Assembly (NCBI RefSeq): GCF_003351745.1
Contig: NZ_CP031222.1
Span: 1,222,207-1,286,206, forward strand
Length of the DNA stretch: 64,000 nucleotides
Origin: Aquirhabdus parva
GTDB lineage: Bacteria > Pseudomonadota > Gammaproteobacteria > Pseudomonadales > Moraxellaceae
Reading direction: 5' to 3'
Positions 1-64,000 of the stretch are shown here, piece by piece. The notes under the pieces were generated by a model. It did not search any database. It was not told the DNA's origin and saw only the letters and a program-made list of their open reading frames with translations. The translations under genes were made by a program, and so were the position numbers. How positions within the stretch are numbered: the first letter of the stretch is position 1; each line of letters starts with the position of its first letter.

Positions 1-188
1 CGGTTGTGACGGTATCTAATCATGCGGGTCGTGCAGGCCCAGCGGCAGACTTTTTAGCAAGTAAAGGCTTCAAAGTCGCTGGCGCAATTGGCGTACAGGA
101 TTATGAAGCTGAAGGCGGTACTTTGATCAAAGTGACGAAGCCACAACCTAAGCCATCTGCTGATGCAAGTGCGAAGGCTGCGCAATAA
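1..188 (+). CDS. Rhodanese-like domain protein, C-terminal part only
   Basis: The gene enters from the left edge; about 61 residues and the stop codon are inside. The pattern of a beta strand, an active-site loop (VSNHAGRAG), a helix with FLASKGFKV and a closing strand fits the second half of a rhodanese domain. In active sulfurtransferases the loop opens with a catalytic Cys after the strand; here that position appears to be Ser, so the domain is probably not a sulfurtransferase and may only bind a ligand or partner. The tail is rich in Lys, Pro and Ala and looks unstructured. With 5' sequence missing, a second domain or signal peptide cannot be excluded. Confidence 0.55.
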   Translation, partial: VVTVSNHAGRAGPAADFLASKGFKVAGAIGVQDYEAEGGTLIKVTKPQPKPSADASAKAAQ

Positions 189-224
189 TTTTATTAAAGC
201 CGATCGCTTAAAAAAGGATGGGTG

Positions 225-258
225 AGGCGGACCTTAGACTTAGAAAAGAGGTCCGCTT
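225..258 (+). terminator. Hairpin between the rhodanese-like gene and the membrane protein gene
   Basis: An 8-bp perfect stem GCGGACCT/AGGTCCGC, extended by a G-T and an A-T pair, with a 14-nt loop. No T-run follows, so it may be a weak terminator, an RNA processing or stability hairpin, or an operator. Confidence 0.35.
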
Positions 259-287
259 GATCACATCAACGTATAACGATTAACTAT

Positions 288-797
288 GTGAATAAAGCCA
301 TGTCTCAGCTTATTGAATATGCTCAACGTATCGAAGATTCTCAGCTTGCTACAGCATTGCATGAATCTCTGTATGCCTTTCCCCTACTTGAGGGTACCCA
401 TCTTCTCGGTCTTGCTTTGTCCGTTGGACTTTTGGCAATCATCGATTTGCGATTGTTAGGGCTCATTTTGACAGATATCCCTAAGGAGCAATTATTAAAG
501 CAATTAAGACCATGGGTGCTATGGGGATTCGTGGGGGCCTTTCTGACCGGTATTGTTCTACTGGCTTCAGAAGCCGCAAGCATTCTATCGAGTCCACCTT
601 TTGCATTTAAGTTGCTCTTCATTCTTTTAGCCGGCATCAACGCGGTTATTTTTGAGTTTAAAGCGGTTAGGGCTTGGATTTTCAAAGGGGCGGATAGCGT
701 ATCGCGTGATAAATGGGCTGGTGGAATTTCTTTAGGGCTGTGGTCTCTCGTGATTATCTCGGGACGCTTAATTCCTTATTTTATTCCACATGGTTGA
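288..797 (+). CDS. Small multi-pass inner membrane protein, DUF6644-like
   Basis: About 169 residues with four hydrophobic stretches (roughly residues 30-60, 75-97, 105-125 and 143-163) and short polar loops, so a small integral membrane protein. The layout and the early motif LLEGTHLLGLAL resemble the uncharacterised DUF6644 family; the family name is from memory. A His in the first helix (THLLG) could be a metal or haem ligand, but this is a guess. The GTG start at 288 is the longest option; an in-frame ATG at 300 is equally possible and neither has a convincing ribosome-binding site. It is followed 20 bp later by a second gene of similar size and topology, and then by a haem lipoprotein, which suggests a membrane-redox unit. 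Confidence 0.6.
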   Translation: MNKAMSQLIEYAQRIEDSQLATALHESLYAFPLLEGTHLLGLALSVGLLAIIDLRLLGLILTDIPKEQLLKQLRPWVLWGFVGAFLTGIVLLASEAASILSSPPFAFKLLFILLAGINAVIFEFKAVRAWIFKGADSVSRDKWAGGISLGLWSLVIISGRLIPYFIPHG

Positions 798-817
798 TTG
801 AGCAGGAGTAAATCATT

Positions 818-1291
818 ATGAGTACATTGGATATCGTTCATGCTTACGAGAAAAGCCCTTTAGGCCAGTTTTTTATCAGTATTGATAATGTATGGGTCAT
901 TATTTTCCAGATTGTTCATGTTTTCAGTATTTTGACGGTCTTGACCGCAATCATTGTATTGGCTTTCCATGCTTTGGGATTGTTGCCCATTGGGGAGAGT
1001 AACGAGCGCCTAGGGAAGCTTTTTTTTAAGGTGACATGGATTGGCGTTATTGGTGCAATCGTCAGTGGCAGCTTATTGTTTTTGACGAGTGCAACGCACT
1101 ATTTTACCAATCGTGCTTTTCCGATTAAATTGATTTTATTGGTAGGTGCAATTGTCGTGCAGTTTGTCATTTTTAAACGTTTTTTTCTGCGCAAGCCGTC
1201 TTATTTTCTTTCAACCAAAGTGGTTGCCGTACTTTCGGTTTTTCTTTGGTTCGCGACGGGTTTTGCGGGCCGCGCGATTGGATTTGTATGA
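818..1291 (+). CDS. Small multi-pass inner membrane protein, second DUF6644-like copy
   Basis: A 157-residue protein with four predicted membrane helices, similar in size, helix spacing and C-terminal half to the preceding gene (both have an FKLLFILL/IKLILLVG-type third helix and end near an SGR or AGR motif before a final aromatic stretch). A good ribosome-binding site (GCAGGAG) precedes the ATG. It probably arose by old duplication of its neighbour. The first helix carries the motif QIVHVFS, whose His sits where the neighbour has THLLG. The next gene starts 7 bp after its stop, so all three genes are likely cotranscribed. Function is unknown; a membrane electron carrier or heterodimeric anchor for the cytochrome is an inference. 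Confidence 0.6.
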   Translation: MSTLDIVHAYEKSPLGQFFISIDNVWVIIFQIVHVFSILTVLTAIIVLAFHALGLLPIGESNERLGKLFFKVTWIGVIGAIVSGSLLFLTSATHYFTNRAFPIKLILLVGAIVVQFVIFKRFFLRKPSYFLSTKVVAVLSVFLWFATGFAGRAIGFV

Positions 1292-1298
1292 GGCCAAC

Positions 1299-1871
1299 AT
1301 GAAAAAGACAGCAATTGCGTTACTTGCACTTTTTACCTTATGGCCGCTCAGTGCCTGTCAGAAGCAGCCACAGTCTAACGCTCAAACATCTTCAGAGCTC
1401 CCCCAACCCGTAGCCAGCGTTCATGATTTGATGCTGACTATTGTGGATCCTACAGCGGATAGTCTATGGGATTCGGTAGGCACAATTGTGACCAAGGCCG
1501 GTATCGAAGAGCGTCGACCCAAAAATGATGCTGAGTGGGAGGTTTTGCGTCAAAAGGCAATCTTATTAACCGAATCTGCCAATCTGCTTGCGCTCAAGGG
1601 GCGGCGAGTGGTTAACCCGGGTCAGATTACGAGTGATACTGGTATCGAAGGTGTACTTGGTCCAGAAGGGATTCAAAAAGAGGTGGATGCTCATTTTGAT
1701 CAATTCAGAGATAAAGCTTTGGCATTCCAGTTGGCATCTATCAAAACATTACGCGCAATTGAAAAGAAGGATCCCGAGGAGTTTGTTAATGTCGGTGGTC
1801 AACTGGAGCGTGCTTGTGAAGGGTGCCATGTCGCATTCTGGTATCCCCCTTCAGCAAAAACGAAGCAATAA
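1299..1871 (+). CDS. Lipoprotein with a single C-terminal c-type haem site (cytochrome c'/c556-like)
   Basis: 190 residues. The N-terminus is a lipoprotein signal with lipobox LSAC, acylated Cys about residue 20, followed by a Ser/Gln-rich linker. The one haem-binding motif CEGCH (about 173-177) lies near the C-terminus, as in four-helix cytochromes c' and c556, and the middle is predicted helical. It is therefore likely a membrane-tethered periplasmic monohaem cytochrome. The longer open frame beginning at 1146 lies inside the preceding gene in another frame and is not used; ATG 1299 gives an intact lipoprotein signal. It shares the cluster with two small membrane proteins and a second cytochrome c'. 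Confidence 0.75.
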   Translation: MKKTAIALLALFTLWPLSACQKQPQSNAQTSSELPQPVASVHDLMLTIVDPTADSLWDSVGTIVTKAGIEERRPKNDAEWEVLRQKAILLTESANLLALKGRRVVNPGQITSDTGIEGVLGPEGIQKEVDAHFDQFRDKALAFQLASIKTLRAIEKKDPEEFVNVGGQLERACEGCHVAFWYPPSAKTKQ

Positions 1872-1889
1872 ATGACCCAGAAACTAAAT

Positions 1890-1918
1890 AGGGATTCTCT
1901 GTTTCTATCCCTTTGTTT
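1890..1918 (+). terminator. Weak hairpin after the haem lipoprotein gene
   Basis: AGGGAT pairs with ATCCCT across an 11-nt loop and is followed by TTGTTT. The stem is short, so termination would be partial at best. Confidence 0.35.
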
Positions 1919-1963
1919 AGCAAAATTTTAGCCCCCCAATCCATTTAGGAGTTTTGGTAAAGT

Positions 1964-2500
1964 ATGAAATATTATTCATTGTGTTTGGCAAGTTTGTTAT
2001 CGACAGCGGCGCCTTGTTTTGCAGCCGATGCCGTAAGCGCTCCAGCATCTCCGGCTCTAACTGCAGCTCAGGCTCAACCAGCAGCACGCGGTCCCTCTCT
2101 GACGCTAGCACTTGAAGCTGCGCAGAAAGCGATTGATACCTGTCAGGCACTCGATCAAAAAATATCCGTGAGCGTGCTTGATTCAGGTTCAGTGCTTAAA
2201 GTGTTGCTTGCTTCGGATGGTGCATCATCACGTGGTGTACAGTCCAGCCAAAATAAAGCAATTACTGCTTTGGCCTTTGGTACATCATCATCAAAAGTAG
2301 CCGATGTGGTCAAAGCAGATAGCAAGCTGAGTGAGAAGTTGGCGGCAAACCCTAACTTCAATACCCGTGCTGGAGCGGTCTTGATTAAGGTTGGTGATGA
2401 GGTTATCGGCGCGATTGGTGTTGGGGGTGCGCGAGGCAGTGAAAAGGATGAAGCCTGTGCGGTAGCGGGTTTGAATGCAATCCAAAGTCGAGTGAAGTAA
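1964..2500 (+). CDS. Secreted haem-binding protein, HbpS/GlcG family
   Basis: 178 residues with a cleavable signal peptide (cut about residue 20, after CFA), an Ala/Pro-rich linker, then a single GlcG/HbpS-type domain (Pfam PF03928 family) from about residue 45. Family signs are the opening helix SLTLALEAAQKAID, the strand SVSVLDSGS and the closing IGAIGVGGARGSEKDEACA, where the glycine-rich loop and the conserved Asp/Glu precede the last helix. HbpS-type proteins bind haem in some bacteria, while many relatives have no proven ligand. The periplasmic location and the neighbouring haem proteins fit a role in haem handling, but the ligand is not shown by the sequence. Confidence 0.75.
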   Translation: MKYYSLCLASLLSTAAPCFAADAVSAPASPALTAAQAQPAARGPSLTLALEAAQKAIDTCQALDQKISVSVLDSGSVLKVLLASDGASSRGVQSSQNKAITALAFGTSSSKVADVVKADSKLSEKLAANPNFNTRAGAVLIKVGDEVIGAIGVGGARGSEKDEACAVAGLNAIQSRVK

Positions 2501-2603
2501 GTTCTGAAGTCGAGTTACAGGATGCGCGCAAGATGAAGGGCGGTAAAGATACTTACTTGCCCTTTCTCTAAGTTTTCAATCCTTCAAGTCTTAGGTATTT
2601 TTG

Positions 2604-2636
2604 AATCCTCTTGCTCTTTCGGCCGGAGGATTTTTT
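2604..2636 (+). terminator. Rho-independent terminator after the HbpS-like gene
   Basis: Stem AATCCTC/GAGGATT with a 15-nt loop, followed directly by a run of six T. It separates the upstream genes from the sigma-54 promoter region. Confidence 0.55.
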
Positions 2637-2640
2637 GTTA

Positions 2641-2914
2641 TGCGGCATCATTATTGTGATAACGAAAATATGTTTATGTTTGAGCGCATTAAACTGATTT
2701 TGTTTATATTTTATCGTTATTAAGCGCTGTCTATAACTCAACATCAAATTTGTCTTTTTTGCTGAATTATCAACATAAAAAATACGTTTTATTTCATTAT
2801 TGGCGATTAATAATCATTTTATTTTGAATGCATTTAAATATATTTATTTGATTTTATTAATATTATTCATTTTAGTGACACACTAATTTATTTAAAGTGA
2901 TTCGATTAAAGCAC
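2641..2914. promoter_or_regulatory. AT-rich upstream region of the DUF6152 operon
   Basis: No gene is visible here. A hand count of 2701-2880 gives 36 G+C in 180 bases (20%). An imperfect long inverted repeat lies at 2659-2670 and 2707-2720 (ATAACGAAAATA against TATTTTATCGTTAT), and an ATCAAA half-site at 2743-2748 recurs near the other two sigma-54 promoters. Such a tract 50-250 bp upstream of a -24/-12 promoter is where activator and bending-protein sites normally sit. Confidence 0.45.
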
Positions 2915-2930
2915 TGGCATAGGCTTTGCT
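2915..2930 (+). promoter_or_regulatory. Sigma-54 (-24/-12) promoter of the DUF6152 operon
   Basis: TGGCATA-GGCT-TTGCT matches the consensus TGGCACR-N4-TTGCW at nearly every position. GG (2916-2917) and GC (2928-2929) are separated by exactly 10 bases. Transcription would start near 2941, about 84 bases before the gene. Confidence 0.8.
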
Positions 2931-3024
2931 CCGTAGGCATATCCCGCGTAATTTTTAAACACTTGCTGAGGGGGTGTTTATTGTTAATTACGCCATAGAT
3001 TCGCCACTCTCAAGGAGATAAGCC

Positions 3025-3477
3025 ATGTTTACCCGATCATCTGATCATATCTTTAACCGATCTTTTGTTAAATCTGTTGCCGTCGCTGTAATTCTATTTA
3101 CGACTGCAGGTTCGCAGTCTGCATCTGCTCACCATGCCTTCGCGGCAGAATATGATGGTAAGCAACCCATTCATCTCACCGGTGTGGTGACTAAAGCACA
3201 GTGGGTCAATCCACACAGTTGGCTATATGCGGATGTCAAAGATGCTGATGGCAAGGTCACGAACTGGGGGTTTGAGTTTGGTGCGCCATTCTCTTTGAAA
3301 GAAAAAGGGCTAAATAAGACGACTCTTCCTGTTGGTACTGTAGTGGTCGTGGATGGGTTTCGTGCCAAGAGCGGACAAAACTATGCTTATGCATCAACCG
3401 TCACCTTAGCAGATGGCCGCGTGTTCCAAACCGGTGGTGCGGGTGATGCACCGACAAGCGCAGGTGCAAAACAATGA
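3025..3477 (+). CDS. DUF6152 family secreted protein with predicted N-terminal His-His after cleavage
   Basis: 150 residues. A strong ribosome-binding site (AAGGAGATAAGCC-ATG) fixes the start. The signal peptide ends in an Ala-Ser-Ala cleavage motif at residues 33-35, so the mature protein should begin HHAFAAEYDG. The remaining ~110 residues are a small beta-rich domain with motifs LTGVVTKAQWVNPHSW and VVVVDGFRAKSG, typical of the uncharacterised DUF6152 family. An N-terminal His plus a second internal His (NPH, residue 64) is the layout of copper-binding histidine-brace proteins; that reading is an inference. Its stop overlaps the start of the next gene (ATGA), so the two are translationally coupled. 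It is the first gene behind a sigma-54 promoter. Confidence 0.75.
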   Translation: MFTRSSDHIFNRSFVKSVAVAVILFTTAGSQSASAHHAFAAEYDGKQPIHLTGVVTKAQWVNPHSWLYADVKDADGKVTNWGFEFGAPFSLKEKGLNKTTLPVGTVVVVDGFRAKSGQNYAYASTVTLADGRVFQTGGAGDAPTSAGAKQ

Positions 3478-4325
3478 TGAATAGAAAACCTCATTTCGTA
3501 ATAAAGACATCATTTGGTAGCACATTAACAAGTAGTTTGATCGTTAGTGTTCTCCTTTCATTGGGTAGCTTTGCTTTGCCTATTCATGGTTATGCGGCGG
3601 AAAAAACTGCGAGTCGAGAGTTAAGTCCAATAAGAATTCCTAGACTTGCAAACGGTAAACCTGATTTTTCTGGCATCTGGCAAACAACCAGTGCTGCGGA
3701 ATATGATTTGGAGCCGCACTCAACACGTAAAGATGCCCCACCCAGTGCTGGCGTCATTGAAGGTCATGGGACGATTCCATACCTGCCAGCTGCACTTGAA
3801 GAACGAAAAAAGAACTTTGAGGCACGTGGTACCGATGATCCTCGGTTGAAATGTTTTACTTTGGGTGTGCCACGAGGGACTTATTATCCCGAACCTTTTC
3901 AAATATTTCAGCGCAAGCAAGATCTGACCATTCTTTATCAATTCGGTGATTCCGTACGGACCATTTATACCAATGATACGAATCATCCTGACGATGCCGA
4001 TGCAAATGATTGGTGGTTGGGTGACTCACGTGGGCACTATGAAGGGGATACGTTGGTTGTTGATGTCAAAGATTTCAACGATCAGACATGGCTAGATCGT
4101 TCTGGAAACTTCCACAGTGATGCACTGCATGTTGTTGAGCGTTGGAAGTTCCTTGATGCAAATACGATTGAATATAAAGCGACTTTGGATGATGCCAAAG
4201 TCTATAGCCGTCCTTGGTCTCTCAGCGTCATTCTCCATCGTCATCGCGAGAAAGACTTCCAGTTGATCGAAAACTACTGCTATACGCTCGATTACGACCA
4301 GTACTACCCATTTCCCAAGCCGTGA
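3474..4325 (+). CDS. Secreted protein of unknown function, PDFSGIW type, copy 1
   Basis: 283 residues with a long signal peptide (cut about residue 41, after GYA). The mature part opens with the motif IPRLANGKPDFSGIW and ends with a beta-rich half containing WWLGDSRGHYEGDTLVVDV, a phrase shared with the next gene and with a broad family of uncharacterised secreted proteins often found beside DUF6152 genes. A single Cys occurs in KCFTLGVPRG and another near the C-terminus (YCYTLDY); they could pair. No catalytic signature is recognised. It overlaps the DUF6152 stop by 4 bp; the ATG at 3474 and the ATG at 3477 are both possible. Function unknown; a binding or lipocalin-like role is speculation. 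Confidence 0.65.
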   Translation: MMNRKPHFVIKTSFGSTLTSSLIVSVLLSLGSFALPIHGYAAEKTASRELSPIRIPRLANGKPDFSGIWQTTSAAEYDLEPHSTRKDAPPSAGVIEGHGTIPYLPAALEERKKNFEARGTDDPRLKCFTLGVPRGTYYPEPFQIFQRKQDLTILYQFGDSVRTIYTNDTNHPDDADANDWWLGDSRGHYEGDTLVVDVKDFNDQTWLDRSGNFHSDALHVVERWKFLDANTIEYKATLDDAKVYSRPWSLSVILHRHREKDFQLIENYCYTLDYDQYYPFPKP

Positions 4326-4376
4326 TCAATCCACGCAATGGTTCAATAATTGAAAGATAAATGAAGTGAGGAATTC

Positions 4377-5387
4377 ATGAAAAAAATGAAGAGCCTAAAG
4401 CAGAAATGCTTGGTAGCAAGTACACTGGTCCTTTTTCCGTTAGCCGTCAATGCTGCTGAAGATGGTCAAGCCGCATCTGCTGCTGTAGTCAAACCAATTG
4501 TTTCGTCAGAGTCAAAGCCTAAAGCTGAAGGCGATAACATCCGCTGGGAGAAAAAATATGTCAATGTCCCAGAGGGGCAGTGGACAGGTCCGCGTCTAGC
4601 CGATGGGCAGCCTGATGTGCAAGGACATTGGTCCAATACGGTTTCAAACCATGCAAATTTTACTGATCCACAAGGCGGGATTCCGGGTGATCCACAAGGC
4701 CGCCCGCCTAAGGGAACTCGCGCTGATCGTGCACCCAGTCGTGTAAGTGATCCTGCTGATGGTGAGATACCTTATCAGCCGTGGGCACGTGCAAAGCAGC
4801 AAGAGTTTTTGCAATATTTCTTTAATGCTATTAAGCCTGAGTATATTGAGCCATTGGCACGATGTGCACCTGCTGGTGTACCCAAGTCTTTTTACTGGCA
4901 CGGTTATGAGATTCGTCAGTATCCAGGTTATGTGGTCTTTCTATTTAGCTCTGGAACACGTGTAATACACTTAGATGGTAAGCCACACTTACCCGAAAAT
5001 ATAAAGTTGTGGAACGCGGATTCGCGTGGACATTGGGAGGGTAATACACTGGTTGTTGATGTGACGAACAACAATGGTAAAGCGCGCTTTAGTCGTACTG
5101 GAGATTTCTCCAGTGAAAATGTCCATATTCAAGAGAAGTATATTTTTGCTAATGATGGTAGCCGTTATACCTATCAAGCCTTGGTGACTGATCCTACGGT
5201 TTATACCCGGCCTTGGACGGTGACTATTCCAGCACGTCGCTATACCGCGAAGGATAAGCCAAATGGCTGGCACTTTGAGGTTTTGCTGAATACACGAGAT
5301 GCCAAAGGAGGAGAACCGATCATTGAGCGCGATGAGCGGATCTGCGTTGAAAACAATGGTGGCTTTGGTCAAGGCGTAAAACACTAA
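4377..5387 (+). CDS. Secreted protein of unknown function, PDFSGIW-type relative, copy 2
   Basis: 336 residues, signal peptide cut about residue 26 (VNA-AED). It shares the order of motifs with the preceding protein: an entry motif RLADGQPDVQGHW in place of PDFSGIW, a Cys motif (RCAPAGVPKS), then NADSRGHWEGNTLVVDVTN, a sensor-like FSRTGDF segment and TRPWTV before the C-terminus. Identity is low but the colinearity indicates common descent. It carries an extra Pro/Gly-rich stretch (about residues 95-130). A ribosome-binding site (GTGAGGAATTC-ATG) supports the start. It belongs to the same operon as the DUF6152 gene, 51 bp downstream of copy 1. Biochemical role unknown. Confidence 0.65.
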   Translation: MKKMKSLKQKCLVASTLVLFPLAVNAAEDGQAASAAVVKPIVSSESKPKAEGDNIRWEKKYVNVPEGQWTGPRLADGQPDVQGHWSNTVSNHANFTDPQGGIPGDPQGRPPKGTRADRAPSRVSDPADGEIPYQPWARAKQQEFLQYFFNAIKPEYIEPLARCAPAGVPKSFYWHGYEIRQYPGYVVFLFSSGTRVIHLDGKPHLPENIKLWNADSRGHWEGNTLVVDVTNNNGKARFSRTGDFSSENVHIQEKYIFANDGSRYTYQALVTDPTVYTRPWTVTIPARRYTAKDKPNGWHFEVLLNTRDAKGGEPIIERDERICVENNGGFGQGVKH

Positions 5388-5542
5388 ATGAATAATTTGT
5401 CACTTGATGAGACCTGATCTTAACGGTATTGGTTTTATTGAGTGACATTGTTCGAATATTTCAAGGTTTTAAAGATATACCGATTATTAATCGAAGTATC
5501 AGTCTATGACTTGATGACGTTTTATAAAAAAAAGGGGGCATC

Positions 5543-6016
5543 GTGAATACAAAACATCTTATTGTTGTTTTTTGTGCAATTGTAATTGCTGGGGCTGTTT
5601 ATGCGGAGAGTCGACCTGAAGAGATTATTAAATCAAGACAGGCAGCTTATGCTTTTCTCGGATGGAATAGCGCCAAAATCAGAGCAGCACTTGATCCAGC
5701 AGGAACATTTAATAAAGAAGAGGTGATCAAATCAGCTAATGCAATTCAAGCGATTGCAAACTCTGGTTTAGGGGCTTTATATGTTAAAGGAACCGATCAA
5801 GGGACTGGTTTTCATGAGACCAAGCTTAAATCTGAGGCCTTTGATCCTGCTTATGCCAGTAAATTAGCTGAAGTAGCTGGGAACTTTAACAAGGAAGCCA
5901 ATACGCTGGCCGTAGTTGCCGCAACTGGAAACAAAGAGGCAATTAAAGATCAGTATTCCAAGCTATCGGCAACTTGCAAAGGGTGTCACGATAATTTTAG
6001 AGCAAAGAATAACTAA
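5543..6016 (+). CDS. Cytochrome c' family protein
   Basis: 157 residues, signal peptide cut about residue 21 (VYA-ESR), then an all-helical domain starting EEIIKSRQAAY and ending with the haem motif CKGCH (about 145-149) close to the C-terminus. This is the normal architecture of class II cytochromes c', which bind NO or CO or carry electrons in the periplasm. The start is GTG with an AAGGGGG ribosome-binding site. It faces a cytochrome b561 gene across 50 bp, a pairing common for this family, suggesting electron transfer from the membrane b-type haem to the periplasmic c-type haem. Whether it is cotranscribed with the preceding operon is unclear: 155 bp separate them. Confidence 0.85.
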   Translation: MNTKHLIVVFCAIVIAGAVYAESRPEEIIKSRQAAYAFLGWNSAKIRAALDPAGTFNKEEVIKSANAIQAIANSGLGALYVKGTDQGTGFHETKLKSEAFDPAYASKLAEVAGNFNKEANTLAVVAATGNKEAIKDQYSKLSATCKGCHDNFRAKNN

Positions 6017-6024
6017 GCGTTGAT

Positions 6025-6058
6025 AGAGAGGAGGGGGGCTATACACTCTCTTCTCTCT
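6025..6058. terminator. Bidirectional hairpin between the convergent cytochrome genes
   Basis: AGAGAGGAGGG (6025-6035) can pair with CTCTTCTCTCT (6048-6058) over 11 positions, two or three being G-T. There is no clear T-run, so it is only a likely terminator by position. Confidence 0.4.
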
Positions 6059-6066
6059 GAATTGAA

Positions 6067-6747
6067 TTAGAAATTTGGCGTTGATGTGACAGCTAACGGT
6101 TGAGGCTTAGAAATCCAAGAACCGGTCATGATGTAGGTCACGAATATTGCAATTGAGATTGATAAAATTAATGCAAAAGCTCCGCCGAGATATTTTTTAT
6201 CCATTGATTCAGAGTGGCTTTTTCCTCCAGTAATCATTGGCCTGATAATGGGATGTTTTTTGATCCATACATGAATGCTAATCGCGATTAAATGTACGAT
6301 GATCCAGCCGAGGATCAGATACTCTAAGAATCGATGGACATGCGTTAAACGATCGCTGATTTCTTTATTGATGAGTTCCGCTAGCGGACCAAAAAATGTG
6401 CTGTCATCATTTGAAAATAGCCCTGTAGCGACTTGTATCATCAGTATGCCAAGCAATAACAACACAGCAAGTGCTCCGAAGGGATTATGTCCCTCAGCTG
6501 TCCATTTCCCTTCTATGTACAGTTTTAAGCGTTTGGGCGTCGGAAAAAACGCCGTGAATCGAGAATGCCTAGCTCCAATGATCCCCCACATCAATCTAAA
6601 TACCAGTAATCCTCCAATGGTGATGCCGAATTGACGATGTAAATCCATCGCATTGAATTTTTCACTGATAAATCCCCCGATGATCGCAATGACGAGAAGC
6701 CAGTGAAATAAACGTGTGGGTAAATCCCATATTTGATTGGATTTCAC
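6067..6747 (-). CDS. Cytochrome b561-type di-haem membrane protein
   Basis: 226 residues with four core membrane helices and a fifth at the C-terminus (about 190-212). The start WDLPTRLFHWLLV, the pair LHRQFG, and the third and fourth helix His residues (THVHRFLEY and HLIAISIHVW) are the haem ligands and neighbours expected for bacterial cytochrome b561/HupC-like proteins. It probably takes electrons from quinol and passes them to a periplasmic acceptor, most simply the convergent cytochrome c'. The upstream side is the extremely AT-rich spacer that also carries the promoter of the first receptor on the other strand. Confidence 0.85.
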   Translation of the reverse strand: MKSNQIWDLPTRLFHWLLVIAIIGGFISEKFNAMDLHRQFGITIGGLLVFRLMWGIIGARHSRFTAFFPTPKRLKLYIEGKWTAEGHNPFGALAVLLLLGILMIQVATGLFSNDDSTFFGPLAELINKEISDRLTHVHRFLEYLILGWIIVHLIAISIHVWIKKHPIIRPMITGGKSHSESMDKKYLGGAFALILSISIAIFVTYIMTGSWISKPQPLAVTSTPNF

Positions 6748-7046
6748 CTTAAAGCCTCCTTTTTTTAATGATTTTTTTTTAATTAAAAAATTGAATCATA
6801 TTTTATATAGTTATCAAATTAGTTTTTTATAAATTTTATAAATTATTTTTATATAATAAACATAAATAAATATATTAGTGTTTTATGATTTCTTGAAGTG
6901 TTTAAAAAACATCACGAATAAATTTTTTTGTTTATTTGAATTCATCTATATAATTTATATGTAAATTATTAAAATTAATGTATGAATTATTTGTTAATTT
7001 ACAATGATTTATTTTTGTTTTTAATTTAATTATTTTATGTAACTTT
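6748..7046. promoter_or_regulatory. Extremely AT-rich divergent spacer
   Basis: No gene is visible on either strand. A hand count of 6781-7020 gives 28 G+C in 240 bases (about 12%), far below its surroundings. It lies directly upstream of a sigma-54 promoter and also upstream of the cytochrome b561 gene. Such DNA is intrinsically bendable and a typical target of H-NS-like silencers or IHF. An ATCAAA half-site occurs at 6813-6818. Confidence 0.4.
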
Positions 7047-7062
7047 TGGTACGTTGGTTGCA
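7047..7062 (+). promoter_or_regulatory. Sigma-54 (-24/-12) promoter of TonB-dependent receptor 1
   Basis: TGGTACG-TTGG-TTGCA is a near-perfect match to TGGYACR-N4-TTGCW; GG (7048-7049) and GC (7060-7061) are exactly 10 bases apart. The predicted start near 7073 leaves a 30-base leader before GTG 7103. Confidence 0.85.
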
Positions 7063-7102
7063 ATAACTCTTAAGTAAATTATTACTGGGGAGTTAGTTAG
7101 TC

Positions 7103-9895
7103 GTGAACAATTATGTTAATGAATTTTTGCTGGAAAAAAGTAAGAAGGTATCGCTTTTTAGTTATAAGCCAATTACCTTGGCTGTGTTGGCAATATTATT
7201 TCAGCTTTCAGCAAGTCAAATGTCCTTTGCCGCAGATGATTCGGTTATTGCTGATTTAAAGTCCCAAATTGAACAACTCAAGAAGGAGCTCGCTGCAAGT
7301 CAACAAAAGAACAATCCACAAACGGATTTGGCTGCATCGAATACAAATGTTCTAGCTTCATCTCCTGATCAGCAGGTTAAAAAAGATGAAGAGGAGGCAA
7401 AAAAAATTGATGGCGTTGTGGTCACAGGTAAGCGTCAGCGTAAACAAAAAGTCTTGCTCGATAACCTTAAAGATGTTCCTAAATCGGTCTCAATTGTCTC
7501 AGGGGAGGAGTTGGATCGTTTGGGTGCTAATAACATTACTGAGGTCCTTAGACGAGTGGGTAATGTCAACTTTAACTACGGTAACCCTAGAACAGGTAGC
7601 TTGACTTTACGGGGGATTACAACGGGTTCAAGTGATCAAATTGACCCAACCATTGGTACCGTACTTGATGGCGTAAGTCTGGGTTATACACCATTGGTGA
7701 ATGGCTATGTTTTTACTGATATCGATACGGTTGACGTCACTCGGGGTCCTCAAGGAACACAAGGGGGTAAGCCCTCAAATATTGGCAGAATTACGTTTAA
7801 TACCAAAGCACCGACTTTCACCCCAGAAGCTAATTTTGCTTTAACGTATGGTGAGTGGAATCGATTGATTACTTCTGCTGTAGTGGGCGGCCCAGTGATT
7901 GACGATCTATTGGCTTGGCGGGGAACTTTTCAGCGTGAACAGGGTGACGGTGCATATGGGAATACCTTCCCCGATTTAAAAGGGCGAGCCAGTTATCAAA
8001 ACGTTGATCGCACTTTTGGTCGCGTCCAATTTTTACTGACACCAACCGATGATTTTACTGCCAAGCTGAGCCTAGAAAACCAGCCTAAAGGCAGTGAGTT
8101 TGTTAATGGTTTAACCGTAAAACATGCTGAACCTACCGTATTTAGTGATGGAGTAGCGCGTCCCGTGGCTTCAGTCGATACGACTTATAAGAAGTATCTG
8201 CGGCCTTGGTTTAATAATGATCCGACACTTTGGAATACCGCGCGTGATTACTATAACAACCCTGTGGATGTGGATAATAACGGTGCCATCATTACCGGGT
8301 CGAAAGGTGCAACGCTTAATTTAAATTGGCATGTAGCGGGCCATGATCTGCAATCTATTACAGGCTATCGTAGCCATTGGTTTAGTGCCGCCAATGACGA
8401 AGGAACACCTTTTGATATTACCAAGAGCGGGGGGTACATTACGGATTACTCCCAGATTAGCCAAGAGTTTCGTATATCTTCGGAAAAAGGCAAGTTTGTT
8501 GACTACCTCGCTGGATTATATTTCTTAAGCACGGATAATGATTCGATTAGCCGTACGCGTTATGGCAATGATGCTGGCGCATTCCAAGCGAGTGATGCGC
8601 TGTATAACAGCCTGGCAACAACAGGTTCAGGTCAGACAATCCTGAAAGACTCTTTGAATTTTGCTTATAAAGGCACGCAGACTTACGTCAAAAATAAGAG
8701 TGCGGCTCTGTTTGCGCAAGCCGATTGGCATTTAAGCGATCCTTTAACTTTAAATACGGGTGTCCGTTTTTCTCATGAGGATCGTGAAACTTCCCAAGGT
8801 GTGCTTTTACTAGACCCGGGTGTAGGCAGTGATTTCACGACCGCTTTTGGGAATAGCTCAAGTACCAAAGCCATTGCTAAAGGAGGCGCGGCAGCTGCTG
8901 ATCGGCTTGCTGCACGATATTTCGGTTCGACTTGGGCCAACTTAAGTACAGCGCAGCAGAACCAGTTGCTCTCTGGGGCTCAGGTTCGTAACGGTACTCT
9001 AACACCTGCATCACTTTATCCAGTGACAGATGCGCCAGCTTGGGAGGGTAATATTAAAAGCTGGAATGCAAGTTTAACGAATAAGTTTAATGATACGGTC
9101 TCTGCCTATGGAACATTGCAGTACGGCGAGAAAGGGGGGATGTCTCAGTTTGCGGTTAATGGGACGACATCTACTGTTGATAAGGAGCAGACCAATGGTT
9201 ATGAATTGGGCTTACGTCTAAATTTATTGAATAATACCTTAACCATCAATTCGGACATTTTTCTTAATGACATTAAGAATTTCCAAACGACAGTCAATAT
9301 TCCTGATCCGATCGGAACAGCAGCATTCTTAGCGAGCAATCCCAGTGTTTCACTTGCCGATGCACAGCAGTTTCAGAGTGTAGTTGGAAACTTGCCTGGG
9401 GTGCGGGTTAAGGGGCTTGAAATTGATGCAGCGTACACAGGCTTACAGAATCTAACGCTCAGTTTATCGGCTGCATATAACGATGCGTACTATTCTAAGG
9501 ATACGTACTTGGCTAAACCCAACGAAGTGGACAGTACTGGGAAGGTCTTTCAGAAGTACTATAACGCGAAAGGCAGCGTGCTCAACTCTGCGCCCAAGTT
9601 TACTGCAAATTTAGCGGCTGATTATAAGGTTCAAGTCTTTGGTGATAAGGTTTTTCATACCAGCGCTGATTACAAATTTACCAGTAGTTATGCGACCAGT
9701 CCTTCGTCCTACGATGTTTATGATGCGTATGGATTACTAGATCTGGGTGTCGGTATCGGACGAAAAGATGGTCTATTTGACGTCTCGGTGGTCGTGAAGA
9801 ACCTGCTCAACACAAGCTACCATACCGATGGTTGGAATTCTTACACGCCTAATATCCCCCGTTGGTTTGGGGTGACTTTTAAATCCAAGCTCTAA
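7103..9895 (+). CDS. TonB-dependent outer membrane receptor 1, with N-terminal coiled coil
   Basis: 930 residues. The GTG start follows CTGGGGAG. A long signal peptide ends about residue 43 (SFA). Then comes a predicted coiled coil (about 47-70, rich in Leu, Lys and Gln), a charged linker, a TonB box-like DGVVVTG and the plug domain (about 115-240; LRGITTGS, DVTRGPQGTQGG). The rest is a 22-strand barrel ending in an aromatic residue pattern FGVTFKSKL. The usual plug phrase GRNTTGGAIN is replaced by GKPSNIGRITF. The coiled coil between signal and TonB box is unusual. Barrel segments such as the SRTRYGNDAGAF loop are shared with the next receptor, so they are paralogues. Substrate unknown; transcription is probably sigma-54 dependent. 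Confidence 0.9.
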   Translation: MNNYVNEFLLEKSKKVSLFSYKPITLAVLAILFQLSASQMSFAADDSVIADLKSQIEQLKKELAASQQKNNPQTDLAASNTNVLASSPDQQVKKDEEEAKKIDGVVVTGKRQRKQKVLLDNLKDVPKSVSIVSGEELDRLGANNITEVLRRVGNVNFNYGNPRTGSLTLRGITTGSSDQIDPTIGTVLDGVSLGYTPLVNGYVFTDIDTVDVTRGPQGTQGGKPSNIGRITFNTKAPTFTPEANFALTYGEWNRLITSAVVGGPVIDDLLAWRGTFQREQGDGAYGNTFPDLKGRASYQNVDRTFGRVQFLLTPTDDFTAKLSLENQPKGSEFVNGLTVKHAEPTVFSDGVARPVASVDTTYKKYLRPWFNNDPTLWNTARDYYNNPVDVDNNGAIITGSKGATLNLNWHVAGHDLQSITGYRSHWFSAANDEGTPFDITKSGGYITDYSQISQEFRISSEKGKFVDYLAGLYFLSTDNDSISRTRYGNDAGAFQASDALYNSLATTGSGQTILKDSLNFAYKGTQTYVKNKSAALFAQADWHLSDPLTLNTGVRFSHEDRETSQGVLLLDPGVGSDFTTAFGNSSSTKAIAKGGAAAADRLAARYFGSTWANLSTAQQNQLLSGAQVRNGTLTPASLYPVTDAPAWEGNIKSWNASLTNKFNDTVSAYGTLQYGEKGGMSQFAVNGTTSTVDKEQTNGYELGLRLNLLNNTLTINSDIFLNDIKNFQTTVNIPDPIGTAAFLASNPSVSLADAQQFQSVVGNLPGVRVKGLEIDAAYTGLQNLTLSLSAAYNDAYYSKDTYLAKPNEVDSTGKVFQKYYNAKGSVLNSAPKFTANLAADYKVQVFGDKVFHTSADYKFTSSYATSPSSYDVYDAYGLLDLGVGIGRKDGLFDVSVVVKNLLNTSYHTDGWNSYTPNIPRWFGVTFKSKL

Positions 9896-9950
9896 ATGGC
9901 TTGAATAACGATTAGAACGGTATCATTCCTATCAATTCCTGGTCGAAGAT

Positions 9951-9987
9951 AAGTCCCTTTTTATAGAGATACTAAAAGGGACTTTTT
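9951..9987 (+). terminator. Rho-independent terminator of receptor 1
   Basis: Perfect 11-bp stem AAGTCCCTTTT/AAAAGGGACTT with a 12-nt loop and a T-run at 9983-9987. Confidence 0.85.
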
Positions 9988-10049
9988 GTGCTTATCGCTA
10001 TCCGAAAATGGTTCTATAGCTAATATTCTCTCCATACCAACTGTTGTAG

Positions 10050-10064
10050 ATCAAACATTTTGAT
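10050..10064. promoter_or_regulatory. Inverted repeat, candidate activator site
   Basis: ATCAAA-CAT-TTTGAT is a perfect 6-3-6 inverted repeat about 158 bp upstream of the -24 element of receptor 2, a normal distance for a sigma-54 activator site. Assignment to the regulator encoded at 15146 is an inference. Confidence 0.4.
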
Positions 10065-10095
10065 ATGTAACACTGTGTAAATCACAACATTTAGA

Positions 10096-10105
10096 TTTGA
10101 TCAAA
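10096..10105. promoter_or_regulatory. Second palindrome, candidate activator site
   Basis: TTTGATCAAA is a perfect palindrome made of the same half-site as the repeat at 10050. The two centres are about 43.5 bp apart, near four helical turns, so both would face the same side of the DNA. Confidence 0.35.
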
Positions 10106-10206
10106 AGGCTGAAAAATTCCTTTATTTGACTGCTTGGTAGATCTTTTGATTAATTAAGTATTTATAAAATAATAATATAAATTTCATGTAGATAAATTTT
10201 TAAGAG

Positions 10207-10222
10207 TGGCATACCCGTTGCA
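10207..10222 (+). promoter_or_regulatory. Sigma-54 (-24/-12) promoter of TonB-dependent receptor 2
   Basis: TGGCATA-CCCG-TTGCA fits the consensus; GG (10208-10209) and GC (10220-10221) are exactly 10 bases apart. The transcript would start near 10233. This rules out the GTG at 10206 as start codon, because it lies in the promoter. Confidence 0.85.
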
Positions 10223-10265
10223 ATCCATAGGCTTATCCCGTTTTCATAAGCCATTAGGATTTACG

Positions 10266-12752
10266 ATGTTTTCTAACGATCAAACTTTACATAAACGTTT
10301 TCAGCGCAATTTATTATCTTCTGCGGTTATGCTTGCCAGTTTATCCATGGGTTTCTCTGCACTGAGTTTTGCAGCTGAGGGAGATGTGCCTCCTGTAAGC
10401 AATGGCACATCGTCTCAAAATAGTAATACCCCTGTAGATTCTGATACTTCACAACATATTGAATCAATTGTTGTGACTTCGCGTAATCGTGAGGAGCTGG
10501 CACAAAATATCCCAGTACCTGTTTCAGTCATTGGCAGTAAGCAGCTAGATCGCGATGGCATCGTGAGTGTCGATGATTTGACCCGTAAAGCTCCGGGACT
10601 TACGGCAACCACACCGAATGCACGCCGTACGGGGATTTCCATTCGGGGGATAGGAAAGGCCAGTGGGAATGACAATATGGAGGCCGCAGTTGGCGTGATT
10701 GTCGACAATGTTTTCTTATCTCATGTGGGAATGTCTTATCAGGATTTTACCGATCTAGATCGTGTTGAAGTTTTACGTGGTCCACAAGGAACGTTGCTGG
10801 GCAAGAACACGACGATGGGTGCGATTAACTATGTCAGTAAGTTACCCAGCTTTAAACCACAAGGCTCATTTGAGGTTGAAGGTGGCCTGAACAAAGAAGC
10901 GCTTAAACTGAAAGCCTCAAGATCTGATGCTTTGATTGATGATGTTTTGGCATATCGTGCCTCCGTATTTGTTGATCAGCAGCAGGGCGATTTAAAAAAT
11001 ATTAGCCCTTTGGGAGGTAATGTTCATGAGAAAAATCGCTTCGGTGGTCGCCTACAGTTTTTATGGAAGCCAACTGAAAATTTGAACATCCGATTGAATT
11101 TGGATGAAGCGCAAAGCAAAGAATATAGCAACACTAAGCCATTTATGATTGACCCACTGACTTTTGCGGATGGATCGTCTCGCACAGCATCTAATAAACT
11201 GACCTATACCTCTCGATTATCGCGTGATTATTTTGGGGGTTATGTGCCAGTAGTCGGTGATCGGTCTTGGAATGAAATCGATGTCGCGCAGCTTCGACCA
11301 TTGATCACCAATAACAGTGGCGAATCTTTGACGATTGATTGGGATCTGGGTGATTTAACCTTCACGTCCATTACGGCTGGGCGTAAGCTGCATTTTGATG
11401 CGAACAATGACAGTGATCAAACCAAATTTGATATCAATCAGGGCGGAACCCTGGTTGACCATGAGCAATTCTCTCAAGAGTTCCGCTTAACCTCGGCGCC
11501 AAGTAAGGTGCTGGATTATCAGGTGGGCTTGTATTACTTACATGATTCAACTGAGTCAACTTCCCGTACGCTTTATGGTCAAGACGCAGGTGCATTTTAT
11601 GCGTCGAATAGCCAATACAGTTCGTTGAAATCAAATAAATATTTACTCAGTTCATCTCTTAATCAAGTGTATTCCACCACACTGACGACTCCACAAACGG
11701 ATAGCGTTGCTGCTTTTGGACAGGCCAATTGGCATTTGAATGATAAGGCAACATTGACTTTTGGTTTACGTGATACCAATGAAAAGAAGAGTAGTGATAG
11801 CCAAAAAAATGCCAGTTTCTATGATGGGTCAGCATTGGTTTCAACAGGAAATGCTGCTGCTGATGCAATCCGTGCATCACAGCTTGGCACTGTTTATGGC
11901 TTAGTTCATGGGCAAGATATCAACAATAACTCGGTCTCTTGGCTGTTGAGTCCGAGCTATCAGCTTGATAAAGATGTTTTGCTCTACGCTTCGGCCTCAT
12001 CCGGTCAGAAATCAGGCTCAGTTCAATTTAAGTCGAATGGCACACCGTTGAATGTTGATCCTGAAAAATCCTTGGATTTTGAGCTGGGTGTAAAAAGCTT
12101 ACTTTTGGACAAGCGGTTGTTGCTAAACGTCAATTTGTATCAAACCACGGTGAAAGATTACCAAGCAACAACCAGCATATTGGATTCTACGTCATCGACA
12201 GGTTATAGCTCTGTGCTCGGGAATATTCCTGAAATTCGTGCACGTGGTGTAGAAATTGAAGGAAGTTACGCTGCATCGCATGACCTAAATTTAAACTTCT
12301 CTTTAGCTTATAACGATGCGATCTATTCAGATTGGTCTACCGCAACGTGCCCTGCTGAAATTGTCAGTGTGGCTGTCTGTAATAACACCGGTAAACAAGT
12401 TGTCGGGGCACCTAAAGTTACGGGTGTAGTGGGAGCAGATTACCAGACCCATTTGGGCTTTGGTGGTTTGAGTTTCCATAGTTATATCAATGCTGTGGCG
12501 CGTACGTCCCAAAATCTGGAGTCCCAACTATCCATATATGGTCGTCAAGCAGGTTATACCCTGGTTGATGGCGGACTCGGTGTGGTTGGCAATTACAACA
12601 AAAATAAATTCGAAGTCGATCTGATCGCAAAGAATTTATTTGATACCAAATATACGACGAGTATCAATGGCTTCAGTAACTCCTCTCCTGTGGGTTATGA
12701 CGGCATCGGCGCACGTCGTTATATCGGTCTAGTATTTAAAACTAAATATTAA
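10266..12752 (+). CDS. TonB-dependent outer membrane receptor 2
   Basis: 828 residues from ATG 10266, which has a TAGGA ribosome-binding site and a normal signal peptide (cut about residue 35, LSFA). The longer frame from GTG 10206 overlaps the sigma-54 promoter and is rejected. Plug domain about residues 60-190 with a TonB box-like ESIVVTSR, RGIGKAS, and the canonical LRGPQGTLLGKNTTMGAIN; barrel to the C-terminal IGLVFKTKY. It is colinear with receptor 1: the loops SRTLYGQDAGAFYAS, SVQFKSNGT and the helix-proximal ARGVEIEG/SLAYNDAIYS have obvious counterparts. Cysteines near residue 700 (TCP and VCN) may form an extracellular disulfide. Substrate unknown. Confidence 0.92.
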   Translation: MFSNDQTLHKRFQRNLLSSAVMLASLSMGFSALSFAAEGDVPPVSNGTSSQNSNTPVDSDTSQHIESIVVTSRNREELAQNIPVPVSVIGSKQLDRDGIVSVDDLTRKAPGLTATTPNARRTGISIRGIGKASGNDNMEAAVGVIVDNVFLSHVGMSYQDFTDLDRVEVLRGPQGTLLGKNTTMGAINYVSKLPSFKPQGSFEVEGGLNKEALKLKASRSDALIDDVLAYRASVFVDQQQGDLKNISPLGGNVHEKNRFGGRLQFLWKPTENLNIRLNLDEAQSKEYSNTKPFMIDPLTFADGSSRTASNKLTYTSRLSRDYFGGYVPVVGDRSWNEIDVAQLRPLITNNSGESLTIDWDLGDLTFTSITAGRKLHFDANNDSDQTKFDINQGGTLVDHEQFSQEFRLTSAPSKVLDYQVGLYYLHDSTESTSRTLYGQDAGAFYASNSQYSSLKSNKYLLSSSLNQVYSTTLTTPQTDSVAAFGQANWHLNDKATLTFGLRDTNEKKSSDSQKNASFYDGSALVSTGNAAADAIRASQLGTVYGLVHGQDINNNSVSWLLSPSYQLDKDVLLYASASSGQKSGSVQFKSNGTPLNVDPEKSLDFELGVKSLLLDKRLLLNVNLYQTTVKDYQATTSILDSTSSTGYSSVLGNIPEIRARGVEIEGSYAASHDLNLNFSLAYNDAIYSDWSTATCPAEIVSVAVCNNTGKQVVGAPKVTGVVGADYQTHLGFGGLSFHSYINAVARTSQNLESQLSIYGRQAGYTLVDGGLGVVGNYNKNKFEVDLIAKNLFDTKYTTSINGFSNSSPVGYDGIGARRYIGLVFKTKY

Positions 12753-12769
12753 TTAAACAAAACTATGTC

Positions 12770-12817
12770 AGCGGTGGTCGTCGGGGAATGACCACTGCTA
12801 ATACTTTTATTTTTTTT
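12770..12817 (+). terminator. Rho-independent terminator of receptor 2
   Basis: Ten-pair stem AGCGGTGGTC/GACCACTGCT (one G-T) with a 10-nt loop, followed by AATACTTTTA and eight or more T. Confidence 0.85.
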
Positions 12818-12837
12818 CTGCATTAGGTATTCAATTG

Positions 12838-14913
12838 ATGGCTATAAGATTAAAGCTCTCGACACTAACGCTTGCACTTTGGGCATTGAGTCGTATTGCT
12901 GTTGCAGAGGGTGATGGGATCTCTCAGATCACTGTAACTGGCTCACATTATAAAAATGGGGTAGGCACCTCTGATGCGGCATCGCAAGGCGTGATTAATG
13001 GTTATCTACTCACCGATATTCCGATCCTGAGGCCAGGCGAGGTCCTAGAAAGTGTTCCCGGTATGGTGGTATCTCAGCACTCGGGTGATGGCAAAGCCAA
13101 TCAGTACTTTTTAAGGGGCTATAATCTGGATCATGGGACTGACTTTGCAACGAGTATCGATAGCGTTCCTGTCAACATTCCAACCAATGCCCATGGGCAG
13201 GGCTATACCGATATTAATTATTTGATTCCTGAACTGGTACAGCGCATTGATTATCGCAAAGGTCCTTATTTTGCTGAAAATGGTGATTTCTCATCTGCTG
13301 GATCTGCCAATATTAAGTATCGCAACAGCCTAGATCACAATATTCTTGATTTGACCGTAGGTGCCGATAATTATCGCCGTGCATTATTAGCGGGATCGAC
13401 GCATCTATCCGCTAATCAAAGTGGTCCAACGGTGCTGGGAGGACTTGAGTTATTACAAAATAACGGTCCTTGGGATTCCCCAGAAAAACTTCATAAAATT
13501 AATGGATTGCTTAAGCTGAGTGATGGAGATACCAGTCAGGGATGGTCAATTGATGGGGTCGGTTATAAGGCACATTGGCACTCTACAGATCAGGTGCCTC
13601 TAGAGTTGATTGAGTCTGGACAGATCGGACGCTATGCGGCATTGGATGATAGTGATGGTGGTGACTCAACACGCGCCATTTTATCGGGAGAGTGGCATCG
13701 TGATGATGAGCAGGGCTATAGCAAAGTATCTGCATTTGCCCAGCGTTATCACTTACAGCTATGGTCGAATTTTACCTACTTTGAATTAAACCCGATTCAA
13801 GGAGATCAATTTGAGCAGTTTGAAACTCGCAATTATTATGGCGGCCAGCTTGTACAAGGTTGGAAGCAGAGCCTCTTTGGCTTGCCTTCAACAACTGAGG
13901 CTGGTTTACAACTTCGTTATGATACAACGCATGTCGGTTTAGCCAATACCGACAAACGCATCCGTACTAACTTAGTGACCGATGATCAGATCAATGAGAC
14001 CTTGCTAGGTGCTTATCTGCAAAATACTACGCAGTGGACTCCATGGTTTAAGTCTGTCATAGGTGGACGTCAAGATCGTCTACAATTAAATCGCGATTCG
14101 CATACCAACGCACTCAATAGTGGCGATGCCACAGGGACCAAGTTCTCGCCAAAGCTGTCTTTAATTTTTGGGCCATGGCAGAAAACTGAACTGTTTTTAA
14201 ATTATGGTAAAGGGATACATAGTAACGATGCGCGTGGCGTGATTAATCAAGTTGATGCGAGAACAGGTGAGTCAGTCGAGCCGGTTCCGGCATTGGTCGG
14301 CAGTACGGGTAAGGAAATCGGACTGCGTACCGAGATCATCGATGGTTTGCAGAGTTCTGTGGCGGTTTGGGGCTTAGATAGTGATTCAGAGTTGGTGTAT
14401 GTTTCAGAAGCAGGCACAACAGAACCTAATGGTGCAAGTAAACGCTATGGTGTCGAGTGGAACAATCACATAATTGTGAATAAGTGGTTGTTGATAGATG
14501 CTGATTTTGCGTGGACACATGCACGCTATGCGGATAAAGATGCAAATGGTGACATCGGTAATTTAATTCCGAATGCGGTCAGTAAAGTGGGTCTGTTGCG
14601 GGCGACATTACGCAATCAAGGCGGTTGGTCAACGAGTCTAGAAACACGTTATATCGGTGGCTATCCCTTGTCACAGGATGGTGAACTGAAGACCCCTTCG
14701 AGCACGATTACCAATTTGCGGGTACAGCGTGAGCTGACGCCACGATTGTCATTATCTGTAGATGTCTTGAACCTGTTTAACCGTAAATATTATGACATTG
14801 CCTATCAGCAAGACTATCAAGTTACCCCAACAAGTCCAGTTGTTCCGAGTGGCATTACGGTTCATCCTGGAGAGCCACGAGAGCTAAGAGCCACGCTACA
14901 TATGAAATTTTAA
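12838..14913 (+). CDS. TonB-dependent outer membrane receptor 3
   Basis: 691 residues from ATG 12838 (a TTG three bases earlier is the alternative). Signal peptide cut about residue 21 (VAEG). The plug contains ISQITVTGS, VLESVPGMVVSQHSG, RGYNLDHGTDF and RIDYRKGPYFAENGDF; the last strand ends ATLHMKF. It belongs to a different receptor subfamily from receptors 1 and 2: it is shorter, and the RGYNLDHGTDF and AHGQGYTDINYLIPE motifs have no counterpart there. It starts just 20 bp after the terminator of receptor 2 and no sigma-54 or convincing sigma-70 promoter is seen, so expression may come from read-through. Substrate unknown. Confidence 0.9.
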   Translation: MAIRLKLSTLTLALWALSRIAVAEGDGISQITVTGSHYKNGVGTSDAASQGVINGYLLTDIPILRPGEVLESVPGMVVSQHSGDGKANQYFLRGYNLDHGTDFATSIDSVPVNIPTNAHGQGYTDINYLIPELVQRIDYRKGPYFAENGDFSSAGSANIKYRNSLDHNILDLTVGADNYRRALLAGSTHLSANQSGPTVLGGLELLQNNGPWDSPEKLHKINGLLKLSDGDTSQGWSIDGVGYKAHWHSTDQVPLELIESGQIGRYAALDDSDGGDSTRAILSGEWHRDDEQGYSKVSAFAQRYHLQLWSNFTYFELNPIQGDQFEQFETRNYYGGQLVQGWKQSLFGLPSTTEAGLQLRYDTTHVGLANTDKRIRTNLVTDDQINETLLGAYLQNTTQWTPWFKSVIGGRQDRLQLNRDSHTNALNSGDATGTKFSPKLSLIFGPWQKTELFLNYGKGIHSNDARGVINQVDARTGESVEPVPALVGSTGKEIGLRTEIIDGLQSSVAVWGLDSDSELVYVSEAGTTEPNGASKRYGVEWNNHIIVNKWLLIDADFAWTHARYADKDANGDIGNLIPNAVSKVGLLRATLRNQGGWSTSLETRYIGGYPLSQDGELKTPSSTITNLRVQRELTPRLSLSVDVLNLFNRKYYDIAYQQDYQVTPTSPVVPSGITVHPGEPRELRATLHMKF

Positions 14914-15145
14914 TCTAAGTTATTATTATAAATTAACCTCATGATGTTTCTTGAATAAGTTGAGGCTTAGTCTGCTGAATAATATGGATATTAATTTTTC
15001 CATTTGGTTCTATTTTGTTGAAAAGATAGTAATTACTGCGATATACAATAAAGCAATATGTATAAGTTCAAGTGTTTTTGTGAATTACTATATTAATTAG
15101 AAATTCTGCTTGAATATTACATCACTTGCTTATTTGGATACCCTG

Positions 15146-16297
15146 ATGAGAGATGAAGTTTGGCACCGACCCATCGTCCTATCGCTTGAAGGCACCAATG
15201 CCCAGCCGCTGAGCATCCGTGCCAAAGCACTGGTGTTTACCGACCCCGTGTCTTGTCGTCTGCTGACGTTGATTGAGCGCCTCGCGCCCAGCGAAGCTCC
15301 CGTCATGATCATTGGCGAAACGGGTACAGGTAAAGAACTGGTCGCTCGTCACATCCATCAACTCAGTGGACGCAAAGGACCCTTCCTCGCCGTTAATTGT
15401 GGTGCTATTAACGACCAACTGGCCGAAAGTGAATTGTTTGGCCATGAAGCCGGTTCTTTTACTGGCGCAACAGGTCGCCGCGAAGGCTGGTTTGAAGCCG
15501 CACAAGGGGGCACCTTATTTTTGGATGAAATTGGCGATTTACCGCTGCATCTGCAAGTCAAACTGCTCCGCGTCCTGCAAGAGCGCGAAGTCGTGCGCAT
15601 TGGCTCACGTAAACCAATTCCGGTAGATGTACGTTTTGTGGCTGCCACCAACGTTGATTTGGATGCCGCTGTGAATGCCGGACATTTCAGACGTGACCTG
15701 CTGTATCGCATCAACATCGCCCAAGTCCATCTACCGCCGCTGCGTGAACGACCGGGTGACATCCTGCCACTGGCGAATCACTTCATCAAACAATACAGCA
15801 AACGGATGAACATCGGCACCGCCCATCTCACCAGTGATGCGCGCGAAGCGTTATTGTCATATGCATGGCCGGGCAATATCCGCGAGCTAGAGAATGTCAT
15901 TCATTTTGCATTATTGGTTGCAGAGACCTCTGAGGTTCGACCTGAGCATTTGAAGGTGAAGGGGGGATGGGGTGCTGAAAAGCAACCCAGCCGGCATTGG
16001 CAAGAGCCATTACCCAATGTCGTTACATCTACAGAGGTTCGCGCAGACCCTTTAGCCGATATCGCACGCCTATTAAGTATAGCGTTTGAGCAGGGGCAGC
16101 CTGATTTATTTGAGAGTTTTGAAAGTCTTGTGGTGCAGGAGGCTTTTCGCTACACCCGCCAGAACCAAGTGCATAGTGCTGCATTACTCGGAGTGACCCG
16201 CAATGTGATGCGTACCATGCTCAAACGTCATGGGTTATTGGCAGATGGCGCAGAGAAAGGTGAGAGTAAAGATGATTGGCGTATGGTTGAAGGATAA
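15146..16297 (+). CDS. Sigma-54-dependent activator, SfnR-like, without sensor domain
   Basis: 383 residues from ATG 15146; TTG 15110 would add 12. There is no receiver, GAF or PAS domain, only a short N-terminal segment, the AAA+ domain and a Fis-type helix-turn-helix at the C-terminus (about 325-365). Motifs: Walker A GETGTGKE, the sigma-54 contact loop as GSFTGA instead of GAFTGA, Walker B LFLDEIGD, sensor RFVAATN, and WPGNIREL. The stretch before Walker A ([17 protein letters not shown]) and overall length resemble SfnR, the Pseudomonas activator for dimethyl sulfone use. Lacking a sensor, it is presumably controlled by its own level or by a ligand of the short N-terminus. Three sigma-54 promoters lie within 12.3 kb upstream and are its likely targets. 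Confidence 0.85.
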
Positions 16298-16329
16298 AGA
16301 AAAACCCCCTTGTCTTTTTGACAAGGGGG
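16297..16329 (-). terminator. Rho-independent terminator of ychF
   Basis: Perfect 10-bp stem CCCCCTTGTC/GACAAGGGGG with a 5-nt loop. The T-run (TTTTTCTTT when read on the minus strand) shows it serves ychF; it may also stop the convergent regulator transcript. Confidence 0.88.
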
Positions 16330-16362
16330 CTTAGGGCGAATCAATAAAAGATGATGCTGACT

Positions 16363-17454
16363 TTAGACATTAAAGCGGAAGTGCATCACATCACCGTCTT
16401 GCACAACATATGTTTTACCTTCTAAACGCCATTTTCCAGCTTCTTTAGCGCCAGCTTCACCTTTAAAGCCGACAAAGTCGTCATAGGCGATGACTTCGGC
16501 ACGAATAAAACCTTTTTCAAAATCGGTGTGAATAACGCCTGCAGCTTGTGGTGCAGTAGCGCCCACTTGTACAGTCCAAGCGCGTACTTCTTTAACGCCT
16601 GCTGTGAAATAAGTTTGCAGGCCAAGTAGAGAATAACCGGCACGAATAACGCGATTAAGACCCGGTTCTTCCATTCCAATCGCTTCTAAAAATTCAGCTT
16701 TTTCATCTTCATCAAGCTGTGCAATTTCCGCTTCAATTTGATTGCAAAGCGGGACCACGATTGCATTTTCTTCAGCAGCCAATTTACGTACGGCATCGAG
16801 ATGGGGGTTGTTTTCAAAACCATCTTCTGCAACGTTTGCGATATACATGGTCGGCTTCAAGGTCATGAGACCCATACCACGTACAACTTTACGTTCATCA
16901 TCGGATAGATCTGCTGCACGAGCAGGACGACCCTCATTTAAAACAGGTTCAATTTTCTCTAAAACTGCTTTCATGGCGATTGCGTCTTTATCACCACCTT
17001 TAGCTGATTTAGTCGCGCGCAAAATTGCTTTTGCCACAGCATCCAAGTCTGCAAGTGCCAGTTCAGTATTGATGGTGGCAATATCATCTAAGGGATCGAC
17101 TTTTCCGGCGACGTGAATGACATTGTCATCGTCAAAGCAGCGCACGACGTGTGCAATCGCATCTGTTTCACGGATGTTGGCGAGGAATTGGTTTCCCAAA
17201 CCTTCACCTTTACTTGCGCCAGCGACTAAACCTGCGATATCAACAAACTCCATCGTGGTTGGCATCACACGTTCAGGTTTGACGATAGCAGCTAATGCAT
17301 CTTGGCGTGGATCAGGCACAGGAACGATACCGGTATTCGGCTCAATAGTGCAAAATGGGAAGTTTTCAGCGGCGATGGCTGCTTTAGTTAATGCATTGAA
17401 TAGTGTAGATTTACCGACGTTTGGCAAGCCAACGATGCCGCAATTAAAACCCAT
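16363..17454 (-). CDS. ychF: Ribosome-associated ATPase YchF (Obg/OLA1 family)
   Basis: 363 residues, the normal family length. The N-terminus [20 protein letters not shown] contains the P-loop; [17 protein letters not shown] is the switch region with the G3 motif; NQIEAE replaces the NKxD guanine motif, which is why the family prefers ATP. A coiled-coil insert (about 130-200) and the C-terminal TGS domain (about 280-363, ending VMHFRFNV) complete it. It binds ribosomes and takes part in stress-related translation control. It lies alone between a plus-strand regulator and a plus-strand GST gene; a strong terminator follows. Confidence 0.97.
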
Positions 17455-17737
17455 GTTAATGATCCTGATGATGGTGTCAGACGCGCCTATAGCGATGCAT
17501 CTAGTATAAAGTTGCCAATCCGTATAGGCTTGCGCAAGCAGTACTTTGCACTGACTATTTTGTGCACGTGATTGAAAAAATGCCCAGAGTAGTGGGTATA
17601 TGTTTGTTTAAATGAATATGAAATTGGCGCGTATTATACACCAAACTCTGTGTGCTATTGTTCAACATCTTGAGCAGTATCATTTTAAGCTGTGATTTTT
17701 AAGCATTATCTTTTTGTTTCTTTGAGGGCTTTTAGCC

Positions 17738-18511
17738 ATGCGGACTTTGTATCAGTTTCCTTTGTCTCATTATTGTGAAAAAGCACGCTGGTTGTTGGAT
17801 TATAAAGAACTCGACTATGTCGCCAGAAACATGATTCCGGGACCCCATCGCCTATCGACGCGTTGGCATGCCAGCAGTGACACCTTACCGATGCTGCATG
17901 ATGATAACGTATGGATTGCGGACTCTAGCGAGATTGCGCTATATCTTGATGGTGTGTATGCGGAGAAACCTTTAATTAGTAGTGATCCCAAAGAGCGTAC
18001 GTCTACAATTAAGCTTGATAAAAAAGCGACTGAGCTTGGTTATCATGTCAGACGCTGGATGTTTTTATATCTGCTTGAAGAGCCACACACCATAGATATC
18101 GTCATCGGTGAAAAAGGTCTGATGCGCACCTTTAGACCAATTTCTGCATTCATGCTCAAACAAGGCATGCGTCAACTTTATAAAATTAACCCAGAGAAAG
18201 CTGAGCAATCTAAACAAAAACTAAGTCAACTGATCAATGAAATTGAAGCCGCTTTGCTTGCGAATGGTGCTGATGGCAAGCAAGGATATTTAGTTGGTAA
18301 GACTTTTAGTTTGGCAGATATTGCTGTGTGCGCGATGGCCGCGCCGATATTTGGTCCTGTTGGCACACCTTGGGTTCCGCCCAGTCATATTATTCCACCG
18401 GAGCCTCTTGCTGTATATCAAGCCGAGCTTTTAGCACGACCATTTGGGCAGTACGTAACCCGAATCTATGCACATGAGCGTAAGGCAAGAGTAGATTGGC
18501 GCGGGCAGTGA
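17738..18511 (+). CDS. Glutathione S-transferase family protein
   Basis: 257 residues. The thioredoxin-fold N-terminal domain begins YQFPLSHYCEKARWLLD; SHYCEKA is the active-site region with a Ser/Cys pair, and DSSEIALYLD is the glutathione gamma-glutamyl binding motif. The C-terminal helical domain (about 95-240) contains GKTFSLADIAVCAM with the conserved Asp of the family's N-capping box. The likely role is glutathione conjugation or thiol-disulfide exchange in the cytoplasm; the substrate cannot be told. The ATG has GAGGG upstream. It stands alone, convergent with yebC. Confidence 0.85.
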   Translation: MRTLYQFPLSHYCEKARWLLDYKELDYVARNMIPGPHRLSTRWHASSDTLPMLHDDNVWIADSSEIALYLDGVYAEKPLISSDPKERTSTIKLDKKATELGYHVRRWMFLYLLEEPHTIDIVIGEKGLMRTFRPISAFMLKQGMRQLYKINPEKAEQSKQKLSQLINEIEAALLANGADGKQGYLVGKTFSLADIAVCAMAAPIFGPVGTPWVPPSHIIPPEPLAVYQAELLARPFGQYVTRIYAHERKARVDWRGQ

Positions 18512-18526
18512 TTTAGAGTTTTAAGA

Positions 18527-18561
18527 TATCTCTAACGCTTAAAGGTAAAGCGTTAGAGATA
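18527..18561. terminator. Bidirectional terminator between the GST gene and yebC
   Basis: A perfect 14-bp stem (18527-18540 with 18548-18561) and a 7-nt loop lie between convergent genes. No long T-run on either side, but the length and position argue for termination. Confidence 0.7.
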
Positions 18562-18574
18562 AGATATAGACTTC

Positions 18575-19324
18575 TTACTTATTCAATTCCGCCATTACCG
18601 CATCAGAGAAGTTGGCATTGGTATACACATCTTGTACATCATCCAAGTCTTCAAGCATATCAATCATTTTTAAGATTTTTTGTGCTTGTTCAACATCGGT
18701 GATATCGGCCTGAGTTGATGGGTGCATTGTCACTTCAGCGTTATCTGATTTTAAACCTGCTGCCGCGAGCGCGTCCTGAATTTCACCAAAGGCTTCGGGC
18801 GTTGTGATTACAGTGATGCTGTCGGCATCGGTCTCGACATCATCAGCACCCGCATCCAATGCAATTTCAACGATCTTGTCTTCAAGTGAGACATCGTCAA
18901 AGCGAATTTCACCGCGTTGGGTAAACAGGTAAGCAACCGATCCAGTCGTGCCTAAGTTGCCACCTGTTTTACTAAATGCATGGCGTACTTCGGGAACGGT
19001 ACGATTGATGTTGTCTGTCATGGTGTTCACGAGAACTGCAACACCGCCAACACCATAGCCTTCATAGCTAATTTCTTTCAGGTCATCACTCTCGGTGTTT
19101 CCTGCACCCCGTTGAATCGCGCGGTTGATGGTGTCACGGGTCATGTTTACAGACAGTGCTTTTTCAACGACGGCACGCAGTTTTGGATTTTTTGCAGGAT
19201 CTGCATCACCTTGCTTTGCAGCACTGACCAGTTCGCGGATATATTTGGTAAATACTTTGCCTCTTGATGCGTCTTGGCGCGCTTTACGATGCTTAATATT
19301 GGCCCATTTGGAATGTCCAGCCAT
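18575..19324 (-). CDS. yebC: YebC/PmpR family protein
   Basis: 249 residues, matching the family. It starts [18 protein letters not shown], the hallmark N-terminus, and contains [17 protein letters not shown] and the acidic C-terminal domain [15 protein letters not shown]. Such proteins were described as transcription factors, and more recently some family members have been linked to relief of ribosome stalling, so the exact role in this organism is open. A ribosome-binding site (AGGAGCTCTCCACC) precedes the ATG on the minus strand. It is followed by the strong hairpin at 18527. Confidence 0.95.
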
Positions 19325-19531
19325 GGTGGAGAGCTCCTAAGAAGTGTAACGAACGTCAGAAGACTGATGTTCTGAATTGTTTCGCAATTGATTGGGTCAA
19401 ATGTGATTGCCAAGGCTTATGTAGACAATCACAGACTCGAAAATGGCGCAAATATTAGCAGATTCGGGTGGTTTTGATAAGGCATCAACAGTGAAGTGTT
19501 AACCATCGATCCAGATCAATCATGCTCCCGA

Positions 19532-20062
19532 CTACCAGCGATATTTTCCCCAGTTTTCAGGATTCGCCCAATAGCGTGAGTTAAGCCAGTCTGGCGTTTG
19601 TTTATATTCTAATATGTTGAATTGCCAGAGTTCCCAGCCTTCGATTTGTTCGATTTGGCTAAAACCCAATGCGCGCAGTCCTGCAGACTGATCCCCAAAA
19701 GCTACGACTAGCACACGTCTGGCTAGTAAGTCGCGTAAATGAGTAAGTCCATGGGTGATGACATGCGTTGCAGTGGTGTGCGGGGAGTTGGCAAGGGTTG
19801 AGTTAGGCACAAGTTTTGTGAAGGTATTTTCATCTAAGTAAGCTTGGTCCAGCACAATGACGGCTAGGTCAAAGCGTTGCTGAAAGGGCAGGCTGGTCAG
19901 CAGCCAGAGCTCTTGTTGTTGCCATTCTCCAGGCCATCCTGCGCTCCATTCTTTCAGTGATGCCAGTTCACGAGAGATCAGTAGTCCATGTTCAATGGGT
20001 TTTTCCTCAGCCAAGCGATGAATCAGTGGCAAAATCTGAGGAGGCAATTGAGATGAGGGCAT
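19532..20062 (-). CDS. Conserved hypothetical protein, DUF6231-like
   Basis: About 176 residues from the ATG at 20062, which has AAGGA nine bases upstream; the ATG at 20089 lacks a ribosome-binding site. There is no signal peptide or membrane helix. A Rossmann-like pattern is visible: FDLAVIVLDQAYLDE, LRDLLARRVLVVAFGD and LRALGFSQIEQIEGWELWQFNI. The C-terminus is rich in Trp and Tyr. It resembles a small conserved protein of Acinetobacter and Pseudomonas relatives that I recall as DUF6231. The cofactor-binding glycine motif of true methyltransferases is absent. No function can be given. Confidence 0.65.
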   Translation of the reverse strand: MPSSQLPPQILPLIHRLAEEKPIEHGLLISRELASLKEWSAGWPGEWQQQELWLLTSLPFQQRFDLAVIVLDQAYLDENTFTKLVPNSTLANSPHTTATHVITHGLTHLRDLLARRVLVVAFGDQSAGLRALGFSQIEQIEGWELWQFNILEYKQTPDWLNSRYWANPENWGKYRW

Positions 20063-20379
20063 TGGGCTAAATCCTTTTGCGGGTGGCATGTTTTATTATG
20101 ATGGCTTGCGAAGTAATCATTGATGCATTTAATGACGATACATCAAGTACCGCAGCAATCTTTGTCTATAATAACGCACTCAATCTCATTGCAATGCACT
20201 GATCATCAAGATTAAGCCATTTTATTCAGTGGCGATTTGGTTAATGGCAGGTAAATCACTATTAAAATAGAGAAATCCGCCCTCATTATTTGATCACCGA
20301 ATCAAAAAACGCAATTAAACAATGCGACTGATTTGCAAAATATTCTCGATGCAATAAAGCAGCACAATAGGAACAAGTT

Positions 20380-21231
20380 ATGGAATACGAAGGCATTTGC
20401 CATAAAATGCGCACAGCATTAGGTGAGACCGTTGAAACAGATCGTGGCACGCTGGCTGCAAGCGTTGAGTATCATTTGGTCTTGGGTTCATTTGATTGTC
20501 CTTTGACCTCAAGCATTGGTCAGGAGATCGAGCTTGAGTGGACCGGTCGGATTTTCTGTTTGTCCTGTGGAACCAAAACACCAAAGTCTTATTCGCAAGG
20601 ACATTGCTATAAGTGCTTAATCAGCAAAGCATCATGCGATATGTGCATGATGAAGCCTGAGACTTGTCATTTCCATTTGGGAACATGCCGAGAACCCGAT
20701 TGGGCTTTAGATGTCTGCTTTCAGCCCCATATTGTTTATCTCGCAAATTCATCTGCACCCAAGGTTGGCATTACGCGGATTACCCAGATGCCTACGCGCT
20801 GGCTTGATCAAGGGGCTACACAAGCTTTACCGATTATGCAGGTGAATAGTCGTAAACTTTCAGGCCTCGTTGAGGTTTTACTTGCGCAAGATATCGCGGA
20901 TAAGACAGATTGGAGAGCTTTGCTCAAAGGTGCAGCAGACCCTATTGATTTAATCGCTATCCGGGATCAATTGATCGAAAAACATCGCGTAGAACTCGAT
21001 CAATTGCAGCAAGAATCACCACACGAGCTTGTCATGCTTTCTGATGAGCGCATTCGTGAGTTCTCTTATCCGGTAAGCCATTACCCGGCTAAAGTGACGG
21101 CGCATAATTTTGATAAGAAACCTGTGATTCATGGCAAGCTTAACGGCATTAAAGGTCAGTATTTGTTACTGGATACTGGCGTATTGAATTTGCGCAAGTT
21201 CGGTGGTTACGAGTTAAAAGTGCGCGTTTAA
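20380..21231 (+). CDS. DUF2797 zinc-ribbon protein
   Basis: 283 residues. It matches the DUF2797 family: a beta-rich N-terminal part (about 1-60), a Cys cluster (CLSCGTKTPKSYSQGHCYKC, then CDMCMMKPETCHFHLGTC) that must bind one or two zinc ions, and a GIY-YIG-like second half starting HIVYLANSSAPKVGITR. The first cluster has two CxxC pairs and the second adds Cys and His. The molecular role is unknown; the combination of zinc ribbon and GIY-YIG-like fold points to nucleic acid or ribosome interaction. The ATG has AGGAA upstream. pepN follows 55 bp later and may be cotranscribed. Confidence 0.88.
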   Translation: MEYEGICHKMRTALGETVETDRGTLAASVEYHLVLGSFDCPLTSSIGQEIELEWTGRIFCLSCGTKTPKSYSQGHCYKCLISKASCDMCMMKPETCHFHLGTCREPDWALDVCFQPHIVYLANSSAPKVGITRITQMPTRWLDQGATQALPIMQVNSRKLSGLVEVLLAQDIADKTDWRALLKGAADPIDLIAIRDQLIEKHRVELDQLQQESPHELVMLSDERIREFSYPVSHYPAKVTAHNFDKKPVIHGKLNGIKGQYLLLDTGVLNLRKFGGYELKVRV

Positions 21232-21286
21232 TCGGGCATTATTGCTTTATTACATTGTGAAAAATCATTTAACGAATTAGGAACTA

Positions 21287-23893
21287 ATGAACATGAATAT
21301 TGCCGTCAATCCCGATGATCATGCGGTACATCCGACTATTTATCTTAAGGATTATCAGCCGCCTGTATTTGGTGTGAGCACGATTGATTTGGATATTCGT
21401 ATTCATGAAACCGAGACACTTGTGGTTAGTACATTGGAAATGCAGCGTTTGCATGCTGGTGAGCTTGTGCTACTGGGCCGTGATTTAGAGCTGCTCAATG
21501 TACAGTTAAACGGCTCAGATTTAGCACCTAGCAGCTATAGTTTGGATAAAGAAACGCTCACGATTTTGAATGCTCCAGATCAATGCACAGTCAAAACCGA
21601 AGTTCGCATTCATCCTGAAAATAATACGCAACTCGAGGGGCTATACAAATCTGGTGGTATGTATTGCACACAAAATGAGCCTGAAGGTTTTCGTAAAATC
21701 ACGTTTTTCCCTGATCGTCCGGATGTATTAGCTGTTTATACCACACGTCTTGAAGCCGATAATCAATATCCAACGTTGTTGGCCAATGGCAATCTGATCG
21801 AAGCAGGTCAAGTCGGTGGGGATCGTCACTATACGATCTGGCAGGACCCGACTAAAAAGCCGAGTTATTTATTTGCGTGTGTCGCGGGCGATCTTGCTGT
21901 ACTCAAAGATAGCTTCACTACGATGGAAGGCAAGCCTGTTGCACTTGAGATTTATACCGAAGAAAAAGACATTGAAAAATGTCATGTCGCGATGCAGGCG
22001 CTGAAAGATTCCATGCTGTGGGATGAGGAGCATTATGGCCGTGCCTATGATCTCGATAATTATATGATCGTGGCAGTAAGTCAGTTCAACATGGGTGCAA
22101 TGGAGAATAAGGGTTTAAATATCTTCAATACGTCTTGCGTATTATCCAGTCCAGAGACGTCAACGGATGCCTCGAATTTCTATGTGAAGTCGACGATTGC
22201 CCATGAATACTTTCACAATTGGACCGGTAATCGTATTACTTGTCGGGATTGGTTCCAATTGTGTCTGAAAGAGGGTTTCACGGTATTTCGTGATCAGAGT
22301 TTCTCTGATACGTTGCAGTCACCTGCTGTTCAGCGTATTGATGATGTCTCAAGCTTAAAATCAGCCCAATTTGCAGAAGATGCAGGCCCGCTATCTCATC
22401 CACCGCGTCCTGATCATTTTGTGGAAATCAATAATTTCTATACCGCCACGGTATACGATAAAGGTGCCGAAATTGTCCGTATGATGGCGACATTGCTTGG
22501 CGAAGAAAATTTCCGTTTAGGGACTGATGAGTACTTCCGTCGTCATGATGGTGAAGCGGTCACGGTTGAGGATTTGATTGGTAGTCTGAGTGATGGGTCG
22601 GGTACTGACTTATGGAACTTCTTGCCTTGGTATAGCCAACCTGGCACGCCAGTTGTGACTGGACAGGGTATTTATGATGCCGAGACACGTCGCTACACGT
22701 TGACTTTGTCACAGAGTATTCCAAAGAAACCCAACTATCCAGCACCACAGCCATTACCCATTCCGGTCAAGATCGCATTGTTTAATCAACAAACAGGTCA
22801 ACCGTTGTTGCTTGATGCACAAGGGGAAACAGAAACAGTTTTAATGCTGAATCAGAGTAAACAGGTTTTTGTATTTGAGCATATCTCAAGCCAACCGATT
22901 GTTTCGTTATTGCGGGATTTCTCAGCGCCTGTCTTGCTTAATTTTGATTATCAAGATCAAGAGTTGGCTTTCCTGATGCAGTATGAGACCAATGGTTTTA
23001 ATCAGTGGCAGGCCGCACAGCAGCTTCTTGAACGTATTTTATTGCAAGGGCATGATGCGAGTGCGTATCTAGAAGCGTTACTTGTAACGCTGCCAAAAGT
23101 CGCCAGTGTCGATCCTCTATTGGCTTCACGTTTACTGGATATTCCGACTGAAACCTTCATTGCCAGTCGCATTGACAGCAATTATGACCCAGTCGCGGTT
23201 CGTTCTACCCGTGAAACGTTGATGAATGCGATTGCAGCCGAACTCAAAGATTTTTGGTCTGCATCATATGCAGCATTGCCTATCGTGCCTTATGCGGATA
23301 CCAGTGAAGCTATGGGGCAGCGCGCACTGCGCAATGCGGTTCTTGCCTTTGCTAGCCGTGCAGGTGTTGCAGATGCATTGACTCATGCCAGTCAGCAGTA
23401 TGATGCCGCGGTATGTATGACTGAACGTTTGGGCGCATTGCGTCAACTGGTTAATTATGATGCTGTCGATCATGACGCTAAACTTGCAGATTTTTATCAG
23501 CGCTTTGAGAATGAAGCCTTAGCCATCGACTTGTGGTTTGGTTTGCAGGCCAGTAAGCCTAATGCAACGATCGGTGAAATTACGCGCTTGAGTCAGCATC
23601 CTCAGTTTGATCTTAATACGCCAAATCGTGTGCGTTCGATTACAGGTAATTTTGCCACCAACCCAGTCGCAGTCTGGACAACCGAAGGAGCACAATTTTA
23701 TGTGAATCTAGCGAAGACCTTAGATGCGAAGAATCCGATTTTAGGTTCCCGTATTCTACAAGTCTTATCACGTTGGTATACACTCAAAGAGCCACTGCGT
23801 ACCCAAGTGAAAGCTGTGATTGATGGCTTACAAGGTCAAGTGACGTCGAGCAGCGTCGTCGAGACTTTGGCAAATTTGCAGAAGGCGGGGTGA
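21287..23893 (+). CDS. pepN: Aminopeptidase N (M1 metallopeptidase)
   Basis: 868 residues, the usual length. The exopeptidase signature MGAMENKG (N-terminal amine recognition) is followed by the zinc site HEYFHNW with the second Glu in LKEGFTVFRD. The N-terminal beta domain (about 1-190), catalytic domain (190-440), small beta domain (440-540) and helical C-terminal domain are all recognisable. It is cytoplasmic and removes N-terminal residues from peptides in protein turnover. Two in-frame ATG codons (21287 and 21293) share the ribosome-binding site TAGGAAC; the first is used. A GNRA-loop terminator follows. Confidence 0.97.
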   Translation: MNMNIAVNPDDHAVHPTIYLKDYQPPVFGVSTIDLDIRIHETETLVVSTLEMQRLHAGELVLLGRDLELLNVQLNGSDLAPSSYSLDKETLTILNAPDQCTVKTEVRIHPENNTQLEGLYKSGGMYCTQNEPEGFRKITFFPDRPDVLAVYTTRLEADNQYPTLLANGNLIEAGQVGGDRHYTIWQDPTKKPSYLFACVAGDLAVLKDSFTTMEGKPVALEIYTEEKDIEKCHVAMQALKDSMLWDEEHYGRAYDLDNYMIVAVSQFNMGAMENKGLNIFNTSCVLSSPETSTDASNFYVKSTIAHEYFHNWTGNRITCRDWFQLCLKEGFTVFRDQSFSDTLQSPAVQRIDDVSSLKSAQFAEDAGPLSHPPRPDHFVEINNFYTATVYDKGAEIVRMMATLLGEENFRLGTDEYFRRHDGEAVTVEDLIGSLSDGSGTDLWNFLPWYSQPGTPVVTGQGIYDAETRRYTLTLSQSIPKKPNYPAPQPLPIPVKIALFNQQTGQPLLLDAQGETETVLMLNQSKQVFVFEHISSQPIVSLLRDFSAPVLLNFDYQDQELAFLMQYETNGFNQWQAAQQLLERILLQGHDASAYLEALLVTLPKVASVDPLLASRLLDIPTETFIASRIDSNYDPVAVRSTRETLMNAIAAELKDFWSASYAALPIVPYADTSEAMGQRALRNAVLAFASRAGVADALTHASQQYDAAVCMTERLGALRQLVNYDAVDHDAKLADFYQRFENEALAIDLWFGLQASKPNATIGEITRLSQHPQFDLNTPNRVRSITGNFATNPVAVWTTEGAQFYVNLAKTLDAKNPILGSRILQVLSRWYTLKEPLRTQVKAVIDGLQGQVTSSSVVETLANLQKAG

Positions 23894-23900
23894 TTTATTG

Positions 23901-23938
23901 AGGGATGGCGGAAACGTCATCCCTGCTGATTTCTTTTG
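23901..23938. terminator. Bidirectional terminator between pepN and the DUF445 gene
   Basis: Stem AGGGATGGCG/CGTCATCCCT (one G-T pair) capped by a GAAA tetraloop, then GCTGATTTCTTTTG. It sits between convergent genes. Confidence 0.8.
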
Positions 23939-23947
23939 AAAGATGCT

Positions 23948-25255
23948 TTAGCCAATCCCCTCAATCGCAAACCGCACCAACCCCAAAATAATCCCAATCA
24001 TAAAACCGACTACGACACCGTTGACACGGATCATGTGCAAGTCGCCACCCACTTCGGATTCAATTTTACCAATCATATCGCGCGTATCCCAGTTGTGGAT
24101 TTGCTCGCTGATATATTGAATCACCGTATCTGCATAGCGATTGGCTGCATATTCGGCGAACTGGGCAATTTCATGGTTTAAGGCTTGGCGTACGGCAATA
24201 TCGGAAGCGAGTTGATTGCCAATCCGCATCATCAAGCCTTGCAGACTACGGCTGATTGCGGATTGCTCAGATTGTAGATCTTCGATGATGCCTTGCATGA
24301 TGCTTTCATAGATGTGAAAACCAAAAGCAACCACGGTTGGCGATTGCACGAGGCTTTGTTTGAACGCCTCTAGTTTTTGAGATTCTTCAGAGTTATCATC
24401 TTCAAGTGCAGTCATCCACTGGGCGATGGAGTGATTAAGCATCAAATGGATATGGTGATCCGGCTGCGTATTGAGATCACGAACTGTGCGGAGTACGCCC
24501 CAAACCACATTGCGCTTTACATCAAAACCGAGAATAGTTGCACCACGGGACAGGTGTCCGAACACCCCAGTTTCATCCAATATTTTTTGAATAATCTCTT
24601 CAGCATACTCTGGATTATTATGAATCCAGTTATCGACGCTATTTAAAATTAAACTGATTACATCTTGATGGATTTTATTATCAAACACAGCTTTCATCGT
24701 GCGCGCAACGGCTTGATTGATAGGGGTCTCACTCAGCCATTGAACGGAGCTTTGTTTGATAAATTGATTAATCGTTTCGTTCTGAGCAATCTTGAGGAAA
24801 CGCGGAACCAGACGTTTAAGTTCTTCAGAGAGCATCTTGGCATTTGCTGGTTCTGCGAGCCAATTTGCGACGTAGAGCGACATATCAATTGCTTCGAGCT
24901 TATTGCGAACGATCTGGGGGGCCAGAAAGTTTTCTTGAACAAAGCGTCCCATTGATTCCGCAATCCGTGCTTTATTCCGCGGAATAATCTCGGTGTGTTC
25001 ACGAATGAATTTGGGTACCCAGATATGCTTAAAGGGGTCACGAAAGAGAACAGTGATGGCATACCAGTCTGCCAAGCCTCCAACCACGCCAGCCTCTGCC
25101 CCTAAGGTGAGAATATGAATAACACCATTATATTGTGGGAAAAAGCGACTGGAGAAGAGTAGAACCAACCAGATTACAACCATCGTTACAAGTAACACTG
25201 TTGCAATTCTTTTATTACGGGATAAGTTGAGTTCTGGACTTAGCAGTGAGTTCAA
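23948..25255 (-). CDS. DUF445 family inner membrane protein
   Basis: 435 residues. A first membrane helix at about 18-36 (VLLVTMVVIWLVLLF) and a second near 47-70 containing the family phrase GAEAGVVGGLADWYAITVLFRDP are followed by PHNK-like FIREHTEIIPRNKARIAESMG. A long, mostly helical cytoplasmic or periplasmic middle comes next, and a last helix (RVNGVVVGFMIGIILGLV) ends the protein. This is the complete DUF445 arrangement (E. coli YjiN type). The biochemical role is unknown. It lies 109 bp from the next gene upstream and is convergent with pepN. Confidence 0.9.
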   Translation of the reverse strand: MNSLLSPELNLSRNKRIATVLLVTMVVIWLVLLFSSRFFPQYNGVIHILTLGAEAGVVGGLADWYAITVLFRDPFKHIWVPKFIREHTEIIPRNKARIAESMGRFVQENFLAPQIVRNKLEAIDMSLYVANWLAEPANAKMLSEELKRLVPRFLKIAQNETINQFIKQSSVQWLSETPINQAVARTMKAVFDNKIHQDVISLILNSVDNWIHNNPEYAEEIIQKILDETGVFGHLSRGATILGFDVKRNVVWGVLRTVRDLNTQPDHHIHLMLNHSIAQWMTALEDDNSEESQKLEAFKQSLVQSPTVVAFGFHIYESIMQGIIEDLQSEQSAISRSLQGLMMRIGNQLASDIAVRQALNHEIAQFAEYAANRYADTVIQYISEQIHNWDTRDMIGKIESEVGGDLHMIRVNGVVVGFMIGIILGLVRFAIEGIG

Positions 25256-25322
25256 AAAGTGCTCTCCATGAATCAGTATTGCTTAAAATATTGAAGTTAT
25301 TATCAGTATTGATTGTATCAGT

Positions 25323-25350
25323 CGGCTTATTTCATCATGACAATAAGCCG
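25323..25350 (-). terminator. Hairpin after the transaldolase gene
   Basis: CGGCTTATT/AATAAGCCG, a perfect 9-bp stem with a 10-nt loop, 14 bases after the tal stop codon. It lacks a T-run, so it may be a weak or factor-assisted terminator. Confidence 0.5.
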
Positions 25351-25364
25351 AAGTCATTGGCAGA

Positions 25365-26360
25365 TTAGCGGTGAATATCAGGAATTCCAGCCATTTGACG
25401 AAGTTGACTCGTCAGTTGTTCTCGGGCTTTAACAAAGCCTCCGATACCACCTTGGAGTAACTCAAAAGCCATGAGGTTGTCGTTGTGCATTTTTTCAAAG
25501 ACTTCTTGGGTCATATCAATCGACGCAATCGGCGGTTGCTTTGCATTTTCAATAGAAAGCTGTTGAGTGAGGACGCCGGTTTCTTCCGAGAGCTCAGCAA
25601 GTAAAGCCGGGGCAATGGTCAATAGATCACAACCTGCCAGAGCAGTCACCTGAGCGATGCTCCGGAAACTCGCACCCATGACTTCGGTTTTGTGACCATG
25701 CTGTTTGAAGTATGCATAAATTTCTCGTACTGAGAGCACACCTGGATCAAGTTCGATTGGATAGCTGTCTTTGCCATCATGCTTCTTGTACCAATCTAAA
25801 ATTCGACCAACAAAAGGCGAAATGAGCGTGATTCCCGCATCAGCACACGCAATGGCTTGATGTAGGCCAAAGATCAGGGTCAAATTACAATGAATGCCTT
25901 CTAGCTCAAGAGCCCGTGCAGCCTGAATACCTTCCCAAGTTGCAGCAATCTTGATAAGCACTCGTGATTTATCAATACCTGCTTGTGCATACAGGTCAAT
26001 GAGTTCGTGTGCTTTGGCAATGGTTTCTGCGGTGTCGTAGGATAGGCGAGCATCGACTTCTGTAGATACGCGGCCTTTGATGAGTTTGAGGATTTCGATG
26101 CCTAAGCGTACCGTAAGTAAATCGATGGCACGATCCACCAAGGCATCCGCGGCTAAGCCTTCCGCGCGCGCATCATGAAGCGCTTCTTCGATGAGTGGTA
26201 AGCTTGAGGGTAATGATGCTGCAGCCGTAATTAATGAAGGATTCGTTGTAGCATCGATAGGACGAAACCGCTCAATTGCACCGATATCACCCGTGTCAGC
26301 GACGACGGTAGTCATGCTTTGCAGTTGAGATAAAAGTGTCTGTGTCGTGTTGTTTGTCAT
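25365..26360 (-). CDS. tal: Transaldolase
   Basis: 331 residues. FRPIDATTNPSLITAA is the substrate-phosphate region, and the Schiff-base Lys is in VLIKIAATWEGIQAARALE; NLTLIFGLHQAIACADAGITLISPFVGRI completes the barrel active site, with HGHKTEVMGASFRS near the end. This is a class I (TalB-like) enzyme transferring a dihydroxyacetone unit between sugar phosphates of the non-oxidative pentose phosphate pathway. It is divergent from pheA; the shared erythrose 4-phosphate link with aromatic synthesis is interesting but may be chance. Confidence 0.96.
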   Translation of the reverse strand: MTNNTTQTLLSQLQSMTTVVADTGDIGAIERFRPIDATTNPSLITAAASLPSSLPLIEEALHDARAEGLAADALVDRAIDLLTVRLGIEILKLIKGRVSTEVDARLSYDTAETIAKAHELIDLYAQAGIDKSRVLIKIAATWEGIQAARALELEGIHCNLTLIFGLHQAIACADAGITLISPFVGRILDWYKKHDGKDSYPIELDPGVLSVREIYAYFKQHGHKTEVMGASFRSIAQVTALAGCDLLTIAPALLAELSEETGVLTQQLSIENAKQPPIASIDMTQEVFEKMHNDNLMAFELLQGGIGGFVKAREQLTSQLRQMAGIPDIHR

Positions 26361-26597
26361 ATGAGTTCACTCTGAGTTCTATTAGGCAATACTATTTGTT
26401 CGATTTTAGACAGGTTTGATGATGTTTTGACAGGGCTGTGCCTGCCGTTTAGTGGTTTTTTTGCTACACTAAGAGTTCTGTGCATCTTTGAGATCAACAG
26501 GATCATTATTTATTTTGATCAATCGTCATCGTATTCCAAAGCCGTGCAATGTATCACTTCCATGAATTATTCTTGATTAGACAAGGAAACAACGCTG

Positions 26598-27740
26598 ATG
26601 AGTAACAGCGATAGTACAACAAATGGCACCGCAAAAAATGGTTGGCTGTTTAATTCAACCAAACCTTCATTAGACCAAATCCGCACTCGGATTGACTCGG
26701 TAGACCAAGAGATCCACCGTTTATTGAATGAGCGTGCGACGCTTGCCGAGCATGTTGCAATCTCGAAAAAGGCCAATGAAGATAGCCCTTTGTTTTATCG
26801 CCCAGAACGTGAAGCACAGGTTTTACGTGCAGTTATGCAGCGGAATCAAGGTCCTCTGTCTAATGAAACGGTAGCGCGTCTATTTCGGGAAATCATGTCA
26901 GCCTGTTTGGCCTTAGAAGCGCCTCAGACAGTCGCTTATCTTGGACCTCAAGGGACCTTTACACAAGGCGCTGCACTGAAGCACTTTGGCGCCGATGCGG
27001 TGACGGTACCAATTGCGAATATTGATGAGGTATTTCGTGAGGTGGAGTCGGGTAATGCCCATTACGGTGTAGTGCCGATTGAAAATTCCTCCGAAGGTGT
27101 GGTGAATCATACTTTAGACAGTTTTATTTCCTCACCACTTAATGTGATTGGCGAAGTAGAGTTACGTATCCATCAAAATTTATTGATCAGCGATACCACT
27201 CGTGTTGATTCGATTACCCGTATTTATTCGCATCAGCAATCTTTAGCGCAGTGTCGTAAATGGTTAGATGGACATTTCCCTAAAGCTGAACGTGTTGCGG
27301 TGAGCTCGAATGCGGAAGCGGCACGAAAGATTAAAAGCGAGTGGCATTCTGCAGCTATTGCAGGTGAAGTCGCTGCCAAGGAATATGATTTAACGATTCT
27401 TAATGCCAAGATCGAAGACAATCCAAATAATACGACCCGATTTTTGATCATTGGTCGCGAGGCTGTACCCGTCAGCGGTGATGACAAAACCTCGTTGCTG
27501 ATCGCTGCGCATGATAAGGCGGGTGCATTACTGGATATCCTCCAGCCATTTGCAAAGCATGGAATCTCGTTGACAAGTATTGAAACACGTCCTGCATTAC
27601 CTGATAAATGGGCCTATGTTTTCTTTATAGATTTGGTCGGTCATCAGGATCAGCCTCATGTACGTGCGGCACTTGATGAGATCAGCGCCACGGTGAAAGA
27701 GCTGCGTGTGTTGGGTTCATATCCGCGTGCCGTCCTGTAA
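26598..27740 (+). CDS. pheA: Bifunctional chorismate mutase/prephenate dehydratase (P-protein)
   Basis: 380 residues. N-terminal AroQ-type chorismate mutase (about 18-105; LDQIRTRIDSVDQEIHRLLN), then prephenate dehydratase from AYLGPQGTFTQGAA (about 115) with the catalytic NNTTRFLIIG motif, and a C-terminal ACT domain with SLTSIETRPA (about 300-375) that gives feedback inhibition by phenylalanine. It converts chorismate to phenylpyruvate. AAGGAAAC precedes the ATG. hisC and tyrA-aroA follow on the same strand, the usual aromatic supraoperon order of pseudomonads and relatives. A first domain extension of about 17 residues is not conserved. Confidence 0.97.
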   Translation: MSNSDSTTNGTAKNGWLFNSTKPSLDQIRTRIDSVDQEIHRLLNERATLAEHVAISKKANEDSPLFYRPEREAQVLRAVMQRNQGPLSNETVARLFREIMSACLALEAPQTVAYLGPQGTFTQGAALKHFGADAVTVPIANIDEVFREVESGNAHYGVVPIENSSEGVVNHTLDSFISSPLNVIGEVELRIHQNLLISDTTRVDSITRIYSHQQSLAQCRKWLDGHFPKAERVAVSSNAEAARKIKSEWHSAAIAGEVAAKEYDLTILNAKIEDNPNNTTRFLIIGREAVPVSGDDKTSLLIAAHDKAGALLDILQPFAKHGISLTSIETRPALPDKWAYVFFIDLVGHQDQPHVRAALDEISATVKELRVLGSYPRAVL

Positions 27741-27751
27741 GACTGATGTGG

Positions 27752-27780
27752 ACGTTCATTTGAACGTTTATTTGATTTTA
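27752..27780 (+). terminator. Small hairpin between pheA and hisC
   Basis: ACGTTC-ATTT-GAACGT followed by TTATTTGATTTT. With a 6-bp stem it would stop only part of the transcripts, lowering expression of hisC relative to pheA. Confidence 0.4.
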
Positions 27781-27800
27781 AGAATTTGTTGGAAATGAAC

Positions 27801-28928
27801 ATGCTGACTCTAGATGCGAATAACAATACTCAAGCCTCTTTAAGCCTTCAAGCGGCCAATCAAGGGATAACTAACATAGCTCCCTATCAAACGGGAAAAC
27901 CGATAGATGAGCTCAAGCGAGAGTTAGGCTTAGATGACATCATTAAACTTGCGAGTAATGAAAATCCATTAGGCTGCTCGCCGCTGGCTAAACAAGCGAT
28001 GCAAGATGAACTGGCTGAAGTAGGTCGCTATCCAGATGGCAGTGGCTACACCTTAAAAGCGACTATTGCGAGAACGTTTAATGTAGCGATGCCTCAAATT
28101 ACTTTGGGCAATGGTTCAAATGACATTTTAGAGCTAGTCGCGCGTACATTTGTTTCTACTGATCATAGTGTGGTGTATAGCCAGCATGCATTTGCTATCT
28201 ATGCTTTAGTCACTCAAGCAGTAGGGGCGACAGGTATCGAAGTTCCCGCTAAAGATTTTGGCCATGATCTTGTTGCAATCGCAAAAGCCGTGCGTGCGGA
28301 TACTCGAGTGGTTTTTTTAGCTAATCCAAATAACCCTACGGGTACTTGGTTTGAAGAAGCTGAGTTCACGACTTTTATGCAATCGGTATCAAAGTCAGTC
28401 TTGGTTGTTTTGGATGAGGCTTATGTTGAGTACTTTCCAGATAACTTCGATAGTTTAAAGTTTCTGAAGCAATACCCTAATTTATTGATCAGTCGTACTT
28501 TTTCAAAGGCCTACGGCTTAGCATCGCTTCGTGTTGGGTTTGCATTAGCAACCGCAGAGGTCACAGATTTACTTAACCGTGTGCGTCAACCTTTCAACGT
28601 GAATTCTTTTGCTTTAGCTGCAGCTAATGCAGCACTGGGCGATACAGACTTTCTTGCGCAAACCCGTGCTTTAAACCATGCAGGTATGGCGCAGCTAGAA
28701 GCGGGCTGTACAACGTTGGGCTTAACTTGGATTCCTTCTCGAGCTAACTTTTTAAGTATTCACGTTGAGCGTAATGGTGCACAAGTTTTTCAGGACTTAT
28801 TGAAACTGGGTGTGATTGTGCGTCCGATCGGTGGCTATGGATTGCCTGACTATATTCGCGTGTCCATTGGAACCGCTGAAGAAAACCAGCGTTTCTTACA
28901 AGCACTGGCTCAGGTGCTTGGTCGCTAA
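27801..28928 (+). CDS. hisC: Histidinol-phosphate/aromatic aminotransferase
   Basis: 375 residues from ATG 27801, chosen because GGAA at 27791 is at the right distance; ATG 27795 and TTG 27786 are too near it or lie before it. The PLP lysine is in SRTFSKAYGLASLRVG; NPNNPTGTW, LDEAYVEYF and the C-terminal PDYIRVSIG are the other fold-type I aminotransferase signatures. The family makes histidinol phosphate or, when placed between pheA and tyrA, transaminates aromatic ketoacids, so it probably works in phenylalanine and tyrosine synthesis as in HisC2 of pseudomonads. Both activities are possible. Confidence 0.93.
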   Translation: MLTLDANNNTQASLSLQAANQGITNIAPYQTGKPIDELKRELGLDDIIKLASNENPLGCSPLAKQAMQDELAEVGRYPDGSGYTLKATIARTFNVAMPQITLGNGSNDILELVARTFVSTDHSVVYSQHAFAIYALVTQAVGATGIEVPAKDFGHDLVAIAKAVRADTRVVFLANPNNPTGTWFEEAEFTTFMQSVSKSVLVVLDEAYVEYFPDNFDSLKFLKQYPNLLISRTFSKAYGLASLRVGFALATAEVTDLLNRVRQPFNVNSFALAAANAALGDTDFLAQTRALNHAGMAQLEAGCTTLGLTWIPSRANFLSIHVERNGAQVFQDLLKLGVIVRPIGGYGLPDYIRVSIGTAEENQRFLQALAQVLGR

Positions 28929-28996
28929 GCGATTTAAAGATTCTATATGAAGATGATCAATCAGCTTAATTGCAACGTAAAAAAGGATTTTTGGTC

Positions 28997-31270
28997 ATGT
29001 CAGAACCTGTAACGATTGCTCAAGATCTGACTCAAAAAGTCATTTTTGACAAGGTTGCTTTTATTGGGCTAGGTTTAATTGGTTCGAGCCTTGCCCGCGT
29101 ATTGCGTGCCAATCATTTGGCGCGTCAGATTGTGGCGAGTACTCGTTCACAAACGACACTGGACCAAGCCCAAACACTTGGGGTGATTGATGCTGGTTTT
29201 TCCGATCCAATTGAAGCGGTTAAAGATGCCGATCTCATCGTACTTGCAATGCCGGTCGGTGCAACTGAAGCCGTATTACGTTTGATCGCAAGTTCAATTC
29301 GGACCGATGCCATTATTACAGATGTTGGTAGCACGAAAGGGAACGTTGTTCAGGCTGCAATCAATGTTTTTGGCGATCAACTGCCCAGCGGCTTTGTCCC
29401 AGCACATCCGATTGCAGGTGCTGAAAAAAGTGGTGTGATGGCCGGTAAGGTTGATTTATTTCGCCATCATAAAGTCATTGTGACCCCACTGGACTCGACC
29501 AGTGTTGAGGCTTTAGAAAAAGTCACCATGATGTGGAAGTCTGCAGGTGCAGACGTTTTGAAGATGACAGTTGCTGATCATGATGAAATTTTAGCGCATA
29601 CCAGTCATTTACCTCACTTACTTGCTTTTAACCTCGTTGATCAGCTTGCAAGTCGTGCTGATAATCTTGATATTTTCCGTTTTGCGGCTGGTGGTTTTCG
29701 AGATTTTACCCGTATTGCTGCCAGTGATCCGCAGATGTGGCATGATATTTTTCTCGCCAATAAAAAAGCAATTCTCGCTGCTATCGATGGCTTCACAGGA
29801 CAACTGCAACAACTGAAGTCCTTGATTGAACATGATGATTCGACATCGTTAATCGGTACGTTGACTAGAGCCCAAGCTGCACGGACTCACTTTACCCACA
29901 TGATTGAAAAAACGCCTTATTTGGAATCCGCTATGAGTAACAGTACCACATCTCAACAATTTATCGTTCAACCGGGCGGCACCATGTCAGGAACTCTTAC
30001 GATTCCTGGCGATAAGTCGGTGTCACATCGTTCGATTATGTTGGGTGCACTTGCAGAGGGTACAACGTATGTCACTGGTTTCTTAGAGGGTGAAGACGCA
30101 CTCGCGACCCTGCAGGCATTTCGAGATATGGGTGTCGTGATCACCGATCCAAAGAATGGTGAAGTCACCATTCATGGTGTTGGTTTACAGGGTTTGAAGC
30201 CACCTAAAGGTGCTCTGTATATGGGTAACTCTGGGACAACGACACGTCTCATTTCTGGCATTTTGTCAGCACAACCGTTTGATACCGTGCTGACAGGTGA
30301 CCCTTCACTGACCAAACGTCCGATGGAGCGTATCGCTAAGCCCTTACGCTTAATGGGCGCAAAAATTCAAACCACGGGTGAAAAGGGCACACCGCCGATC
30401 AGCATCAGTGGTGGTCAAGCATTACAGGGTATTGATTATTTGTTGCCTATGGCCAGTGCTCAAGTGAAGTCCGGTATTTTGCTTGCGGCCTTATGGGCCA
30501 AGGGTAAAACCACTGTGACGGAGCCAGAGCCGACACGTGATCATACCGAGCGCATGCTTACGGCTTTTGGTTATCCTGTCAGTGTTGATGGCAATAAGGT
30601 GACCATTGAAGGAGGGGGGAAGCTCACAGCGACTAATATTCAAGTTCCTGCGGATATCTCCTCCGCGACCTTCTTTATGGTTGCGGCAGCAATTACTGCC
30701 AACTCCAACGTGGTACTGCGTCAAGTCGGTATAAATCCAACGCGTACAGGCGTTTTAGAGATATTGAAGCAAATGGGTGCCAACATTAGCCTTGAAAATC
30801 AAGCCATGGCTGGTGGCGAGCCAGTTGCCGATATTCGTATCCAAGCGGGAACATTAAAAGGCATTCATATTCCTGAAGATCAGGTACCACTGGCGATTGA
30901 TGAGTTCCCTGCATTGTTTATCGCCGCTGCATGTGCAGAAGGACGTACGGTACTCACGGGTGCTGCCGAGCTTCGTGTGAAAGAGTCTGATCGTATCCAA
31001 GTGATGGCGGATGGCTTGCGCATTTTAGGCGTGGATTGCACGCCAACTGAAGATGGGATGATTATTGAAGGTAAGGGCAGTCAGGGTGCTGTATTTGGTT
31101 CGGGTACCATCGAGAGTCATCATGATCATCGTATCGCGATGAGTTTTGCAATAGCGGGATTACGAGCGAGCGGAGTGATCACGATTAACGGGACTGAAAC
31201 TGTAGCGACTAGTTTTCCAAATTTCACGGTGTTGGCACAACAGGCGGGGCTGACCATTGGAGTGAAGTGA
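28997..31270 (+). CDS. tyrA-aroA: Fused prephenate dehydrogenase (TyrA) and EPSP synthase (AroA)
   Basis: 757 residues from ATG 28997 (AAGGA nine bases before); TTG 28970 has no support. Residues 1 to about 305 are TyrA: NAD-binding VAFIGLGLIGSS (Gly at 24, 26 and 29), VGSTKGN, HPIAGAEKSG and HTSHLPHL. After a short linker, residues about 318-757 are AroA: IPGDKSVSHRS, LYMGNSGTTTRL and KESDRI, all substrate-binding motifs. It therefore catalyses two separate aromatic pathway steps. The fusion occurs in Acinetobacter and Pseudomonas. An internal Met at 313, preceded by GGAATCCGCT, lies exactly at the ancestral AroA start and may allow a free AroA product. A strong terminator follows. Confidence 0.96.
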   Translation: MSEPVTIAQDLTQKVIFDKVAFIGLGLIGSSLARVLRANHLARQIVASTRSQTTLDQAQTLGVIDAGFSDPIEAVKDADLIVLAMPVGATEAVLRLIASSIRTDAIITDVGSTKGNVVQAAINVFGDQLPSGFVPAHPIAGAEKSGVMAGKVDLFRHHKVIVTPLDSTSVEALEKVTMMWKSAGADVLKMTVADHDEILAHTSHLPHLLAFNLVDQLASRADNLDIFRFAAGGFRDFTRIAASDPQMWHDIFLANKKAILAAIDGFTGQLQQLKSLIEHDDSTSLIGTLTRAQAARTHFTHMIEKTPYLESAMSNSTTSQQFIVQPGGTMSGTLTIPGDKSVSHRSIMLGALAEGTTYVTGFLEGEDALATLQAFRDMGVVITDPKNGEVTIHGVGLQGLKPPKGALYMGNSGTTTRLISGILSAQPFDTVLTGDPSLTKRPMERIAKPLRLMGAKIQTTGEKGTPPISISGGQALQGIDYLLPMASAQVKSGILLAALWAKGKTTVTEPEPTRDHTERMLTAFGYPVSVDGNKVTIEGGGKLTATNIQVPADISSATFFMVAAAITANSNVVLRQVGINPTRTGVLEILKQMGANISLENQAMAGGEPVADIRIQAGTLKGIHIPEDQVPLAIDEFPALFIAAACAEGRTVLTGAAELRVKESDRIQVMADGLRILGVDCTPTEDGMIIEGKGSQGAVFGSGTIESHHDHRIAMSFAIAGLRASGVITINGTETVATSFPNFTVLAQQAGLTIGVK

Positions 31271-31323
31271 GAAGTTTTAGAGATAAGTAAGTTAGATATT
31301 GTAGTGTATAAAAACAAACCAAT

Positions 31324-31358
31324 AAAAAAAGCGAATAACTGAAGTTATTCGCTTTTTT
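31324..31358. terminator. Bidirectional terminator between tyrA-aroA and cyoE
   Basis: AAAAAAAGCGAATAAC and GTTATTCGCTTTTTT pair over 15 positions around a TGAA loop, giving T-runs in both directions. Confidence 0.92.
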
Positions 31359-31376
31359 ATTAAAACCGCTGAATGC

Positions 31377-32231
31377 TTAGCGCTGATAATCAACGGCCAT
31401 CAAAACACTCAAAATCGTGATAATGATCACCGAAACTAGAAACAGTTTCTTTGCCCATACTTGGTCATCAGAGACGGAAAAGCCTTTGATCGCCAAGTAA
31501 AGCCAATAGAGGCCCATAATAGCCGCGGCAACGAAATAAACGTAACCTGTATATCCCGCTATCGTCAGCGATAGTGTCGCTAGCGTATAGGCAATAATCC
31601 AACCGACTATATGTTTCTTTGCCGTTAGGATTCCTTCTTTTACAGGGAGTACTGGGATCGATGCTGCTGCGTAATCTTGGAAGCGATAAATCGCAATGGC
31701 AAAAGAATGGGGCATCTGCCAAATGCTAAAAATCACGAGCAAGATCAATGCGCCTAAATCGAATTGATTGCTAACCGCACAATATCCAATTACAGGGGGC
31801 ATTGCACCCGAAATACTACCGACTAAAGTGCCATAAACTGAATGACGCTTAAGGTACAAACTGTAAAAACCAACATAGACCACAAAACCTAATACGACAA
31901 GCAAGGTCGCAAGCAGGTTAGTCATCGTATAGAGGAGGGTAATCCCCAAGAGTCCTAGAACACTGGCAAAAATCAGCGCATGGTGAGGTGAGATAAGCCC
32001 TGTGACCAACGCTCTATTCTTTGTGCGTTCCATTTTTACATCAATATCACGATCAATGTAGTTATTGAATACACATCCAGAAGCCACAATCAGTGAAACA
32101 CTGACTGCGGTTGCTAAGAATAGAACGGGATCAAAGTTTCCTTTGGAAGCCAGTAAAAATCCACCGATTAACGTAATTAAGTTACCGAAGATAATGCCTG
32201 GCTTGGTTAACTGCAAATAGTGCCTAAACAT
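31377..32231 (-). CDS. cyoE: Haem O synthase (protohaem IX farnesyltransferase)
   Basis: 284 residues with eight or nine membrane helices. The prenyl-diphosphate site is [18 protein letters not shown], the NDxxDxxxD motif of UbiA-type enzymes, and a second loop reads [16 protein letters not shown]. It transfers a farnesyl group to haem b, making haem O for the oxidase of the same operon. It is the last gene of cyoABCDE, 11 bp after cyoD, and ends before a bidirectional terminator. Confidence 0.96.
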
Positions 32232-32242
32232 AAAAATAGGCT

Positions 32243-32578
32243 CTAGTCACCCATAATCATTGTATTGTGATTCAGGTTTTGCATGATCCAAATCGATCCA
32301 CCGATCACAAGAACGATGATAATCGCAGTGAAGACAAAAGAAACTACAGTATCACGTGATGCTGGTGATAGATCCATATGCAAGAAGTAATGCAAATGAA
32401 CCACAACCTGCACGGCCGCAAGGATAAATATCCAAGCAATCGTTGCACTGGTTGATGTCACAGGATGCATGACTAGCGCAAAAGGAATAGCCGTTAAGAT
32501 CACAGACAGAATGAAACCGATAGCGTATGACTTAAAGCTGCCATGTGATCCTGAATGATCGTTATGTCCGTGTCCCAT
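32243..32578 (-). CDS. cyoD: Cytochrome bo3 quinol oxidase subunit IV
   Basis: 111 residues starting [13 protein letters not shown]. The start codon overlaps the cyoC stop by one base (TAATG), so an upstream extension that lies inside cyoC is not used. Three membrane helices (about 22-40, 50-70, 82-102) with [10 protein letters not shown] in the second loop are typical. The subunit assists assembly and stability of the oxidase, and carries no cofactor. It is a member of the cyoABCDE operon. Confidence 0.95.
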
Positions 32579-33213
32579 TACAACACTCCCAATAAGTAAA
32601 CAACAGTGAATACACAAATCCAAACCACGTCAAGGAAATGCCAGAACAAGCTAAGGCAGAGCAAACGTGTTTTGTTGGTTGATGTGAGACCTTTCTGACT
32701 GACGAGGGCAATCATTGTTGCCATCCAGATCAGACCAGAGGTCACGTGCAATCCGTGTGTACCAACTAGAGTAAAGAATGCAGATAGGAAAGCACTGCGA
32801 TCTGGACCATGACCTTCAACGATCAAATGGTGGAACTCATTGACTTCCATACCGATAAAGCCAGCACCAAAGATAAAGGTGATGATGAGCCAACCGATAA
32901 CTTGAGCTTTGTTGTTTTTGTACATGCCTAGGATTGCAAAACCATAGGTGATACTACTAAACAACAGTAATGCAGTTTCGCCAAGTACGTAGGGTAGTTC
33001 AAAAATATCTTTACCCGTTGGGCCGCCTGCATAGCTGTCATGCAGTACGGCAAACGTTGCGAAAAGTGATGCGAAGAGCATCAAGTCACTGAGAATGTAG
33101 ATCCAGAAACCGTAGATCTTCATCGGACCCGCATCATGGTGAGCATGGTCGTCATGACTGTCATGATGAGCATCATCATGAGAATGTGGCGTGCTTAATA
33201 CTTCATTAGACAT
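32578..33213 (-). CDS. cyoC: Cytochrome bo3 quinol oxidase subunit III
   Basis: 211 residues. A His/Asp-rich N-terminus (residues 8-29), also seen in E. coli CyoC, is followed by [22 protein letters not shown] and five membrane helices. [30 protein letters not shown] and [12 protein letters not shown] are family hallmarks; the Glu in the third helix is conserved in haem-copper oxidase subunit III. It starts inside cyoB (8-bp overlap) and couples to cyoD by a one-base overlap, so expression is tightly coordinated. Confidence 0.96.
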
Positions 33214-35209
33214 GATTTACATCCTGATACGCTTTTTTCTCTTGGATATGTAGGTTTTCAATGCGCTCTACTTCTGCAGCTGGCACATAGTAGTCAGTTG
33301 AGTCATCATAACTACGGACAATAACAGTCACGATAGTTGCAACCACACCAACAGCAACAAGCCACCAGATATGCCAAATCAAAGCAAAACCGAACAAGAG
33401 GCTAAAGACACCAACGATAACGCCTACAGCGGTGTTCTTTGGCATATGAATGTCATTGTATTTGACAGGGTGGTTGTTGACTGAACCATCCTTTTTCATT
33501 TCCCAAAATGCATCGAGGCTATGAACAGTTGGAATAACCGCAAAGTTATAGAACGGCGGTGGAGATGAAGTTGACCACTCTAAAGTACGGCCATCCCATG
33601 GGTCGCCAGTCACATCGCGATTTTTCGCTTGGTTTTTGAAACCAAAGAACAATTGAACGAACTGCAAGAAAATACCCAGTGCAATTACGAGCATCCCGAA
33701 GAATGCAACGATCAACAAAGGCTGCCACGCTGGGTTGTCGTAATGGTTCAGACGACGAGTCATACCCATGAAGCCAAGGATATATAGCGGAACGAATGCT
33801 AAGAAGAAACCTGCGATCCAGCAATAAGCGGAATATGCACCAATTTTATCACTCAGTTTGAAACCAAATGCTTTCGGGAACCAATATGCAAAACCAGCAA
33901 GATAACCAAATACAACACCACCAATAATCACGTTATGGAAGTGAGCAATCAAGAACAAACTGTTATGCAATACAAAGTCAGCACCAGGAACCGCCAAGAG
34001 TACACCGGTCATACCGCCCACAGTAAATGTAATGAGGAAGCCGATGGTCCAGATGATTGGTGGGGTGAATTGAATACGACCTTGGTACATGGTAAACAAC
34101 CAGTTGAAGATCTTGAGCCCTGTTGGAATCGAAATAATCATGGTCGCAATACCGAAGAATGCATTGACGTTTGCGCCAGCACCCATGGTAAAGAAGTGAT
34201 GTAACCAAACGATAAATGACAAGATGGTGATAACGCCAGTTGCCCATACCAATGAGGTGTAACCAAACAGTTTCTTACGAGAGAAGGTTGCAACAACTTC
34301 TGAAAAGATACCAAATGCAGGCAAAATCAGAATATAAACTTCAGGATGTCCCCAAACCCAGATCAGGTTGACGTACATCATCTGATTCCCACCCAGTTCA
34401 TTGGTGAAGAAGTGCATGTCAAAATAACGATCAAGAGTCAGTAATGCGATAGTCACAGTCAAAACTGGGAACGCAGCAATAATCAGGATGTTGGTACACA
34501 GAATTGCCCAGATGAATACTGGCATTTTCATGAGTGTCATACCTGGAGCGCGCATCTTCATGATGGTCACGAAGAAGTTAACACCAGTTAGCAATGTACC
34601 GATACCCGCAATCTGAATACTCCAGATCCAGTAATCCACCCCAACACCTGGACTATAGGCCAGACCTGAAAGAGGAGGGTAGGCCAGCCAACCAGTACGC
34701 GCAAACTCACCTACGAAGAGGGAAAGATTGATCAATATTGCGCCGACAGCAAATAACCAGAAGCTGATCGAATTCAGGAAAGGGAAGGCAACATCACGTG
34801 CACCAATTTGTAGGGGCACAACGATGTTCATTAGACCAACCATCAACGGCATGGCCATGAAAAGAATCATGATCACACCGTGTGCGGTGAAAACTTGGTC
34901 GTAATGGTGAGGGGGTAAGAAACCAGGATTATCTCCTTGCGCAATCATCAACTGCGTACGCATCATGAATGCATCGGAGAAACCGCGGACCAGCATAACA
35001 AGTGCAACGACGATATACATCACACCGATTTTTTTATGGTCAACAGTGGTGAGCCACTCCGTCCATAAGTATTTCCATTTACCGTAGTACGTTATTGCAC
35101 CGAGCAGGGCGAGGCCCAGCAGGGACGCTGCAATAAACGTGACGACCAGAATTGGTTCGTGATAGGGAATCGCTTCAAGCGTTAAATTCCCCAATAAGTT
35201 TACAGACAT
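33206..35209 (-). CDS. cyoB: Cytochrome bo3 quinol oxidase subunit I, catalytic
   Basis: 667 residues, colinear with E. coli CyoB and rich in helices. Metal and haem ligands are visible: low-spin haem His in [10 protein letters not shown], CuB-His and cross-linked Tyr in [12 protein letters not shown], the CuB pair in VWLHHFF, and the two haem ligands in [10 protein letters not shown]. Quinol-site residues equivalent to R71, D75 and H98 lie in [12 protein letters not shown] and [10 protein letters not shown]. It reduces O2 to water with ubiquinol electrons and pumps protons. It starts 18 bp after cyoA on the minus strand. The frequent anti-sense frames here are shadows. Confidence 0.98.
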
Positions 35210-35227
35210 TGATTATTCCTCTGATAC

Positions 35228-36175
35228 TTAATGTTGTGTGGTAGTCATAGGCATGTTATGCATGTCTTCACTGCTCATAGCTGCGTGTTCTTCATGGCTT
35301 ACTGCTGCAGGTGGGTTTGCGCCCTTTTGAGCATTCACGATGATGGTGTCAAACAGATCTGGCGTGACGGTTGAGTAGTACTCAACTGGATGCTTAATGG
35401 TTGGTTTTTCTAATGTCTTGTAGGTGTCAGTATTTAAAGCTTGAGGTGCCTGTTTGACTTGTTTAACCCATGCATCAAATTCAGCAGGTGAGTTTGCAAT
35501 TGCCTTGAATGTCATATCAGAGAAACCAGCACCGCTATAGTTTGCAGATAATCCAGGGAAAGTACCTGCTTCATTAGCAATAAGGTGTAATTTACTTTGC
35601 ATGCCGCCCATTGCGTAGATTTGGCTACCTAATTGCGGAATGAAGAAGGAGTTCATGACCGTACCAGAAGTGATACGGAACTCCACAGGGACATTTACAG
35701 GGAAGGCGATTTGATTAACTGTCGCAATCCCTTGTTCTGGGTAGATGAATAGCCACTTCCAATCTAGGGCAACCACTTCAATCACTAAAGGCTTTGCTGA
35801 TGACTCAATAGGTTTTTGTGGATTAAGCGCATGTGAGCTTTTCCACGTCACGATCGCAAGTGCAATGATGATGATACATGGAATCGTCCAAACGACGACT
35901 TCGATTTTATTTGAATGCGACCAGTCTGGTGTGTATTTTGCTTTCGTGTTAGAGGCTCGGTATTTCCATGCAAAGTAAATTGTCATGAAAATAACTGGAA
36001 TAACAACGATCAGCATAAGACCCGTTGCTGTAAGGATGAGGTTTTTCTCATCAATACCGACTTGACCTTTTGGGTTAAGCAGAGCCATGTCGCAACCGCT
36101 CAAAAGGCTTGCGGCGAGCACGATACCCAGTAGAGGGAGCATGCGTAAAAGTTTAGTGTATGGTTGGTTACTCAT
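35228..36175 (-). CDS. cyoA: Cytochrome bo3 quinol oxidase subunit II
   Basis: 315 residues. A lipoprotein signal with LLSGC (Cys 28) and two membrane helices (about 45-65 and 92-110) lead into a cupredoxin-fold domain with [21 protein letters not shown] and SAGFSDMTF-like [11 protein letters not shown]. The CuA ligands of cytochrome c oxidases are missing, as expected in quinol oxidases. The C-terminus is His/Met-rich ([17 protein letters not shown]), which may bind metal but is seen in relatives. It is the first gene of the operon, behind a 547-bp spacer holding the promoter. Confidence 0.96.
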
Positions 36176-36722
36176 CTTGCGACCTTAACTAGAAATTAGA
36201 GGGAGCAGCATATTCGATACATCGGGTGCTTCGTGATTGGAGACCAATGCAATTTCTCGAACACTATACAACTTGTTCCTTTCGACTGAAAAACAGTCAA
36301 TAAACGCAAAAAAATGACGTTTTTGCAGACAAAATAGGTCTGTAATGAACGGAAAGCTTTGCAAATAATGCAATAAAGCACCCTTTTAGATTAAAAAGAG
36401 ACTTCTTTGTGAATTATATCAGGATGTTTGTATCGAAAACATTGCTTTGGTGCGTTTATTACAATTCGTTTTATAAAAATTATTTATATTCATGGAATTA
36501 GTGAAAAGATTTTGTTTTCTTGAAACATTCAAGATACAGGCATATTAAAGCAACTCCTAAATTAACCTGGGACATTACTAAAGCACATGGCGATGTATGC
36601 TAAATTACGGCATAATCTGAATTCGTTATATTTCACTTTGCTGTGTCATCTGGCAAATTTGTAGATCATCTTTTTTTTGCAAAATTGATTCACAAGATTG
36701 ATGCCTAGAGCTCCAAACCACT
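36176..36722. promoter_or_regulatory. Divergent spacer between cyoA and the MFS gene
   Basis: 547 bases without a convincing gene; short frames on the minus strand have no ribosome-binding site or recognisable product. It must contain the promoter of cyoABCDE and the promoter of the transporter. I could not identify a clear FNR, ArcA or Fur box by eye. Confidence 0.35.
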
Positions 36723-38105
36723 ATGAATGTTTCTGAACTACGTGCCACGTTTGCATTAGGTAGTATTTTTGCCTTGCGAATGCTTGGGTTATTTATGATT
36801 GTCCCAGTATTTGCAATCTACGGACAAGGCTATACAGGTGCAACACCTGCATTGATTGGTCTTGCGATCGGAGTGTATGGATTATCTCAAGCGATTTTAC
36901 AAATTCCTGTCAGCCTATTGGCAGATCGAACAGCGCGTAAGCCTTTAATTGTCATTGGTCTATTAATTTTTGCTCTCGGCGGAGCCATTGCTGCGATGTC
37001 GACTTCAATTTGGGGGGTCATCTTAGGCCGCGCGATTGCCGGTGCAGGTGCGATTTCCGCAGTTGTGATGGCACTTTTGGCTGATGTAACACGAGAGCAA
37101 CACCGCAGTAAGGCAATGGCCGCGATGGGTATGAGCATTGGCCTATCCTTTATTATTGCTTTTAGCTTGGGTCCCTTTTTAACTAAACATGTAGGACTTT
37201 CTGGCTTATTCTGGCTGACCTCGATTGCGGGTGTTTTGGCAATAGGATTGTTAGCAATTGTGCCTTCGCCATTGCGCCTTTTGAAGCAGAATCCTCTTGG
37301 TTTTGGTGTACAGCTTAAGTCGGTCCTCGTTTTGCCTGATTTAAATCGTCTTCATATCTCTATTTTTGCGCTTCATTTAGTCATGACAGCAGCTTTTGTG
37401 ATGCTTCCACAGCAATTAGTTCGTTACGCGCACATTCCAGTCGAGGAGCATGGTTGGTTGTATTTGCCGCTCTTGCTACTGGGCGCAGTCATGACGATTC
37501 CAGCGATTATTGTGGCTGAGGTTAAACGTCGGATGCGGCGTATTTTTATCGGTAGTGTTGCGCTGGTTGTGATGTCATTAGTTGTTTTAACGGCAGATCA
37601 CTCTCGCGTTGGTTTGTTGCTTGGAGTGGGTTTATTCTTCCTCGCATTTAACCTGCTTGAAGCTATGATTCCTTCATGGCTTGCTAAGCGTGCACCTGCT
37701 GCTGCGAAAGCGACCGCGATGGGCATCAATGCGTCGAGTCAATTTCTTGGTGCTTTTGCGGGTGGAGTATTAGGCGGTCAGTTACTCACCTTTGCAACCC
37801 CTCAATTAAGTTGGGCGATTTTGACCGTAATAACATTGGTGTGGTTTTTGATCGTTGTTGGTTTAAACTCACCCCCTTACTTGTCGAGTTTATCGATCCG
37901 TTTGCCGGACTTCCCGCAAGGTTCTCAGCATGTGAATGCCAAGATGAATGATTGGGCTGCATGCTTGCTGGAAGTGGGGGGGGTCGAGGATGTGGTCGTT
38001 TTGCCTGATCAACATGTGGCTTACTTAAAAGTGGATAAAAAGAAGATGAGTGATACTTCTCGTGAGCAATTATCTCAGTTAGTGGGTCAGCCAGTCGTAT
38101 TTTAA
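36723..38105 (+). CDS. MFS transporter, YajR-like, with C-terminal YAM-type domain
   Basis: 460 residues: 12 membrane helices (about 10-395) and a soluble ~65-residue C-terminal domain (VNAKMNDWAACLLEVGGVEDVVVL, then YLKVDKKKMS) that corresponds to the ferredoxin-like YAM domain of E. coli YajR. The loop between helices 2 and 3 has DRTARKPLIVIG, the conserved MFS motif A. It is a proton-linked exporter by family; the natural substrate is unknown. ung follows 81 bp later on the same strand, too far to conclude cotranscription. Confidence 0.88.
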   Translation: MNVSELRATFALGSIFALRMLGLFMIVPVFAIYGQGYTGATPALIGLAIGVYGLSQAILQIPVSLLADRTARKPLIVIGLLIFALGGAIAAMSTSIWGVILGRAIAGAGAISAVVMALLADVTREQHRSKAMAAMGMSIGLSFIIAFSLGPFLTKHVGLSGLFWLTSIAGVLAIGLLAIVPSPLRLLKQNPLGFGVQLKSVLVLPDLNRLHISIFALHLVMTAAFVMLPQQLVRYAHIPVEEHGWLYLPLLLLGAVMTIPAIIVAEVKRRMRRIFIGSVALVVMSLVVLTADHSRVGLLLGVGLFFLAFNLLEAMIPSWLAKRAPAAAKATAMGINASSQFLGAFAGGVLGGQLLTFATPQLSWAILTVITLVWFLIVVGLNSPPYLSSLSIRLPDFPQGSQHVNAKMNDWAACLLEVGGVEDVVVLPDQHVAYLKVDKKKMSDTSREQLSQLVGQPVVF

Positions 38106-38186
38106 GTTTTGAATAGAGAGCCAAAATACTTAAATTTAGTGCTTTGGCGTTTGATTCCATTGATTTAGACAAAATAGTAGTCGTTT

Positions 38187-38903
38187 ATGAGCGAGATAGT
38201 AGACACAGAAAAAGCAGCCATTCTTGCCCGTGTACAACTCGAGTCGGGTTGGAAAAATGCGTTGGCAGATGCGCTAACCAGCGAATCGATGGGTTCGTTA
38301 CGTCAGTTTTTGACAGAACAGAAAAAGAAAGAGCTCGTGGTATTTCCGCCCAATAATTTGATTTTCAATGCTTTTAATACAACGCCGTTTGATCAGGTCA
38401 AAGTCGTTATTTTGGGACAAGATCCTTACCATGGTGCACGTCAGGCCAATGGTTTGGCGTTTTCTGTACAGCGTAGCATTCCAATTCCGCCCTCATTGCG
38501 TAATATCATGCATGAACTGTCCACAGATTTGGGAATTAAACCTGCAGGGCATGGTGATTTGACTTCTTGGGCTGAGCAAGGCGTCCTACTTCTAAACAGT
38601 GTAATGACTGTCGTTGAAGGGCAACCCACCAGTCATCAGGGGAGGGGGTGGGAGGAGTTTACTGACCATGTGATCGATGTTGTAAATGAGCAGACAAATA
38701 ATACGGTCTTTATTCTGTGGGGTGCCTATGCACAGAAGAAAGGTCAGTTTATTGACCGAGAGCGTCATTTGGTTTTGACCGCGGTCCATCCATCTCCGCT
38801 TGCGGCTAATCGTGGTGGTTTTTTTGGTCTCAAGCCATTTAGCAAGACGAATCAATATTTGGTGCAACATGGTAAATCTCCAATTAATTGGCAGTTAAAT
38901 TAG
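38187..38903 (+). CDS. ung: Uracil-DNA glycosylase (family 1)
   Basis: 238 residues. The water-activating motif GQDPYHG, the uracil-binding FILWGAYAQKK and the HPSPLAANRG minor-groove loop with the catalytic His are present, giving a family-1 enzyme that removes uracil from DNA. The last motif has an extra Gly after the Arg (RGGFFG rather than RGFFG). About 20 residues at the N-terminus form a helical extension as in E. coli. There is no strong ribosome-binding site before ATG 38187, but the start matches family length. Confidence 0.95.
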   Translation: MSEIVDTEKAAILARVQLESGWKNALADALTSESMGSLRQFLTEQKKKELVVFPPNNLIFNAFNTTPFDQVKVVILGQDPYHGARQANGLAFSVQRSIPIPPSLRNIMHELSTDLGIKPAGHGDLTSWAEQGVLLLNSVMTVVEGQPTSHQGRGWEEFTDHVIDVVNEQTNNTVFILWGAYAQKKGQFIDRERHLVLTAVHPSPLAANRGGFFGLKPFSKTNQYLVQHGKSPINWQLN

Positions 38904-38952
38904 TTTCATGTAACTAAAATTATTTATAGAATGAACGTAATAGGGATATTAA

Positions 38953-40077
38953 ATGACATCATTGAATTTGGTTGATCATCCAGAGTTAATCACTGAGCGT
39001 GCAGGAAATGGTTGGACGATTCTGCGTTTAAATCGCCCAAAATCCTTACATGCGCTTGATGAGTCTTTATCCCGAGCGATATTCGAAGTTCTTATTCAGC
39101 TTGCCGTAGATGATGAGACGCAAGCGATTTGGTTTGATAGCTCAACGCAAAAATCGTTCTGTGCTGGTGGAGATGTACGTCAGCTACGTCAGATGTCATT
39201 AGACGGCAATCCTGCTGGCGCTGATATGTTCTTTAAAGAGGAATATGCAGCAGACTTGATGCTGCATCAATTTAGTAAGCCGATTGTTGTCTGGGGTGAA
39301 GGGTATGTGATGGGTGGCGGGATGGGCTTACTCATGAGCGCACCATTTCGTTTAGTCACTCCAAACTCTAAACTCGCGATGCCTGAGATTAATATCGGTC
39401 TCTTTCCTGATGTCGGTGGATCCAGATTTTTAGCTGAGCGTGGTTTAGTGGGGCTGTTTTTAGGTTTAACAGGCGCCATGCTGGATGCCGGTGATGCGCA
39501 TGCCTTAAATTGGGCCACCCATATCAGTCATCTGAGTAAAGAAGATGTGCTAGCTAAACTCATCCAGTTGGATTGGTCAGTCCAAGAATCAGCAACAGGG
39601 CATTATCATCTCGTCGCAGACGCCTTGGCGAACATTCATCGTCCCGTCATTGGGGAGGCACTCAGTCATAGCCTTGATCAGATTTTACAGGTATGCCGTG
39701 GTGTTAATTTCTTAGAAGATTATCAAGCCATCACTGTGTTATCGGAACTTTCAAGCAATCATTGGCTTAAGCAAGCCGCAGATAATCTTAAAAATGGTTC
39801 GCCATCAACGGCGGCTTTAACTTGGCTACTTTGGCAGTGGGCCAGTCGCGTTGACCGTCCTTGGCCGCAAGTCTTTAATCTTGAACGTCAACTTGCGGAA
39901 TGGAAAATTCGCCATCCTGATTTTAATGAAGGTGTACGAGCACGTTTGGTGGATAAAGATAATGCCCCAGTATGGCAAGTACAGCATGTTGAGTCGTTGG
40001 CTCAAGCGCTTGGTGCAATGCCCGAAGCAGATGATGAAAGTTGGCGAGAGGTGTTAAAGCAGTTTGGTGTAGTGTAG
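38953..40077 (+). CDS. Enoyl-CoA hydratase/isomerase family protein, probable 3-hydroxyisobutyryl-CoA hydrolase
   Basis: 374 residues. The crotonase fold is evident: FCAGGDVRQLRQM (oxyanion hole), GYVMGGGMGLLMSAPFRLV and the catalytic-acid region MPEINIGLFPDVGGSRFL. A C-terminal helical extension (about 240-374) makes it longer than plain hydratases and matches HIBYL-CoA hydrolases of valine breakdown. The Glu in PEINIGLFPD is the residue expected for that hydrolysis. The name is therefore probable; a general acyl-CoA hydrolase or hydratase is the alternative. Confidence 0.8.
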   Translation: MTSLNLVDHPELITERAGNGWTILRLNRPKSLHALDESLSRAIFEVLIQLAVDDETQAIWFDSSTQKSFCAGGDVRQLRQMSLDGNPAGADMFFKEEYAADLMLHQFSKPIVVWGEGYVMGGGMGLLMSAPFRLVTPNSKLAMPEINIGLFPDVGGSRFLAERGLVGLFLGLTGAMLDAGDAHALNWATHISHLSKEDVLAKLIQLDWSVQESATGHYHLVADALANIHRPVIGEALSHSLDQILQVCRGVNFLEDYQAITVLSELSSNHWLKQAADNLKNGSPSTAALTWLLWQWASRVDRPWPQVFNLERQLAEWKIRHPDFNEGVRARLVDKDNAPVWQVQHVESLAQALGAMPEADDESWREVLKQFGVV

Positions 40078-40130
40078 CCATGCCTTTAATTGTAATTTGT
40101 GACTTCTTCAATAATTAATACGGTTGTTAT

Positions 40131-40616
40131 TTGACGTTGAATACAGACAATACGGAATTCAGTTCCCAAGACCACATATGGATGACGGCTGCTCTAAACC
40201 TTGCTAAACGTGCGGCAGAACTTGGCGAGGTTCCCGTAGGTGCAGTTTTGGTGCATGATGAGCAAATCATCGGCGAGGGGTTTAATCAGCCTATTACTCT
40301 TAACGACCCGACTGCTCATGCAGAGATTTGTGCGCTACGTGATGCATGTCAGCGACTCCAAAACTACCGGTTACCTCAAGATGCTACGTTATATGTAACG
40401 CTTGAACCATGTACCCAGTGTGTAGGTGCATTGATTCATGGGCGCGTTAGTCGGGTGATCTATGCAGCGGATGAACCTCGAGCGGGTTCATTAGTCAGTG
40501 CACGGCAATTATTAAGTGATGGTTTTTATAATCATAAATTTACATTTGTTGGCGGGCTGTTAGCTGAAGAAAGTGGTGCATTACTCAAATCTTTTTTTAA
40601 GTCACGACGTGGTTAA
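40131..40616 (+). CDS. tadA: tRNA adenosine(34) deaminase
   Basis: 161 residues. PTAHAEICALRDA gives the zinc His and proton-shuttling Glu; TLEPCTQCVGALIHGR supplies the two zinc Cys residues. It converts A34 of tRNA-Arg(ACG) to inosine, an essential reaction. The first residues (EFSSQDHIWM) align with the E. coli N-terminus, so the start must precede the ATG at 40182; only TTG codons (40131 and 40137) are available, so the gene uses a rare start. moaB follows after 42 bp. Confidence 0.93.
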   Translation: MTLNTDNTEFSSQDHIWMTAALNLAKRAAELGEVPVGAVLVHDEQIIGEGFNQPITLNDPTAHAEICALRDACQRLQNYRLPQDATLYVTLEPCTQCVGALIHGRVSRVIYAADEPRAGSLVSARQLLSDGFYNHKFTFVGGLLAEESGALLKSFFKSRRG

Positions 40617-40658
40617 TATCGTTGAATTCTCCATTTAAATTCATTGGAATATAGTTAC

Positions 40659-41156
40659 ATGAAACCATTAAATATTGCTGTTTTAACCGTCTCAGATACT
40701 CGTGAACTGGCTACCGATACATCGGGGCAATATCTGTGTGATACCTTGGTTGCTGCAGGGCACCATTTGGCTGACCGCGTCATTGTCAAAGATGATATTT
40801 ATCAGCTTCGTGCAATCGTCTCAAAATGGATAGCCTCTGATGACGTGCAAGTGGTTATTACAACGGGCGGGACAGGCTTCTCAGGTCGTGATAGTACGCC
40901 AGAGGCATTGCAACCTCTATTTGATAAGAGTGTTGAGGGGTTTGGTGAGTTATTTCGCCATTACTCTTTGCTTGAGATTGGAACCAGTACACTACAATCC
41001 CGTGCACTTGCGGGCATGGCAAATCGTACCTTGATCTTTTGTGTTCCCGGATCTACAGGTGCATGTAAAACCGCATGGAGCACTATTCTTGAGTCACAAT
41101 TAAACAGCGAAACGAAACCTTGTAATTTTGTAAATCATGTAAAGTCACCTAAGTAA
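40659..41156 (+). CDS. moaB: Molybdenum cofactor biosynthesis protein B
   Basis: 165 residues. The MoaB/MogA-type fold shows IAVLTVSDTRELATDTSG at the N-terminus and the molybdopterin-binding TTGGTGFSGRDSTPEAL, then LLEIGTSTLQSRALAGM and the end motif CVPGSTGACKTAW. Family members adenylylate molybdopterin, or bind it as MogA does. ATG 40659 is preferred over the TTG at 40644. No other molybdenum gene is in the window, so the pathway must be completed elsewhere. Confidence 0.94.
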   Translation: MKPLNIAVLTVSDTRELATDTSGQYLCDTLVAAGHHLADRVIVKDDIYQLRAIVSKWIASDDVQVVITTGGTGFSGRDSTPEALQPLFDKSVEGFGELFRHYSLLEIGTSTLQSRALAGMANRTLIFCVPGSTGACKTAWSTILESQLNSETKPCNFVNHVKSPK

Positions 41157-41289
41157 CTATTTTAGATGTAAAAGTTACATTCTAAAACGCAGCGGTTCGC
41201 AAATAATAAGCGACATGGATTCGTTTGGTCTGAATATCGCATGTAATATCTTTGAGACTTGAACTCTAAATTTATCAGGATTGATACCT

Positions 41290-42627
41290 ATGGCCGACAT
41301 AGATAAGCCAACAGCCGAGGTGAGACACCTTGATTATGCGGCTCCGACGCCTCCGAAAAGGTCGGGTCTAAAGTTTCCATCACTTGCATGGCAAATTGTC
41401 ATTGGCTTAATCGCGGGTATCCTTGTCGGTTGGCTTTTTGCTGGGCAGGAATGGATTACGACTTGGGTTGCACCGCTTGGCGATATTTTTATTCGCCTCA
41501 TTAAAATGATTGTTGTACCGATAGTGATTAGTACGTTGATTGTGGGTGTGGCGGGTACTGGTGATATTAAGGCGCTTGGGCGTCTCGGTGGAAAGACCTT
41601 ACTGTATTTTGAGGTAGTGACTACAGTCGCCATTATTGTGGGGATGTTTTTTGCGGATATCTTGCAGCCAGGCACAGGCATTCAGTTATCAGGTCTGACC
41701 AAGACAGATATTTCAAGTTATGTTGCAACTGAGCATACCGTTGCCCATCATTCATTTGCGGATACTTTTGTCCACGTTATCCCAACAAATATTATTGATG
41801 CGCTTGCAAAAGGCGACATGCTTGCGATTATTTTCTTTAGTGTGATGTTTGGTTTGGGGTTGGCTTCGCTGGGTGAGAAAGGCAAACCCATGGTTAATAT
41901 GTTTGCATTGACTGCAGATAGCATGTTTTGGATCACACGAAAAATCATGCAACTGGCGCCTTTGGGCGTATTTGGTTTGATGGCTGTTGCCGTCAGTAAA
42001 TTCGGCCTATCCGCACTTATTCCATTGGCAAAACTGGTCGGCGTTGTTTATTTGGCCATGTTTACTTTCGTTTTTGTGGTCTTTGGTCTGATTGCACGTT
42101 GGGTAGGCATACGCTTGCTTGAGCTCATTAAGCTTTTGCGCGAAGAGTTGGTTTTGGCATATAGTACGGCAAGTTCAGAAACAGTTCTGCCGCGTCTGAT
42201 TGAAAAAATGCAGACTTTTGGGGTGCCAAAGCATATTGTTGCTTTTGTTATTCCAACGGGTTATTCATTCAACTTGGACGGCAGTACACTATATCAATCC
42301 ATTGCTGCGTTGTTTTTAGCGCAGTTGTACGGCATTGATCTTTCATTAGGACAGCAGGTTACGCTTATTTTGGTCTTGATGTTAACCAGTAAGGGGATTG
42401 CTGGTGTTCCGGGGGTGAGTTTTGTTGTTCTGCTGGCAACATTAGGTTCAGTGGGGATTCCTGCTGAAGGGTTAGCCTTTATTGCAGGGATTGATCGAAT
42501 CATGGATATGGCACGAACTGCGGTGAATGTCATTGGCAATGCTTTGGCATCGGTTGTGATTAGTCGATGGGAAGGTCAATTTCGCACAGGCGATACGACA
42601 ACGATCGCAGAGATAAAAGAAAGTTAA
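41290..42627 (+). CDS. Dicarboxylate/amino acid:cation symporter (DAACS family)
   Basis: 445 residues from ATG 41290 with CAGGA nine bases upstream. It is the GltP/DctA-type fold with eight helices and two re-entrant hairpins. The first hairpin is marked by STASSETVLPRLIEKM. NLDGSTLY and the second hairpin TSKGIAGVPG are substrate and Na+ site elements, and DRIMDMARTAVNVIGN contains the aspartate that binds the substrate amino or carboxyl group. It imports glutamate, aspartate or C4-dicarboxylates with Na+ or H+; which one cannot be told. A short hydrophilic N-terminus of about 30 residues precedes helix 1. Confidence 0.93.
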   Translation: MADIDKPTAEVRHLDYAAPTPPKRSGLKFPSLAWQIVIGLIAGILVGWLFAGQEWITTWVAPLGDIFIRLIKMIVVPIVISTLIVGVAGTGDIKALGRLGGKTLLYFEVVTTVAIIVGMFFADILQPGTGIQLSGLTKTDISSYVATEHTVAHHSFADTFVHVIPTNIIDALAKGDMLAIIFFSVMFGLGLASLGEKGKPMVNMFALTADSMFWITRKIMQLAPLGVFGLMAVAVSKFGLSALIPLAKLVGVVYLAMFTFVFVVFGLIARWVGIRLLELIKLLREELVLAYSTASSETVLPRLIEKMQTFGVPKHIVAFVIPTGYSFNLDGSTLYQSIAALFLAQLYGIDLSLGQQVTLILVLMLTSKGIAGVPGVSFVVLLATLGSVGIPAEGLAFIAGIDRIMDMARTAVNVIGNALASVVISRWEGQFRTGDTTTIAEIKES

Positions 42628-42651
42628 GTTTTAAATTTTAAGGAAACAGTC

Positions 42652-43080
42652 ATGGCTACAATTACAATTCAACAGCGTTTTGCGCAGTCCCCAGAGCAGG
42701 TATTTGCGGTTCTTGGAACGCATGCTGGTTTGGGTGCATGTTTTGCACCGTTACAAGTAACGCGAGTTCAAGATTCTGCTGATACTCATTATCCTGATGG
42801 CGTAGGTTCTGTACGAAAAATGGGTATTGGTTCAGTGACGCCGCTTTATGAACAAGTTACTGAGTATGAACCGAATAAGTTTATTGAGTATGTGCTGATC
42901 AATAACCCTTTGATTAAGCATCATGTGGGCCGTTTGATTTTTACGCCTGCTGGTACCGGCACTTTATTGAATTACACCATTGAACTAGAAGGAAAGGTTC
43001 CAGGTTCAGCACCAATTATTTTAGCTGGGCTGAAAGTGGGTATTGTTCAAGGGCTTAAGAAATTGGCTAAAACACTATAA
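42652..43080 (+). CDS. SRPBCC-fold protein (polyketide cyclase/StAR-like)
   Basis: 142 residues. [21 protein letters not shown] at the start and a C-terminal long helix (about 118-140) frame a helix-grip fold as in polyketide cyclase/START-like small ligand-binding proteins. [13 protein letters not shown] and [15 protein letters not shown] are the strands lining the cavity. There is no catalytic signature. It overlaps the cmk start by one base (TAATG), and AAGGAAAC precedes its own ATG, so it is translationally linked to cmk; a functional relation is not obvious. Confidence 0.75.
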
Positions 43081-43793
43081 TGACGTACGAATCTGCAAAA
43101 GTGCCCAATGTGATTACGATTGATGGTCCAAGTGGCTCAGGTAAGGGGACACTTGCTGCGCGTCTGGCGGTGCACTACGGTTATAACCTTTTGGATTCTG
43201 GCGCCTTGTACCGTTTGCTTGGGTTAAAAGCGGAGCAAGAGGGTTTATTTCACGAAGGCGCTTTTCGTGGAAATGTCATTCCGACTGAACAATTGGCTAA
43301 TCTGGCTTTGACCCTTGATATCCAATTTATTCCAGATGCTGACCAGCAATTATTGGTTTTGCTCGACGGTCATGATGTCACACAGGTCATTCGTACTGAG
43401 CAGACAGGTCATCTAGCATCGCAGGTTGCTGTGATTCCAGAGGTGCGTGAAGCGTTGCTACAACGTCAACGGGATTTTGCGGTGCAGCCTGGATTAATTG
43501 CAGATGGTCGTGATATGGGTACAGTTGTTTTTCCGGATGCACCAGCTAAAATTTATCTGACAGCGTCAGCCAATGCACGTGCAGAGCGTCGGGTAAAGCA
43601 ATTGCAGAATATGGCAATTGATGCTAATATAGACAATATTTTATCAGACATCGTTGCGCGCGACCGACGTGATATGGAGCGTGCGATTGCACCCTTGAAA
43701 CCTGCTGATGATGCCCTCATTGTGGATAGCTCATCGAAAGGAATTGACGAAGTGCTGGCTGAGTTAATTCGTTATATCGATTTACATGTGTAA
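43080..43793 (+). CDS. cmk: Cytidylate kinase
   Basis: 237 residues. [20 protein letters not shown] is the P-loop, followed by LLDSGALYR (substrate region), [17 protein letters not shown] (CMP binding) and the lid [13 protein letters not shown]. It phosphorylates CMP and dCMP. The first base of its ATG is the last of the preceding stop codon. In pseudomonads cmk lies between tyrA-aroA and rpsA; here it still precedes rpsA but tyrA-aroA is about 11.8 kb away. Confidence 0.96.
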
Positions 43794-43876
43794 TTGATTT
43801 TGATATCCACGAGTCAATTACATCGTAGTATGTTTTAAATTTTTAGCTTTCAGTTGGCTTTGCTTTTTTTAGAGTA

Positions 43877-43953
43877 AAGTGCATTGAAGGCTTTTTGGTC
43901 TTTCTAAAAGCCAAGTGCATTGAAGGCTTTTTGGTCTTTCTAAAAGCCAAGTG
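43877..43953 (+). repeat. Tandem 36-bp duplication with internal hairpins between cmk and rpsA
   Basis: The unit 43877-43912 is repeated exactly at 43913-43948, with five bases of a third copy. Each unit contains GGCTTTT-loop-AAAAGCC, a 7-bp stem with a 10-nt loop. One hairpin may be the cmk terminator; its duplication in front of rpsA gives a double structure. Confidence 0.9.
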
Positions 43954-44056
43954 AAAATATGGTCAATGGTCTGTTTTTAGATCAAGTGTTTTCATTTGAC
44001 TCAATCCGATCCGCAGCAGATTGACCCTGCGCGGCTATACACAAACAGGTTATACC

Positions 44057-45742
44057 ATGATGGAATCTTTTGCCGCCCTATTTGAAGAAAGCCTAAAAGG
44101 CAAAGGGCTTGACGTCGAAAAGGGCGCGGTGATTCAAGGTACAGTAGTAAACATTGATAGCGATTGGGTCACTGTTGACACTGGACTAAAATCCGAAGGC
44201 GTAGTGCCTCGTGAAGAGTTTTTGAGTGAATCTCGTGAACTTGAAGTTGCGATTGGCGACACTGTTGATGTGGTCGTTGAAGCACTTGATAACGGTATGG
44301 GTCAAACTGTACTGTCACGTGAAAAAGCAAAACGTGTTGAAACCTGGACTAAACTTGAGCGTCTGTTTGATGCACAAGAAATCGTTACCGGTATCATCTC
44401 TGGTAAAGTTAAAGGCGGTTTCACCGTTGATATTGGTCCAGTTCGTGCGTTCTTGCCTGGTTCATTGGTGGACACTCGTCCAATCCGTGACACCACTCAT
44501 CTTGAAGGTATCGATCAACAGTTCAAAATTATCAAGCTTGATGCTAAACGCAACAACGTTGTTGTTAGCCGTCGTGCAGTTATGGAAGCTGAAAGTTCAG
44601 CTGACCGTGAACAATTGCTTGGTAAACTGGAAGAAGGCCAAACCGTTACCGGTTTGATCAAGAACCTCACAGACTACGGTGCATTCGTTGATCTGGGCGG
44701 TATTGATGGTCTCCTGCATATCACCGATATGGCATGGAAACGTATCAAGCATCCTTCTGAAGTGGTTGAAGTTGGTCAGGAAGTTACTGTTAAGGTTCTC
44801 AAATTTGACCGCGATCGTAACCGCGTCAGCCTTGGTCTGAAACAATTGGGTGAAGATCCATGGGTAGCAATCATGAACAATTATCCAAAAGGATCAATTG
44901 TTGCTGCACGTATCACCAACCTGACTGATTACGGCTGTTTCGCTGAAATCGCTGAAGGTGTTGAAGGTCTGGTTCACGTTAGTGAAATGGATCACACCAA
45001 CAAGAACATCCATCCATCTAAAGTCGTTCAAATTGGCGATGAAGTGAATGTGATGGTGCTTGAAGTTGATCAAGAGCGTCGTCGTATTTCTCTGGGCATC
45101 AAACAAACCCGTGCTAACCCATGGGATGAGTTTGCTAAAGCGCATGAAAAAGGCGAAAAAGTATCAGGTACCATCAAGTCAATCACTGACTTCGGTATTT
45201 TCATTGGACTGCCTGGCGGTATCGATGGTCTGGTTCATTTGTCTGATATTTCTTGGAGCGAGCAAGGCGAAGAAGCCATCCGCCGCTACAAGAAAGGCGA
45301 CACCGTTGAAGCGGTTATCCTCTCTGTTGATGCAGAAGGCAATCGTATCAGCTTAGGCGTTAAGCAAATGAGCAACGACCCATTCAACGACTACACAGCG
45401 ACTAATGATCGCGGTGCACTTGTTAAAGGTACTGTGACTGCTGTTGATGCAAAAGGCGCAACAGTGAACCTCGGTAACGATATCGAAGGTACATTGAAAG
45501 CTTCTGAAATCAACCGTGATCGCGTAGAAGATGCCACTAAGCATCTGACTGTTGGTCAAGAAATCGAAGCGAAAATCATCAACGTTGATCGTAAAACACG
45601 TTCAATCAACTTGTCGATTAAAGCGAAAGATGAAGCTGAAGACCGTGATGCAGTGAACAACTTGAAAGCAACAACTGCTGCTGCTCAAGAGGGTGCTGGT
45701 CCACGTACTATCGGTGATTTGATCAAAGCTCAAATGAAATAA
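44057..45742 (+). CDS. rpsA: 30S ribosomal protein S1
   Basis: 561 residues from ATG 44057, giving an N-terminus [12 protein letters not shown] that matches the family; the upstream part of the open frame is leader sequence. Six S1/OB domains follow one another (about 20-87, 105-170, 190-260, 275-345, 362-432 and 448-518); the middle ones carry the [12 protein letters not shown]-type phrase. It binds mRNA upstream of the start codon and is needed to start translation. E. coli S1 represses its own mRNA; the duplicated hairpin upstream could serve such control. A terminator follows. Confidence 0.97.
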
Positions 45743-45781
45743 GACTAATCAGGACACTTTTTTTGAGTGTTCAGGTTGTTG

Positions 45782-45813
45782 AAAAAAGCCATCCTAAATA
45801 GGGTGGCTTTTTT
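45782..45813 (+). terminator. Rho-independent terminator of rpsA
   Basis: AAAAAAGCCATCCT-AAAT-AGGGTGGCTTTTTT: 14 pairs with one G-T and a terminal T-run. Confidence 0.92.
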
Positions 45814-45819
45814 ATGTGC

Positions 45820-46068
45820 GACGTTTGCTTTGTGTCAATCGACTACATTATTGTATATAAGGAGTATTTTGGGGTAGACGCGCGAGATGCTTGGTGTTAT
45901 GTTCCAGACCAAGATAGCCGTATTGTTCTTTATGAACAACAGGTTCGGTTGTATCACTTGTTAATCTAACGTATTACTCTGGCTGCAAGTCATTAAGGAT
46001 TGTTCGACGCAGTAGACGTGCCGATGAGTAAGATACACTGCCAAAAGAATATAAGGAGTGACATTGTA
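45820..46068. other. Spacer between rpsA and ihfB
   Basis: About 250 bases. A 51-codon frame (45814-45969) starts immediately behind the rpsA terminator and has no ribosome-binding site. An AAGGAG at 46053-46058 belongs to ihfB. The ihfB promoter should be inside this stretch but I cannot place it with certainty. Confidence 0.3.
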
Positions 46069-46365
46069 ATGACCACTGGATTAAATAAATCTGACATCAT
46101 TGATCGTATGGCTGGCCAATATCATCAACTTTCTGAACCTGCAATTGAAGATGCAGTGAAAGTAATGCTCGAGCAAATGATTGATACCTTGACTGATGGT
46201 AATCGCATCGAAATCCGTGGCTTTGGTAGTTTTGCATTACACCATCGCGCAGCACGTGCAGGGCGTAATCCTAAAACTGGCCAATCTGTTGCTGTTGAAG
46301 CTAAATCGGTTCCACATTTTAAACCTGGTAAAGCGTTGCGTGACGCTGTGAATCCAGAAAAATAA
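46069..46365 (+). CDS. ihfB: Integration host factor beta subunit
   Basis: 98 residues from ATG 46069 with AAGGAG ten bases upstream; a longer frame from TTG 46000 is rejected. The HU/IHF fold is clear: [14 protein letters not shown], the conserved IEIRGFGSF beta arm base, and [13 protein letters not shown] on the DNA-contacting arm. Together with IhfA it bends DNA at specific sites and assists sigma-54 promoters, so it would be relevant to the promoters in region 1. Placement after rpsA is the usual one in gammaproteobacteria. Confidence 0.97.
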
Positions 46366-46518
46366 AGCGCCAATAGAATGATCTTGGTGATATGGATTGA
46401 GTCACATATTACTTCAAGAAAATTTGATACAAGAAGATCACCTTGGATGTGTATTTTATTAGGTATGCACAATATTCAAGGATAGGGTCTCGAGTCCTTT
46501 TAATTTCGGAGTAATATC

Positions 46519-46896
46519 GTGCGCTTTATTTTAGTGATTTTATTGGTTGCGGTATTTGGTTATTCATTAACCTTGGTACTATTTAATCAATCAGTTACAC
46601 AGGTTGATTTGCTGTTTGCACAAGTGCCAACCATGAATTTGGGTTTGTTGCTCGTGATTACACTGGGCCTTGGTATCATTGTTGGTTTATTGCTCGGTGT
46701 CTTGGTATTTCGTGTGGTACAAACACGTTGGGAAATTAAGCGTCTTAATAAAGAGCTCGATGTCGTACGTGCGCGCCATATTCAGGCAGCTGCAGCAGCT
46801 GCTGCCGCTACCGCTACCGCAGCTGCTGCATCGGCAGTACCTGCAGCTACACCAGTAAAACACGAAGAAACAAACATTGTACCGCCAATGATGTAA
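46519..46896 (+). CDS. lapA: LapA domain inner membrane protein (lipopolysaccharide assembly protein A)
   Basis: 125 residues from GTG 46519 with CGGAG upstream. Two membrane helices (about 3-20 and 42-66) with the pattern FNQSVTQVDLLFA between them match LapA/YciS. A cytoplasmic coiled coil (VVQTRWEIKRLNKELDVV) follows, and then an Ala-rich tail (about residues 92-116) that is low complexity in both protein and DNA. In E. coli LapA works with LapB in control of lipopolysaccharide synthesis via LpxC. lapB is not adjacent here: pyrF is the next gene. Confidence 0.9.
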   Translation: MRFILVILLVAVFGYSLTLVLFNQSVTQVDLLFAQVPTMNLGLLLVITLGLGIIVGLLLGVLVFRVVQTRWEIKRLNKELDVVRARHIQAAAAAAAATATAAAASAVPAATPVKHEETNIVPPMM

Positions 46897-46922
46897 AGAA
46901 GTTGAGCGGTGGTGTAGATGAT

Positions 46923-46952
46923 AAAAAGTCGAGATTAATTCTCGGCTTTTTT
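46923..46952 (+). terminator. Rho-independent terminator of lapA
   Basis: AAAAAGTCGAGA-loop-TCTCGGCTTTTTT, 12 pairs with one G-T, T-run at the end. Confidence 0.88.
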
Positions 46953-47071
46953 ATGAATAGTATTTGGTGATATTTGCTGCATATCTGCTTTTCTCACTGC
47001 TGCATTTTATTTTATGGCACTGCCGCCGAGCTGAGTTATAATGCGACAAAAGTAAAGAAGAGAATAAAGAC

Positions 47072-47752
47072 GTGAGTTTAATAGTTGCATTGGACACCCA
47101 TTCACTAGATGCTGCACTGGCGATCGCTGATCAGCTTGACCCTACGCTATGTCGAGTCAAAGTGGGTAAGGAGCTCTTTACTTATACTGGCCCTGCTGTG
47201 GTTCAGGCACTACATGCGCGTGGTTTTGAAGTTTTTCTCGATTTGAAATTCCATGATATACCCAACACGACTGCTCACGCTGTTCAAGCTGCCGCAGATT
47301 TGGGTGTGTGGATGGTGAATGTGCATGCCAGTGGCGGTCGTCAGATGATGCAGACTAGTGCGGCACGTTTAAAGCAAGGCGGGTATGCGACGCATCTGAT
47401 TGGGGTCACTGTACTGACTTCCATGTCAGCTGAAGATTTGTTGGATGTAGGGATTACGATTAGTCCTGCAGAGCAGGTCGTGCGTTTGGCCCAGCTTGCC
47501 TATGACAGCGGATTGGGTGGTGTGGTGTGTTCCGCACAGGAAGCGGCACTCTTACGAGCAAAGTTTGGTCCAGAGTTCTTATTGGTGACGCCGGGAATTC
47601 GCCCAGCGGGTAGTAATGCTGATGACCAAAAAAGAATTGTGACGCCTGCTGATGCAATGCGCCAGGGGGTGAGTCATATGGTTGTTGGTCGTCCGATTAC
47701 TCAAGCGGCTTCACCGAAGCAAGCTGTACTTGACATCTTAGCCAGCATCTAA
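47072..47752 (+). CDS. pyrF: Orotidine 5'-phosphate decarboxylase
   Basis: 226 residues starting at GTG 47072. The N-terminal [19 protein letters not shown], the active-site [14 protein letters not shown] (Asp-x-Lys-x-x-Asp) and the phosphate loop TPGIRPAG, then [11 protein letters not shown], are the full signature. It makes UMP, the last step of de novo pyrimidine synthesis. A weak AAGAGAA ribosome-binding site precedes the GTG. The large envelope gene on the other strand is convergent. Confidence 0.96.
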
Positions 47753-47809
47753 GTGCTGCGCTTTATCTGGGTTGGATTGAAATCTCAGCTCAGATGAGGC
47801 TTAAGAGGC

Positions 47810-50800
47810 TTATTTCAACACAAAATCAACACGATTCGGTCCACCTTTATCTTTGATGCCGTCACTGGTCAATTTTGGCGCGATTAAGAATATTCGATCA
47901 GATCCGATTTCACCTTTAGTTTGTAAATAGGTGCGAATCGCTTCTGACCGTTGATTGGCTAATGAAACTAAATCATCTTGGCTCACGGCTGTATTGGTCA
48001 CAATAAGCTTTTCCATTTCCGCAGGCGGAAGAGATTTATTCAGACCAATAAAGTTATGAGGCTTTTCAAATTTTGAAGCGCTGTAGACTTTACCCATATA
48101 CTTTTGTTTATCCGCATCGGTAACTGGGTTTTCTAATGAGTCTTCGGCATTCAGTTCTGAATTATCCTTGCGCTTAAGGGATTTAATCTTGCGATTCAAC
48201 AAGTTTTGGCTGATGCCAATACTATCTGTTTTAGGGTCTGCGCGACCGACCAAATCCATTTTAAGTGCGGGGCGATCAATGAGCGCTTTTGCAATCGTAT
48301 CAAGCTTACCCTGAGCTTCTTTGGTCAGCACAGCAGAGCCTGGTGCAAACTCTGCATAGCCTAACTCATCTCCTCCGCCAAATGCTGAACTGATCAAGGC
48401 GAAAGGAGATGTGACGGCTTTGGTGATCAAGTTAATAAAGATACGCACAATGATGCCACCAATAGAAAACTGTGGATCAGAGAGTGTTCCTGAGATTGGC
48501 AAATTAATATTAATTTGGCCATGACGATCTTTAAGCAGTGCAACGGCTAGGAGCACTGGCAGTTTAGTCGCGGTAGGACTTTCTATACGGTCACCAAAGG
48601 TTAATTGGTCGATACGGACATTATTTTGTGCAACGAGCTTATCGTTTTCAATGTGATAGTTCACATCCATCGACAGCTTTCCTTTTTCAATGGCATAACC
48701 TGCATATTTAGCGGCATAGGGCGTTAAGCGGGGGAGCTCGACACCATTTGCACTGGCCTTAATATCTAGAAACATGGGTTTAAAGAGCGGGTTTAATGAA
48801 CCTGATATGGTGACAGGTGCATCGTTGTCGATTTTGCCATTGAGATCGATCGGGGCTGCTTGTGGTTTGTCTGACGAAACGGCGCCAATGCTACCATTCA
48901 TATTGGTGAGGTTTGCGGTGTAATGCGGTTTAACGAAATTGTCCGTGTAATTGATGTTGCCGCGCTTAAGGATGACTTGACCGATTTTAATCACTGGGCT
49001 ATTGGATTTTGGTTCTGTAACAGTTGCAACAGCCACAGCTGGTTTTACTTCGATTTTAGATACATCTGGCTTTGTAGTATCCGCAGGTGTATCTGATGTG
49101 ACTGATTTTGGCGCTGAGCCTGGCGGTGTATTTTTGGCAACGATCACATCCTGCAGATTGAGTTTTGCTGCCTCAGAAAGAATAAGGCGAGCGTAGAAAT
49201 TATCTAGGGTAATCTTAGATAGCGTGACGCTCTGTGCAGTACCGCCGATGTTGGCATTAATACCACTGATATCTAACGTATTCCATTTAAGAAAGCCATC
49301 TGAGGTGACTTTATCAATGGCACGTAGATTATTGACGCGAAAATTACCATTATAAGTCGTATGCAGTTGCTGATGAGCAACGGGTGGTGTCAGTTGAAGC
49401 TTGCCTTTAGCGCTAGCTTGTCCTGCCGCAAGGACGATATTAAGATAATCTGTGAAATAAGGCTGTACCGCAGTGATAGGAAGGTTTTGAGCATCAATTG
49501 CGAGATTCAGTGATTTAAATTGCGCTGCGATCATCCCATCTACTATCAGTTTTCCCGTTTTATTTAATTGTGTTTTTAGGCCGACTTTGAGTGGGGTATC
49601 CAGTTTACTGGAGATATTCTCAACCGTGAGATTGAGTCCATCAGCACGAAGTTGAACAGCAGGTGTGACGGTGTTGTCTGTCAGGCTTACATGGCTATCA
49701 TTGATTGCCAACTGATTAAGGTGGGCAGTCCAGTTGTTTTGAGTTTTCTTAGCGGATGAGTTTGCTTGAGTTGAGGTCGGTCGTTTTGTCTTTGGGGTTG
49801 CTAATATAAATTGCTCAAGATTGATTTTACCCTGTGCATCACGACGAATATCACTTTGGAGACCTTGCAAGCGTACTGCGCTGATATTTGCGGTCTTGGT
49901 TAATGTGTTGACGTTGGTGTTTTCAAGGTTAATTTTTTGTGCACTGATAGTGTTAGTTGGTGTGGAGCGTGAAGTTGCTTTGAGTGCATTGAGCTCTGCT
50001 CTTAATTCTTTGAGTTCCAATTGCCCATTATGAATATCCAGTAATGTATTGAGCGAGAGCTCGCCAGAAACTGATGCAGCAAGTACCCGGTTCATATAGG
50101 GTTGATATAGCGCGAGCGGGAGCGCGGCAATATGTACCTTACCCGATAGATCACCGCTCAATGGGCTTACAGTGCCGGCAAATTGGATATCTTGATTTTG
50201 TGCAGTACCACTGGACAGTATGAAGTTGCTCGGCGGAGCTTCTTTTGCGGAGGATAGCTTGGTTGCCAAGAGTGTAATGTTCTTGAGCTGGGTATTAAAT
50301 ACTGGGGATGCATTTGTGGCATCTTGCCAATTTAAAGTTCCGCCTTGGATGTCCAGTTTTGTCAGGATAATCTTGGGTAAGGACTCTTGAGTATTGGGTG
50401 AGGCTTTAGATTGTATGGGGGATGGCTTAGTTGCTCCTTTGAGCATAGCCCAGTTCAATTGTCCTTGATGATTTAAGCTACTCCACACTTCTGGATTTTT
50501 AATTTCGATTTTATCAATATCAGCATCGCCATTGAGCAGATTCAGCTTATGAAGCTGGGTATTAATGCTCTGAACATAGAGCAGGGGGTTATTTGCTTTG
50601 TCTTTTAGTGCTAGATCATCAAGTTTAATTTTGCCAGACAGTGCCACTTCTGGCTGATTCTTATTTCGAGAGAAGGTGAGATCCAGTTGCGTGGATAATT
50701 TACTGCTTTGAATATTGATAGGTAATGCCACAGGAGAGAAGGCGGCATAACTTGCCAGATCCAGTTGATCAATATCAAAGGCTAATGAAGTTTCTTGATT

Positions 50801-51463
50801 GCCTGAAAAGGGTTTGCTTCGCCCTTTGAGATTAAAAGTGGTTCCATTAATGATCGCGGATAGATGCGGTTGGACAAAAATATCAATCTTGCTGGGAAAG
50901 TTAGAGACATAGGGAAGTCCTACATTGAGTGACTCGATCTTAACTTTTTTGCCCGTGACCTGATCATCAAATTGGATAGCACCGTTTTCGAGTTGGATAT
51001 TCGATACGGAAAAGAGCGTTGTTCCGTTACTCTTAGGTTTTGCGAGAATACGGTCTAAAATATCTGAGAAGTTATAGCGCCCAGATTTTGCTGCACTTGT
51101 GCGCACGATATGTAGCTTGGGCTCAATGAGTTTAGCTTCGCTAAGAACGGGCGCAAGACGATAGATAGATGTCAGTGATGTGCTGAGTTCGAGTTTTTTT
51201 GCTGAAAATGCGGTGGTCACTTTATCGGGTTCGAAAAGTGAGAAGTCTGATGCGGTAAGGGTAAATGTCAGTGGATTGAAGCGAATCTCACCGATAGTCG
51301 CCCGTCTACCGATTTGCGTTTCGATTTGCTGCTCGACGATGTGCTTCGCTAATGGTGGTACAGCAAACCAGCTGATTATCGCTAGCAGGGCTAAAATGAG
51401 TAGCGTGATACTCATCCAACGTAAGATTTTAGGAAGTTTTGATGAGAGATTGAGAGTCTTCAT
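47810..51463 (-). CDS. Very large AsmA/DUF748-type envelope protein with OmpA-like C-terminus
   Basis: 1217 residues from ATG 51463, supported by AAGGA nine bases upstream. One N-terminal membrane helix (about 17-38) anchors a long periplasmic beta-rich repetitive region with DUF748-type repeats (for example QIETQIGRRATIGEIRFNP). Near residue 1035 begins an OmpA-like peptidoglycan-binding domain (AEFAPGSAVLTKEAQGKLDTI, then ALKMDLVGRADP and NQRSEAIRTYLQTKG). AsmA-type proteins are long grooves that carry lipids between the two membranes, which is an attractive but unproven role here. Four runs of low-complexity Thr/Pro linker occur around residues 790-840. No partner gene is adjacent. Confidence 0.85.
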   Translation of the reverse strand: MKTLNLSSKLPKILRWMSITLLILALLAIISWFAVPPLAKHIVEQQIETQIGRRATIGEIRFNPLTFTLTASDFSLFEPDKVTTAFSAKKLELSTSLTSIYRLAPVLSEAKLIEPKLHIVRTSAAKSGRYNFSDILDRILAKPKSNGTTLFSVSNIQLENGAIQFDDQVTGKKVKIESLNVGLPYVSNFPSKIDIFVQPHLSAIINGTTFNLKGRSKPFSGNQETSLAFDIDQLDLASYAAFSPVALPINIQSSKLSTQLDLTFSRNKNQPEVALSGKIKLDDLALKDKANNPLLYVQSINTQLHKLNLLNGDADIDKIEIKNPEVWSSLNHQGQLNWAMLKGATKPSPIQSKASPNTQESLPKIILTKLDIQGGTLNWQDATNASPVFNTQLKNITLLATKLSSAKEAPPSNFILSSGTAQNQDIQFAGTVSPLSGDLSGKVHIAALPLALYQPYMNRVLAASVSGELSLNTLLDIHNGQLELKELRAELNALKATSRSTPTNTISAQKINLENTNVNTLTKTANISAVRLQGLQSDIRRDAQGKINLEQFILATPKTKRPTSTQANSSAKKTQNNWTAHLNQLAINDSHVSLTDNTVTPAVQLRADGLNLTVENISSKLDTPLKVGLKTQLNKTGKLIVDGMIAAQFKSLNLAIDAQNLPITAVQPYFTDYLNIVLAAGQASAKGKLQLTPPVAHQQLHTTYNGNFRVNNLRAIDKVTSDGFLKWNTLDISGINANIGGTAQSVTLSKITLDNFYARLILSEAAKLNLQDVIVAKNTPPGSAPKSVTSDTPADTTKPDVSKIEVKPAVAVATVTEPKSNSPVIKIGQVILKRGNINYTDNFVKPHYTANLTNMNGSIGAVSSDKPQAAPIDLNGKIDNDAPVTISGSLNPLFKPMFLDIKASANGVELPRLTPYAAKYAGYAIEKGKLSMDVNYHIENDKLVAQNNVRIDQLTFGDRIESPTATKLPVLLAVALLKDRHGQININLPISGTLSDPQFSIGGIIVRIFINLITKAVTSPFALISSAFGGGDELGYAEFAPGSAVLTKEAQGKLDTIAKALIDRPALKMDLVGRADPKTDSIGISQNLLNRKIKSLKRKDNSELNAEDSLENPVTDADKQKYMGKVYSASKFEKPHNFIGLNKSLPPAEMEKLIVTNTAVSQDDLVSLANQRSEAIRTYLQTKGEIGSDRIFLIAPKLTSDGIKDKGGPNRVDFVLK

Positions 51464-51662
51464 GCCCTTTTTCCTTATAGACAAAATGTCCAAAGCCCAT
51501 CATATCTACGATGGTTTGCAAAAGATGTGTAGCAGTTCGGATATTATGCTTTAGCGATTGGAAGTTTACTGTAAGTATCTTGAAACAGAAGGACAAATAC
51601 GAGATAGCAAGACGAGCTTAAGTAGGATCTTATAGAGAGGGGATTACTTAATTTTGTACAAT

Positions 51663-51690
51663 AAAAAACGCCCAATTAAGGACGTTTTTT
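51663..51690 (-). terminator. Terminator of rpsT
   Basis: AAAAAACG/CGTTTTTT with an inner CC/GG after one mismatch. On the minus strand it ends in TTTTTT, 20 bases downstream of rpsT. Confidence 0.8.
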
Positions 51691-51709
51691 GATCATTAAA
51701 GGCGAATGC

Positions 51710-51976
51710 TTATTTAGCAAGTGCTTTAATGTGAGCGTTCAAACGGCTCTTATGACGTGCAGCTTTATTCTTGTGAATAATGCCTTTGTCTGCAACGCGG
51801 TCAATAACTGGAACTGCTTGTTTGTAAGCAGCAGTTGCTGAAGCGTATTCACCAGTAGCAATCGCATTGACTACTTTCTTGATGTATGTGCGAACCATTG
51901 AACGTAGGCTTGCATTATGTTGACGTTGTTTAACGTTTTGACGTGCGCGTTTGCGAGCTTGGGCTGAATTTGCCAC
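51710..51976 (-). CDS. rpsT: 30S ribosomal protein S20
   Basis: 88 residues, Lys/Arg/Ala-rich. [20 protein letters not shown] at the start and [16 protein letters not shown] near the end are hallmarks of S20, a primary 16S rRNA binder. A GGAG ribosome-binding site precedes the ATG on the minus strand, and the gene is monocistronic. Confidence 0.97.
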
Positions 51977-52281
51977 TCAAGCGACTCCTTTAGATGTAGG
52001 TAATTGACTTAGACAACATTCAAAACCAGCCATGCCAGAAGTCATGAACCCGCTCAAACGTGCTAATAGATCAAATTAAGGCGCGAATTATGCCGTAGTC
52101 GCATTTTAAAATCAAGCAAAACGCTACCCAAATTCCACGGAATTCTTAGTTTTTACAAAATCGCCTTGATTAGAATCTCATGCAAAACTTGAAAACGGAT
52201 AGGATAGGGCATTCGTTGGGGGAAGTACTCAGTTTTTTTAATATCAATGAACTTAAAAATAGATTAAATACAGGTGATTAT

Positions 52282-53034
52282 ATGGCTATTGTAACACAAG
52301 CTTCGAGAAGTGGGCCTTTAGCAATAGTAATCGGGGCTACGGGGTTGGTCGGGCGTCTTCTAATTCAGCAGTTGTTACAGTCAGGGCATTATCAAACGGT
52401 GTATGCAGTTGTACGCAAGTCTTTTGATTTATCGAGTTATGATTTAGTCAATGCGCAAACTCAACTTGCATGGATTCAGATTCCAGATTTCAACAAGCTC
52501 CATCAAGTGCTTTCGAGTTATGACTTATCTGGTGCTGATGCATTTAGCACGTTGGGATCGACTCAAAAACAAGCAGGAAGTAAAGAGGCTTTTTATCAGA
52601 TAGATCATGATTTTAGTCTTGCTTTTGCCCAAGTGTGTCATCAACAAGGCGCGCGTCATTTATTGCTGGTTTCAGCAATGGGAGCAAATGCCCATTCACT
52701 GGTCTTTTATAACCGGGTTAAAGGCATTCTTGAGGCCGATATTCAAAAAATAGGTTTTGAACATTTTTCTGTGTTTAGGCCTTCTTTATTATTAGGCGCG
52801 CGCGCGCATGAGAAGCGCTGGGCTGAGGATATCGGTCAGAATTTATTTACTTGGGGGCAAAAGCTACTACCCGAGACATTTAGCGTTCGTCCGATTGAAG
52901 CAAATCGCGTTGCAATTGCGATGAGTCAGGTTGCACGTTTGAAGGCCAACGACAACGCTTTAAAACCGTTGGATCACGATATTTGCATTTATTCTAATCA
53001 TGAGATGTTAAAAGCGACATTAAATGCTACTTAA
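52282..53034 (+). CDS. NAD(P)-binding Rossmann-fold protein, HTATIP2-like
   Basis: 250 residues from ATG 52282, where AGGTGA is five bases upstream; the longer frame from 52180 has no such signal. The NAD(P) motif GATGLVGR begins near residue 18. FSTLGSTQKQAGS and YNRVKGILEADIQKIG (with the conserved Tyr-x-x-x-Lys) resemble the HTATIP2/CC3 and atypical SDR proteins. The product may be a reductase or a redox sensor; no substrate can be deduced. rraA follows 51 bp later. Confidence 0.8.
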   Translation: MAIVTQASRSGPLAIVIGATGLVGRLLIQQLLQSGHYQTVYAVVRKSFDLSSYDLVNAQTQLAWIQIPDFNKLHQVLSSYDLSGADAFSTLGSTQKQAGSKEAFYQIDHDFSLAFAQVCHQQGARHLLLVSAMGANAHSLVFYNRVKGILEADIQKIGFEHFSVFRPSLLLGARAHEKRWAEDIGQNLFTWGQKLLPETFSVRPIEANRVAIAMSQVARLKANDNALKPLDHDICIYSNHEMLKATLNAT

Positions 53035-53085
53035 TATGTTTATAATTTAGAAATTGAATTTAAAAATGACCATGGAGTATCGACA

Positions 53086-53598
53086 ATGACTGTTTCTCAA
53101 GCTGTTGATTTTGTGACCTGTGATTTGTTGGATGATCATCCAGATACACAAGTGTGTAGCCCGTCGATAGATGGTAAGTCGTTTCGTAATTTTGGTGGTC
53201 GTAAAGCGTTTGGTGGATTGGTCGTGACCGTCAAGTGCTTTGAAGATAATTCGCGCGTCAAAGAGCTACTTGCAACGGAAGGTGCTGGCAAAGTATTGGT
53301 TGTGGATGGTGGTGCTTCTATGCGCTGCGCGCTGCTTGGTGATTTGATTGGGGAAAGTGCGGTTAAGAATCATTGGGCGGGTGTGATCGTTTATGGTTGC
53401 GTACGTGATGTCGATGCCCTTGCGACTCTTGATTTAGGTGTACAGGCACTCGCCAGCATCCCACAAAAAAGCAATCGTAAAGGACTTGGTGAGACGGATG
53501 TGACCTTGAGTTTTGGCGGTCTTATGATCGAGTCAGGGATGTATGTCTATGCAGATAACAATGGAATTTTGGTGTCTGATGTGGCGTTAATCAGCTAG
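53086..53598 (+). CDS. rraA: Ribonuclease E activity regulator/HMG aldolase-like protein
   Basis: 170 residues. The phrase FGGRKAFGGLVVTVKCFEDN, the catalytic-type glycine loop DGGASMRCALLGD and GVIVYGCVRDVDALATLDLGV match RraA. In E. coli RraA binds RNase E and slows RNA decay, while close relatives are 4-hydroxy-4-methyl-2-oxoglutarate aldolases. The two groups share most residues, so either or both may apply. Start ATG 53086 has TGGAG upstream. Confidence 0.93.
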   Translation: MTVSQAVDFVTCDLLDDHPDTQVCSPSIDGKSFRNFGGRKAFGGLVVTVKCFEDNSRVKELLATEGAGKVLVVDGGASMRCALLGDLIGESAVKNHWAGVIVYGCVRDVDALATLDLGVQALASIPQKSNRKGLGETDVTLSFGGLMIESGMYVYADNNGILVSDVALIS

Positions 53599-53644
53599 TT
53601 ATTATTTGCAATGCTGATTTAAATATTAAAAAATGGAATTCGTT

Positions 53645-54433
53645 ATGATTATGCATCAAATTAAGGTTTTGCAGTCGGTTGTTTCTACATTGCTTGAAGG
53701 GGGACGTGGAGTCAGTGGCACAGCCAATCCGAAACAACCTGCATTGGCGATTCAACTGTACGATAGAGAAGGTTGTCCATTTTGCCGTCGTGTACGCGAA
53801 GTATTGACCATGTTGAACTTGGATTTTGAAGTGTATCCATGTCCTAAAAACGGTACTCGTTTTCGCCCTATAGCGGAACAAATTGGTCAAGAGATAGGCG
53901 GCAGTGTTCAGTTTCCATTGCTGGTTGATGAAAATACGGGTGTGAAGCTACAGGGGTCTCAGGCCATTATTGATTACTTGTTTCAAACCTATGGTAAAAC
54001 TGGGAAAACACCCGCGAAATGGAAAAATCTATCTAAACAGCCTGTCATCGGTACGCTGGTGAGCGGAGCTCGTTTGATGCGGGGGCTGAAAGCTGACTCT
54101 ACTAATGCAACAAAAGCGCCACCCGCACAGATGTTGCAGTTGTGGAGTTTCGAAGCCAGTCCTTACACGCGTCTGGTCCGTGAGCGTTTATGTGAGCTTG
54201 AGTTGCCGTATGCGCTGCATAATGTGGCAAAGGAACGTTGGCAAGATATGGGGCCAGCTGTACTGCGTTTGAAGCCGGGTCCTTATGTTCCGCTTGCAGG
54301 TGGTAAACGTGAACGTGAGATCGTCAATATGCAAGGACGATTACAAGTTCCTTATTTGATTGATCCTAACACAGGTGTTCATCTGTTTGAATCAAAAGAT
54401 ATTATTGACTATTTGAACCATACATATTGTTAA
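53645..54433 (+). CDS. Double thioredoxin-fold GST-like protein
   Basis: 262 residues from ATG 53645; ATG 53633 and 53651 are alternatives, and GGAA at 53636 favours 53645. It has two glutaredoxin/GST N-terminal-type domains in a row. The first (about 45-115) contains a redox-type CPFC motif and the glutathione-site phrase GSQAIIDYLFQ. The second (about 165-255) has ASPYTRLVRERL, with no Cys, and FESKDIIDYLNH. There is no GST helical domain. Proteins of this double-domain type occur in bacteria and plastids. Glutathione-linked thiol exchange by the first domain is likely; the second may only bind. Confidence 0.8.
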   Translation: MIMHQIKVLQSVVSTLLEGGRGVSGTANPKQPALAIQLYDREGCPFCRRVREVLTMLNLDFEVYPCPKNGTRFRPIAEQIGQEIGGSVQFPLLVDENTGVKLQGSQAIIDYLFQTYGKTGKTPAKWKNLSKQPVIGTLVSGARLMRGLKADSTNATKAPPAQMLQLWSFEASPYTRLVRERLCELELPYALHNVAKERWQDMGPAVLRLKPGPYVPLAGGKREREIVNMQGRLQVPYLIDPNTGVHLFESKDIIDYLNHTYC

Positions 54434-54774
54434 TTAGTTCTATAGCCGGCTCTGGTGATGGCAAGCTGGCTCTAGGAGCTAGTGAAAGTTTGTTGAATTT
54501 AATCCACCGGATGTACGGGTTTACCCTTGCACTTCGGCAGCCAGTCACCATAATACACAAAGGTTAAGAATACTGTATGTGTGAATATTAGCGCTTAGAT
54601 TGCTATAACGGATTTAATCATCGTTTTTGTGGTTGTGTCGTTAGCCTGCTTTAATTGAAATAGTTTTGCGTTAAAGTTTTATTGAGTACGCGACAATGTT
54701 TGAGTCGCATCGTTTAGAGTCACTTTTAGTATAAGGTGACTTGTTTAAAATCATTTATTTAGAGTCGATAGTCA
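54434..54774. promoter_or_regulatory. secA leader with two hairpins
   Basis: No recognisable gene and no secM-like arrest peptide is seen. An AGCCGGCT/AGCTGGCT hairpin lies at 54444-54471 and a 9-bp hairpin with one G-T pair at 54718-54741, 33 bases before the secA ATG. secA has no clear Shine-Dalgarno sequence (AGAGTCGATAGTCA precedes the ATG). Confidence 0.4.
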
Positions 54775-57528
54775 ATGTTAGCTAGTCTGGTCGGTGGCAT
54801 TTTTGGCACCAAAAATGAACGTGAACTTAAACGGATGCGTAAAAGCGTCGATGCCATTAATGCCTTTGAGCCGACAATTTCGGCACTTAGTGATGCTGAA
54901 ATAGCTGCAAAGACATCCGAATTTAAAAAGCGTTATCAGGATGGGGCAACATTAGACAGCTTATTGCCTGAAGCTTTTGCGGTCTGTCGTGAAGCCAGTA
55001 AGCGTGCGCTGGGCATGCGTCATTATGATGTGCAGCTCATCGGTGGGATCACCTTACATGAAGGTCGTATTGCTGAAATGCGTACTGGTGAGGGGAAGAC
55101 CCTCATGGCAACACTGGCGTGTTATTTGAATGCGCTGAGTGGTGCTGGTGTCCATGTGATTACCGTGAACGACTATTTGGCTGCACGTGATGCGGAGCTA
55201 AACCGTCCATTGTTTGAGTTTCTAGGACTCACTGTTGGCGTGATTCGCTCCATGCAGAGTCAAGAAGAGAAGCATGAGGCTTATCGTGCGGATATCACTT
55301 ACGGAACCAATAACGAATTTGGTTTTGATTATCTGCGTGACAACATGGTGTTCACACCAGAAGAGAAGAAACAACGCGGTTTGAACTACGCGATCATCGA
55401 TGAAGTTGACTCGATCCTGATTGATGAGGCACGTACCCCGCTGATTATCTCTGGTCAAAGTGATGATTCTTCAAAACTTTATGCCATGATCAACCAACTG
55501 GCGCCAGAGCTAACACGTCAAAAAGAAGAAAAAGTTCCTGATGGTGGACATTTCTGGATCGATGAAAAACAGCGCAGCATTGATATGACCGAAGCGGGTT
55601 ATGAATATGTTGAACAGCGTCTGACGGAGATGGGATTGCTGGAAGAAGGGGATAGCTTATATTCACCCAGCAAGCTGAATTTGGTTCATCATGTCCATGC
55701 TGCACTCCGTGCCCACAATCTGTTTCAGCGTGATGTGCACTATATCGTCAGTGAAGGGGAGATTGTGATCGTCGATGAGCATACTGGTCGTACTATGCCG
55801 GGTCGCCGTTGGTCTGAAGGTCTGCATCAAGCTGCTGAAGCGAAGGAAGGTTTGAATATTCAAAATGAAAACCAAACTCTCGCGACAACAACTTTCCAGA
55901 ACTACTTCCGTCTCTATCATAAACTCGGTGGTATGACGGGTACCGCAGATACAGAAGCAGCCGAATTTGCCCAGATTTATGCTTTAGACGTGGTGGTGAT
56001 ACCTACGCATCGTCCAATGGTTCGTATTGACCAGAATGACCTGATTTTCCTTTCGAAAGTCGGGAAATACAAAGCCATTATTGAAGAGATCAAGCGTATC
56101 CAATTGACTGGTGCACCTGTATTGGTGGGTACGGCCACGATTGAAGCCAGTGAATTTTTATCCAATATGCTGACGCAAAGTGGTATTCGTCATGAAGTGT
56201 TGAACGCGAAACAGCATGAGCGTGAAGCATATATCATCGCGCAGGCGGGTAGTCCCTCAGCCATTACGATTGCAACCAATATGGCGGGTCGTGGTACTGA
56301 CATTTTGCTCGGTGGTAACTGGAAAGTAGAACTTGAAGCGATTCCTGACGCGACTGAAGCAGATGCCCAGCGCCTTCGTGCTGAATGGGAAGTGAAGCAT
56401 AAGCAAGTGATTGATGCGGGCGGTTTACATATCATTGGTTCTGAGCGTCATGAGTCACGCCGTATCGACAATCAGCTCCGTGGTCGTTCTGGTCGTCAAG
56501 GTGATCCTGGTGTATCGCGCTTCTATTTGTCACTTGAAGATGACCTGATGCGTATTTTTGCGGGTGATCGTGTGACCAACATGATGCGCGCGATGGGTCT
56601 CAAAGATGACGAAGCCATTGAGCATAAAATGGTGAGTCGCTCGATTGAGAATGCGCAGCGTAAAGTTGAAGCACGTAACTTTGATATTCGTAAAAATCTG
56701 CTCAAATATGATGACGTAGCGAATGAGCAACGTAAGATTATTTATGGCCAACGTGATGATGTGCTCTATGAGCCAACGATTCATGAAGGCATCTTGAATA
56801 TGCATCATGACGTGATCAATGGTCTAATCGATAACTTTATTCCACCACAAAGTATTGATGATCAATGGAATATTCCGGGTCTTGAGAACTCATTGTCGGT
56901 TGAATTCGGCCTGAGCTTGCCCGTGCAACAATGGTTAAAAGAAGATCGCCGTTTAGATGAAGATGCATTGCGTCAGAAAATCGTTGATGCATCGGTTGCA
57001 CACTACGAAGCGCGTCGTGTTCAGATGGGCGATGAAACGGCGAATATGTTGGAACGTCATTTCATGTTGCAATCACTGGATCGTCATTGGAAAGAGCATC
57101 TGGCTGCAATGGACTATTTGCGCCAAGGGATCCATCTGCGTGGTTATGCTCAGAAAAATCCAGAGCAGGAATATAAGCGCGAAGCATTTACTTTGTTCCA
57201 AAACATGCTGGCAGCAATCAAGTCTGAAGTGATTCAAGATTTATCGCGTATGCATGTCCCAAGTGCTGAAGAAATTGCCGAGATGGAAGCACAGCAGCAA
57301 CGTGACGCTGAGGCAATGCATCTCCAGTTCCAACATTCTGGGGTAGATGGTTTAACAGGCGAAGTGTCCCAAGACCCTGAGCTTGCAGCATTGAATCAAG
57401 CGGATATGCGTTTGAATGGCACCTTTACCGAAGTCAATCCTTATGCAGGGCAGAACATTGGTCGTAACTCGCCATGCCCTTGTGGATCCGGGAAGAAATA
57501 TAAGCAATGTCATGGTGCACTGGTTTAA
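54775..57528 (+). CDS. secA: Preprotein translocase ATPase SecA
   Basis: 917 residues. [14 protein letters not shown] is the Walker A motif; [22 protein letters not shown] is Walker B with the following motif; [14 protein letters not shown] and [11 protein letters not shown] are the second helicase motor. The C-terminus [14 protein letters not shown] is the SEC-C zinc site that binds SecB. It drives secretory proteins through SecYEG; the long acidic stretch before the zinc site ([16 protein letters not shown]) is the flexible linker. A strong terminator follows. Confidence 0.98.
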
Positions 57529-57552
57529 TCGCTGTGCATTGAGCGTGTGAAT

Positions 57553-57584
57553 AAAAAAACGAACCTAGAGGGTTCGTTTTTTTT
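57553..57584. terminator. Bidirectional terminator between secA and folE
   Basis: AAAAAAACGAACC-TAGAG-GGTTCGTTTTTTTT. A perfect 7-bp GC-containing core flanked by A/T runs gives T-runs in both directions. Confidence 0.93.
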
Positions 57585-57605
57585 ATATCCATTTAAAACT
57601 TCAAA

Positions 57606-58289
57606 TTAGAATCTCGACGCTGGCAACGCCCTCAAAAACTCATTCCGCGCCTGATTATCCGTCGTAAACTGGCCGATCATGGCGACACTGCGTGTACTAG
57701 AATCCTGCTTTTGGACACCGCGCATCATCATACACATATGCTGTGCATCCATGACCACTGCCACACCGCGTGCGCCTGTTGCATCCATCACAGCTTGAGC
57801 GATCTCTTGGGTGAGGTTCTCTTGAATCTGTAACCGGCGTGCATACATATCGACGATACGTGCCATTTTGGATAGACCCAGTACTTTACCTTCAGGCAAA
57901 TAAGCAACGTGCGTATGACCCATAAACGGTAATAAATGATGTTCACACATTGAGAAGAACTCAATGCCTTTAACCATCACCATTTCATGATTGTTGGAAG
58001 GGAAGATCGCGCCGTTGGTGACGTCTTCTAAGGTTTGCGCATAGCCTTTAGTCAGGAAAGACAGTGCTTTTGCAGCACGGATTGGGGTATCCACAAGACC
58101 TGGACGTGTTAGATCTTCACCTACACCACTAATCAAAGTCGCGTAAGATTGCTGTAGCGCAAGGAGGGTAGACTCTTGCGTGCTTTCAGCACCTTGTTGC
58201 TCTGCAAGCTCTTGTTCAGCCAAAAGCTCTTCAGCAGTTTGATTGCCAGCATACAGGTGAACTGATGGCTGTCTTAAAGGTAATGTCAT
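57606..58289 (-). CDS. folE: GTP cyclohydrolase I
   Basis: 227 residues. The zinc/active-site motif [17 protein letters not shown] and the second region [13 protein letters not shown] (His and Cys ligands) are complete, giving the first enzyme of folate or pterin synthesis. An N-terminal extension of about 45 residues (rich in Glu and Gln) is not part of the core fold. It lies downstream of trpGDC-smr on the same strand after a 164-bp gap, so cotranscription is uncertain. Confidence 0.95.
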
Positions 58290-58453
58290 AACACCAAACT
58301 TCCAACATTGCGCTGTGATGCGCTTAAAAAAGAATATCTTTGTTGCATCTAATCAACTTTCAATGACGATCACTTCAAAAAAGTGATATGGATACCAACA
58401 ATGTGCATATCATAAAGCCAACGGCTCAGAATGATAAGTTATTTATCGTCATG

Positions 58454-59149
58454 TCATCGTTCCCCACGTTTCAGCAGAACCAGTACGGCTCCCGTACCAC
58501 CTTGTGCAACAGGGGCGCTGACAAAGCCCATCACTTCTGGATGCTGGCGCAACCAGCTGTTTACATAGGTTTTTAAGGTGGCTTCAATGCCTTTGCCATG
58601 AATGATTTTGATCACATTGGGTGACAATGCTTCTGGATCAGCTTGAGCCATCCGAATAATTTCTAAAACGGCTGCCCTAGCTTGCTCTGTAGTACACCCA
58701 TGTAAATCAACGGCATGAACCCAACGCAAATTCCCCGACTTTAATTGGTCGAATACACGATGTTGTAAAGTCTTTTCACGAAAAGACAGAATGGCTTCAC
58801 TGGCAATGGGGTTGAGCAACGCTTTGGTATCCGAAATACCGTCAATACTTGCGCCATCGGTACCAATCGCAGCTGCTCTACGTGCTAAAAGCGTTGGATT
58901 CAGTGCTTTTTTGATCGGCTTAGATATGTGAGGTACAGTTTGTTCTTGAGGGATGGGTTGAATCCCTTGTGTGGCTTTTTGAAAAAGAGCCGCGGCATCG
59001 GCATCTTGTGCGGCAAGTTTAGCCGCTTGTTCATCAGCTAGCCGCTTCTCCGCTTTTGCTTTCTCAAGCTCTGCTTGCTTCTTTAAGTCCGATTTCAAGA
59101 CGTTCAGGCTGGCAAAAGCGGAAGGATTTGGGATTGAGGGTTTAGACAT
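58454..59149 (-). CDS. Smr-domain protein (SmrA-like DNA endonuclease)
   Basis: 231 residues from ATG 59149; TTG 59173 would add eight residues. The N-terminal half has a Lys/Ala/Glu-rich coiled coil (about 20-50), and the C-terminal Smr domain (about 145-230) shows VDLHGCTTEQARAAV and IIHGKG, then the final VSAPVAQGGTGAVLVLLK. Such proteins act as nicking endonucleases or in mRNA decay at stalled ribosomes. It lies 41 bp behind trpC and probably belongs to the same transcript. Confidence 0.85.
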   Translation of the reverse strand: MSKPSIPNPSAFASLNVLKSDLKKQAELEKAKAEKRLADEQAAKLAAQDADAAALFQKATQGIQPIPQEQTVPHISKPIKKALNPTLLARRAAAIGTDGASIDGISDTKALLNPIASEAILSFREKTLQHRVFDQLKSGNLRWVHAVDLHGCTTEQARAAVLEIIRMAQADPEALSPNVIKIIHGKGIEATLKTYVNSWLRQHPEVMGFVSAPVAQGGTGAVLVLLKRGER

Positions 59150-59190
59150 AAGGGAGATTAAAACAGATTCCAATGAGCCTATTGTGCTGT

Positions 59191-59991
59191 TTAAATCAGC
59201 GCAGGCTTGCCAAAAAGATTCGTCAATGCATGACCTGCATGTGCTTCACGCATCATACTTTCGCCAACGAGGAAAGCATGAATCCCTTGAGATTGCATGA
59301 GCATGACATCGTTCGGTGTGCTGATACCACTTTCGGTGACGAGAGTGCGATCGGAAGGAATATATTTGCTCAAGCTTAAGGTGGTATTTAAGCTCACTTC
59401 AAAGGTTTTGAGATTGCGGTTATTGACACCAATCAGATTGGTTGGAATTTCCATCGCACGATCCAGCTCAGCATGATCATGGACTTCAACCAGTACATCT
59501 AGATTTAAGCCTACTGCGGTATCATAGAGCTCACGCATTTGGCTATCAGATAAACACGCAGCGATCAGGAGTACACAATCAGCACCTAATGCACGACTTT
59601 CGATGATTTGATAAGGATCAATCATGAAGTCTTTGCGAATTACAGGCAGCTTAGATACGGCTTTCACTTCTTTAACATACAAGTCATTGCCTTGGAAAAA
59701 GTCAACATCGGTGAGCACGGATAGACAGGCTGCACCCGCTTGTTCATATTGCACAGCGATTTGGGCGGGACGAAAATCAGCGCGAATAATGCCTTTTGAT
59801 GGTGATGCTTTCTTGATTTCAGCGATCACGGCTGGGCGGTGATGTTGCATGCTCTTGGCAAAACCGCGTACTGGGTCAATCGTTAAAATCTTTTGTTCCA
59901 AGTCATGCTGCGATATTTTCTTGCGGCGTTCAACCAGTTCAACGCGTTTACGCGCAACGATTTTATCAAGAATAGTAGGGGCGTTGCTCAT
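59191..59991 (-). CDS. trpC: Indole-3-glycerol phosphate synthase
   Basis: 266 residues. IAEIKKASPSKGIIRADF with its catalytic Lys, the strand LIAACLSDSQMREL, GVNNRNLKTFEVSL and VTESGISTPNDVMLM are the full barrel signature. It carries out the fourth step of tryptophan synthesis. It is a stand-alone enzyme, not fused to TrpF. The gene is 56 bp downstream of trpD, within trpGDC. Confidence 0.97.
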   Translation of the reverse strand: MSNAPTILDKIVARKRVELVERRKKISQHDLEQKILTIDPVRGFAKSMQHHRPAVIAEIKKASPSKGIIRADFRPAQIAVQYEQAGAACLSVLTDVDFFQGNDLYVKEVKAVSKLPVIRKDFMIDPYQIIESRALGADCVLLIAACLSDSQMRELYDTAVGLNLDVLVEVHDHAELDRAMEIPTNLIGVNNRNLKTFEVSLNTTLSLSKYIPSDRTLVTESGISTPNDVMLMQSQGIHAFLVGESMMREAHAGHALTNLFGKPALI

Positions 59992-60047
59992 GGTGATGCT
60001 CGTATATCTATATAGGTTTTTGCAGACTTAATAATGCTGATGCATTA

Positions 60048-61112
60048 TTAAGCGGATTGCTTTAAGGAGTGTGTGAACTCAGCCAACATGGTGAGCTTTT
60101 CTAAGGCTTGACCGCTGTAAATCACATCTTGAGCGAGCTCTACACCTTGTTTAATGCTATGAGTGACGCCCGCGATAAAGAGTGCTGCACCAGCGTTAAA
60201 TGAAATCATCTGTATGGCGACTTGGCTGGCTTCAGTCGTCTGTTTACCAAAGGCATCCTTAATCAGGCGCAATGAATCTTTGGCATCGACGATCTCAAGA
60301 AGTTCAATCGACTGCGTTTTTAAGCCGACATCCTCAGCACGAAGCTGATATTCGGTAATGACGCCATCTTTGAGTGCCACAACTTGATTCGGCGCGGCGA
60401 TGGATAGTTCATCAAGCCCATCATGACTGTGAACAACCAATGCATGCTCACTGCCAAGCTGCGACAAAACTTCGGCCATTGGGCGACACCACTCAAGGGC
60501 ATAGGCACCAATGAGGTGATGAGTCAGTCCAGTTGGGTTCGTCATTGGGCCAAGTAGATTAAAAATGGTCCGTATGCCTAAAGCACGGCGTACGCCAATG
60601 GCATGTTTCATCGCTGGATGATGCTGGGGGGCGAACATAAAGCCCAGCCCCAGCGTATCGATACAACGTGCAATTTGTGGGCTATCCAGCTCTAGGCTGA
60701 CGCCTGCCGCTTCTAATAAGTCGGCACTGCCTGATTTACTGGATGCCGAGCGATTACCGTGTTTCGCGACGCGTGCACCTGCAGCAGAGGCCACAACAGC
60801 AGCGGCAGTTGAGACATTGACTAAATTTGCGCCGTGACTAGTGCCACCAGTTCCGACAATGTCGATTGTTCGTTCAAGCTTGGAGAGTGGGACGCGTTTC
60901 ATGAGGGCGCGCATCGCACGTACCGAGCCTTCAAGCTCGGAGGCGGACTCGCCTTTGATTCGTAGCGCAACTAGAAATGCGGCAATCTGAGCATCATTTG
61001 CTGCACCCTGCATAATGTCGAGCATGACTTCTTGCATGCTTTCCATAGACAGGGATTGGCCTTGTAGCAGTGGATCTAAGGCGGCACGAATCAGCTTAGA
61101 ATCAGGCTGCAT
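60048..61112 (-). CDS. trpD: Anthranilate phosphoribosyltransferase
   Basis: 354 residues. [22 protein letters not shown] is the PRPP loop, and [22 protein letters not shown] the anthranilate-site motif. It is a single-domain enzyme, not fused to TrpG. Its start lies 11 bases inside trpG, implying translational coupling. Step 2 of tryptophan synthesis. Confidence 0.97.
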
Positions 61113-61695
61113 AATCTTTCCATTCTTCCAGAAAACTTTTTAGTAAATCATGACCATGCTCACTTAAGATTGACTCAGGGTGAAACTGTACCCCTTCAAT
61201 CGGCAGTGTTTTATGACGCAAGCCCATAATTTCATCGAGCTTACCATCAAGTGATGTCCATGCCGTCACTTCTAAACAGTCGGGCAGGGTATTTTTATCG
61301 ACGACCAGTGAGTGATAGCGTGTAGCATCGAAGGGTGTTTTTAACCCTTTAAAGACACCTTTATCAGCATGGTGGATCGCTGAAATCCGTCCATGCATCA
61401 CCTCACGCGCACGAATCACATCGCCGCCAAAGGCTTGGCCTATAGCCTGATGGCCTAGGCAAACACCCAGCAGTGGAATTTTGCCTGCAAAATGGTGAAT
61501 CGCTTCAAGGGATATACCCGCTTCGTTTGGAGAGCATGGACCGGGTGATATCACCAGATATTGCGGTTTCATCGCTTCGATATCTGCAATCGTCAGCTCA
61601 TCATTACGCACGACTTTGACGTCTTGACCCAACTCGCCAAAGTACTGCACGATGTTGTAAGTGAAGCTGTCATAATTATCGATCATTAAAAGCAT
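61102..61695 (-). CDS. trpG: Anthranilate synthase component II (glutamine amidotransferase)
   Basis: 197 residues. Class I amidotransferase: [17 protein letters not shown] with the nucleophilic Cys, and [13 protein letters not shown] with the catalytic His and Glu. [11 protein letters not shown] is the oxyanion loop. In many bacteria the same subunit serves both anthranilate synthase and aminodeoxychorismate synthase. The partner trpE is not adjacent, so it must be elsewhere. AAGG lies eleven bases before the ATG. Confidence 0.95.
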
Positions 61696-62048
61696 TTGTT
61701 AAATAACCTTCTGTATTTAATGATATTTAATCACGTGGGTCTTGAGGTGTACCCGCAATGGTACCCACAGGGAAAAAATAGCCATTTGTTTCAAAGTCTG
61801 CGCAAATTATGCAAGCTTTTGACTCATTAAGACATTGTATCATCATCGCGATGTATTGCGTGTCCAAGCTTGATGACTAAAAATGAATTGCGATATTCAT
61901 TTACGTCTTCATGCTCAGCAAAACGTCGATCAAAAAGCCCATCAAATAAAAAACGACCATCAAGATGATGGTCGTTCTTTGAACGCGTCATAGGCTTGCT
62001 TTAGAGTATCTATAGCACAAGTGCGATGACAGTTAAAAGACGTTGACC
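61696..62048. promoter_or_regulatory. Spacer upstream of trpG
   Basis: 353 bases containing the purA terminator at 61947-61976 and, nearer trpG, a segment with two GGGTAC copies (minus strand) and a GTGGGT/ACCCAC pair at about 61734-61768. A 39-codon frame on the minus strand (61727-61846) is open but unproven. The trp promoter should be here; I see no clear trp leader peptide with repeated Trp codons. Confidence 0.35.
61947..61976 (-). terminator. Rho-independent terminator of purA
   Basis: AACGACCATC-AAGAT-GATGGTCGTT, a perfect 10-bp stem. On the minus strand it ends in a T-run (TTTTTTAT). Confidence 0.92.
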
Positions 62049-63389
<1,341 letters not shown>

Positions 63390-63446
63390 TTACTGATAGT
63401 ACATAAAACGACTAATAACAACTGCATTCAATATGCTTGATAGGGT

Positions 63447-64000
63447 TTAGCTTTCTAGCTTAACGATTTGCCAGACTTTATCGACTTGAACCAAAGTATG
63501 TGTTGCTCGATGATCGATTTCGAGTGCATTTGTGGTCTTACCGAAACTCAGTGCCTGAACAACGACATGTCCTGCACTCCGTGCTTGTGCGATTGCAGTC
63601 TGTAAACTGGCTTCACGTCCTGCAGGGGCTGCAACCACAATTTGTTCTTCTTGGGTCAGATAACCCGTCAGCATGTAGAGGTCACAACTAAAACCGGTTG
63701 CAGGACGTGCACGTCCAAATGCCTGACCTACGCCATCATAACGCCCACCTTTGGCTAGCGGCACCGCAAGGTTCGGCGCATAAACCGCAAACACGAGACC
63801 CGTATGATAGTGATAGCTGCGAAGTTCAGTCGCATCGACGCTGACATCAACTTGAGGCCAATGGGTCTGTACATGCGCTAATGTTGTCGCCAGTTGATCT
63901 AAAGCATTTTGAACATCTACGTTCTGACGTGCTTCAGGGGAAAGTTGAGCCGCAAGCGCAGATAAATCATGCCCTAAACGTCCGAGTACAAGGAAGTCGT
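63447..64000 (-). CDS. hisZ: ATP phosphoribosyltransferase regulatory subunit HisZ, C-terminal part
   Basis: The open frame continues without stop to the right window edge, so about 184 residues of the C-terminal part are visible and the start is missing. ELRSYHYHTGLVF and GGRYDGVGQAFGR are the histidyl-tRNA synthetase-like motifs, with ATGFSCDLYMLT after them. HisZ lacks aminoacylation activity and forms the regulatory part of the short-form HisG enzyme of histidine synthesis. The GTG at 63794 is not the start, because the upstream residues are clearly homologous. Confidence 0.92.
   Translation of the reverse strand, partial: DFLVLGRLGHDLSALAAQLSPEARQNVDVQNALDQLATTLAHVQTHWPQVDVSVDATELRSYHYHTGLVFAVYAPNLAVPLAKGGRYDGVGQAFGRARPATGFSCDLYMLTGYLTQEEQIVVAAPAGREASLQTAIAQARSAGHVVVQALSFGKTTNALEIDHRATHTLVQVDKVWQIVKLES

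Follow-up and report, generated by a model that had tools for sequence, protein, structure and literature searches.

The window, that is, the whole analysed stretch of 64,000 nucleotides from Aquirhabdus parva, contains an open reading frame (ORF) with an ATG start at positions 3025-3477, which encodes a protein of 150 amino acids. This and all other features described below lie on the forward strand unless stated otherwise. A Pfam scan assigns the protein to the family DUF6152 (PF19649; E 3.7e-28, 97.9 bits against the curated cut-off of 27); at E up to 1 no other Pfam family is matched, CopC and DUF1775 included. Searches of PDB sequences with DUF6152 gave no match with E < 0.1 and no convincing relative. 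Residues 1-35 (3025..3129) form a signal peptide predicted by rule (a hydrophobic stretch followed by A-x-A), which ends with ASA at residues 33-35. The mature domain of 115 amino acids (3130..3474) is predicted to be an OB-fold barrel. The only histidines of the ORF product are residues 8, 36, 37, 50 and 64, with His8 inside the signal peptide; cysteine is absent and the sole methionine is Met1.

Upstream of this ORF lie two genes of DUF6644 membrane proteins. The first (288..797) matches PF20349 at E 6.9e-8, above the cut-off, and the second (818..1291) at E 0.001, below it; iterated profiles built from the two retrieve the same 64 ORFs. They are followed by a cytochrome c-like lipoprotein (1299..1871; CEGCH motif, lipobox-like LSAC, start chosen by eye, PF01322 at E 0.005, below the cut-off) and by an HbpS-like protein (1964..2500; PF03928, E 1.8e-26). 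Downstream, a gene named here GxW1 (3474..4325) shares its first 4 bases with the end of the DUF6152 ORF and encodes a secreted, weakly calycin-like protein without a Pfam family. GxW2 (4377..5387) belongs to the same family, and iterated profiles of GxW1 and GxW2 retrieve the same 194 ORFs. Then come cytochrome c' (5543..6016; PF01322, E 9.1e-24), cytochrome b561 on the reverse strand (6067..6747; PF01292, E 1.8e-20) and two TonB-dependent receptors (7103..9895 and 10206..12752; PF00593 and PF07715 in both). A first-pass annotation of this DNA had described redox genes around DUF6152; the Pfam scan of the window bears this out with cytochromes and others, some of which are also found in several related loci. 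Elsewhere in the window, a 766-aa ORF at 28970-31270 looks by eye like a fusion of prephenate dehydrogenase with EPSP synthase.

Distribution and conservation of the locus

The distribution of DUF6152 is patchy. A phylum-wide sample of 398 genomes contains 42 with the family. The copy in the window is the single match in the Aquirhabdus parva genome, and it is also the only one among 61 genomes sampled from the taxonomic family of the host. Copy number ranges from 1 to 100 (the highest values being 100, 98 and 94) in the 30 genomes behind fetched loci, which were picked for containing DUF6152 and are mostly MAGs labelled acidobacterial, without quality figures; the genome with 98 copies is labelled Gammaproteobacteria. 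Paralogue expansion with up to 100 matches per genome is seen in the genomes of loci L031, L044, L050-L102 and L091 (handles G502-G531).

Gene order was compared in 19 distinct hand-picked loci (20 were picked, and L008 sits within L116), which are labelled as Methylophilus, Methylomonas, Methylococcales, Derxia, Duganella and sphingomonads, among others. GxW1 occurs beside DUF6152 in 18 of them, GxW2 is likewise found in 18 and DUF6644 in 13; the cytochrome c lipoprotein directly follows DUF6644 in 9. In one further arrangement, L110:7628-8839 (+), cytochrome b561 is fused with a YceI-like domain and adjoins two DUF6152 copies.

Predicted exported N terminus and invariant histidines

The codons of His36 and His37 (3130..3135) open the mature domain, and these residues are referred to below as His1 and His2. 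H1, H2, P28 and H29 are identical in all 314 rows of an alignment made of 313 unique fetched mature sequences with HH, those from copy-rich genomes included, and the window query; N27 is retained in 303/314 and G69 in 310/314. Mean column identity among 90 non-redundant members is 35%. Mature N27-P28-H29 corresponds to N62-P63-H64 (3208..3216) at the turn between strands 1 and 2. The recurrence of HH and NPH within DUF6152, which the first-pass annotation had stated, is thereby confirmed. Its proposal of additional conserved-looking histidines holds for His64 of the NPH motif (H29) and fails for His50 (3172..3174, mature residue 15), which lies outside the conserved columns. His50 was also considered as a metal ligand and ruled out because its column is not conserved.

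The HH pair was counted in several samples, in each case by scripts searching near the start of the DUF6152 domain and among relatives that are not independent. The first 30 loci (the window and 29 others) contain 32 DUF6152 ORFs, all with HH behind a hydrophobic stretch. After the addition of loci found by patterns, 109 loci yield 140 DUF6152 ORFs, 139 of them with HH; 79 of these loci were found by patterns containing HH or NPH and are a biased sample. The Pfam-derived set comprises 60 non-own hits from 398 genomes, fetched as 58 regions with 60 DUF6152 ORFs. HH follows a hydrophobic stretch in 60/60, by a profile that itself takes in the HH columns, and residue -1 is Ala in 59 and Ser in 1. 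Two ORFs of the final set do not contain HH (L091 and L270), because both start at a contig or region end.

Signal peptide cleavage directly before HH is predicted by the (-3,-1) rule, so that the exported protein, once mature, would begin with His, as the first-pass annotation had read from the ASA site. The residue before H1 is Ala, Ser or Gly in 311/311 sequences checked. Agreement with the rule at the bond before HH is found in 240/240 relatives, at offsets +1 to +4 in 0/240, and at the upstream bonds in 16 to 156 of 240, depending on the offset. At +5 (AFA/A in the window, residue 40) the rule is satisfied in 205/240. Cleavage elsewhere, which would speak against a free histidine, was looked for by rule in the same relatives: strict [AV]xA is found before HH in 184/240, at +5 in 55 and at any other offset in at most 57. 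Twin-arginine-like motifs occur in 26/240 relatives and lipobox-like ones in 10/240. For comparison, PMC12537917 states that 2.6% of the signal-peptide proteins used to train SignalP 6.0 have His at the start of the mature chain. The invariant H1, H2, P28 and H29, together with the small residue at -1, support a putative histidine brace in DUF6152 at the level of sequence.

Fold and geometry of the histidines

An AlphaFold2 model of the mature protein, built with 90 aligned members, has a mean pLDDT of 91.6 and a pTM of 0.84. Its elements are strands 8-26, 29-37 and 43-49, helix 53-58 and strands 71-79 and 85-93, in agreement with a predicted OB fold, a barrel of five strands in which a helix separates the third from the fourth. 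H29 opens strand 2 directly after the tight turn between strands 1 and 2. Structure comparison by VIA-align gives Z 9.7 and an rmsd of 2.1 Å over 81 residues with PriB (4apv). In total, 124 of 997 chains reach Z >= 8, and the matches mostly span residues 10-97, not the HH segment. PriB and SSB are among the 50 best VIA-align matches (Z 8.1 to 9.7). The 50 best Foldseek matches are OB-fold proteins, lysyl-tRNA synthetase, SSB, PriB, CST and RPA among them (best E 1.9e-3). CopC, LPMO, CusF and CcmE do not appear among the 50 best matches of either program, taken from longer lists.

Coevolution analysis by inverse covariance and by pseudo-likelihood returns the pairs expected of a barrel (19-37, 21-35, 35-45, 17-71, 12-78 and 48-86). 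In 5/5 runs with the two methods, residues 3-9 have their strongest partner in position 31, which lies two residues beyond H29. The second-ranked partner is position 56 in both full-set runs and other positions in subsets. The top single N-terminal coupling ranks 12 to 44 depending on the run, and the pairs vary (9-27 has rank 13 in one run versus 84 in another). Enrichment of couplings in the patch has p 0.002 with all sequences, 0.48 in the main subfamily and 0.08 without the gap group. We rely here solely on the recurring first place of position 31, because the patch test is significant in the full set alone; relatedness of the sequences may also give rise to such couplings. C-alpha restraint models, which are under-determined, can satisfy the couplings. 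In the 10 best of 40, residues 1 and 29 are 9 to 29 Å apart when only the topology is imposed and 10 to 25 Å apart once couplings are added, and residues 2 and 29 are 9 to 22 Å apart. By coevolution, the residues that follow HH come close to NPH, which makes convergence of the histidines plausible. It is somewhat probable that His1, His2 and His29 come together in the folded protein.

DUF6644, a proposed membrane partner

DUF6644 appears to be a membrane family of four helices (judged by eye) with a conserved His (90/94), Lys (89/94) and Trp (93/94). Its Pfam model (E up to 0.001) is matched in 29 of the 398 genomes, in 21 of them above the cut-off, and all 29 fall within the 42 genomes with DUF6152. 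An own iterated profile detects DUF6644 within 5 kb in 40/58 Pfam-derived regions, and GxW is found within this distance in 21/58; five regions (L117, L163, L164, L166 and L167) have neither. Of 70 loci longer than 8 kb, 69 have GxW and 16 have DUF6644 within 4 kb. In 60 regions of copy-rich, mainly acidobacterial genomes, 79/81 DUF6152 copies have GxW and 5/81 have DUF6644 within 3 kb. DUF6644 is a neighbour of most proteobacterial DUF6152 copies and not a general one, because of this last count and because 13/42 DUF6152 genomes have no Pfam match to DUF6644.

Profile comparison by hhalign relates DUF6644 to the CopD family with a probability of 91.7 for short members and 12.1 for long ones (reversed controls 0.3 and 0.1); as a further control, short versus long members of the CopD family score 88.5. 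In the alignment of DUF6644 and CopD profiles the common His and Lys coincide. The Pfam scan of the window proteins gave no match to CopD (PF05425), and the likeness of DUF6644 is at the profile level. The short CopD-family members closest to DUF6644 are presumably HemJ-like. Literature searches of open-licence papers found no paper on DUF6644, nor any on HemJ with CopD and heme.

GxW proteins, fusions and wider neighbourhood

No Pfam or NCBIfam family matches the GxW proteins. In Foldseek their AlphaFold2 model (pLDDT 93.0) weakly resembles retinol- and fatty-acid-binding proteins (best E 1.9e-3), which points weakly to a calycin-like fold. In an alignment of 59 members C85, G141 and V153 are invariant, and no histidine is conserved. 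Two genes unite the families of the locus: L010:685-1830 (-) fuses DUF6152 with GxW, and L012:97-1806 (-) fuses DUF6152, GxW and a DUF6644-like membrane segment, which is detected by Pfam at E 0.0016, below the cut-off, and also by the own profile.

Apart from DUF6644 and GxW, the neighbours of DUF6152 are diverse. In loci L110-L151, the scan covered 149 of the 165 neighbour genes between 110 and 600 aa (these loci have 194 neighbour genes whatever their size, and the 58 regions together have 263), and the most frequent families, such as GMC oxidoreductase and FAD-binding, reach 4/149. In loci L228-L287, where 150 of 190 genes were scanned (those < 120 aa excluded and long ones trimmed to 420 aa), metallo-beta-lactamase reaches 7/150 and PQQ 5/150. 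No copper gene stands out as a frequent neighbour among the 25 of 134 and the 25 of 131 families listed for the two scans.

Proposed function

An invariant histidine pair at the predicted exported N terminus, combined with one invariant histidine inside the chain, resembles an N-terminal-histidine metal site. DUF6152 could be an exported OB-fold protein with a metal, most likely copper, at its N-terminal His, working here with a CopD-like partner, DUF6644; the probability of this reading is roughly 55%. We infer that the protein is exported and its signal peptide cut directly before His-His, and that the freed amino group and the side chain of His1, together with His2 and His29 of the NPH turn, would converge and bind a transition metal on the ligand-binding side of the OB barrel. 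Here, and beside most proteobacterial copies, DUF6152 would work with DUF6644, handing over metal or electrons at the inner membrane. In the locus of the window, GxW proteins and the c-type cytochrome may take part. The invariance of HH and PH against the low mean identity, the OB model, the co-occurrence with DUF6644 and the three-way fusion argue for this reading, as do the residues before HH, the coevolution of position 31 and the likeness of DUF6644 to CopD. Several findings speak against it: up to 100 copies per genome would be odd for a plain copper importer, and the best score of DUF6644 with short members, presumably HemJ-like, may point to haem. The wide range of distances in the C-alpha models, structural matches that mostly leave out the HH segment, the rarity of DUF6644 beside copies in copy-rich genomes, the diverse neighbours listed and the absence of a conserved His from GxW also count against it. 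By analogy copper is the preferred metal, and nickel, zinc or haem would also be compatible.

The site could be occupied by nickel, zinc or cobalt instead of copper, for example for capture and delivery, which is a minor but real possibility. The identity of the metal is not readable from the DUF6152 sequence. DUF4198 binds Ni2+ via its N-terminal His and His18, and the thermal shift of DUF6702 with Ni2+ is +17.2 °C, with shifts also produced by Co2+ and Cu2+ (PMC12537917). Against these metals stands the resemblance of DUF6644 to CopD, a family in which the member studied, YcnJ, deals with copper (PMC13344008).

An enzymatic role is conceivable, given how many copies some genomes carry, how constantly GxW adjoins DUF6152 and how varied its redox and catabolic neighbours are. 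DUF6152 might be an N-terminal-His copper redox enzyme of a new fold class, the OB barrel, with GxW binding or presenting the substrate and with DUF6644 and cytochrome c supplying electrons where present; the DUF6152-GxW module would then have multiplied in Acidobacteriota, to as many as about 100 copies per genome, for varied substrates. Such an enzyme is unlikely.

Handling of haem or another tetrapyrrole is improbable. The N-terminal His and His29 would serve as axial ligands, DUF6644 would be a b-haem membrane protein, and the OB fold would play the part that it has in CcmE, a haem chaperone with this fold. Genes of an HbpS-like protein, cytochrome c', cytochrome c and b561 adjoin DUF6152, some of them being kept in several related loci, and the nearest relatives of DUF6644 in the CopD family (short and presumably HemJ-like) fit such a role, as do its conserved His and Lys. 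However, HbpS and cytochromes are infrequent among the neighbour families listed (cytochrome c in 2/150 at L228-L287, none among the 25 of 134 listed at L110-L151), and haem ligation does not require a free N-terminal His-His.

The least probable reading, in which no metal is involved and the invariant histidines support the structure or contact a protein or an organic ligand, agrees with the position of PH at a tight turn of the model and with its matches to OB folds, which are mostly ligand-binding domains, but is disfavoured because the invariance of His1 and His2 right at the predicted freed N terminus (314/314) has no easy explanation if the amino group plays no part.

If the copper-protein reading is true, an unnamed Pfam family, found in the sampled genomes and often with tens of copies per acidobacterial MAG, becomes a testable metalloprotein family, and DUF6644 and the GxW family receive their first functional context. 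An N-terminal-histidine site would also be placed on an OB fold, where literature searches found no such report: among open-licence papers, none was found on DUF6152 or on an OB fold with a histidine brace.

Comparison with known systems

The OB proteins PriB and SSB, which are cytoplasmic nucleic-acid binders, share with DUF6152 the fold, as the match to 4apv described above indicates. The part matched with PriB 4apv begins at residue 11, and the alignment has 16% identity.

Copper histidine-brace proteins (LPMO, CopC, PmoB, Bim1/X325) have beta-sandwich or cupredoxin-type folds. DUF6152 is similar to them in being secreted, in having His freed as the first residue and in possessing at least one further invariant His. 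It differs in its OB-fold model and in a second residue that is also an invariant His, and copper in DUF6152 is putative. On the sequences compared, DUF6152 is apparently not a homologue of CopC, LPMO or PmoB, because the model is an OB barrel and DUF6152 is the sole Pfam match. The first-pass annotation had likened the protein to CopC, LPMO and methane monooxygenase: the likeness holds for the predicted N-terminal His and an internal invariant His, and does not extend to sequence homology or, judging by the model, to the fold, so its interpretation is partly supported. A review of the histidine brace (PMC10952591) names LPMO classes, pMMO/pAMO, Bim1/X325 and CopC/PmoF1/YcnI variants, and a term search of its text does not find the words OB fold.

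Four further families with N-terminal His, DUF4198, DUF6702, Ang-1 and Ang-2, are described in the signal-strapping paper (PMC12537917), and a term search of its main text finds neither DUF6152 nor DUF6644. Like DUF6152, they are little-known secreted families. By the counts of that paper the N-terminal His is conserved in 79% of DUF4198, 65% of DUF6702 and 100% of Ang-2. Unlike DUF6152, DUF4198, DUF6702 and the Ang proteins are reported there to have beta-sandwich folds. The anglerases of the same paper are joined to a membrane permease, which is comparable to the frequent pairing of DUF6152 with DUF6644.

A similar arrangement is known for CopC-CopD and YcnI-YcnJ. DUF6152-DUF6644 differs from these pairs in that DUF6152 has no CopC or DUF1775 Pfam match and DUF6644 is a Pfam family of its own. 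In Bacillus subtilis, YcnJ requires both its Cu(II)-binding CopC domain and the His of its CopD domain (PMC13344008; also PMC12154828). What DUF6152-DUF6644 has in common with these systems is a protein predicted to be exported with an N-terminal His, whose gene adjoins or is fused with that of a membrane protein in which a His is conserved.
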